This document shows, piece after piece, positions 1 to 32,465 of a stretch of 32,465 bases of DNA; position 1 is the first letter of the stretch; every line of letters starts with the position of its first letter. The stretch comes from Bifidobacterium breve (lineage in GTDB: Bacteria > Actinomycetota > Acidimicrobiia > Acidimicrobiales > Ilumatobacteraceae), in assembly GCA_945901725.1 (NCBI GenBank), contig CAMDLK010000016.1:1-32465 (forward strand), written 5' to 3'. Under the pieces are notes generated by a model. It did not search any database. It saw only the letters and a program-made list of their open reading frames with translations, and was not told the origin of the DNA. The position numbers were made by a program, and so were the translations under genes.

Positions 1-366
1 CCCGACTTGCTAGAGGGCTTGACTATCGAGAAGCTTGAGCGCGGGTTCATTAGCGCAATTACTCCACGTAAGCGTGATGAGCTGAGCTTGTATCACATTT
101 CACCAATTCGTTTTACTGTTGCCGAGGCGGTTGAAGAGTTGATGGAAGATATCGCTCGCGTTGGAAGTACTTCATTTCGCGCACTGACTACTGGCCTTGT
201 TGAGCGTCTCGAAATAGTTGTGCGGTTTTTAGCCATTCTTGAAATGTACAAACAAGGTTTTATTGAGCTAGATCAAGTTGATCGTTTTGGTGACATTACG
301 GTTCTGTGGACTGGTATCGGTACAGGAAACGAAAGCATGACGGAGATCGATTCTTATGAAGGATGA
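1..366 (+). CDS. scpA: Segregation and condensation protein A, C-terminal part (cut by window edge)
   Basis: The reading frame is open from base 1, so this is the 3' end of a longer gene (121 codons visible). ScpA is the kleisin that bridges the SMC ATPase heads and binds ScpB in the bacterial condensin complex. The visible part holds the C-terminal winged-helix region, with the family-like stretch VVRFLAILEMYKQGFIELDQ at about residues 70-89 followed by a short beta strand ending in VLWTG. The stop (364-366) lies inside scpB, which starts at 356, so the two are translationally coupled, as is usual for this pair. The ttg at 7 is not a credible start because conserved sequence continues upstream of it. 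Confidence 0.9.
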   Translation, partial: PDLLEGLTIEKLERGFISAITPRKRDELSLYHISPIRFTVAEAVEELMEDIARVGSTSFRALTTGLVERLEIVVRFLAILEMYKQGFIELDQVDRFGDITVLWTGIGTGNESMTEIDSYEG

Positions 367-961
367 TGTAACTACAGAAACAGTGCGAGCTATCGAGGCA
401 ATTGTTCTTGTGGCTCACGAGCCTGTACCAACAGATCTCATCGCTCAGTTACTTGAGATACCTGCAACGACGGTTGATGAAGTTTGTGGCCGCCTTGCAG
501 ATACGTATGAAGAAGCTGGTCATGGATTTCAGTTAGCAAAAGTTGCTGGGGGATGGCGTTTTCAAACTCACCCAGATTTGGCTCCTTATGTAGAGCGCTT
601 CATTCTCGATGGTCAACGTGCTCGTTTGTCGGGTGCCGCACTTGAAACTCTCGCCATCATTGCGTACAAGCAGCCAATCTCACGTTTGCAGATTGCATCA
701 ATTCGTGGTGTTGATCCCGATTCTGTGTTACGAACTTTGCACGGTCGCGCATACGTGGCGCCAGTGTCACGCGACAACGGTCCAGGCCAAGCAGTGATGT
801 GGGGTACAACACAATTGTTCCTAGAGAAGTTGGGTATTGCATCGCTGAAGGATCTTCCTGCCATTGCCTCTTTCGTTCCTGATGCATCCCTCGTTGAGGC
901 CTTGGAAAAGACATTGTTGATCGACGCTGACGCCATTTCTGAAACGAGCGAAGGGGCGTAA
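356..961 (+). CDS. scpB: Segregation and condensation protein B
   Basis: A 201-residue protein of normal family length. ScpB dimerises and binds ScpA within the SMC condensin complex on the nucleoid. It shows tandem winged-helix domains: an N-terminal one with [13 protein letters not shown] (about residues 22-34) and a second with the diagnostic [15 protein letters not shown] (about 96-110) and [13 protein letters not shown]. The C-terminal tail after residue 180 is acidic and probably disordered. The ATG at 356 overlaps the end of scpA by 11 bases, and the TAA stop shares its last base with the ATG of the next gene (TAATG at 959-963), which points to one operon. Confidence 0.93.
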
Positions 962-1779
962 TGTCGTCCTTCACCCCGCCGGGAGGCGCGGTTCCTGAGC
1001 CACCGTTGTGGGAACAGATTGCCGATGATGCGCGTCTTGCCGATGGCGAGCGTTTGCAAAAAGTTCTTGCGAGGGCCGGATTCGGATCACGTCGTGTTTG
1101 CGAGAACCTGATTGAAGATGGTCGCGTCGATGTGAACGGCGATGTGGCGATATTGGGACGTCGAGTGAATGTTGACACAGACATCATCGAGGTTGATGGC
1201 GCACCTGTAGGTGTTCTTCCAGGTCTCGTGTATTACTTGTTGAATAAGCCAGAAGGCGTAGTGACAACGATGGTTGATACGCATGGTCGCGAGACAGTTC
1301 TTGATTACGTTCCATCGGAGCCCCGTGTGTTCTCTGTTGGGCGTTTAGATATCGATACAACGGGACTCTTGATTCTGACAAACGATGGCCAATTGACTCA
1401 GTTTTTGACGCACCCAAGTCATGGTGTTGAAAAGGAATACATAGCCGAAGTTGAGTGCGGCACGAATGGGGTTCCTAATGGTGCTTTGCGCCACCTACGT
1501 GATGGAGTGGAATTGGAAGATGGCTTGACCGCTCCTGCTGAAGTCGGTCAACCTGAGCCGGGCGTATTGCGAATAGTGATTCATGAGGGCCGCAACAGGC
1601 AAGTGCGACGCATGTGTGAGGAAGTTGGTCATCCGGTTATTCGGCTAGTCCGTACGCGCATCGGGCCTCTACGCGACACAAAGTTGGCGCCAGGGCAATG
1701 GCGAGAACTGACCATTGAAGAGGTTCGTCAATTATCTAGCGCAGTTGAGTTAGACGGTACGGATACGGTGTGGGAATGA
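961..1779 (+). CDS. rluB: 23S rRNA pseudouridine synthase, RluB/RsuA family
   Basis: A 272-residue RsuA/RluB-type pseudouridine synthase, expected to isomerise a uridine in 23S rRNA during ribosome assembly. An N-terminal extension of about 30 residues precedes an S4 RNA-binding domain ([16 protein letters not shown] onward). The catalytic domain follows, with LLNKPEGVV and the signature [11 protein letters not shown], whose Asp130 is the predicted nucleophile; [12 protein letters not shown] is a further family motif. Its position directly after scpB is the same in many actinobacteria and firmicutes. The exact target uridine cannot be told from sequence, so rluB is assigned by context and family. 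Confidence 0.9.
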
Positions 1780-2846
1780 GTGCGACAAATAAGAAGAAAG
1801 CCAATGTGTTCGGTCTCGGACTAATCGGTGGATCACTTGCGCTTGCTCTTGCCGATGCTGGCTACGACGTCGGTGGTCATGACTCAGATAAGTCGAAGAT
1901 TGATACTGCTCTCGAGCGCGAGATTATTGCATTTCCCGGTTTGTATTCCGATGCAGAGGTGACTTTTGTTGCAACTCCTGTGGGGATTCTGGCGGAAGCG
2001 GTAACTGAGTCACTGGCATTAACAACTGGTGTCGTTACCGATGTTGGTTCAGTCAAGACGGCCATCTCTTCGCTGGTGACGGACCCTCGATTTGTCCCTG
2101 GACATCCGATGGCCGGATCTGAACTTGATGGATTAGATGGTGCTGATGCTTCTATGTTCGCTGGAGCCGTGTGGGTGCTTACTCCTACTGCTCATTCCTC
2201 CGATGCTGCTTTCGCTGTTGTCGCTGGCTTGGTAGCAAAGTTCGGCGCAGAAATTGTGGCGATGGACGCGGTGCAGCATGATGATCTTGTTGCAGTTGTT
2301 AGCCATGTTCCGCACCTTGCGGCAGCAACGTTGATGCGCATTGCTGATAATCGATCTGAAGAACACATGGCACTGCTGCGGCTTGCCGCTGGTGGCTTTC
2401 GCGATATGACTCGCATCGCTTCTGGTCGTCCAGGAATTTGGCTTGATATTTGTGAGCAGAACAAAGCATCAATCGTGCGCGGTTTAGATGCACTGATTCT
2501 TGGTCTTACCGATATGCGTGACGTGGTCGCAGGTTCGGACAGAGAAGGTTTGCTGTCGCGACTTGAACAAGCTCGACGGGCGCGCATGAACCTGCCGACG
2601 GGAGCCGGAGCAGTTGAAGATTTGGCTGAAGTACGTATTCCGATTCCTGATCGCCCTGGTGCGGCCGCTGACGTTTTCACATTGTCTGGCGAACTTGGAG
2701 TCAATATTTATGACTTTGAAGTGGTGCATTCAGCTGAAGGTGATCGCGGAATAATGGTGACGGTTGTACGGGCCGAGCATGCGGAAGTCTTTAGGGGCGG
2801 GTTGCTGGCCCGTGGATTTCGTCCGGCTATCCAGCCACTGTCGTGA
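1776..2846 (+). CDS. tyrA: Prephenate/arogenate dehydrogenase with C-terminal ACT domain
   Basis: A 356-residue NAD(P)-dependent dehydrogenase of tyrosine biosynthesis, oxidatively decarboxylating prephenate or arogenate. The Rossmann motif [10 protein letters not shown] is near residue 14, followed by [10 protein letters not shown] and the substrate-site stretch [15 protein letters not shown]. The last 70 residues (from about 285, [14 protein letters not shown]) read as an ACT domain, which suggests amino-acid feedback control. I chose ATG 1776, which overlaps the rluB stop as ATGA; an in-frame GTG at 1770 is the alternative. Its GTGA overlap with aroA places two aromatic amino acid genes in the same transcript. 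Prephenate versus arogenate preference cannot be seen. Confidence 0.92.
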
Positions 2847-4129
2847 CCACGGTCTTACTGCAACCGAATCCTGGGCCAATCGACGCGGTGGTGTCGGTTC
2901 CGGGTTCGAAGAGTGTCGCTAACCGTGCATTGGTGTGTGCGATGTTGTCAAAAGAGGCGTCCCGTATTTCAGGTATTCCAACAGGCGATGATGCTCGTGT
3001 TGTGTTGAATGTAATCAGGGATTCTGGGCGTTCGATCACGAATCTCGGAAATGAAGTCATTATCGGCGAGGCCTCCATTCTTAAGTTTCCAGGCATAGTC
3101 GATGCAGTACTTGCAGGCACTTCCTCTCGATTTCTCACCGCGGTTGCGGCCTTATTTGAAACAACCTCGATTATTGACGGCGAAGAAGTTTTACGAAGTC
3201 GCCCTATGGCTGATCTGCACGACGCTCTAATTTCGTTGGGTGCTGAAATCTCACACCTCGGTGAAGTTGGTCATCTGCCAGTATCTGTATCCAGAGGCTC
3301 GTTGTCTGGCGGCGATATTCACATCGCAGGGAATGTTTCAAGTCAATTCATTTCAGCATTGATGTTGATAGGTCCGATGCTTGATTCTGGACTCGTCGTT
3401 CATGTCGACGGACCCCTTGTTTCTCGTTCCTATGTAGAGATGACAGCGGATGTCATGAGGTCGTTCGGAGCTTCCGTATCGTTTGATGAATCAACCATCA
3501 CTGTGAGCAGTGGTGAATACGGTGGACGAGATTATTTCATTGAACCTGATTATTCATCAGCTGCTTTTCCACTGGTTGCTATTGCCGTTCGTGAAGGTCG
3601 CGTGGTGATTCCTGGTCTAGCAACAGCGTCGTTGCAGGGAGATTCCGAGATCATTTCTATTTTGGAAAACATGGGATTGACATGTGTGGTTATTGACTCG
3701 GATGTGACGGTCTCACGTTCGAAATCGCAGAATGTCTTGCCACTTGTAATGGATATGTCGGATTGTTCGGACCTGGTTCCTGCAGTGGCTGTTGCGTGTT
3801 GCATGGCCACTGGCGAGAGTGTTCTTAGCGGCATTGGTTTTATTCGAAACAAGGAAAGCGACAGGCTCGGAGATCTTGCAAACGAGATAAATCGTGCTGG
3901 TGGAAAAGTGATCGTCGAAGCAGATGGTCTGAGAATTTCTGGTCCATGCACATGGAATTCAGTGATCTTCAATAGTCACCATGATCACCGCATGGCGATG
4001 GCGCTGTCGCTCTTGTCGTTGTGTGCGCCCGGTGTGAAAGTCGCCGATCCTGAGGTAGTAACTAAGAGTTGGCCGTCATTCTTCGCTGACATGGCACCAA
4101 TCCTCGGCACTAATGAGATTGGCAACTAG
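2843..4129 (+). CDS. aroA: 3-phosphoshikimate 1-carboxyvinyltransferase (EPSP synthase)
   Basis: The 428-residue shikimate-pathway enzyme joining phosphoenolpyruvate to shikimate-3-phosphate. Conserved blocks are in order: PGSKSVANRALVCA near the N-terminus, AGTSSRF (the PEP-loop region, where many actinobacteria have AGTVMRF), RSRPMADLHDAL, SSQFISALMLIGPML, PDYSSAAFPLVA, IRNKESDRLGDL and HHDHRMAMALSLL. The start is a GTG overlapping the tyrA stop (GTGA at 2843-2846). In many relatives a CMP kinase gene follows aroA; here it does not. The TAG stop at 4127-4129 is also the first half of a possible promoter element for the next gene. Confidence 0.95.
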   Translation: MTTVLLQPNPGPIDAVVSVPGSKSVANRALVCAMLSKEASRISGIPTGDDARVVLNVIRDSGRSITNLGNEVIIGEASILKFPGIVDAVLAGTSSRFLTAVAALFETTSIIDGEEVLRSRPMADLHDALISLGAEISHLGEVGHLPVSVSRGSLSGGDIHIAGNVSSQFISALMLIGPMLDSGLVVHVDGPLVSRSYVEMTADVMRSFGASVSFDESTITVSSGEYGGRDYFIEPDYSSAAFPLVAIAVREGRVVIPGLATASLQGDSEIISILENMGLTCVVIDSDVTVSRSKSQNVLPLVMDMSDCSDLVPAVAVACCMATGESVLSGIGFIRNKESDRLGDLANEINRAGGKVIVEADGLRISGPCTWNSVIFNSHHDHRMAMALSLLSLCAPGVKVADPEVVTKSWPSFFADMAPILGTNEIGN

Positions 4130-4132
4130 CCT
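4127..4132 (+). promoter_or_regulatory. Possible -10 element (TAGCCT) for the phosphatase gene, overlapping the aroA stop
   Basis: The hexamer TAGCCT begins with the aroA stop codon and ends exactly 6 nt before the ATG at 4139. The same TANNNT-N6-start layout recurs at other non-coupled genes in this window. No -35 hexamer is visible. Chance cannot be excluded for this single site. Confidence 0.35.
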
Positions 4133-4138
4133 GTGTCG

Positions 4139-4762
4139 ATGCATGTAACGGTCGCTGCTTTTGATGTGGACAACACCCTGACCGTGCGCGATTGCGTGGT
4201 TCCTTTTATGAGATCTGCTGCCGGTACTGGCCGTCTTGTAAAGGTAATTCTCTCGAAAGCGGGTGAAACTTTTCAAAGTGTTCGCCGCCGAGATCGAGAC
4301 GCACTCAAAGCTAAATTCGTTGCGGGCATTTTTGCGGGCAAGGACGCTCGCGAAGTTGAGTCGCTTGGAATTCAGTTTGCATCAAAAGTTGCAGACAAGT
4401 GGTTGCGAAGCGACGTTGCCACACGTCTGCGTTGGCATCAAGAACAAGGCCATGTTGTTATTCTCGTGTCGGCGTCATTGGGTGCATACCTGCACCCGTT
4501 AGGTGACCTTCTGGAAGTTGACGCTGTTTTGTGTACTGAACTTGAGGAAAAGGACGGTCTTCTCACCGGCAAGTTGGCGGGCCAAAATTGTCGTGGAAAA
4601 GAGAAGGCTTCACGAGTTCAAAAGTGGTGCCAAGATTCCGGAATAGCGACTGAGGATCTTGTCTATGCATATGGAGATTCGTCAGGAGACACGGAATTGT
4701 TAGAGCTTTTCTCGGAACCAACTTGGGTAAACGATATCGATTTAGTGGCGTTGGTCGCATGA
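4139..4762 (+). CDS. HAD-superfamily (subfamily IB, SerB-like) phosphatase, candidate DPPR phosphatase
   Basis: A 207-residue HAD hydrolase. Motif I is FDVDNTL with nucleophile Asp9 and acid/base Asp11, motif II is the Ser in VILVSAS, motif III is the Lys in GKEKAS and motif IV is GDSSGD, so all catalytic residues are present. Subfamily IB members dephosphorylate small phosphates such as phosphoserine. Here the gene overlaps the DPPR synthase gene by ATGA, and HAD-UbiA pairs or fusions are known in bacteria, so I infer it removes the 5-phosphate of decaprenyl-phosphoryl-5-phosphoribose, a job given to a PAP2-type protein (Rv3807c) in Mycobacterium. Start: ATG 4139 is preferred for the TAGCCT spaced 6 nt away; GTG 4133 is the alternative. 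Confidence 0.8.
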   Translation: MHVTVAAFDVDNTLTVRDCVVPFMRSAAGTGRLVKVILSKAGETFQSVRRRDRDALKAKFVAGIFAGKDAREVESLGIQFASKVADKWLRSDVATRLRWHQEQGHVVILVSASLGAYLHPLGDLLEVDAVLCTELEEKDGLLTGKLAGQNCRGKEKASRVQKWCQDSGIATEDLVYAYGDSSGDTELLELFSEPTWVNDIDLVALVA

Positions 4763-5628
4763 TTGTCGCCTGCATCAAAGAGGCTCGTCCATCACAATGG
4801 ACTAAGAACGTATTGGTCTTTGCCGCACCAGCTGCCCTTGGTGTTCTGAACGAATGGTCGTCATTAGGCAAGACGCTCACTGTTTTTGCAGCCTTCTGTA
4901 TGGTCGCAAGTGGAACGTACTACTGGAACGACATCATGGATGTTGAGCAAGATCGTCAGCATCCAAAGAAGCGCAATCGACCCATTGCAAGTGGCGCTGT
5001 TCCTCTTTCAATGGCTCGGGTTATTGGCTCAGTTCTGCTGATGAGTGGCCCAGCACTCGGTTACGTTGTGCGTCCAGCCGCCGGAGGCATCATTGCGCTG
5101 TATGCCGGTTTGACTATTGGTTACAGCACGTGGTGGAAGCACATACCTTTGCTTGATTTGTCGCTTGTGGCTAGTGGTTTTGTGTTGCGTGCAATGGTTG
5201 GCGCTGCAGCTACTCAAACACCAATGTCTATGTGGTTCGTTTTGTGCATCACTTTCGGCTCTTTTTTCATTGTCACAGGCAAGCGTTTTGCAGAGTTGCT
5301 CGAGCTGGGAGAGCAAGCTGCTGTGACGCGGACCTCACTGAAGTCCTATTCACTTGTGTATCTGCGACAACTACTTGTTGTCTCATGCACGGCGACTGTT
5401 GTGACCTATTGCATGTGGGCGTTTGAGAATGCAGCAATTGCCAATGAAACTATTCCATTCCACGGTTTATCCATTGTCCCTATGGTTCTTGCTCTTTTGC
5501 GTTATTTGTTGGTTTTGGAGAATGGCGGCGGAGGCGCACCGGAAGAAGTGTTCTTTAGTGACCGCTGGATTCAGGCGTATGGCGCGGTGTGGGTTGTCGT
5601 GTATGGGCTTGCCGTATACGCCTCCTAG
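4759..5628 (+). CDS. ubiA: Decaprenyl-phosphate phosphoribosyltransferase (DPPR synthase, UbiA family)
   Basis: A 289-residue polytopic membrane enzyme of the UbiA prenyltransferase superfamily. The aspartate-rich site is NDIMDVEQDRQHPKKRNRP at residues 57-75, matching the NDxxDxxxDxxHPxKxxRP form typical of Mtb Rv3806c rather than the menaquinone or ubiquinone enzymes. About eight or nine hydrophobic helices follow. The predicted reaction moves 5-phosphoribose from PRPP onto polyprenyl phosphate at the cytoplasmic membrane, the first committed step to decaprenyl-phosphoryl-arabinose. The ATG at 4759 overlaps the phosphatase stop (ATGA); an upstream in-frame start at 4723 would give an unnatural N-terminus. 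dprE1 and dprE2 follow. Confidence 0.9.
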   Translation: MIVACIKEARPSQWTKNVLVFAAPAALGVLNEWSSLGKTLTVFAAFCMVASGTYYWNDIMDVEQDRQHPKKRNRPIASGAVPLSMARVIGSVLLMSGPALGYVVRPAAGGIIALYAGLTIGYSTWWKHIPLLDLSLVASGFVLRAMVGAAATQTPMSMWFVLCITFGSFFIVTGKRFAELLELGEQAAVTRTSLKSYSLVYLRQLLVVSCTATVVTYCMWAFENAAIANETIPFHGLSIVPMVLALLRYLLVLENGGGGAPEEVFFSDRWIQAYGAVWVVVYGLAVYAS

Positions 5629-5667
5629 GAGCTTCTGCATTGACCTCTGTTTATTGAGGGCACCGTC

Positions 5668-5673
5668 TAGAAT
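5668..5673 (+). promoter_or_regulatory. Predicted -10 element (TAGAAT) for dprE1, possibly leaderless
   Basis: TAGAAT sits 7 nt before the dprE1 ATG at 5681, so transcription would begin at or next to the start codon. There is no Shine-Dalgarno sequence in between. A TTGACC at 5640-5645 is 22 bp away, too far for a normal -35. Confidence 0.45.
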
Positions 5674-5680
5674 TTGAACC

Positions 5681-7060
5681 ATGGTTATGCAGCGTTTATC
5701 AGGGTGGGGTCGCACTGCTTGGACCGTCGCAGATCTTGTTCACACCACAGAAGTTGATGTCTTTCGCTCCACAATTGGAGCCGCAGGAGAGCGAGGCGTT
5801 ATTTCTCGTGGTCTCGGTCGTTCGTATGGTGCCGCAGCTCAAAATGCAGGTGGAATTGTTCTAGAGATGACTGCCGAAAATGACCCGATGGGCATTGACG
5901 CAGATTTTGACCCTCTGACTGGGCTTCTCACTGTTGCTGCAAGCGTCAGTATCGATGCCATCTTGCGTATGTGCGTCCCGCAAGGTTGGTTTATTCCTGT
6001 TACTCCAGGTACAAGATTTGTCACTGTGGGCGGGGCTATCGCGTCTGATATCCACGGCAAGAATCATCACATCGACGGAAGTTTCGGACAGCATGTTCGC
6101 TCTTTGACGCTGATGTTGTCGAATGGTGAAATTGTTGAACTTTCACCCGACCAAAATCCTGCATGGTTTTGGGCAACAGTTGGCGGGATGGGGCTTACCG
6201 GTGTAGTCCTTCGGGCAACAGTTGCAATGTTGAAGATTGAGTCCTCGCGTGTTGAAGTCGAGACGGTGCGGTTGGAGAATTTCGATGCTGTATGCGCAGC
6301 CATGAGTGCTGACGGCGTTGATGACGACTATCGATATTCAGTGGCTTGGGTAGACCTACTTGCTACGGGGGCTGCAATGGGACGCGGAGTATTGACACGT
6401 GGTGATCATGCCGCCGCGAGCAAAGTAGACAACAAAGAGCCTTTGGCGTACGACCCTCGTTTAACAGTGTCAGCACCAGGTTGGGTGCCTAACGGATTGT
6501 TGAATAAATGGTCGATCAAAGCATTTAATGAAGCCTGGTACCGCAAGGCGCCAGCAAAGAGCCATATTGGTCTTGAGTCGATACCTGCGTTCTTTCATCC
6601 ACTTGATGGTGTGAACAGGTGGAATCGCTTATATGGGAAACAGGGATTCATTCAGTATCAATTCATTGTTCCACTTGATCGCACTGATGTGTTACGCAAA
6701 GTGATTGAGAAATTCTCAGGTGCAGGCGTTGCTTCGTTCCTTGCAGTGTTGAAAAGGATGGGCCCTCAGAATGCCGCACCTATGTCTTTCCCAACGGAAG
6801 GCTGGACATTGACTCTCGACATGGCCGCCGGTATTTCTGGGTTAGCTGAATTGCTGTCAGAGGTTGACTCCCTTGTTTTGGATGCGGGCGGACGTCACTA
6901 CTTGGCGAAGGATTCTCATGTCTCTGCATCAGCAGTACGTAGGGGATATCCACGCATCGACGAGTGGATGAGCACCCAAGAAGAGATGGACCCGATTGGT
7001 TTATGGCGTAGCGATTTGTCGCGCCGTTTGGGACTGGTAGATCACAGGAGATCGTTATGA
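5681..7060 (+). CDS. dprE1: Decaprenylphosphoryl-beta-D-ribose 2'-oxidase (DprE1)
   Basis: A 459-residue FAD-linked oxidase (FAD_binding_4 plus ALO-type C-terminal domain) that oxidises the 2'-hydroxyl of decaprenyl-phosphoryl-ribose. The N-terminal FAD motif GVISRGLGRSYGAAAQNAGG (about residues 39-58) closely matches the Mtb enzyme. The C-terminal half aligns without gaps around PMSFPTEGW, then GGRHYLAKDS with Lys410 matching Mtb Lys418, and YPRIDEW. The position equivalent to Mtb Cys387 is Thr378. The stop overlaps the dprE2 start as ATGA, so the two subunits are coupled. ATG 5681 is the first start of the frame after a 52-base gap; Met3 at 5687 is an alternative. Confidence 0.94.
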   Translation: MVMQRLSGWGRTAWTVADLVHTTEVDVFRSTIGAAGERGVISRGLGRSYGAAAQNAGGIVLEMTAENDPMGIDADFDPLTGLLTVAASVSIDAILRMCVPQGWFIPVTPGTRFVTVGGAIASDIHGKNHHIDGSFGQHVRSLTLMLSNGEIVELSPDQNPAWFWATVGGMGLTGVVLRATVAMLKIESSRVEVETVRLENFDAVCAAMSADGVDDDYRYSVAWVDLLATGAAMGRGVLTRGDHAAASKVDNKEPLAYDPRLTVSAPGWVPNGLLNKWSIKAFNEAWYRKAPAKSHIGLESIPAFFHPLDGVNRWNRLYGKQGFIQYQFIVPLDRTDVLRKVIEKFSGAGVASFLAVLKRMGPQNAAPMSFPTEGWTLTLDMAAGISGLAELLSEVDSLVLDAGGRHYLAKDSHVSASAVRRGYPRIDEWMSTQEEMDPIGLWRSDLSRRLGLVDHRRSL

Positions 7061-7821
7061 AAAATGGTGTAGGTGTTGCGCAGAATATTGTGTTGTTTGG
7101 CGGTACGAGCGAAATTGGACAGGCAATAATTCACAAGTTGGTGAAGCCTGGTGTTTCTCATGTTGTTCTCGTGAGCCGTGATATCGACGCAGCAGATCAA
7201 CAGATTGCTGAGATCGCAGAACGGTACCCAGATCTTGACGTTCACCATGTGCGTTTCAATGCTGATGACTCTGCATCAATGGTGCACGTGGTGGCTGAAG
7301 TTGCTCAACAAGTCGGCGATATCGATGTTGCAGTTATCGCACAAGGATTATTGCAAGAAGGTGTTGACTATTACGCAGACCCGGCAGCCTTGGTGCCCGT
7401 GGCAGATGTGAACTTCACGGGAACCATGGTTCTTATGTACGCCCTTGCGGCTCAGATGCGTTCGCAAGGGTATGGCAAAATGGTTCTGTTGTCTTCTGTC
7501 GCTGGTGAACGAGTCCGTAAAGGAAATCCGGCCTACGGCGCAACGAAGGCTGGTATTGATGGTTTCGCACTAGCTCTTGACCATGAACTCGTTGGATCTG
7601 GTGTTTCAGTGTTGGTCGTACGTCCAGGTTTCGTCACAACCAAGATGACAAAAGGAATGGATAAAGCACCATTCTCTACCGATGCTGAGACGGTAGCTTC
7701 AGCTGTTGGGAAAGCAGTTGGAACGTCAAAAACAGTCATCTGGGTTCCGGGCTTGCTTCAATACATGTTCATGATTTTGAAGAACCTGCCCACTGCTGTG
7801 TGGAGAAGACTTCCTCTTTAA
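7057..7821 (+). CDS. dprE2: Decaprenylphosphoryl-2-keto-ribose reductase (DprE2, SDR family)
   Basis: A 254-residue short-chain dehydrogenase that reduces the 2-keto intermediate to decaprenyl-phosphoryl-arabinose, working with DprE1. The nucleotide-binding motif is the DprE2-type GGTSEIG near residue 15, rather than the common TGxxxGIG. Further matches to Mtb DprE2 are SSVAGERVRKGN, YGATKAG with Tyr160 and Lys164, VLVVRPGFV, and the C-terminal YMFMILKNLPTAVWRRLPL. A ribosome-binding site CAGGAG lies at 7045-7050, 6 nt before the ATG, inside the end of dprE1. The gene ends 4 bases before the converging glycosyltransferase gene. Confidence 0.93.
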   Translation: MKNGVGVAQNIVLFGGTSEIGQAIIHKLVKPGVSHVVLVSRDIDAADQQIAEIAERYPDLDVHHVRFNADDSASMVHVVAEVAQQVGDIDVAVIAQGLLQEGVDYYADPAALVPVADVNFTGTMVLMYALAAQMRSQGYGKMVLLSSVAGERVRKGNPAYGATKAGIDGFALALDHELVGSGVSVLVVRPGFVTTKMTKGMDKAPFSTDAETVASAVGKAVGTSKTVIWVPGLLQYMFMILKNLPTAVWRRLPL

Positions 7822-7825
7822 CTGT

Positions 7826-9019
7826 TTACGGGATGGCGCCTCGAACGCCGTAGATACCCATGACTGTTACTAGTCCACCAACCATGACAACAACTACTAG
7901 TGGCCACCACTTGTCCTCATCGTCACGCAAAGCACGCGCTACGGGGAAAAACAGTGGGAATGCTGTGAACAAAAAACGTGGTCGCGCTGTGACGGTCGCA
8001 GGTATCAGCATGAGTGCCAACACAACTGCGGTGTACGACCAATAGATCAGATTCATCTTGTACTTCCGAGCCATGTACAGGGCAATCAGCATGGCACCCA
8101 CACTTGCCGCTGTGAGAACAGAAGTTGGTGAACTGACTGGATGAATGAAGAAATCTATGGTGCGTTGTACGGCTGTGGCCCCGAAACTTGTTCCTTCTTG
8201 CCAAGCTTCGCGTTGTACGCGAAACCAAGCCGTGTTCTCTCCGGTGTGCATGCGTAGGAACCACATGAAACCGATGAAGCCGAGCGGTGAGAGAGCTGGA
8301 GCAATTAGCGATTTCCAGTCTCTGTCGTTACGAATAGCCAGTAAAGAGGCCACTGCACACGCTGCAACCAAAGCAACACCGTTGGGTCGCGTAGCTGTAG
8401 CCATGGCGGCAAGGATTCCTGCCCAAAGCCAGTGCTTGTCACGAAGAGCAATGAAGCACAGCGCGACAATAGTGAGCATGAGCGCTTCAGAATAAGCCAT
8501 GCTGAGCACGAAACTGCCGGGAAACAATGCAATAAGAATCATCGCCTTCTCGGCTGTCTTTATGTCGAAAAGCCCGCGGCATAAATAGCCAGCAAGGAAT
8601 ACAAAACATGCGCCGAGAATGATGTTGACTGCGAGCGCCATACTGACGGGGCCACCAGGAACAAGTACATCGATGTAGTGAACAAATCTTGGGTACATGG
8701 GAAAGAATGCTGCGCGAGCATCGGAAACGAAGTAGGTCACATTGGGCATGATGTGATGGGGGTAACCCTCGCGTACGACATCGAGGTACCAGTGGCCGTC
8801 CCAACTAGCAAGAATGTCGGCTAGTCCACTGAGACCGTTGGTCGGTTCCACGTCATTTGAGCGGTCAACAACTGCTTGTGCGGCGACTGCGATTGCTGCA
8901 CCCATGATGACGAACAATCGTGACAACAGGTAAACGATTCCTGCTCTACGAAGTGTCCGACCCCACGGATCAGAGGCGGGGGGGATATGTAGTCGGCGGG
9001 TGAGTGAAGTGATTGTCAT
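7826..9019 (-). CDS. PIG-V-like polytopic membrane glycosyltransferase
   Basis: A 397-residue protein with about nine or ten hydrophobic helices. It carries features of the PIG-V/GPI mannosyltransferase 2 family (GT-C fold, using polyprenyl-phosphate sugars): an extracytoplasmic loop with WDGHWYLDVVREGYP at about residue 73, then AFFPMYP, then FPGSFVLSMAYSEAL, and ATRPNG after the next helix. The Asp in WDGHWY is the likely catalytic acid. Because it lies next to the arabinose-donor pathway, it may use decaprenyl-phosphoryl-arabinose or -mannose, but it is convergent, not in that operon, so this is only a guess. An AGGA site lies 4 nt before the ATG. The stop is 4 bases from the dprE2 stop. 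Confidence 0.75.
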   Translation of the reverse strand: MTITSLTRRLHIPPASDPWGRTLRRAGIVYLLSRLFVIMGAAIAVAAQAVVDRSNDVEPTNGLSGLADILASWDGHWYLDVVREGYPHHIMPNVTYFVSDARAAFFPMYPRFVHYIDVLVPGGPVSMALAVNIILGACFVFLAGYLCRGLFDIKTAEKAMILIALFPGSFVLSMAYSEALMLTIVALCFIALRDKHWLWAGILAAMATATRPNGVALVAACAVASLLAIRNDRDWKSLIAPALSPLGFIGFMWFLRMHTGENTAWFRVQREAWQEGTSFGATAVQRTIDFFIHPVSSPTSVLTAASVGAMLIALYMARKYKMNLIYWSYTAVVLALMLIPATVTARPRFLFTAFPLFFPVARALRDDEDKWWPLVVVVMVGGLVTVMGIYGVRGAIP

Positions 9020-9111
9020 AGGTTCCTGAAACGGTCAGACCATTATTGCCTATGTGGGAGCGAAGCGCGGTGTTTTTCAGGGCTCTCCGTATGGGTTCTC
9101 AGGACATATAG

Positions 9112-9927
9112 ATGGCACGATTGGGAATGGCTGAAATTGAACTGACATACCCACGCGATGGCATAGCTCTTGTCACTATGAATCGGCCCGACAAGTTGAA
9201 TGCCATGACATCGACAATGGTGGAAGCCCTTCATGAGACGTTTTCATTCATCGGTCGTTCACGCGATGTTCGCGTTGCTGTTCTAACTGGCCAGGGTCGT
9301 GGTTTCTGCGCAGGACTCGATCTCGGTGGCTATGGAGAGGCACCCGGGTTTGAATGGAATGGAAGCGTTGAGAAGAGTTTCGCTGTGCAAAAGCACATCG
9401 CTTCCCTTATTCCCAAAATGAGGTCGATTCCGCAACCGATAATCGCGGCGGTGAATGGTCCGGCCGCTGGTGGTGGCTTCGCTCTTGTTCTCGGCTCTGA
9501 CTTGCGCATGTGTTCAGAGACCGCACGATTCAATGCAGCATTCATCAGGATTGGGTTGTCTGCTTGCGACATCGGAACCAGTTGGTTGCTTCCTCGACTC
9601 ATAGGTGCAGCGCGTGCTCATGAAATCATGTTGACTGGTCGACTATTCGATGCAGAGGAAGCACTTCGGATAGGGCTTGTGACGGAGATCCTGCCTGCAG
9701 ACGTACTACTCGACGCTGCCTATATGAAGGCCGAAGAGATCATGCTGAATAGCCCGATTGGAGTGGCTCTTACCAAAGAAGGCATGTGGGCATCGTTGGA
9801 GATACCTGGGCTGCAGGCGGCCATTGATATGGAGAATCGGCAACAGATAATGGCAAGTTTTTCGGATGATGCGCGAGAGACACAACGTGCCAAGCGTGAG
9901 GGAAGACTTCCTCGCTATCAAGCGTAG
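9112..9927 (+). CDS. Enoyl-CoA hydratase/isomerase family protein lacking both hydratase glutamates
   Basis: A 271-residue crotonase-fold protein. The acyl-CoA binding region MNRPDKLNAM, the first oxyanion-hole stretch GRGFCAGLDLGG and the second GPAAGGGFAL are clear. However, the two catalytic Glu residues of rat mitochondrial hydratase (Glu144 after GGGC and Glu164 about 20 residues on) are replaced by Ala124 and Phe144. The protein therefore probably does not hydrate ordinary enoyl-CoA esters and may perform another crotonase reaction (isomerase, thioesterase or C-C bond chemistry). The start ATG 9112 has AGGA at 9101-9104. It is divergent from the glycosyltransferase gene, with 92 bases between the two starts. 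Confidence 0.82.
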   Translation: MARLGMAEIELTYPRDGIALVTMNRPDKLNAMTSTMVEALHETFSFIGRSRDVRVAVLTGQGRGFCAGLDLGGYGEAPGFEWNGSVEKSFAVQKHIASLIPKMRSIPQPIIAAVNGPAAGGGFALVLGSDLRMCSETARFNAAFIRIGLSACDIGTSWLLPRLIGAARAHEIMLTGRLFDAEEALRIGLVTEILPADVLLDAAYMKAEEIMLNSPIGVALTKEGMWASLEIPGLQAAIDMENRQQIMASFSDDARETQRAKREGRLPRYQA

Positions 9928-9968
9928 ATGCTCTTAACTTTTTGTTTGAAAAAGTGATGGAATCGGCG

Positions 9969-9983
9969 GCAACCTCTGGTTGC
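9969..9983. repeat. Short inverted repeat before the phosphoribosyltransferase gene
   Basis: GCAACC and GGTTGC form a perfect 6-bp inverted repeat with a TCT loop, ending 3 bases before the predicted -10 element at 9987. It could be a weak terminator of the upstream gene (TAGTTTT follows) or an operator site for the downstream one. The sequence alone does not decide. Confidence 0.4.
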
Positions 9984-9986
9984 GAC

Positions 9987-9992
9987 TAGTTT
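9987..9992 (+). promoter_or_regulatory. Predicted -10 element (TAGTTT) for the phosphoribosyltransferase gene
   Basis: TAGTTT lies exactly 6 nt before the GTG start at 9999, with no Shine-Dalgarno sequence. This fits a leaderless transcript starting at the G of GTG. Confidence 0.5.
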
Positions 9993-9998
9993 TGAGAT

Positions 9999-10493
9999 GT
10001 GAGTGAACGTGAAATCATGTCCTGGGAAATATTTGGTGAAGCAAGCCGAGAGCTAGCTACCAGTGTCGCCGAGGGGGGATACGAGCCGGACATTATTTTG
10101 GCCATTGCACGTGGCGGTCTACTTGCTGCGGGTGCACTTGGTTATGCATTGGCCGTGAAAAATCTCTACACAATGAACGTTGAGTTCTATACAGGAGTCG
10201 ACGAGCGTCTTCCGGTTCCGATGATTCTTCCTCCAGTGCCGGACCTAGTTGAATTACGTTTCGCACGTGTTCTGATCGTTGATGACGTTGCAGACACAGG
10301 GCACACACTAAAAATCGTTCAAGACTTTTTCAAGGGTCGTGTAAAAGAAGTTCGTTCAGCAGTGTTGTACGAGAAGTCGCACTCAGTTGTTCAATGTGAA
10401 TATGTCTGGAAGCACACAGACTTGTGGATCAACTTCCCGTGGAGCGACAAGGACCCAGTTGTCAAGCGTTCAGGAATCGTGAAAGACGCGTAA
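9999..10493 (+). CDS. Type I phosphoribosyltransferase, xanthine/guanine-type
   Basis: A 164-residue soluble phosphoribosyltransferase. The PRPP-binding signature is VLIVDDVADTGHTL at about residues 91-104, and the fold-typical AIARGGLLAAGAL lies near residue 35. The C-terminal WINFPWSDKDPVV resembles xanthine/hypoxanthine/guanine phosphoribosyltransferases, so purine base salvage is likely, although some actinobacterial relatives have no proven substrate. The N-terminus MSEREIMSWEIFGEASREL from GTG 9999 has the form I recognise for this actinobacterial family, so I prefer it to the internal ATG at 10017. The gene stands alone; the next gene converges 3 bases after its stop. Confidence 0.85.
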   Translation: MSEREIMSWEIFGEASRELATSVAEGGYEPDIILAIARGGLLAAGALGYALAVKNLYTMNVEFYTGVDERLPVPMILPPVPDLVELRFARVLIVDDVADTGHTLKIVQDFFKGRVKEVRSAVLYEKSHSVVQCEYVWKHTDLWINFPWSDKDPVVKRSGIVKDA

Positions 10494-10496
10494 GCG

Positions 10497-12053
10497 TCAT
10501 CCCATTTCCTTAATAATGGTAAGCGCCGCATTGCGGCCGCTTGACCCCCACACTCCAGCACCTGGGAACGTTGCTGCTCCAGTCAGATATAAACCCTTAA
10601 TAGGTGTGTGATATCTAGTGAGCTCAGGGGTGGTGCCCATAAATGCTGCCAATGGTCCGCCACCAAAACTAAGCGCATGGCCCTTTGGTAAATGGAATTG
10701 GGATTCGTAATCGGCTGGAGTCAAGACGCGCCATTGGTCAATTGAATCCATAAACCCGGGTTGAACTAATGAAGCAAACTGGCGTAACCAACGTTCTGGC
10801 TCTTCACGAGATTCCCATCCATCGACAAACGAGTAAGGGGTATACAAGGCTTCGAGGCTGAAAACACTCTTTCCCTCTGGAGCAATGGTGTTATCAATAT
10901 TGGAAGGAGTGTTTGCAAGTAATGCCATTCGCGGCATTGTTTTTCCGTCGCGCATCAATTGTGAACCACGATGAAGCTCTGCTAGCGACGGACTAACGAT
11001 GACAGTTGAGCCAGTGGTTTGAAGCCCGTTTACAGAATCAGTAAATGCATTAAACAGCGGCGGGGTATTGGTGATCGCATCAATTTTTGATTCATAGCCT
11101 TCACCTGCGGTGTGGCTCTTCCAGCGAGTGATGAGTGAATTGGCTTTGGCCGGAGGGTTCTTAAGCCATTGGACAAATGTTCGTTGTGGATCACAGGCAG
11201 AGACAACTATGCGGGCCGTAACTGTTGCTCCGTCACCAGTTTGTACGGCACTAACGCGAGACCCCTCACATATCACTCCGACGACGCGTGTACTCGTGCG
11301 TAAAAAGCCACCTGCTGCGAGAAATGATTGTTTCAAGGCTTCAGTCAGCATTCCGCTGCCACCTATTGGGCGTCCCAAGGTTCCGACATGTCGAAGTGCG
11401 TATGAAATTGCGCCAAGCCCTGTGCCGGGAGTTTCAGGTGAGAGCCCCCAAACAACAGGACCTTCGACCATCGCGGGGCCGATGACTGCTTCATCATCAA
11501 AGAATTGCCTCATTACATCGGCTGCTGACATGCGACTCATGCGAAGCATCGAAGCAACACCTCGACCTCCTCGGCGGATAACAGTAGACAGCAGGGAGCC
11601 TCGGGTGGGAGGGTTGGCTGCTGCCTCGAGAATCAATCGGGCAACAGGAATAGCTGTTTGCGCGAAATTCCTATATCCCTCAACTGATCCAGGATGTGCG
11701 ATCGCAAGTTCGTCAATTGTTCTATCAACGTCGTGCCATAGAGGCCAAAACTTTTCGGTAGTCCAGTCGCCGTTTATCTGAGGTGGTTCGACATCGATGT
11801 ATTGAAGTCCATGGGCTGAAAGGTTTAGTTCCTCGGCTATCGGGGTGGTGCGAAACGTAAGGTGATCGCAGTTGCAGATATTGACAGTTGCTCCACCGTA
11901 TTGTTCGCTGGCAGCCGTGCCCCCGACCTCTGAACGGGCCTCAATGAGCAAGGTAGATAAACCGTGTCGCGCAAGATACGCCGCAGTGACTAGCCCATTG
12001 TGGCCTGCCCCAATGACGATGGCGTCAAAGTCGGTTTCTGAACGCTTAGTCAC
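10497..12053 (-). CDS. FAD-dependent oxidoreductase, PYROXD2/phytoene-desaturase-like (COG1233)
   Basis: A 518-residue flavoprotein. The N-terminal dinucleotide motif is VIGAGHNGLVTAAYLARHG (from about residue 12), followed by the adenine-ribose Glu in LLIEARSEVGGTAAS. The C-terminal FAD motif GLYLTGAATFPGAGVWGSSGRNAA is characteristic of carotenoid desaturase/isomerase relatives and of PYROXD2. No other carotenoid genes are in the window, so a carotenoid role is not supported, and many actinobacterial paralogs have unknown substrates. The start is GTG 12053; its upstream 34 bases are shared with the divergent creatininase gene. It converges with the phosphoribosyltransferase gene. Confidence 0.82.
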   Translation of the reverse strand: MTKRSETDFDAIVIGAGHNGLVTAAYLARHGLSTLLIEARSEVGGTAASEQYGGATVNICNCDHLTFRTTPIAEELNLSAHGLQYIDVEPPQINGDWTTEKFWPLWHDVDRTIDELAIAHPGSVEGYRNFAQTAIPVARLILEAAANPPTRGSLLSTVIRRGGRGVASMLRMSRMSAADVMRQFFDDEAVIGPAMVEGPVVWGLSPETPGTGLGAISYALRHVGTLGRPIGGSGMLTEALKQSFLAAGGFLRTSTRVVGVICEGSRVSAVQTGDGATVTARIVVSACDPQRTFVQWLKNPPAKANSLITRWKSHTAGEGYESKIDAITNTPPLFNAFTDSVNGLQTTGSTVIVSPSLAELHRGSQLMRDGKTMPRMALLANTPSNIDNTIAPEGKSVFSLEALYTPYSFVDGWESREEPERWLRQFASLVQPGFMDSIDQWRVLTPADYESQFHLPKGHALSFGGGPLAAFMGTTPELTRYHTPIKGLYLTGAATFPGAGVWGSSGRNAALTIIKEMG

Positions 12054-12075
12054 GGTCTCTATTCAAGCACTCAGA

Positions 12076-12081
12076 TAGGTT
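12076..12081 (+). promoter_or_regulatory. Predicted -10 element (TAGGTT) for the creatininase-family gene
   Basis: TAGGTT ends exactly 6 nt before the ATG at 12088, and no Shine-Dalgarno site is present, so a leaderless transcript is likely. The element lies in the 34-base gap between divergent genes. Confidence 0.5.
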
Positions 12082-12087
12082 TGATGC

Positions 12088-12864
12088 ATGGCTTCTTCAC
12101 GATTACTAGGTGACCTCTCCGCATTGCAATTATCCGCGGAACTCTCTAAAGATTCGATAGTCGTTTTGCCGTTGGGGGCGATTGAGCAACATGGCCCACA
12201 TTTGCCGCTGAACACAGACTTTGTCGTCGCTGATGCCGTGTCTCGCGCTGCAGTGGAAAAGTTTGGTGCAGAAACAAATGCATGGCTTTTACCCACGCTT
12301 CCGTTTACAAAATCTAACGAACATGCTTGGGCAGCTGGAACAATGTGGCTATCAGCAACAACCATGATGGCAGTGATAGATGACATTGGTCGATGTGTGG
12401 CTTCGACTCCTGCCAAAAAGATTATGTTCATCAACGGCCATGGTGGCAACAGTGCACTGATGGCAATGATGAATCGGGAACTTCGATTGAAATACGGACT
12501 TCAGACTTTTCTCGCTCATCCGCATATGCCGGCAGATCAGGGCGGGTCATCAGCAGAGTCAGAACTTGGTATGGGCGTGCATGGTGGCGTTGATGAAACT
12601 TCAGTCATGTTGCATTTGCGCCCAGACCTAGTTGATATGTCACTCGCCGTGCGTCGTGTCCCTGAAGGTCTGGCGAAAAACGAACAAGTGAAGTTTGGTG
12701 GCCGCGTGGCATTTGGCTGGCTATCGAATGACTTCTTTCCAGAGGGTCATATCGGTGATCCAACGGGAGCCAGTACAGAACTTGGTGCTCGCATGTTTGC
12801 CGGAGCTGTTGAATCACTGGGCGTTGCAATGAAGGAAATCAATCGATTCGACTTTGGTCGGTAA
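12088..12864 (+). CDS. Creatininase-family amidohydrolase
   Basis: A 258-residue metal-dependent amidohydrolase of the creatininase superfamily, which includes creatinine amidohydrolase, the mycofactocin peptidase MftE and the archaeal pyrimidine deformylase ArfB. Metal ligands predicted from the family are Glu33, His35 and Asp44 in PLGAIEQHGPHLPLNTD, the His in INGHGGN, and the Glu in HGGVDETS. The substrate cannot be read from the sequence. No mycofactocin genes are nearby, so MftE is unlikely. The gene converges with a minus-strand operon of an ABC transporter and a cytosine-deaminase-like enzyme, which makes a role in using a cyclic amide or other nitrogen compound plausible. Confidence 0.85.
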   Translation: MASSRLLGDLSALQLSAELSKDSIVVLPLGAIEQHGPHLPLNTDFVVADAVSRAAVEKFGAETNAWLLPTLPFTKSNEHAWAAGTMWLSATTMMAVIDDIGRCVASTPAKKIMFINGHGGNSALMAMMNRELRLKYGLQTFLAHPHMPADQGGSSAESELGMGVHGGVDETSVMLHLRPDLVDMSLAVRRVPEGLAKNEQVKFGGRVAFGWLSNDFFPEGHIGDPTGASTELGARMFAGAVESLGVAMKEINRFDFGR

Positions 12865-12872
12865 ACACAAAA

Positions 12873-12898
12873 GGGGAGGAGCATTGCTGCTCCTCCCC
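12873..12898. terminator. Strong intrinsic terminator between convergent genes
   Basis: A perfect 11-bp inverted repeat (GGGGAGGAGCA and TGCTCCTCCCC) with a 4-base loop TTGC lies between the creatininase stop (12864) and the binding-protein stop (12915). On the minus strand it is followed by TTTTGTGTTT, which makes it a good intrinsic terminator for the ABC operon. The plus-strand side has no T run, but the stem may still stop or stabilise the opposing transcript. Confidence 0.9.
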
Positions 12899-12914
12899 AA
12901 TATGTAGTGAGTGT

Positions 12915-14072
12915 TTAACCGAGTTTGATGTCTGGGTTGATGTACTTGTTAGTAACGATGTCGTCAGCAACAAGGCCTTCTTTAACCTTTGATCCGGTTG
13001 ATGTGAATACTGGAGTTGCTGTTTCAATGAATGCTGTAACGCGATCCATGTCGAATGAACCAAGTGTTCCGTCTGGGCTGTTAGCGACGAGTTTGTCCTC
13101 TTGCATCTTTGCCACTGCAGCTTTAGCTTGACCTGCGTCATACACCCAACCATTGTTGTACTGGTTGACGGCATCAAGAATGATTGCGTTAGCTGTGTCT
13201 GGAGCAGCGACGTAGTCAAGAGCAGCTTGTTGGATGATTGGAACGAGTGCTGTTAAGCAGGTGTCGTACTTTGTGATGTTTGCTGGTGTTCCGCCCAATG
13301 ACTGTGCGTAAGCGGTCCAGCCTGCTTCATGAATGTACTGATATCCAACATCCTTCATCCAGTCCTTGAGGACGTTCTTGTAGAAGTAAGGCTCGGCTGT
13401 ACCGAAGCCCTGTTGTGTGTCTTTTCCGCCAGCAGCAATGAATGATGCTGGAGAACCGTCATAGGTTCCATCCACTTGCTTCTTATCCAGAATGCCTGTG
13501 GCCGTGAAGTAGTCCATGTAGGCAGCACCATCGAAATAGCGAACCTTTGCACCGGTTGCCTTAAGGTCCGCAATGGTCTTCACGTCTGGATAGGTAGCTG
13601 GGTCCCACATGATGATCTGTGGGTTGATGTTGAATGGTGCAACCACAGCAACAGTTGGGAATTCATCACCGGAGTGAGAAACTTGCTCATCAGTGCTTGT
13701 GAAACCAAGAAGAATGGTTGGGTCTTTGTACAGTTCAGCCGTTACCTGGCTATATCCGATTGCTGGACCACCAGCGCGAATTTCAACCTTTACTCCTGTT
13801 GATTCGCCTCCGGCCATCAGGTCGCCTGTGACGCGAAGCTTCTCCTTGTCAACTGTGTATCCAGGACCAATGAGTTGGTACAGGTTTCCGTGCTCAGCCT
13901 CTGGGTTCCAGTCTGTCTGCAATGAAACAGTGGCTGGGCAGCCAGCTGCGACAAGGTCGACGCCAGTTGCTGCAGCAGCAGTTGTGTCAGTTGATGCAGT
14001 GTCACTGCCGCCACACGCAGCGAGCGTGAGGGCTGCAATGACTGCAGTTGCTAGTAGTGGTCTTTTCTTCAT
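12915..14072 (-). CDS. ABC transporter substrate-binding lipoprotein (NMT1/THI5/NitT-TauT type)
   Basis: A 385-residue exported lipoprotein. The N-terminus MKKRPLLATAVIAALTLAAC is a lipoprotein signal peptide with lipobox LAAC and lipidation at Cys20, followed by a Ser/Thr/Ala-rich linker. The mature part begins VSLQTDWNPEAEHGNLYQLI, like the TDWxPxxxH start of THI5-type proteins that bind pyrimidine or other N-heterocyclic ligands. The ligand itself cannot be assigned. It is the last gene of a minus-strand operon with its ATPase and permease and ends at the strong terminator. AGGAG lies about 10 nt before the ATG. Confidence 0.85.
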   Translation of the reverse strand: MKKRPLLATAVIAALTLAACGGSDTASTDTTAAAATGVDLVAAGCPATVSLQTDWNPEAEHGNLYQLIGPGYTVDKEKLRVTGDLMAGGESTGVKVEIRAGGPAIGYSQVTAELYKDPTILLGFTSTDEQVSHSGDEFPTVAVVAPFNINPQIIMWDPATYPDVKTIADLKATGAKVRYFDGAAYMDYFTATGILDKKQVDGTYDGSPASFIAAGGKDTQQGFGTAEPYFYKNVLKDWMKDVGYQYIHEAGWTAYAQSLGGTPANITKYDTCLTALVPIIQQAALDYVAAPDTANAIILDAVNQYNNGWVYDAGQAKAAVAKMQEDKLVANSPDGTLGSFDMDRVTAFIETATPVFTSTGSKVKEGLVADDIVTNKYINPDIKLG

Positions 14073-14108
14073 GGTTGGTTGTTCTCCTGGTAGTTGGTGA
14101 TTGGTGGG

Positions 14109-14972
14109 TCAGTGACCCCTGTTGATGATGTGCCATTTCCCGATGGCTCTACGAGAGACCCATCCGAAAAAGAGGAACACCACCAGACCTAATGTGCTGG
14201 CAAGAATGATTGCTGTGATGAGTTCGGGACCCCACAAGCGATTTCGATACACATCGATTTGCGCACCAATTCCGACGACGCCGCCCTGACGGAAGTAGAA
14301 GTCGCCAACGACTGCGCCAATTACGGCAAGACCTGCAGAGATGCGTAGCCCGACAAAAATGTTAGGCAAAGCAGCTGGAAACTGCAGCTTGACTAAGCGA
14401 GTCCATTTTGAAGCTCCCTGCAACGTAAACAACTCGTGTTGGCTCTTGTCTGCCGATAGGAGTCCAAACAATGTGTTGCTAACGATCGGAAAAATAGCAA
14501 TTAGCACCACAACCAAAAGGCGTTGTGTTTGTGTGCCATCGATAAGTGCGCGAATGAGTGGGGTCAGGGCGAGAACTGGTGCGCTCTGCACTGCCACCAG
14601 GTATGGCCATGTCGCACGCTCTAGCCATCGACTTGAACTCATGAGAATTGCGAGGCTCATTCCAATCACAATTGTGATTCCTAATCCAAGCAATGCGATT
14701 TTGGCGGAGTCCCACAAAGAAAGGAGAATTGGTTGAAATCCGCGGCGTTCACCGGACTGCCAAACCATGAAACCTTCTTTGATTACTTTGTGCGGAGTTG
14801 GTAACAGGAACCGCTTTTGTTCGGGAAGTACAACTGTCGATAGCAAATACCAGAAGCCGATGAATACCAAAAACACAACTACTGGCCCGATGTAGTCCGC
14901 GATAGAAGACTTGTCGCGTTTGTCGGGAATCACTTCTTCAATGGTGACATTGATTGTTTGTGGGGTGCTCAT
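14109..14972 (-). CDS. ABC transporter permease (SsuC/NitT-TauT family)
   Basis: A 287-residue inner-membrane subunit with about six helices. The cytoplasmic coupling loop is recognisable as LQGASKWTRLVKLQFPAALPNIFVGLRIS, a form of the EAA motif (EAAxxxGAxxxxxxxxixLPxxlP). It belongs with the ATPase and binding protein on either side. I place the start at ATG 14972, which overlaps the ATPase stop as ATGA; the longer frame to 15011 would run far into the ATPase gene. The first 30 residues are hydrophilic and precede the first helix. Confidence 0.88.
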   Translation of the reverse strand: MSTPQTINVTIEEVIPDKRDKSSIADYIGPVVVFLVFIGFWYLLSTVVLPEQKRFLLPTPHKVIKEGFMVWQSGERRGFQPILLSLWDSAKIALLGLGITIVIGMSLAILMSSSRWLERATWPYLVAVQSAPVLALTPLIRALIDGTQTQRLLVVVLIAIFPIVSNTLFGLLSADKSQHELFTLQGASKWTRLVKLQFPAALPNIFVGLRISAGLAVIGAVVGDFYFRQGGVVGIGAQIDVYRNRLWGPELITAIILASTLGLVVFLFFGWVSRRAIGKWHIINRGH

Positions 14973-15724
14973 TCGTGGGCCCCCCGTAGTGCGTGAGAAA
15001 TCTTTCCGCACAACTCACCAAACTCTGGTTCGTAGCGAAGATCGTGATTACGTGGATACGAGAATGGAACATCAAACTCAGCGATTATTTTTCCTGGCCG
15101 TGCGGACATGACGAGAACTTTGGTTGACATGTAAACAGCCTCGGTAATTGAGTGGGTGATGAAGAGTCCGGCAAAACCCTCGTGTTGAAACAATCGAAGA
15201 AGTTCATCGTTTAAGCGTTCGCGAGTGATTTCATCAAGAGCGCCAAACGGTTCATCGAATAAGAAGACCTTTGGTTTCATTACAAGTGACCGCGCTAGCG
15301 ACGCACGCATGCGCATGCCGCCAGAGAGTTGACGAGGATACTTGTCTTCAAAACCGCTGAGGCCAACAAGCTCGATTGCTTCCTTGGATAGTTGGTTTCT
15401 CTCGGCTTTCGGAAGCTTGTGAAGTTCCGCGATTAGTTCAACATTTCGCGCAACAGTTCGCCACGGCATAAGTGTTGCGTCTTGGAAAACGTAACCAATG
15501 CTGTTTCGGTCAATGTTGCAGATTCCGCCAGTATTTGCTTCAAGGTTAGAAGCAATCCGAAGAAGTGTTGACTTGCCACACCCTGATGGGCCAACAACTG
15601 TTACCAACTCTCCAGCGTTAATCGATAATGAAACATTGTCAAGAGCCTTTGTGCCGTCATCGAAAGTCATGGAGACGTTCTCAAAAGACAGGAGAGCGGA
15701 GGGGCTTGTACGAGTCTCACTCAT
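14969..15724 (-). CDS. ABC transporter ATP-binding protein (SsuB/NitT-TauT family)
   Basis: A 251-residue ATPase energising the adjacent permease. Walker A is GPSGCGKST, the Q-loop is in GYVFQDATLMPWRTV, the signature is LSGGMRMRASLARSL (Met where Gln is more usual) and Walker B is VFLFDEPFGALDE, followed by the switch His in LFITHSITEAVYMS. These place it in the nitrate/sulfonate/taurine group. ATG 15724 has GGAG 9 nt upstream. An in-frame GTG at 15748 is a real alternative because a TATCTT hexamer lies 7 nt before it. The stop overlaps the permease start. Confidence 0.9.
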   Translation of the reverse strand: MSETRTSPSALLSFENVSMTFDDGTKALDNVSLSINAGELVTVVGPSGCGKSTLLRIASNLEANTGGICNIDRNSIGYVFQDATLMPWRTVARNVELIAELHKLPKAERNQLSKEAIELVGLSGFEDKYPRQLSGGMRMRASLARSLVMKPKVFLFDEPFGALDEITRERLNDELLRLFQHEGFAGLFITHSITEAVYMSTKVLVMSARPGKIIAEFDVPFSYPRNHDLRYEPEFGELCGKISHALRGAHE

Positions 15725-15755
15725 AACAATGGTCTCCGTCGCACTCACTAGGAAC

Positions 15756-15761
15756 AAGATA
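15756..15761 (-). promoter_or_regulatory. Possible internal -10 element (TATCTT) for the transporter genes
   Basis: On the minus strand TATCTT lies 7 nt before the in-frame GTG at 15748 and 31 nt before the ATG at 15724, within the 72-base gap after the amidohydrolase gene. It could let the ATPase-permease-binding-protein genes be transcribed separately from the two enzymes upstream. Confidence 0.35.
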
Positions 15762-15796
15762 GGGCATAGTTAGGGTCACCTGTGTCACGAAAAGGT

Positions 15797-17014
15797 TTAC
15801 TTTCTGTTACGAATTTGATTATCAATCACGACGCCGCCATATACAACAATTCTGTCGGGGGGCCCCATCGCAATCGACTCTCGAAGGTTAGTCGCTGGTA
15901 TCGCCGTGAAATTTGCGGGTTCCCCAACTGCCATAGAACTGTTGAGGCCGTGAACTGCCTTATGCGAATTCGATGAGATCATTTGAATAGCTTGATAAGC
16001 GGTCGAGTGCGCTGAGATCATGAGAAGTGAGGCGATTTCTAAAGGGTCGCCACGGCCGACCAAGTTGAAAGGATCCTGCAAGTTGTCTGCTCCGGCCGCT
16101 ACAACGACGCCGGCCTGTTGCAACCTGTGGATAGGCGCGATTGCTCGGGCTGGGTTAGTTGATACGCCACGTTCTTGAAGAAACAGATTTGTCTGTGGCA
16201 ACGCTGTGACGGTGATTCCGGCTGTTGCTACCTTTGCGGCAATTCGGTCGATGTCGTTTTCCGACCTTGTGGACAATGAAACGCAATGGCTCGCATTCAT
16301 TTGGTGTGAGACACCGTCTCGAATCACGACATCTGCCAGATGTTCTAAATCGCTTGAGTCTGAGCGCATGTTTTCATCTGCATGCAAATCGAGAGGCAGT
16401 TGTGCATCGATAGCGAGTGAAAGGAGGTATTCAACTGCACCGCGGGGGTCAGGGTCGAGGTGCGGACACCCTCCGATGACATCAACACCGACTGAAATTG
16501 CGTCGCGTGCGAGTGCCTGGCGTTCTTTGCCCGCTGTTCCCGTCACTGGCCATTCCAAAAGCATGGCAACCTGAATGTCCATAAAATGCGCGCAGTTTTT
16601 CTTTACTTCTAACAACGCGTGTACGGAAGAAAGGCCCCCTGAAATTGTGGTGTCTGCATGTGTTCTGATTGATGTCACGCCATTTTGGGACATCAGATTC
16701 ACGGCTCGCGTTGCGCGTTCCACTAAATCTTCGTGAGTGATGGTTCCTCGAACTTGTTCAAGGCCGCGAATGGCCCCCATGAGGTCACCGGCTGGATTTG
16801 AGATTCGATCAGCTAAAAAGGCTTTGTCGAGGTGAGCATGCGGTTCAACAAAAGATGATGACAGAACGTAACCATTCAAATTGACCTTCTGATTGCTCAC
16901 AACTGGTGAACTACCTGTTGGACCAATCCAAGCGATAGTGCCATGGTCTGTCGCTACATCGACAATTGAACCATCAATCAGTTGAGCATTTGTAAAAAGG
17001 GTTGATGACGTCAC
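15797..17014 (-). CDS. Cytosine-deaminase-like amidohydrolase
   Basis: A 405-residue enzyme of the metal-dependent amidohydrolase superfamily, closest in motif pattern to the CodA group. Metal ligands expected are His59 and His61 in FVEPHAHLDK, the His in LDLHADE, the His in ASHCVSL, and the Asp in GADNLQDPF, which matches the GHDDVFDPW region of CodA. It probably deaminates or hydrolyses a ring C-N bond of an imported heterocycle, but cytosine itself is unproven. I use GTG 17014, 7 bases after the upstream gene's stop, because the longer frame to 17074 would overlap that gene and adds residues unlike the family. It is second in the minus-strand operon. Confidence 0.82.
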   Translation of the reverse strand: MTSSTLFTNAQLIDGSIVDVATDHGTIAWIGPTGSSPVVSNQKVNLNGYVLSSSFVEPHAHLDKAFLADRISNPAGDLMGAIRGLEQVRGTITHEDLVERATRAVNLMSQNGVTSIRTHADTTISGGLSSVHALLEVKKNCAHFMDIQVAMLLEWPVTGTAGKERQALARDAISVGVDVIGGCPHLDPDPRGAVEYLLSLAIDAQLPLDLHADENMRSDSSDLEHLADVVIRDGVSHQMNASHCVSLSTRSENDIDRIAAKVATAGITVTALPQTNLFLQERGVSTNPARAIAPIHRLQQAGVVVAAGADNLQDPFNLVGRGDPLEIASLLMISAHSTAYQAIQMISSNSHKAVHGLNSSMAVGEPANFTAIPATNLRESIAMGPPDRIVVYGGVVIDNQIRNRK

Positions 17015-17021
17015 TATGGAC

Positions 17022-18215
17022 TTACACCAACGGCGACAAGGAAGGTAATGGTCGGCGGTCCATGGTTTCGCCAAGCTTTGGCATTACTTCTTCGGCAACC
17101 ATGTGTAACTGGTCTTTCATCTCTTGTCGAGTGAGTCCTGGCAAGTCAAAAAAGATAATGAGGTGTTTGAGGTTAAGAAGATCTCGCCAGAAACCAATGG
17201 TGTCAACAACGTCGTCGACAGACCCAATGGCCTGAATCTTTTGGTCTATTGATTCCTGAACTGTTGGACAATGATCGAATGCAACTTTTGAACCATCTGC
17301 GTTGCGATAACTTGCGAATCTGCCGTACGGAGCAAGGAACCGGCAGAACTCGTCATGTCCAGGCTTGCCCTTCTTCATGGCTGCTTCACGTGTTTTACCG
17401 ACATGCACATTCAGAACGAGGCAACGATCTTCTCCGGGTGCTACTGGTTTACCCATGTCGTCGCGAATCGCGGCGAATCTATTCCATTTATCTAATTGGC
17501 TGTCAGCGTTCTGAAGCCAGTACACAGCTTTGTGGCCTGCACGGGGAACGTACTCGATTGTCTCTGGTGAAGTAACTGGTTGAAAAATGTCGATACTTCT
17601 CTGAGGACGAGGTATGAGTGTGAGGTCATCAACGTTTGAACCACGATCTGGAATATCTTCAGCCGGCAACGTGAAATGTTCGCCTTTGAATGAGAAACGT
17701 TCATTGGTCCACGCGCGCTTGATGATTTCCAGTGACTCTTCAAAGATTTGTCGGTTGATTCTGTCGTGCTCGGCTGACATGTCGTTGTCGCCGGAAGCAA
17801 CAACGGTTCCAAGTGGCCATGCTTCACGCGGCACAGTGCCTCGACCGACTCCAAATTCCATTCGTCCACCAGTGATGATGTCCGCAATTGCGAAATCTTC
17901 CGCAAGACGAAGTGGATTCCATTGTGGAACAACATTGAACATCTGTCCCAGTCTCAAGTTCTTAGTTTGGCTTGCGAGATGTTGGCCAAAAAGAATCAAA
18001 TTAGGAAGAACTTCGTAACCCTCGTATTGAAAGTGGTGTTCTGTGAGCCACATGGTGTCGAATCCAAGTGAGTCTGCGGTGCGAGCCCACTCGACAAGGT
18101 TTCGGTAGCACTCAATGACTGCGTCATTGTCGTATCGGCGCGATGTCGGGGTGATTGAGTCGTCCCCAGCGTCTGGCATTGGTACTGTGCAGAAAAAATT
18201 GGTGTCAACTCGCAT
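17022..18215 (-). CDS. LLM-class flavin-dependent oxidoreductase (bacterial-luciferase-like)
   Basis: A 397-residue luciferase-like monooxygenase/oxidoreductase with a TIM-barrel fold using FMN or F420. Recognisable parts are the first strand around MRVDTNFFCT, then SLGFDTMWLTEHHFQYEGYEVLPNL, LRLGQMFNVVPQWNPLRLAED and GGRMEFGVGRGTVPREAWPLG. The cofactor and substrate cannot be decided. As the first gene of the operon containing an amidohydrolase and an ABC importer, it may oxidise or open the imported compound, in the general manner of RutA, SsuD or EDTA/NTA monooxygenases. It is not obviously RutA by sequence. The ATG at 18215 has no Shine-Dalgarno site but a TAATTT 6 nt upstream. Confidence 0.82.
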   Translation of the reverse strand: MRVDTNFFCTVPMPDAGDDSITPTSRRYDNDAVIECYRNLVEWARTADSLGFDTMWLTEHHFQYEGYEVLPNLILFGQHLASQTKNLRLGQMFNVVPQWNPLRLAEDFAIADIITGGRMEFGVGRGTVPREAWPLGTVVASGDNDMSAEHDRINRQIFEESLEIIKRAWTNERFSFKGEHFTLPAEDIPDRGSNVDDLTLIPRPQRSIDIFQPVTSPETIEYVPRAGHKAVYWLQNADSQLDKWNRFAAIRDDMGKPVAPGEDRCLVLNVHVGKTREAAMKKGKPGHDEFCRFLAPYGRFASYRNADGSKVAFDHCPTVQESIDQKIQAIGSVDDVVDTIGFWRDLLNLKHLIIFFDLPGLTRQEMKDQLHMVAEEVMPKLGETMDRRPLPSLSPLV

Positions 18216-18221
18216 GAGTCC

Positions 18222-18227
18222 AAATTA
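18222..18227 (-). promoter_or_regulatory. Predicted -10 element (TAATTT) of the LLM-ABC operon
   Basis: Read on the minus strand, TAATTT is followed by exactly 6 nt and then the ATG at 18215. No Shine-Dalgarno sequence is present, so the operon message is probably leaderless at its first gene. Confidence 0.5.
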
Positions 18228-18279
18228 GCCCACTAAGCCGTTTTCTTTGTACTCGCTGAGTTAACTAGTTGTTAAGTGT

Positions 18280-19041
18280 TCACCATAAATGGCGGGCCGT
18301 AAAGACGTCCTTCAGTGCTCTTGTGTCATCGCTCATAATGCCGTCCACACCCAAGTCAAGTAACCGGCCAATTTCCAGTGGATCATCAATAGTCCACACA
18401 TGAACCTGCAGACCAAGTTGATGTGCTCGAGCAATACTTCGGCGTGTGACCACTGGTAGCGGCCCCTGGCGAACCGGCACCTGAGCAACGAGTGCATTCC
18501 TAGATGGATTGAGCGGAATGCCTGTAGTGCTGCTCAACACAAGGCGTGCAACTTCTTGTGGTCCCATTGACGTGCAAAGTCCTGAACCTAATTCAGTTCG
18601 GATATAACGGAGACGTTTGTCGCTAAAACTTCCGACACAAATGCGCTCGATGCAGTTTGTTCGACGGATTGTCTCAATCAGAGGCTGCATTGCTGCATCT
18701 GACTTGCAGTCGATGTTGATGCGTACATTTGGCCATGTAGAAAGCAGATCGTCGAGTAGTGGAATCGGATCCGAGCCATCTATCCGCGCCGTCGAGAGTG
18801 TTTGCCAATCAGTTTCCTCAATGCGCCAAGGTTTGCCACATGTGCGCTGAAGGTCGTTGTCATGGAATGCGACTAGCTTGCCATCGCTGGTTGCATGAAC
18901 ATCTGTCTCTATGTAGCGATAGCCAAGATTGACCGCATCGTCAAAAGCACGAAGCGTGTTCTCTGGAGCTGCAGAAGTTCCTCCGCGGTGGGCGAAAGCT
19001 ATTGGTGTTGTGTTGTCGAGATACGGATGGCGAACGACCAT
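18280..19041 (-). CDS. Glycerophosphodiester phosphodiesterase
   Basis: A 253-residue GDPD-family enzyme hydrolysing glycerophosphodiesters to sn-glycerol-3-phosphate and an alcohol. The TIM-barrel catalytic motifs are AHRGGTSAAPENTLRAF near residue 17, ETDVHATSDGKLVAFHDNDLQRT near residue 44 (Glu and Asp metal ligands, second catalytic His), and INIDCKSD, where the usual Glu of the ExK motif is Asp. The end has VHVWTIDDP and GVDGIMSDD. No signal peptide is seen, so it is cytosolic. Its ATG shares a base with the stop of the acyl-CoA ligase gene (TAATG), so the two are cotranscribed. Confidence 0.9.
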   Translation of the reverse strand: MVVRHPYLDNTTPIAFAHRGGTSAAPENTLRAFDDAVNLGYRYIETDVHATSDGKLVAFHDNDLQRTCGKPWRIEETDWQTLSTARIDGSDPIPLLDDLLSTWPNVRINIDCKSDAAMQPLIETIRRTNCIERICVGSFSDKRLRYIRTELGSGLCTSMGPQEVARLVLSSTTGIPLNPSRNALVAQVPVRQGPLPVVTRRSIARAHQLGLQVHVWTIDDPLEIGRLLDLGVDGIMSDDTRALKDVFTARHLW

Positions 19042-20597
19042 TAGATAGATCGCCCGGCAGCCTTCCAGTACTCGTCCTTCAAAAGACGCTTGTACAACTT
19101 GCCGGTCGGATGGCGAGGCAATTCCGGCCTGAAGTCAACTGTGCGAGGGCACTTGATATCTGCCAAATGTGTTTTGCAGAAGGCAATTAGTTCTTTTGCA
19201 AGTGCATCAGCCTCTTCTGGAGATGCGGGCATTGTTACTGGTTGTACAACAGCCTTCACTTCTTCGCCGAAGTCATCGTTTGGAACTCCAAAGACCGCAA
19301 TGTCAATTACCTTCGGGTGGTTGACGAGAATATTCTCTGCTTCTTGTGGGTAGATGTTCACGCCACCAGAAATGATCATGAATGCTTTTCTGTCTGTTAG
19401 GTACAGGAAATTATCTTTATCTAGATAGCCAACGTCACCAAGAGTTGACCATCCGCGACCCTTAGGGTCACGCGATGCTTTCGTCTTCTCTGGGTCATTG
19501 TGATACTCGAAACTAGCGCTTCCTTCAAAAAAGATGGTGCCTGATTCGCCTTGAGGAAGTTCTTCGCCATTCTCGTCACAGATATGCACGATTCCTTGAA
19601 TTGCTGTTCCGACGGACCCGGGATGTGCAAGCCACATTTCGCTATTGCAGTACACAAAACCGTTGCCCTCTGTACCTGCGTAGTACTCGTGAATAATTGG
19701 CCCCCACCACGCAATCATGGCCTTCTTCGTTTCAATTGGGCAGGGAGCTGCAGCATGGATTGCAACTTTGAAATTTGAAACGTCGTACTTGTCTCTGATA
19801 GCTGGCTCAAGTTTCAACATTCGAATAAACATTGTTGGAACAAGTTGCGTATGGGTTGCTTTGTATTGCTCTGCATACTTCAAATACATCTCGGCATCAA
19901 AGTGTTCCATCACTACTGTTGTTCCGCCAGAAGCATGAACTGACATGTTGAAACGCAAAGGTGCTGCGTGATACAGCGGTGCAGGTGACAGATAAATCAT
20001 TCCTGGCTGAAACTGGTACAAGCCTTCGGTGAGCGCGGTAGCGAGACCTGCTGAGGTTCCGAGTGGCGTTCCAGGAAACGGACGGGTAATTCCTTTAGGC
20101 ATTCCTGTTGTTCCACTTGAGTACAACATGTCTGTTCCGTCGACCATGTTTTCGAGTGGGGTTGTAGATGCAGCGTCAACGGTTGACTCAAAAGAGTCGT
20201 AACCATCTATGGTTCCGTCGAGCATCAGGCGAAGGTGAACATTTGGAATGTCGTTCGCGATTTCAAGCGCTTGATCAGCTTTATACTTAGAGGTGATAAA
20301 GGCCTTTGCTTGGCAGTCGTTCAAGATGTACGTCAGTTCAGCCCTCGTAAGGCGACTTGAGCATGCTGTGTATACAACGCCGGCGTAGTGGCAACCCCAA
20401 ATGACTTCTAAGTACCTGCTGTGATTCTCCATACAAATAGCAACGTGGTCTCCAGGTTGCAAACCTCCAGCATGTAAAACATTGCTGAGGCGAATAGCCG
20501 CTTCGTGTAATTCAAGAAACGTGGTGATTTTCCCGGTCTCGGCGTGAATGACCGCTGGTCGTTGCGGATGGGTGGCGGCTGTTATTCCTGGGTACAT
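19041..20597 (-). CDS. Acyl-CoA synthetase (AMP-forming, FadD-like)
   Basis: A 518-residue adenylate-forming enzyme activating a carboxylic acid to its CoA ester. Core motifs are YSSGTTGMPKG (A3, ATP loop), YAGTEGNG (A5), STLGDVGYLD (A7), DRKAFMIISGGVNIYPQEAEN (A8 hinge) and HPTGKLYKR with the catalytic Lys (A10). Chain length or aromatic preference cannot be told. The start MYPGITAATHPQRPAVI is a common form in actinobacterial FadD proteins. A GGAGG at 20599-20603 is only 1 nt from the ATG, too close for a ribosome-binding site, while TAGTTT is placed 6 nt away. It is divergent from an acyl-CoA dehydrogenase gene and may feed it substrate. Confidence 0.92.
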   Translation of the reverse strand: MYPGITAATHPQRPAVIHAETGKITTFLELHEAAIRLSNVLHAGGLQPGDHVAICMENHSRYLEVIWGCHYAGVVYTACSSRLTRAELTYILNDCQAKAFITSKYKADQALEIANDIPNVHLRLMLDGTIDGYDSFESTVDAASTTPLENMVDGTDMLYSSGTTGMPKGITRPFPGTPLGTSAGLATALTEGLYQFQPGMIYLSPAPLYHAAPLRFNMSVHASGGTTVVMEHFDAEMYLKYAEQYKATHTQLVPTMFIRMLKLEPAIRDKYDVSNFKVAIHAAAPCPIETKKAMIAWWGPIIHEYYAGTEGNGFVYCNSEMWLAHPGSVGTAIQGIVHICDENGEELPQGESGTIFFEGSASFEYHNDPEKTKASRDPKGRGWSTLGDVGYLDKDNFLYLTDRKAFMIISGGVNIYPQEAENILVNHPKVIDIAVFGVPNDDFGEEVKAVVQPVTMPASPEEADALAKELIAFCKTHLADIKCPRTVDFRPELPRHPTGKLYKRLLKDEYWKAAGRSI

Positions 20598-20603
20598 GCC
20601 TCC

Positions 20604-20609
20604 AAACTA
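20604..20609 (-). promoter_or_regulatory. Predicted -10 element (TAGTTT) for the acyl-CoA synthetase gene
   Basis: On the minus strand TAGTTT is followed by GGAGGC (6 nt) and then the ATG at 20597. A message starting at the ATG would not contain the GGAGG at all, which explains its impossible 1-nt spacing. Confidence 0.5.
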
Positions 20610-20710
20610 ATTCAATGACGGCTGGCACATCGCAGTCCGCTGGCCCTCTGGCTCGCAAGGGGTAATCCGTTGGCGTTACTGTTTCAAATAAGCCATGGGA
20701 AAGGGCCACA

Positions 20711-21913
20711 ATGAGCGCCACAGAAGTCATCAGCAAAGACGAAACCAAAGTTGTTCAACTCGCAGAAGAACTGCTGAAGAAGTTCCCACCCGCAAGCACT
20801 TCGGTAGTGGAATTCCTCGGAGCCCAGTACGACATGGGACTTGCTTGGGTTAACTTCCCAGTTGGTCTTGGTGGACTTGGGATTTCACCGAAGTTCCAAA
20901 AAGCAGTCAACGAAGTGCTGTATGCGGCCGGCGCACCAAACCCTATGTATCGCAACCCAATTGGTCATGGTATGTGTGGGCCTACGGTTGTGGAGTGGGG
21001 CAGTGACGCCCAGAAGAAGCGTTACTTGCGTCCGCTGTTTACGGGAGAAGAGATTTGGTGCCAGTTGTTCTCTGAACCCGGCTCTGGCTCGGACTTTGCA
21101 GGCCTTTCTTCAAAGGGCATTAAAGATGGCGAAGAGTGGATCGCGAACGGTCAAAAAGTCTGGACCACCCTTGCTCATCTTTCACGCTTTGGTTTGCTCG
21201 TGGTGCGCACCGACCCTGAGGCTGTGAAGCATGCAGGACTGACCGCATTTGTAGTCGACATGCAGGCACCAGGAGTCGAAGTTCGCCCCCTGCGCCAAAT
21301 GACTGGTGAAGCTGAATTCAATGAGGTGTACTTCACTGATGTTCGAATTTCTCAGTCTGAGATGCTTGGATCACCAGGTGATGGATGGCGAGTGAGCCTC
21401 ACAACGCTGATGAATGAGCGGGTTTCCATCGGAGGCTCAATGCCTCAGCGTGGCTCCGGTTCCATTGCTTCTGCAGTTAATGCATGGGAAGCACTGCCAG
21501 CAGATCAGCGTGATAGCGCAACGCGTGATGAATTGATGAAACTTTGGATTCGTGCCGAAGTTCTACGTCTGACAAACATTCGTGCCAACGCGACACGCAA
21601 GATGGGAACACCTGGACCCGAAGGCTCTATCGGCAAGATGGCTGGTGCGGACCTAAATAAAGAAACATATGCGTTTGCAGTAAACCTTCAAGGTGCAAAT
21701 GGAATGCTGTACGGATCGTACGCAATGAACCGCCCCGAAACGGCGATGGCGTTTGACGGTATTCAAAAAGCTTTCTTGCGTTCGCGCGCAAACACCATCG
21801 AAGGTGGAACCACTGAAGTGATGAAGAATATTCTCGGTGAGCGCGTGTTGGGATTGCCTGGCGACGTTCGCGTTGATCGTGAAATCGCGTGGAACAAAGT
21901 CGCGCGCAACTAA
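20711..21913 (+). CDS. Acyl-CoA dehydrogenase
   Basis: A 400-residue FAD-dependent acyl-CoA dehydrogenase introducing a 2,3 double bond in an acyl-CoA. It shows CQLFSEPGSGSDFAGLSSKG (flavin and substrate contacts), NGQKVWTTLAHLSRFGLLVVRT, GDGWRVSLTTLMNER, and at the C-terminus IEGGTTEVMKNILGERVLGLP, in which Glu364 is the predicted catalytic base. The substrate is unknown. AAGGG at 20701-20705 lies 5 nt before the ATG, so this gene is led by a normal ribosome-binding site, unlike its divergent neighbour, with 113 bases between the starts. Pairing with an acyl-CoA ligase suggests an acid-breakdown module. Confidence 0.92.
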   Translation: MSATEVISKDETKVVQLAEELLKKFPPASTSVVEFLGAQYDMGLAWVNFPVGLGGLGISPKFQKAVNEVLYAAGAPNPMYRNPIGHGMCGPTVVEWGSDAQKKRYLRPLFTGEEIWCQLFSEPGSGSDFAGLSSKGIKDGEEWIANGQKVWTTLAHLSRFGLLVVRTDPEAVKHAGLTAFVVDMQAPGVEVRPLRQMTGEAEFNEVYFTDVRISQSEMLGSPGDGWRVSLTTLMNERVSIGGSMPQRGSGSIASAVNAWEALPADQRDSATRDELMKLWIRAEVLRLTNIRANATRKMGTPGPEGSIGKMAGADLNKETYAFAVNLQGANGMLYGSYAMNRPETAMAFDGIQKAFLRSRANTIEGGTTEVMKNILGERVLGLPGDVRVDREIAWNKVARN

Positions 21914-21923
21914 TCGTTATTGG

Positions 21924-22334
21924 TTAGCCCACGTGGGCAAGTAGAACTCCGCAGTAAGCAGCTACGAGTGTGGCAAGAAGCCCAATTGCGCCACCTAATC
22001 CCTTCGCGAGTTTTGATGTGCCGTTGGAATGAATCAAGGTTGCAATCACGGCACCAGCCACCAGCAGCATCTTGACGCCGAACGTAACCATGTATTCGGT
22101 TGATTGATTTGCGGTGTCAGTTGCGGCTAAGCCCCAGGCCCCTGTAAAAACGATCAAAATCATGGCTGGCCAGGCAATAGATGCGTAACCCTTAGCGATA
22201 TTCGTTAATGCTTCCGGATTGGTCTTGCGGAGTTTGGGTACTACGCCCGCCAGTACAACTTGACCTCCGAGCCAAACGCACACAGCGAGAAGGTGGAGAT
22301 AGGTACGAAGAGAGTTCAGGGTGGGCTGGATCAT
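21924..22334 (-). CDS. Four-helix membrane protein, CopD-like
   Basis: A 136-residue integral membrane protein with four hydrophobic segments at about residues 10-32, 50-70, 80-102 and 112-134. The first helix contains LRTYLHLLAVCVWLGGQVVLAG, with the His-x8-Gly-Gly pattern seen in CopD-like and related small membrane proteins. A copper or haem role is not proven. Its ATG overlaps the ispH stop as ATGA (22331-22334), so it is the second gene of an ispH transcript, and it converges with the acyl-CoA dehydrogenase gene with 10 bases between the stops. Confidence 0.65.
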   Translation of the reverse strand: MIQPTLNSLRTYLHLLAVCVWLGGQVVLAGVVPKLRKTNPEALTNIAKGYASIAWPAMILIVFTGAWGLAATDTANQSTEYMVTFGVKMLLVAGAVIATLIHSNGTSKLAKGLGGAIGLLATLVAAYCGVLLAHVG

Positions 22335-23368
22335 GGCAGTAAGAGTGTCTCAAGAACGGCACTTGCTGCAAGTGCACGGTCGTCCATGCTTGCTGTAGTT
22401 AACAATGGCGCCCCGGCCATGACTGTGATTGCGGTGTCAACCGCCATTTGTAAATCTCTGATGTTGCGTGGAGGCGGAAAGTATTCATCTTCCTCAGTTA
22501 CAAAAATTTCTTCAACACCTTCCGACGGTGCAAGAAATTCAAGAACACCTTGCACTAATTCCTCAGGCGCAGAAGCACCTGCTGTTACGCCTACCGTGCC
22601 GTAGAGGTCTTTCGGAAGTTCTTCAAATGAATTGATGCGGAAAACTTGCTTGCATCCAGCCTCAATTGCTAGCCGTTCGAGTGCACGAGTGTTTGAACTA
22701 TTGGATGAGCCGATAATTACGAAAGCATCGACAGTGCTGGCGATGGATATGAGTGCGGTCTGCCTGTTTGTCGTAGCGAAACATAAATCGCTCTTGCCTG
22801 GTGTCCAAACGTCTGGAAATCTTTCGCGTACGTGAACAGCAATTTCGTTCCATTCTCTGTGCGACAGAGTTGTTTGAGCAAGCATCGCAACATTTGAATC
22901 AAATTGGGGGAGCGCTTCTACTTCTTCTAAAGATTCAACTCTAGAAATAGAAGCAGGTGCGACAGCCATTGTTCCAACTGCTTCTTCGTGCCCTTCATGG
23001 CCGATATAGACGATGTGGTAACCCTTTGCCGCACGCGTTTTAACTTCATGATGCACTTTCGTTACGAGTGGGCACACGGCGTCAACCACATAACTTCCTC
23101 GTGATCGCGCAGCGGCAACTATCTCTGGGGCTGAACCATGTGCCGACAACATGATTGGTGATCCGATCGGAACTTCCTCTATAGAGTCGACAAAAATCAC
23201 GCCTTGTGCGGTGAAGCGGTCGACCACAATCTTGTTGTGAACGATTTCGTGGTAGCAGTACACGGGTTCGTCAAATGAGCGAACCATCCATGCCAGCGCC
23301 TTAATGGCCATTTCTACTCCAGCGCAGAAGCCTCTAGGAGAGGCGAGAAGTACCTTATTGACGGCCAT
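22331..23368 (-). CDS. ispH: 4-hydroxy-3-methylbut-2-enyl diphosphate reductase
   Basis: The 345-residue [4Fe-4S] enzyme forming IPP and DMAPP in the last step of the MEP isoprenoid pathway. The three cluster cysteines are Cys15 in SPRGFCAG, the Cys in DAVCPLV and the Cys in DLCFATTNRQ; the catalytic Glu lies in GHEGHEEAVGTM, and SSNSSNTRAL contacts the diphosphate. The product supplies the polyprenyl carrier used by the DPPR synthase of this window. GGAGG at 23373-23377 lies 4 nt before the ATG, with TAGTCT just upstream. It diverges from the DUF512 gene with only 46 bases between the starts. Confidence 0.95.
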   Translation of the reverse strand: MAVNKVLLASPRGFCAGVEMAIKALAWMVRSFDEPVYCYHEIVHNKIVVDRFTAQGVIFVDSIEEVPIGSPIMLSAHGSAPEIVAAARSRGSYVVDAVCPLVTKVHHEVKTRAAKGYHIVYIGHEGHEEAVGTMAVAPASISRVESLEEVEALPQFDSNVAMLAQTTLSHREWNEIAVHVRERFPDVWTPGKSDLCFATTNRQTALISIASTVDAFVIIGSSNSSNTRALERLAIEAGCKQVFRINSFEELPKDLYGTVGVTAGASAPEELVQGVLEFLAPSEGVEEIFVTEEDEYFPPPRNIRDLQMAVDTAITVMAGAPLLTTASMDDRALAASAVLETLLLP

Positions 23369-23402
23369 ATAACCTCCACAGACTACCGAGAGTGCTCAGC
23401 GG

Positions 23403-23408
23403 TAGCCT
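23403..23408 (+). promoter_or_regulatory. Predicted -10 element (TAGCCT) for the DUF512-der genes
   Basis: TAGCCT is followed by exactly 6 nt and the GTG start at 23415. A minus-strand TAGTCT for ispH lies at 23380-23385, so two promoters would be packed back to back in 46 bases. Confidence 0.45.
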
Positions 23409-23414
23409 GCAGGG

Positions 23415-24857
23415 GTGAATTCGTCCACTGACACCCTTCCGCAGATAGCGGCTATTGACCGCTCCTCGGCGGCATTTCGGGTCGGACTGATGGTCGGTGA
23501 CCGAGTGATGTCCGTAAACGGGGTAGTTCCGCGCGACATCTTGGAATGGCAACGGTTGGTCGAATCCGACGATGTTGACATCAGTGTTCTGCGTGGCCGC
23601 GAGACCCTTGAGTTTGACTTGGCTCGACAGCCGGGCGAACCGCTGGGAGTTTCAATCTCTAGCGCTGTGTTTGATCGAATTCATACATGCGACAACCATT
23701 GCGAGTTCTGTTTCATCTATCAACTGCCAAAAGGTATGCGCCGCAGTTTGTATATGAAGGACGATGACTACCGATTGAGTTTCCTTTTTGGGAATTTTAC
23801 GACCATGACTCGCTTCACGGAAGCTGACCTGGAGCGAGTTATTGACGAACGTCTTTCTCCTCTTTATGTGAGCATCCAATCACCTGACCCTCATGTTCGT
23901 TCTGACATGTTGCGAAATGTTCGCGGTGGCTTCAGTCTGCGTTGGATGAAGGTGCTTCTCGATCACGACATTCAGATTCGTGCCCAAATTGTTTTGTGCC
24001 CCGGAGTCAACGATGGTGACATTCTTGAATCAACTCTTGCGGGCCTTCTTGAGCAGTATCCAACACTGGAGTCAATCGCCATAGTGCCCCTTGGCTTATC
24101 TCGGTTCAATTCTGAAGACCGAATGAGGGTTCATTCTCAAACCGAAGCACAGCAAGTGATTGAAACGGTGTCAAAGTGGCAGGCTCGTTATGTTCGCGCG
24201 ATTGCTCGTCAACCAATTCATTTGGCTGATGAGTTTTACCTGGTTGCGCAGAAGTCGGTTCCAGAAGCTTCGCATTATGGAGAATTCCCGATGTTGGAAG
24301 ACGGGGTAGGGCTTGTGCGTTGTTTCCTTGACTCATTCTGTGGAAATGGCCCAGACCTGATGGGCAAGCAAGCTGGATTTTTTGCATCGGTAGACGTTCC
24401 GTCGCCGACTGACTATGTACGTGTAGTGAATCCTGCTGCTGATACTGGGCTTCGCTCACCGGTTCCCGTTCCGGTCTCACTGAGCGTACGTAAACAGATA
24501 GCTGATAAACCCGTTGCGATTGTGACTGGTTCTTACGGTGCATTAGTAATGAGAAACGCACTGAAAGAGCAAGACTTCGCTGACGTTGCCGTGCTTGAAG
24601 TCGAGAATCTGTATTTCGGTGGCAATACTGCAGTGGCTGGTCTCATGACATTTGAAGATATTCATCGTGTCTTGTCTGATGACAAGGGTTCCCACATTTA
24701 TTTGCTCCCTGACGTGTGTTTGAACGACGGTGTGTTTCTCGACGGGGGGTCTATTGAGGATCTTCACCGCGAATTTGATGTTGAAGTAATACCGACTAGT
24801 GGAAGTTCACTTCGAGATCGGCTTGAATCAGCCAGAAGAGAGGTTTCTCATGTCTGA
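23415..24857 (+). CDS. DUF512 radical-SAM protein with N-terminal PDZ-like domain
   Basis: A 480-residue protein of a widespread but functionally unassigned family. Residues about 8-75 form a PDZ-like domain (AAFRVGLMVGDRVMSVNG). A radical-SAM-type cluster follows as C-x3-C-x2-C at Cys92, Cys96 and Cys99, then FIYQLPKGMRRSLYMKDDDYRLSFLFGNF, a block strongly conserved in DUF512 proteins. The C-terminal half is the DUF512 region proper. Genes of this family are often next to der, as here: its last 8 bases overlap the der start. A role linked to ribosome assembly has been guessed from context only. The GTG start is supported by the PDZ boundary and the TAGCCT spaced 6 nt away. Confidence 0.88.
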   Translation: MNSSTDTLPQIAAIDRSSAAFRVGLMVGDRVMSVNGVVPRDILEWQRLVESDDVDISVLRGRETLEFDLARQPGEPLGVSISSAVFDRIHTCDNHCEFCFIYQLPKGMRRSLYMKDDDYRLSFLFGNFTTMTRFTEADLERVIDERLSPLYVSIQSPDPHVRSDMLRNVRGGFSLRWMKVLLDHDIQIRAQIVLCPGVNDGDILESTLAGLLEQYPTLESIAIVPLGLSRFNSEDRMRVHSQTEAQQVIETVSKWQARYVRAIARQPIHLADEFYLVAQKSVPEASHYGEFPMLEDGVGLVRCFLDSFCGNGPDLMGKQAGFFASVDVPSPTDYVRVVNPAADTGLRSPVPVPVSLSVRKQIADKPVAIVTGSYGALVMRNALKEQDFADVAVLEVENLYFGGNTAVAGLMTFEDIHRVLSDDKGSHIYLLPDVCLNDGVFLDGGSIEDLHREFDVEVIPTSGSSLRDRLESARREVSHV

Positions 24858-26175
24858 CGAAGAGAAAGTCATATTTCCTACAGTTGTAATTGTTGGTCGT
24901 CCCAATGTTGGTAAGAGCACATGGTTTAACCGAGTTATTGGCGAGCAAGCAGCGATTGTTGAAGATAGGCCGGGAATCACGCGCGACCGGCATCCTCGTA
25001 TGGCCTCTTGGTTAGGTATTGAGTTTTGGATTGTTGACACTGGTGGCTGGATGCCAAGTGGAAGCGAACTTGATGACAAGGTCAGTCGTCAAGTTGAAGA
25101 AGCTGTGCGCGAGGCCGACTTGGTGATCTTCATGGTGGATGCTTCAGTCGGTGTTACAGATGACGACGAATACATTTCTCAATGGTTGCGCAAGACCGGT
25201 GTTCCTGTTCTCCTTGCAGCGAACAAATCTGACAATGATCGTCGCGAACAAGAGAAGTGGATCTTCATGTCTCTCGGTTTTGGCGAGCCTATGGCAGTAT
25301 CCGCGCTTCATGGCCGTCGCTCTGGTGATTTCCTTGACGAAGTTGTTGCGCGAATTCCTCATGTTGAATTGCCGGTACGCGAACTCGATGCAATCAAGCC
25401 TGACGGCGTTCCACGAGTTGCACTCGTTGGTCGTCCGAACGTGGGAAAGAGCACTCTGTTCAACCGCCTTGTCGGAGAAGAGCGTTCAGTTGTCCACGAC
25501 ATGCCGGGAACAACCCGTGACGCTGTTGACACTCTTGTTGAAACTCCAGATGGTCCATTGGTGTTCATCGATACGGCCGGAATGCGTAAGCGAAGCAAGA
25601 TTGATGAATCCACAGAGTTCTACTCGCTTGTTCGTGCACTAAAAGCAATCGACGAAGCAGATATTGCAATTCTTATCATCGATGCAACTGTTGGCGTTAC
25701 CAGTCAAGATCAGCGCCTAGCGGAACGCATCGATGTGGCTGGTTGTCCTATTCTCATTGTGTTGAACAAGTGGGAGCTTCTTGATTCGGAAAATCGTCGT
25801 CAAGTTGAACTTGACCTGGCGCGTATGTTGTACTTCATTGATGATGCCCCTGTGTTGAAATTGTCTGCTCTTACTGGCATGGGTGTACATAAGCTGCGTC
25901 CAGTTCTGCAAGAAGCAATCGAGCAGTATCACCGCAAGATTCCAACACGTGATGTCAACCGAGTGATTTCTGCTGCTCAACAAAAGTCTCCAGCACCTGG
26001 TGGCGCTCGAGTCTTGTTTGCCGTTCAGGGCGCTAATGATCCGCCAACGTTCACATTGTTTGTTAACCGAGAGTTGTCAGCACCGTACATTCGTTATCTC
26101 GAGCGGTCTATTCGCGAAGCATTCGAGTTTGGTTCAACACCACTCAAGCTTCGAGTACGGAAAAAGGGCGACTAG
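24850..26175 (+). CDS. der: Ribosome biogenesis GTPase Der (EngA)
   Basis: The 441-residue double GTPase needed for 50S subunit assembly. G domain 1 has GRPNVGKSTWFNR (Trp25 where Leu is usual), DRPGITRDR, DTGGW and NKSD. G domain 2 has GRPNVGKSTLFNRL, DMPGTTRDAVD, DTAGMRKR and NKWE. A KH-like C-terminal domain follows (FVNRELSAPYIRYLERSIRE). I set the start at ATG 24850, with AGAGAGG at 24837-24843 as ribosome-binding site and an N-terminus of normal length; a frame extending to 24799 adds residues that are just the end of the DUF512 gene in another frame. Coupled by an 8-base overlap to the gene before. Confidence 0.95.
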   Translation: MSDEEKVIFPTVVIVGRPNVGKSTWFNRVIGEQAAIVEDRPGITRDRHPRMASWLGIEFWIVDTGGWMPSGSELDDKVSRQVEEAVREADLVIFMVDASVGVTDDDEYISQWLRKTGVPVLLAANKSDNDRREQEKWIFMSLGFGEPMAVSALHGRRSGDFLDEVVARIPHVELPVRELDAIKPDGVPRVALVGRPNVGKSTLFNRLVGEERSVVHDMPGTTRDAVDTLVETPDGPLVFIDTAGMRKRSKIDESTEFYSLVRALKAIDEADIAILIIDATVGVTSQDQRLAERIDVAGCPILIVLNKWELLDSENRRQVELDLARMLYFIDDAPVLKLSALTGMGVHKLRPVLQEAIEQYHRKIPTRDVNRVISAAQQKSPAPGGARVLFAVQGANDPPTFTLFVNRELSAPYIRYLERSIREAFEFGSTPLKLRVRKKGD

Positions 26176-26177
26176 CG

Positions 26178-26420
26178 ATGCCGTGGTGTGAACCATGTGC
26201 CAAATATTTTGCACCGTCTGCATTAACAGGAGATGGTGATTGTCCCGAATGTCTTTCGGCGGTTGACACCATTTCTGCATCTGGTCGAGTCACGGTAGAC
26301 ACTCTTGATCTGAAGAAGCTCGCAGGAATAGACGGGGACAAAATTCCATGGCATTTCAAATTGCTTGTCGGTTTGTTATGTATGTATCTGGGCTGGAGAG
26401 TCATACAAATATTTGTTTAG
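26178..26420 (+). CDS. Small zinc-ribbon protein with C-terminal membrane helix
   Basis: An 80-residue protein of no recognised family. The N-terminus has two Cys pairs, Cys4/Cys7 (CEPC) and Cys22/Cys25 (CPEC), which would form a compact zinc ribbon. A linker of about 30 residues leads to one hydrophobic helix at about residues 59-80 ending at the C-terminus, preceded by positively charged residues. This order suggests a cytoplasmic zinc ribbon tethered to the membrane. It begins 2 bases after the der stop and is almost certainly cotranscribed with it. Function unknown. Confidence 0.7.
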   Translation: MPWCEPCAKYFAPSALTGDGDCPECLSAVDTISASGRVTVDTLDLKKLAGIDGDKIPWHFKLLVGLLCMYLGWRVIQIFV

Positions 26421-26441
26421 GCGACATGTCGGCCTCGCCGA

Positions 26442-26447
26442 TAGAGT
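26442..26447 (+). promoter_or_regulatory. Possible -10 element (TAGAGT) for tRNA-Pro
   Basis: TAGAGT lies 11 nt before the mature 5' end of the tRNA, which would give a precursor with a leader of about 5 nt. No convincing -35 is seen. Confidence 0.35.
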
Positions 26448-26458
26448 CATAAATCATT

Positions 26459-26535
26459 CGGGCTGTAGCGCAGCTTGGTAGCGCGCTTGTCTGGGGGACA
26501 AGAGGTCGTGGGTTCAAATCCCGCCAGCCCGACCA
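26459..26535 (+). tRNA. tRNA-Pro (anticodon GGG)
   Basis: A 77-nt cloverleaf with the CCA end encoded. The acceptor stem pairs CGGGCTG (26459-26465) with CAGCCCG (26525-26531); the discriminator is A and CCA is at 26533-26535. The D arm has AGCGCAGCTTGGTAGCGC. The anticodon stem pairs CTTGT with ACAAG around the loop CTGGGGG, giving anticodon GGG for CCC and CCU codons. The T loop is GTTCAAATC. No other tRNA is in the window. Confidence 0.97.
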
Positions 26536-26581
26536 ATGAAATCATCGCCTGTACTGGGTGGGAGAGAAGAGTTATTGCAAG

Positions 26582-27301
26582 ATGTGTGGTCGTTTCGTTG
26601 GGGCGTTCAGTGCTGAATTATTGATGGATGAGATGTCGGATGCTTTGTCAGAAGCAACAATGACGATGTCCTTTGCTGACGACAGTCTGTTTGCACCGAA
26701 CTACAACACAGCTCCAACTCACATTGTGCCTATTCTTCGAAACGAGGAGTCGAGCGTCATTGTTGATCCGATGCAGTGGGGGCTCGTTCCTTCCTGGTCT
26801 AAAGACCCAAGTGTTGGGTCAAAACTCATTAATGCTCGGTCTGAGACAATTACGGAGAAGCCATCGTTCCGGCAGTCTGTACCAAGTAGGCGTTGCATCA
26901 TTCCGATGAGTGGTTTTTATGAATGGGATAGAACTGACCCGAAGCGAAAAGTTCCGTATTTCGTCACTCGCGAAGACGGTCATGTGATGCTTGTCGCAGG
27001 AATTTGGACTCCGTCTCCCGCACTCGATGGCCGACACACTTTTTCTTTGATTACTCGAGAAAGCGTCGACGATCTCTCGCATATTCACAGCAGAAGTCCG
27101 GTTGAATTGCACGCTGAAGATGCGCTTGAGTGGATGTGTAACCCAGTTCCTCCGCTCGAATTGTTTGCACCAGACCATCAGCCGCGATTTGTTGCTCGGA
27201 AAGTCTCCACTTTGGTCAACAGCGTGAAGAACAACTCTGAATCTTTGCTTGATGAAGATGTAGATGTCACTGAGAATAACGAGCCCGACACTCTGTTCTA
27301 G
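26582..27301 (+). CDS. SRAP-domain protein (YedK/HMCES family), abasic-site DNA-protein crosslinker
   Basis: A 239-residue SOS-response-associated peptidase-like protein. The family crosslinks to abasic sites in single-stranded DNA through Cys2, which must be exposed by removal of Met1. The start was therefore set at ATG 26582, giving MCGRF, although the frame extends upstream to 26558. Other conserved parts are NYNTAPTHIVPIL, the basic INARSETITEKPSFRQS, CIIPMSGFYEW with the active-site Glu, and the late His in IHSRSPVEL. It stands alone after the tRNA. Its TAG stop overlaps the converging HIT gene stop at the palindrome CTAG (27298-27301). Confidence 0.92.
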   Translation: MCGRFVGAFSAELLMDEMSDALSEATMTMSFADDSLFAPNYNTAPTHIVPILRNEESSVIVDPMQWGLVPSWSKDPSVGSKLINARSETITEKPSFRQSVPSRRCIIPMSGFYEWDRTDPKRKVPYFVTREDGHVMLVAGIWTPSPALDGRHTFSLITRESVDDLSHIHSRSPVELHAEDALEWMCNPVPPLELFAPDHQPRFVARKVSTLVNSVKNNSESLLDEDVDVTENNEPDTLF

Positions 27302-27699
27302 ATACGTGCCAATTCGCTCATCAGCTTTTCAGCTTGCGCCTCTAAAACATTGCGTTCGACACTTGCAGCGGCGTTCGCGAAATTCAGTTCGCTCATTGTG
27401 TTCGTTGGTATCAGATGAATGTGGCAGTGATTAATCTCGTATCCAGCGATAATCAGCCCCACTCGCGTACACGGAAACGCTTTCGAGATTGCAAGTGATA
27501 TTCGATGCGATACGGAGAACATGTGGGCAGATAGCTCTGGACTCATATCTATCCAATGGTCAACTTCTTCTATGGGGACAACCAGAACATGACCATCAGC
27601 GAGCGGGTTAATGCTGAGAAAAGCAACACATTGCGAATCGCGATACACGAAGGTGCCGGGAATTTGACCTTCAATGATGCGCGTGAAGATGGTTGTCAT
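27298..27699 (-). CDS. HIT-family nucleotide hydrolase/transferase
   Basis: A 133-residue histidine-triad protein. The triad HCHIHLI fits H-phi-H-phi-H-phi-phi, and the N-terminal part has the usual FTRIIEGQIPGTFVYRD and INPLADGHVLVVPIEEVDHW. Members hydrolyse nucleoside phosphoramidates or dinucleoside polyphosphates; the substrate is not visible. The ATG overlaps the stop of the SDR gene (ATGA, 27696-27699), so it is the second gene of a two-gene minus-strand operon. Confidence 0.92.
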   Translation of the reverse strand: MTTIFTRIIEGQIPGTFVYRDSQCVAFLSINPLADGHVLVVPIEEVDHWIDMSPELSAHMFSVSHRISLAISKAFPCTRVGLIIAGYEINHCHIHLIPTNTMSELNFANAAASVERNVLEAQAEKLMSELARI

Positions 27700-28508
27700 C
27701 CGGTGTAGCCGCCCGAGACATTGAAAACGTCGCCCGTGCAGTACTCGGACTCTGGCCCCGACAAGAAACGAATCATGTCTGCTAGTTCATCAGGTTCGCC
27801 CAGGCGACCTTTACCAATCCTCATCGTGATGCCTGCCATCATGGTTTCACTGAATGGCGTTAGTAACGGAGTGCGAATGTAGCCAGGACAAATCGCATTG
27901 ACGTTGATTCCCAAAGGCGCAACTTCAGCCGCTACAGCTTTTGTGAGCGTGATGATTCCGGCTTTAGCAACCGAGTAATGAGGGGCACCAGCGGCAGGGT
28001 AGAGGCCAAGTACTGAAGAGATGTTGATGATGCGGCCTGATCGCTGTGGTTGCATGTGTGTGAGTGCTGCACGGCACCCATAAAACGCTCCGTAGAGATG
28101 AACCTTTATCATCCTGTCCCAGTTCTCGTCTGTTAGGTCTCGCAGATAGTTCATCGGACTCATCTGATCGATTTCGCCGGACATCCTCTTTGTAACGTTC
28201 TCAATCATCAGATCAGTTTTGGAAGCTGTGTCTTGTGGTGCGATGCCAGCATTGTTGACCATGATGTCGAGGCGACCCAATTTCTTTACGCAGTCATCGA
28301 CGGCGGAGGTGAAGGCATTTGAATCCGTTACGTCAAATGCATACGCGATGCCTCCAACTTCGTTAGCAACTTTTTCAGCTGCATTGAGGTCTAAATCGTT
28401 GACAGCAACGAGAACTCCATCGGCTGCAAGTCGACGGGCTGCGGCTGCTCCGAGGCCAGAACCTCCACCGGTGATAAAGGCAACTTGGTTTTCGAGGGCA
28501 GGTTTCAT
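27696..28508 (-). CDS. Short-chain dehydrogenase/reductase (FabG-like)
   Basis: A 270-residue classical SDR. The cofactor motif is TGGGSGLG near residue 13, VNDLDLNAA suggests NAD(H) preference (acidic residue after strand 2), NNAG is present, and the catalytic residues are the Ser in NISSVLG with Tyr178 and Lys182 in HYSVAKAG. An insert of about 30 residues after NNAGIAPQD is longer than in FabG, so a specialised alcohol or 3-hydroxyacyl-CoA dehydrogenase is more likely than the housekeeping FabG. The start has no Shine-Dalgarno site but TAGTCT 6 nt upstream. Divergent from the pgsA-like gene. Confidence 0.87.
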   Translation of the reverse strand: MKPALENQVAFITGGGSGLGAAAARRLAADGVLVAVNDLDLNAAEKVANEVGGIAYAFDVTDSNAFTSAVDDCVKKLGRLDIMVNNAGIAPQDTASKTDLMIENVTKRMSGEIDQMSPMNYLRDLTDENWDRMIKVHLYGAFYGCRAALTHMQPQRSGRIINISSVLGLYPAAGAPHYSVAKAGIITLTKAVAAEVAPLGINVNAICPGYIRTPLLTPFSETMMAGITMRIGKGRLGEPDELADMIRFLSGPESEYCTGDVFNVSGGYTG

Positions 28509-28514
28509 ATCTGC

Positions 28515-28520
28515 AGACTA
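28515..28520 (-). promoter_or_regulatory. Predicted -10 element (TAGTCT) for the SDR-HIT operon
   Basis: On the minus strand TAGTCT is followed by GCAGAT (6 nt) and the ATG at 28508. There is no ribosome-binding site, which fits a leaderless start. Confidence 0.5.
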
Positions 28521-28553
28521 TGCCGATGCTCAATGTGGAAAGGTCACTGGGGC

Positions 28554-28559
28554 TACCAT
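28554..28559 (+). promoter_or_regulatory. Predicted -10 element (TACCAT) for the pgsA-like gene
   Basis: TACCAT is followed by exactly 6 nt and the GTG at 28566. It supports that GTG over the in-frame ATG at 28533, which would lie upstream of the predicted transcription start. Confidence 0.45.
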
Positions 28560-28565
28560 CTGTCT

Positions 28566-29129
28566 GTGCGAATTCGTGAAAATCTGACCATTCCGAATGT
28601 GCTGTCTCTGCTGCGGCTTGCCATGTTGCCCACATTTGTCAGTTTGTTTGCCGATGGACGGGTAGTTGCCGGTAGCTGGTTTTTCGGGCTTCTTGCGTCC
28701 ACGGATTGGATTGATGGCTATATCGCTCGACGCTTCAATCAGGTGAGCGAACTTGGAAAGATTCTTGACCCCATCGCTGATCGCACCGTCTTCTTCGTTG
28801 GTATTGGTGCTGCCTTGTATTACAACTACCTGCCGATGTGGTTTGGAGTTGTCATTCTTATTCGTGAGGTTTTTATTGCCGTTCTTATGGTGGTTGCCAC
28901 GGCGATGGGCATGGAGCGTTTCCCAGTGACGCGCCTTGGCAAGTGGGCTACTTTTGCCCTGATGGCTGCTGTTCCCTGGATCACCCTCGGGTCTGCAGGC
29001 GGCGCATGGACCGTCTTTACTTACATGGGATGGGCAGTAGGTATTCCTGGTGTCTTCGTTTCGTATAAGTCTTTCTTTCAGTATCTGCCGACGGTGAGGA
29101 GTCACTTGGCGTCTGGGAGAAGGTCGTAG
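28566..29129 (+). CDS. pgsA: CDP-alcohol phosphatidyltransferase (PgsA-like)
   Basis: A 187-residue membrane enzyme of phospholipid synthesis, probably making phosphatidylglycerophosphate from CDP-diacylglycerol and glycerol-3-phosphate. The CDP-alcohol motif D-x2-DG-x2-AR-x8-G-x3-D-x3-D is complete: Asp47, Asp50-Gly51, Ala54-Arg55, Gly64, Asp68 and Asp72. The N-terminal IPNVLSLLRLAMLP is typical of PgsA. Four to five further helices follow. In Mycobacterium pgsA2 also lies near gcvH-garA. GTG 28566 is chosen because the protein then begins just before the conserved TIPNVLS; ATG 28533 is the alternative. Confidence 0.85.
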   Translation: MRIRENLTIPNVLSLLRLAMLPTFVSLFADGRVVAGSWFFGLLASTDWIDGYIARRFNQVSELGKILDPIADRTVFFVGIGAALYYNYLPMWFGVVILIREVFIAVLMVVATAMGMERFPVTRLGKWATFALMAAVPWITLGSAGGAWTVFTYMGWAVGIPGVFVSYKSFFQYLPTVRSHLASGRRS

Positions 29130-29133
29130 AGAG

Positions 29134-29139
29134 TACCGT
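29134..29139 (+). promoter_or_regulatory. Possible -10 element (TACCGT) for gcvH
   Basis: TACCGT lies 7 nt before the GTG start of gcvH at 29147, in the 17-base gap after the pgsA-like gene. It would give gcvH and the regulators behind it their own leaderless promoter. Confidence 0.35.
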
Positions 29140-29146
29140 TAGTGAA

Positions 29147-29524
29147 GTGACAGTTCCTTCCCAACTCCGATATTCCAAAGACCACGAATGGGTATTAATT
29201 GATGGTTCTCGCGCGAGGGTCGGGATTACTGACTATGCGCAAGACGCTTTGGGCGACATCGTGTTTATTCAGCTTCCTGAAGTAGGGTCGTCGATCACCT
29301 TGCACGATGGACTCGGTGAAATTGAGAGCACGAAGAGCGTGAACGATGTCTATGCGCCAGTTGCTGGAACAGTTGTTGCGGTGAACGAAGCACTGATTGC
29401 AACTCCGGAATTGTTGAACACTGATCCGTACGGTGCCGGTTGGATCTGTGACATTGAAGTTTCTGAAGTTAATGAATCAGAATTGATGAGCTCGGAGCAG
29501 TACTCAGCACTTATCGGTGCTTAG
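29147..29524 (+). CDS. gcvH: Glycine cleavage system H protein
   Basis: A 125-residue lipoyl carrier that shuttles the aminomethyl group between the P, T and L proteins of glycine cleavage. The N-terminal RYSKDHEWVLIDGSRARVGIT and DALGDIVFIQLPEVG are typical, and the lipoylated lysine is Lys63 in EIESTKSVNDVYAP. The C-terminus is of normal length. The GTG start gives the expected N-terminus. It heads a run of regulators, with the T-protein gene at the far end of that run, so the two glycine-cleavage genes bracket the regulators. Confidence 0.95.
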   Translation: MTVPSQLRYSKDHEWVLIDGSRARVGITDYAQDALGDIVFIQLPEVGSSITLHDGLGEIESTKSVNDVYAPVAGTVVAVNEALIATPELLNTDPYGAGWICDIEVSEVNESELMSSEQYSALIGA

Positions 29525-29537
29525 TGGTACAGCGAAT

Positions 29538-30029
29538 ATGTCGTACGTATTTTGTAATCAATGTGGTCATAGGAATCCACCGGTCTCAGCGTTTTGCTCA
29601 GCCTGTGGAACGGTCCTAGACATTGTTTCCGACCACACGATTACTTTGGCCAAGACAGATTCTCTACAAGATGCACCCGGCCCTGCCGACGATGTTCAGG
29701 TGTCTTTGACAAGCATTTCGCGTGGAACTGCAATTTTGGTGTTGCGCGGTGGCGAAGGGGAGGGTGACCACTTTGTATTGTCTTCGCTTGTCACCAATAT
29801 TGGGCGCCATGCAGATTCGGATATCGCACTTGATGACATCACTGTGTCTCGTCGACATTGTGAAGTGACGTCGGAGAACAGTCGATTCGTAGTTCGTGAT
29901 GTTGGGTCCTTGAACGGCACCTATGTCAACCAGAAGCGTGTAGACGTTGCTGAACTTCTTCAAGGTGACGAATTGCAAATTGGCAAGTTCCATCTGGTGT
30001 TTCTAGAGAGGCCGGACGAGAAATCATGA
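29538..30029 (+). CDS. Zinc-ribbon and FHA-domain protein, GarA/OdhI-like by position
   Basis: A 163-residue protein. The N-terminus is a zinc ribbon with CNQC and CSAC (about residues 6-26), then a flexible linker. An FHA phosphothreonine-binding domain follows with IGRHADSDIALDD, VSRRHCEV and SLNGTYVNQKRV, so the key Arg, Ser, His and Asn-Gly are present. Its place between gcvH and the MerR gene matches Mtb garA (Rv1827), whose FHA domain controls 2-oxoglutarate and glutamate metabolism. The ETTS phosphorylation motif of GarA/OdhI is not seen here. ATG 29538 is chosen because it directly precedes the zinc ribbon; GTG 29517 overlapping gcvH is possible. Confidence 0.87.
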   Translation: MSYVFCNQCGHRNPPVSAFCSACGTVLDIVSDHTITLAKTDSLQDAPGPADDVQVSLTSISRGTAILVLRGGEGEGDHFVLSSLVTNIGRHADSDIALDDITVSRRHCEVTSENSRFVVRDVGSLNGTYVNQKRVDVAELLQGDELQIGKFHLVFLERPDEKS

Positions 30030-30841
30030 GTGAGCGCGATTATCTTTCTATAGGCGAAGTGCTAGCCCAACTCTTGGAAGAGTTTCCTGACGTCACAATT
30101 TCCAAGATTCGTTTTTTGGAAAGCCAAGGGTTAATTGTCCCGGAGAGAACTCCTTCTGGTTACAGGAAGTTCACTTCTGCCGAAGTCGAGCGTCTTCGAT
30201 TCATTCTGCAAGAACAGAAGAATAACTATCTTCCACTGCGTGTTATCAAGGGCAAACTCGAAGACGAGAGTCAAGACATCAGTCGCGATTTAGACAACAT
30301 CAGCGAATTGGTTTCGACATCGGGTCATCCAGCCGCACGTGCTGCCATGCCACGACCTGCTGTTGTTGAACAATCGTCTCAACTGGAACAAGACCCCATT
30401 GTGCCCGCGTCCGTTAAACGTCAACAAAGAAAAGTTGCTCTGCAACATGCTGACAAGACGGAGTCCATTCCGCGGGATCAACTTCTTGAACAAGTTCATA
30501 TTGATTCGGCCTTCCTCAAAGATTTAGAGGCTGCAGGGCTAGTAAGCGGCCATAACGTAGGTGACACGACGTTCTTTGATACTCACTCGGCTGCTATCGC
30601 TCGCATAGCCGGTCGATTTCAGGAAATGGGAATTGATATTCGACACTTGCGTGCTTGGAAATCCTCTGCTGATCGTGAGCTCAGCCTCTTTGAGCAGAGA
30701 ATTCTTCCGCTCTTGCGACAAAGGAATCCTGCGTCGCGTGACGAAGCTCTTGAAATGCTCGCTGAGTTCATGGAACTTGGTGGCGAATTGCGCAACTCGT
30801 TGCTAATGCGAGATATCGCTCGGTTGACGGAACAGAAGTAA
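30026..30841 (+). CDS. MerR-family transcriptional regulator, FtsR/Rv1828-like
   Basis: A 271-residue regulator. The N-terminal winged helix is YLSIGEVLAQLLEEFPDVTISKIRFLESQGLI, then PERTPSGYRKFTSAEVERLRFI, the classic MerR DNA-binding module. The C-terminal half (from about residue 150) carries a second globular region, as in Mtb Rv1828 and Corynebacterium FtsR, which controls ftsZ expression. No cysteine pattern for metal binding is seen. The ATG overlaps the stop of the FHA gene as ATGA, so the two are coupled. Confidence 0.87.
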   Translation: MSERDYLSIGEVLAQLLEEFPDVTISKIRFLESQGLIVPERTPSGYRKFTSAEVERLRFILQEQKNNYLPLRVIKGKLEDESQDISRDLDNISELVSTSGHPAARAAMPRPAVVEQSSQLEQDPIVPASVKRQQRKVALQHADKTESIPRDQLLEQVHIDSAFLKDLEAAGLVSGHNVGDTTFFDTHSAAIARIAGRFQEMGIDIRHLRAWKSSADRELSLFEQRILPLLRQRNPASRDEALEMLAEFMELGGELRNSLLMRDIARLTEQK

Positions 30842-30843
30842 CT

Positions 30844-31335
30844 ATGAAATCTCTCTCTGTACGTGGAGTACGAATAGATCGTCTCTCAAACACGCCCGTT
30901 GTCACTTTGCGTGAAGAGGATGCACCTCGTAGACAATTTGAGATCTTTATCGGCGCGCCTGAGGCGGCAGCCATTAAGACCGCTCTTGATGCTGAACAAA
31001 CTCCACGTCCTCTGACGCATGATCTGTTTGTCCTTGCTTTGGAACGGGTGTCTGTTTCCGTTAGTCGAGTTGTTCTTACCCATGTTTCTAATGGCACGTA
31101 CTACGCAGATTTAGTCTTGACTCCAGACGGCGGGCCAGAAGTTACTGTTTCGAGCAGGCCGTCTGATGCGCTTGCCATCGCTCTACGGGCGTCTTGCCCA
31201 ATATTTGTCCTCGACGACCTCATTGATTTGGTGGGCGAAGCCATTGAAGAGGATGAAACCCGCACTGACACGGGAATAATCGACGAATTCAGGGATTTCA
31301 TCGAGAATATTTCCCCGGAAGATTTCGATACCTGA
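30844..31335 (+). CDS. Bifunctional nuclease domain protein (DUF151)
   Basis: A 163-residue protein of the DUF151/BFN family, homologous to Mtb Rv1829. The conserved core runs from VVTLREEDAPRRQFEIFIGAPEAAAI through THDLFVLALERV to SSRPSDALAIALRASCPIFV, the family's most recognisable block. Plant members have been reported to have DNase and RNase activity, whereas the bacterial role is unknown. The C-terminus is acidic. It starts 2 bases after the MerR stop and is part of the gcvH-regulator operon. Confidence 0.9.
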   Translation: MKSLSVRGVRIDRLSNTPVVTLREEDAPRRQFEIFIGAPEAAAIKTALDAEQTPRPLTHDLFVLALERVSVSVSRVVLTHVSNGTYYADLVLTPDGGPEVTVSSRPSDALAIALRASCPIFVLDDLIDLVGEAIEEDETRTDTGIIDEFRDFIENISPEDFDT

Positions 31336-31339
31336 CATC

Positions 31340-31369
31340 TTGACGGCAGTGCCTTTTCGGCCGTAGCGT
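31340..31369 (+). promoter_or_regulatory. Possible promoter of the second MerR gene
   Basis: TTGACG (31340-31345) and TAGCGT (31364-31369) are separated by 18 bp, an acceptable sigma-70-like layout in the 94-base gap before the second MerR gene. The expected start point would leave a leader of about 54 nt that contains the inverted repeat at 31388-31422. Confidence 0.4.
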
Positions 31370-31387
31370 CTTACACCCGCGTAGTTT

Positions 31388-31422
31388 CCAATTCGGAGCG
31401 AAGCTAGCGACAAGCGAATTGG
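31388..31422. repeat. 8-bp inverted repeat before the second MerR gene
   Basis: CCAATTCG (31388-31395) and CGAATTGG (31415-31422) are perfect inverted copies with a 19-base spacer, ending 7 bases before the ATG at 31430. It could be an operator for the MerR protein itself or an RNA hairpin that hides the start codon region; no Shine-Dalgarno sequence is visible. Confidence 0.5.
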
Positions 31423-31429
31423 TATCTCA

Positions 31430-31882
31430 ATGTCTCAAACTTTCAGTGGAACTCAGGCAGCAGACGTAGTCGGAATTACCTATCGTCGCCTTGATTACTG
31501 GGCACGAACTGACCTCGTGCGTCCGTCTGGAACAGATGCCGCGGGAAGTGGAAGTCGTCGTCGTTATACATATCGCGACCTTCTTGAGTTACGGATCATC
31601 AAACAACTTCTTGATGCGGGTATCCGTTTGGAATCTATTCGCGATGTGTTCGCCTACCTTCGTGACCATATTGAGACCGATATTTCTGCCGCGCATTTAG
31701 TAATTGATGGATCATCCGTGGTGTTGTGCAATGGCGATGAATTGATTGACGTGTTGCGTCACGGTCAGGGCGTTTTGAACATCCTTCCCATGGATTCAGT
31801 GCGAGATCAAGTCGATAAGCAGATTGTGTTGCTTCACCCAATCGATGATTCGATTGATGATGAAATTTCGCGGGCTGTGTAG
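31430..31882 (+). CDS. MerR-family transcriptional regulator, Rv1830-like
   Basis: A 150-residue regulator. The N-terminal helix-turn-helix reads GTQAADVVGITYRRLDYWARTDLVRPS, with a short loop and then SRRRYTYRDLLELRIIKQLLDAGI, matching the MerR module. The remainder has an alpha-beta region (HLVIDGSSVVLCNGDELIDVLRHGQG) as in Mtb Rv1830, which sits at the same place after the nuclease gene. The gene is preceded by the largest gap of this block (94 bases), with its own possible promoter and an inverted repeat, so it may be autoregulated. The T-protein gene follows after 2 bases. Confidence 0.85.
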   Translation: MSQTFSGTQAADVVGITYRRLDYWARTDLVRPSGTDAAGSGSRRRYTYRDLLELRIIKQLLDAGIRLESIRDVFAYLRDHIETDISAAHLVIDGSSVVLCNGDELIDVLRHGQGVLNILPMDSVRDQVDKQIVLLHPIDDSIDDEISRAV

Positions 31883-31884
31883 AG

Positions 31885-32465
31885 GTGCGTTTTTCGCCGC
31901 TTGATGCCCAGCATCGTTTACTAAACGCCAAAATGGTTCCCTTTGGTGGTTGGGACATGCCGCTTGCGTATCCATCAGGAACTTTGGCAGAGCATGCTGC
32001 GTGTCGTACAGGTGCAGTAATTTTTGATGTCTCTCATCTCGGTACTGTTCGTGTACAGGGCGAGAAGGCGTTCGAGCAGTTGCAAACGTGTCTGACGAAC
32101 GATCTGTCTCGGATTGCCCCAGGCCGGGCTCAATACACGCACCTACTCGACGAGTCAGATGCGAGTGTGCTTGACGACATCATCGTGTGGTGGGTCAGCG
32201 ATCAGATATTTGATGTGATGCCGAACGCTTCTAATACGGATCGTGTTGTGGCGGCTATTGGTGGCACAGATACAACTTCTTCACGTGCCGTAATCGCCGT
32301 GCAAGGACCACAGGCGCGAGCAATCGTCGCGACATTTTGTCCGGATGCTGCAGCTGTCAAGCGTTTCACCGTGGAAGAAGTTCAAGTATGCGGCTTCGCT
32401 TGCGTCGTCGCAGGCACTGGTTATACGGGCGAGGACGGAATTGAAATCGCAGTTCCTAACGACGG
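31885..32465 (+). CDS. gcvT: Glycine cleavage system T protein (aminomethyltransferase), N-terminal part
   Basis: An open frame starting at GTG 31885, 2 bases after the second MerR stop, and running off the window (193 complete codons). The product transfers the methylene group of glycine to tetrahydrofolate. Family hallmarks are MVPFGGWDMPLAYPSGT near residue 17, IFDVSHLGTVRVQG, LTNDLSRI, the DDIIVWWV strand with the conserved Asp pair, then NASN, and GYTGEDGIEI near the edge. Spacing between motifs is normal. The GTG gives MRFSPLDAQH, a typical T-protein beginning. It is transcribed in the same direction as gcvH and the regulators between them. Confidence 0.93.
   Translation, partial: MRFSPLDAQHRLLNAKMVPFGGWDMPLAYPSGTLAEHAACRTGAVIFDVSHLGTVRVQGEKAFEQLQTCLTNDLSRIAPGRAQYTHLLDESDASVLDDIIVWWVSDQIFDVMPNASNTDRVVAAIGGTDTTSSRAVIAVQGPQARAIVATFCPDAAAVKRFTVEEVQVCGFACVVAGTGYTGEDGIEIAVPND

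Follow-up and report, generated by a model that had tools for sequence, protein, structure and literature searches.

Four contiguous genes in the window (the whole 32,465-nucleotide stretch of DNA analysed here) probably direct the synthesis of polyprenyl-phosphoryl-beta-D-arabinofuranose, with a phosphatase of the HAD-IB subfamily serving as the 5'-phosphatase. Lipid-linked arabinose of this kind goes into the cell surface of some bacteria. Judged from sequence, this HAD protein is very likely the missing 5'-phosphatase, and we present it as a candidate. The mycobacterial DPA pathway comprises Rv3806c (UbiA), the putative PAP2 phosphatase Rv3807c, DprE1 (Rv3790) and DprE2 (Rv3791). Of the steps in this pathway, a mycobacterial drug target, the dephosphorylation is the least securely assigned. 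Two papers describe the DPPR phosphatase as "putative" (PMC7502851, PMC4213368), and PMC3229680 speaks of a "prime candidate". The HAD protein offers a small soluble candidate enzyme for in vitro reconstitution.

The original prediction described a HAD phosphatase, a UbiA-family DPPR synthase, dprE1 and dprE2 at 4139-7821 of the + strand, and all four are present:

4139..4762, + strand: HAD-IB phosphatase, proposed polyprenyl-phosphoryl-5-phosphoribose 5'-phosphatase, 207 aa from ATG 4139
4759..4762, + strand: ATGA overlap of the UbiA start ATG (4759-4761) and the HAD stop TGA (4760-4762)
4759..5628, + strand: decaprenyl-phosphate phosphoribosyltransferase (DPPR synthase, UbiA family), 289 aa, NF008978
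5681..7060, + strand: dprE1, decaprenylphosphoryl-ribose 2'-oxidase, 459 aa, NF053785, structure 4aut
7057..7060, + strand: ATGA overlap of the DprE2 start ATG (7057-7059) and the DprE1 stop TGA (7058-7060)
7057..7821, + strand: dprE2, decaprenylphospho-erythro-pentofuranosid-2-ulose reductase, 254 aa, NF053786, structure 21gq

The ATGA overlaps claimed for two of the three junctions can be read from the sequence at HAD/UbiA and DprE1/DprE2, while UbiA and DprE1 are separated by 52 nt; GTG 4133 is an alternative start for the HAD gene. The upstream side is equally tight, as the stop of aroA (EPSP synthase, 2843-4129) lies 9 nt from the HAD ATG. Since aroA is just as close, contiguity alone fails to link HAD with the arabinose genes, and it is the comparison with other genomes that ties them together. 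Scanning 3900-8000 for sigma-70-like promoters gave one site versus 3.4 expected. The GT-C-like protein encoded at 7826-9019 was considered as an arabinosyltransferase and dropped because, among the class loci, the search matched only the protein itself.

DPPR synthase, DprE1 and DprE2 all exceed the curated NCBIfam equivalog cut-offs of the DPA pathway. UbiA scores 324.6 bits with NF008978 (cut-off 207), and the enzyme of known structure 8j8j is matched at 339.5 bits by a profile made from 16 homologues; N57-D58-D61-D65 and R176 are invariant in the alignment and E179 almost so. DprE1 reaches 558.4 bits with NF053785 (cut-off 500) and E=1.8e-116 against the DprE1 structure 4aut. Its residue column shows a Thr at the position of the benzothiazinone-reactive Cys. 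DprE2 passes NF053786 narrowly (254.8 vs 250 bits) and matches the DprE2 chain of structure 21gq with E=4.1e-50.

Assignment of the phosphatase to the HAD-IB subfamily follows from TIGR01490 (147.6 bits vs 98.3) and TIGR01488 (103.7 vs 45); Pfam PF12710 scores 124.3 bits vs 27. Residues D9, D11, T13, S111, K156 and D184 are invariant across 24 homologues, and D180 is Asn in three of them. We take the motifs DxD-T, S, K and D to be the catalytic signature, with D9 presumably the nucleophile and D11 the acid/base. The predicted model (pLDDT 95) has the HAD-IB fold and is closest to SerB and to 3fvv, an uncharacterised protein. The description of the enzyme as SerB-like thus holds for the fold and fails for the family, the serB model TIGR00338 giving 44.9 bits vs 144.15. 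HAD proteins of the window's class cluster apart from nine HAD-IB paralogues (support 95/74 and 96/83).

The class sample comprised 148 genomes, of which 65 were DprE1-positive (61 with a match above the family cut-off) and 83 DprE1-negative. Among the best 10-22 candidates scored per genome, strong HAD homologues (>160 bits) were found in 49/65 DprE1-positive versus 2/83 DprE1-negative genomes (Fisher 1.3e-22, kinship ignored). A HAD gene lies on the same strand at 33 of the 66 class loci, window included (33/65 genomes), which is more than chance; it precedes UbiA in 10 and follows DprE2 in 23. In 16 further DprE1-positive genomes HAD lies away from the DprE1 locus. Eleven of these belong to one family; among the other five, two (L184, L185) have it near a DprE2 on another contig, at distances of about 0.9 and 1.4 kb, and the rest have it in a HAD-UbiA pair (L183), at a contig end (L182) and alone (L181). 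Two drafts (G004, G021) carry HAD and have no DprE1 match, nor a UbiA within the stretches read. Neither a strong HAD nor a PAP2 above 62 bits with an Rv3807c-type profile was found in 16/65 DprE1-positive class genomes, so another phosphatase can perform the step. Clustering of neighbours in loci devoid of HAD and PAP2 yielded no candidate for a linked alternative phosphatase. By eye, the neighbours in one family of such loci resemble uvrB and coaE, and many other neighbouring frames resemble shadow frames.

The Rv3807c-type PAP2 profile was built from Mycobacteriales neighbours. In a phylum sample of 296 genomes, the 44 DprE1-positive ones divide into 15 with HAD, 15 with Rv3807c-type PAP2, 14 with neither and none with both, again with kinship ignored and the best 10-22 candidates scored per genome. 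The window is without the PAP2 that stands beside UbiA in Mycobacteriales: at E <= 1e-3 the profile detected none in the frames of the window or of 65 other class loci. The association of a non-homologous enzyme of known chemistry with this synthase and epimerase, and its separation from PAP2 in the phylum sample, provide independent evidence for a dedicated phosphatase, a role that PAP2 would fill in Mycobacteriales. The HAD protein had been proposed as a good candidate for the DPPR phosphatase. Its co-occurrence with DprE1, its position before or behind the arabinose genes, the exclusion of PAP2 in the phylum sample and the fused or neighbouring HAD-IB domains of some records from other phyla support this.

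HAD chemistry for this step is already known from a fused enzyme (PMC11127046), which limits novelty; new here is a stand-alone, class-wide candidate HAD in the arabinose branch, to the exclusion of PAP2. Kelly et al. 2024 (PMC11127046) describe Citrobacter youngae O1 ORF15 as a HAD phosphoribose phosphatase domain fused to a polyprenyl phosphoribose synthase, and showed in vitro that the HAD domain of such a fusion dephosphorylates lipid-linked ribose-5-phosphate. They give m/z 513 for the ribose-5-phosphate adduct and 435 for the form that has lost the phosphate. By this description, ORF15 and the window share a HAD phosphatase and a UbiA-type synthase; ORF15 is fused and leads to a ribose product, whereas the window has a separate HAD and DprE1/E2. 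A survey of HAD-UbiA adjacency and fusion, suggested with the original prediction, revealed such arrangements in some records from other phyla, with the HAD-IB domain fused to UbiA (L200, L201, L204) or its gene following UbiA (L202, L207). Among the sequences compared, the fused domains, from three plasmids, branch outside the HAD group of the class. Outside Actinomycetota, the rhizobial noeCHOP operon, as outlined in PMC5080398, resembles the window in being a compact cluster of DPPR synthase and DprE1/E2 homologues, which provides the arabinose donor for Nod factors. The additional gene that separates UbiA from the DprE1 homologue on the IRBG74 plasmid belongs to the GtrA family, unlike the HAD of the window.

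The proximity of aroA suggests another reading, namely that HAD is a housekeeping phosphatase (for phosphoserine, histidinol-phosphate or similar) of the upstream aroA/tyrA, that its arabinose neighbours are accidental and that a PAP2 elsewhere performs the DPPR step; we consider this decidedly unlikely. Besides the 9-nt spacing and the SerB/3fvv-like fold, it draws on the presence of aroA in the window and in 7 of the other 9 loci with HAD before UbiA, and on its adjoining HAD in 10/18 HAD-linked named loci and in most loci read from the window's family. Yet a partnership with aroA is at odds with the 23 class loci in which HAD follows DprE2, none of which has aroA in the stretch, and with the window-family members without DprE1 (two in the sample), which are also without HAD, and with the scarcity of strong HAD homologues among DprE1-negative class genomes (2/83). 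Scores fall far short of the equivalog cut-offs for SerB or histidinol-phosphatase (44.9/144.15, 69/280, 42.6/400), and the window genome holds four further HAD-IB matches, two above cut-off. A PAP2 with this role elsewhere had been named as what would overturn the candidate. The window genome has three PAP2 matches, one below the family cut-off, and weak matches (35-62 bits) are commoner in DprE1-positive than in DprE1-negative class genomes (45/65 vs 17/83, kinship ignored). But the sole match found with the Rv3807c-type profile scores 60.3 bits and sits on a different contig (C12:22399-22812), flanked by an alpha/beta hydrolase and by a wax-ester/triacylglycerol (WS/DGAT) acyltransferase, which recur in 13 and 8, respectively, of 19 other PAP2 loci. 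As the acyltransferase adjoins, this PAP2 seems better explained as a putative lipid phosphatase than as the DPPR phosphatase; moreover, 15 DprE1-positive, HAD-positive genomes have no such PAP2 match at E <= 1e-8.

It is also conceivable, though unlikely, that HAD is a helper and that the step is shared by unspecific phosphatases or spontaneous loss. The DprE1-positive genomes without strong HAD in the class, and with neither enzyme type in the phylum sample, are consistent with this. According to PMC11127046, the D18A substitution in a HAD domain that is joined to UbiA caused lipid-linked ribose-5-phosphate to build up in vitro, but the mutant retained some activity, still yielding some product, and side chains were still made in vivo. 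PMC5080398 likewise reports that deletion of noeN, the proposed but unproven phosphatase of the rhizobial system, lowered arabinosylation without abolishing it. The tight association with DprE1 and the operon coupling nevertheless suggest a dedicated role for HAD. Finally, the end product might be ribose or another pentofuranose, made by DprE1/DprE2 homologues of other specificity. HAD and UbiA do occur without DprE1/E2 matches in the stretch in Lactococcus (L202), Prevotella (L207) and Rhodovulum (L200), and a related system makes xylose via another epimerase; with both DprE1 and DprE2 above their equivalog cut-offs, DprE2 by the narrow pass given above, we regard this as very improbable.

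In the preferred reading, that of an arabinose-donor module with its own HAD phosphatase, the UbiA-family enzyme would transfer ribose-5-phosphate from PRPP to polyprenyl phosphate at the inner membrane face, and the soluble HAD-IB enzyme would strip the 5'-phosphate via the usual HAD aspartyl-phosphate intermediate. DprE1 (FAD) would then oxidise C2 and DprE2 (NAD(P)H) reduce it with inversion to give the arabinose donor. The first, third and fourth steps are assigned by membership in families above curated cut-offs; for the second we infer the activity from genome comparison and from the published action of a fused HAD domain on a similar lipid substrate. Genome comparison supports the proposal that the module may cover every step between PRPP and polyprenyl-phosphoryl-arabinose. 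After flipping, the donor would serve a GT-C enzyme, probably other than Emb, AftA or GT87: in the window genome, 87% complete, a search covering these families (PF04602, PF12250, PF09594) gave no match, unlike mycobacteria, and PF04602 occurs in only 3/148 class genomes. The locus may point to arabinose-containing surface glycans made without a known arabinosyltransferase of the families searched. A broader reading, to which we give slightly less than an even chance, holds both that 5'-dephosphorylation is a step at which enzymes are replaced with unusual frequency, with separate or fused HAD-IB, PAP2, divergent PAP2/DUF212 and haloarchaeal PHP proteins recruited beside the same synthase, and that the window's class uses a dedicated HAD feeding an undescribed arabinan or arabinosylated surface glycan that involves neither Emb nor mycolate.

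Compared with mycobacteria, the window has the same synthase family (8j8j), epimerase pair (4aut, 21gq) and expected reaction order, but a HAD-IB phosphatase instead of PAP2 and its four genes in one 3.7-kb run. HAD would stand in for the Rv3807c-type PAP2, which adjoins UbiA in Mycobacteriales and in a large-genome family (f54, 7-10 Mb; L198, L222, L223). The f54 loci, like the window, cluster UbiA, DprE1 and DprE2 with a phosphatase gene, which there encodes a PAP2 (Rv3807c-type profile, 119.9 to 143.5 bits) and whose frame overlaps that of UbiA and is divergent from DprE1/E2.

The original prediction of four contiguous genes for a phosphatase, a synthase and the DprE1/DprE2 pair was confirmed by their reading frames and family scores, and ATGA couplings are present at two of the three junctions:

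4133/4139-4762, + strand: HAD-IB phosphatase (HAD); TIGR01490 subfamily model, 147.6 bits, cut-off 98.3
4759-5628, + strand: decaprenyl-phosphate phosphoribosyltransferase (UbiA); NCBIfam equivalog, 324.6 bits, cut-off 207
5681-7060, + strand: DprE1; NCBIfam equivalog, 558.4 bits, cut-off 500
7057-7821, + strand: DprE2; NCBIfam equivalog, 254.8 bits, cut-off 250
4759-4762, + strand: ATGA in the sequence, overlap of HAD stop and UbiA start
7057-7060, + strand: ATGA in the sequence, overlap of DprE1 and DprE2

The enzyme class assigned to the HAD holds on the TIGR01490 score, but membership in SerB does not, as the HAD stays below the cut-off of the SerB equivalog model (44.9 vs 144.15 bits). 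UbiA and DprE1 are separated by 52 nt. TAGAAT lies 7 nt 5' of the DprE1 ATG and is possibly part of a leaderless promoter; a consensus promoter scan found no site there.

By position alone the HAD could equally belong with aroA, since aroA lies just as tightly upstream, its end 9 nt from the HAD ATG (scpB, pseudouridine synthase and prephenate dehydrogenase genes precede aroA). We compared the surroundings of DprE1 matches at 66 loci from 65 genomes of the class, window included. Linkage of the HAD to the arabinose genes recurs: a same-strand HAD is found at 33 of the 66 loci, ten times before UbiA and 23 times after DprE2, and is missing from the other 33. aroA adjoins the HAD in the window, in seven of the nine other class loci with the HAD before UbiA, and in all ten such loci of a named set, but in none of the 23 with the HAD after DprE2. 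Across families, therefore, the HAD goes with the arabinose genes and not with aroA. In 16 more DprE1-positive genomes the HAD lies away from the locus: alone in 11 genomes of one family and in G010, near a DprE2 on a second contig in G087 and G095 (roughly 0.9 and 1.4 kb away), in a separate HAD-UbiA pair in G122, and at a contig end in G028.

Presence of the HAD also follows that of DprE1. DprE1 was found at E <= 1e-30 in 65 of 148 class genomes (61 over the family cut-off; the match is broken in G107 and reaches just 307 bits in G128). A profile from 24 linked HADs matched 58 of the 148 at E <= 1e-25: 51 genomes above 160 bits (strong HAD) and seven at 91-94 bits, with a clear gap between. 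A strong HAD occurs in 49 of the 65 DprE1-positive and in two of the 83 DprE1-negative genomes (G004, G021; Fisher p = 1.3e-22, uncorrected for kinship). Within the window's family, the DprE1-less G008 and G039 also lack the HAD, and G031, a congener of G008, carries the two together. This is pathway-specific behaviour, unlike that of a housekeeping enzyme. Sixteen DprE1-positive genomes have no strong HAD (G014, G134, G023, G035, G083, G145, G059, G110, G114, G006, G015, G056, G040, G060, G064, G128); their PAP2 matches are absent or weak, at most 61.7 bits, and neighbour-gene comparison gave no linked phosphatase candidate.

A less probable alternative is that a PAP2 protein encoded elsewhere in the genome dephosphorylates the lipid-linked DPPR. 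For the DISPLACEMENT of PAP2, an Rv3807c-type profile (nine loci) was run with DprE1 and HAD on 296 genomes of the phylum (DprE1 E <= 1e-60, PAP2 E <= 1e-30); as in the class, such searches score no more than the top 10-22 candidates in each genome, and homologues may have been missed. The 44 DprE1-positive genomes comprise 15 with a strong HAD, 15 with PAP2, 14 with neither and none with both; among DprE1-negative genomes two have PAP2 and two a 113-bit HAD. Similarly, a set of 80 named loci retrieved through the UbiA alignment (six being records of the class set) includes 18 with HAD, 16 with Rv3807c-type PAP2 near UbiA (Mycobacteriales, Pseudonocardia, Haloechinothrix, Actinotalea), none with both and 46 with neither; all three loci read from a family of 7-10 Mb genomes show overlap of the PAP2 frame with UbiA. 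Within the class, the best PAP2 match reaches 61.7 bits vs 119.9-326 for UbiA-linked PAP2. Weak PAP2 matches are commoner in DprE1-positive genomes (45/65 vs 17/83; at least 50 bits, 23/65 vs 3/83), which speaks for the PAP2 alternative. Two observations weaken this point. First, 15 genomes with both DprE1 and HAD give no Rv3807c-type match at E <= 1e-8. Second, the weak PAP2 homolog that the window's own genome does encode is flanked by an alpha/beta hydrolase on one side and a wax ester synthase/diacylglycerol acyltransferase on the other; among 19 other PAP2 loci compared, the hydrolase recurs in 13 and the acyltransferase in 8, and such neighbours would suit a phosphatidate phosphatase. 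DprE1 co-occurrence, locus linkage and the mutual exclusion with PAP2 thus make the HAD the probable DPPR phosphatase of the arabinose-donor route, a reading well supported by comparison.

At the protein level, D9, D11, T13, S111, K156 and D184 are invariant across an alignment of 24 HAD homologues, and D180 is Asn in three. An AlphaFold2 model built from this alignment (mean pLDDT 95) has its nearest structures among the HAD-IB phosphatases: 3fvv of B. pertussis (TM 0.80) and SerB2. The window's DprE1 and DprE2 match solved structures of these enzymes. DprE1 residue 378 is Thr and aligns with a Cys in 4aut, which we take to be the cysteine bound by benzothiazinones; across the 123 DprE1 compared, 118 have Ala or Thr in this column, three Ser and two Cys, so covalent benzothiazinones should not bind in that way to the Thr, Ala or Ser forms. 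The UbiA alignment matches the solved enzyme 8j8j and keeps N-D-x2-D-x3-D and R-x2-E, with the spacing of the residues mutated by Kelly et al. 2024 (PMC11127046).

According to that article, Citrobacter ORF15, which joins a HAD and UbiA in one protein, produces farnesyl-phosphoryl-ribose in membranes; with D18A in its HAD the 5-phosphate form accumulates, some product is still made, and side chains are still present in vivo. It also describes a Pseudomonas syringae protein with a C-terminal HAD-type (PRP) domain, and notes that the phosphatase used by mycobacteria is an unrelated one. PMC7502851, PMC4213368 and PMC3229680 term the mycobacterial enzyme putative or candidate, and one reports an unsuccessful attempt to delete the C. 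glutamicum homologue, which favours PAP2 as the phosphatase there. No paper among the literature matches listed describes a free-standing HAD for the arabinose pathway in this class. HAD and UbiA are separate genes in the window, whereas ORF15 is a fusion; the module represents a new version of a known pathway, and a fused relative has already been shown to perform the key chemistry.

The proposed survey bore out HAD-UbiA adjacency in class loci and found fusions in other phyla. A plasmid search with the UbiA protein matched 99 records, 14 of which were read: three carry a HAD fused to UbiA (L200, L201, L204; Pfam), two a HAD-IB gene after it (Lactococcus L202, Prevotella L207), one a divergent PAP2 (DUF212) as next gene (L208), and three haloarchaeal ones a PHP-domain protein (Pfam on L203) directly after the phosphoribosyltransferase:

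L203 5922-6602: PHP-domain gene
L210 5890-6570: PHP-domain gene
L211 5870-6508: PHP-domain gene

Different phosphatase families therefore stand beside the same synthase, and the haloarchaeal protein is possibly a PHP-type version of this step. Its gene is followed by one for a lysylphosphatidylglycerol-synthase-like membrane protein; a DolP-mannose mannosyltransferase is encoded nearby on the opposite strand. L209 has an N-terminal domain assigned to no family, and no phosphatase was seen beside UbiA in L199, L205, L206 and L212 (unannotated, own profiles only). In L199, an Agrobacterium pusense/IRBG74 plasmid, a GtrA-family gene (6846-7268; 147.6 bits, cut-off 50) lies between UbiA and the DprE1 homologue. 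noeN is proposed as rhizobial phosphatase candidate in PMC5080398; if this gene is noeN, its family makes a flippase more likely than a phosphatase.

As to the fate of the donor, the suggested arabinosyltransferase search of the window's own genome (87% complete) gave no match to Emb (PF04602), AftA_N (PF12250) or GT87 (PF09594). Emb occurs in three of 148 class genomes, two without DprE1 (G026 contig C7, G125 contig C23; 44-104 bits), where it may point to arabinose supplied without DprE1, or to another sugar. The convergent neighbour at 7826-9019 (- strand) is GT-C-like, matching the PIG-V mannosyltransferase family at 24 bits (cut-off 22.4); its use of the arabinose donor is possible but unsupported, and no relatives were found near other class loci.

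Nine other loci (L036 7667-8407, L039, L041, L042, L098, L102, L104, L107, L108) have a Methyltransf_24-type gene between UbiA and DprE1, absent from the window (Pfam in L036, the same record as L106; tblastn in the other eight, 61-66% identity); other genes fill this gap in L054 and L100.

In a tree of 78 HADs, with bootstrap not settled, class operon HADs, unlinked HADs and one long-branched Prevotella HAD form one group that is not firm (95/74); nine HAD-IB paralogues (96/83) and three fused HAD domains (100/99) branch separately. The HADs in the window's family cluster with those of Ilumatobacter and Ilumatobacteraceae MAGs, and two class loci coincide with records of MAGs titled Acidimicrobiia (L086 = L115, L091 = L123), so that the class is probably Acidimicrobiia. 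The HAD of L105 falls with the window's family. L105, L116 and L122 are titled Bifidobacterium breve; their loci closely resemble loci from the window's class, and the titles therefore look wrong.
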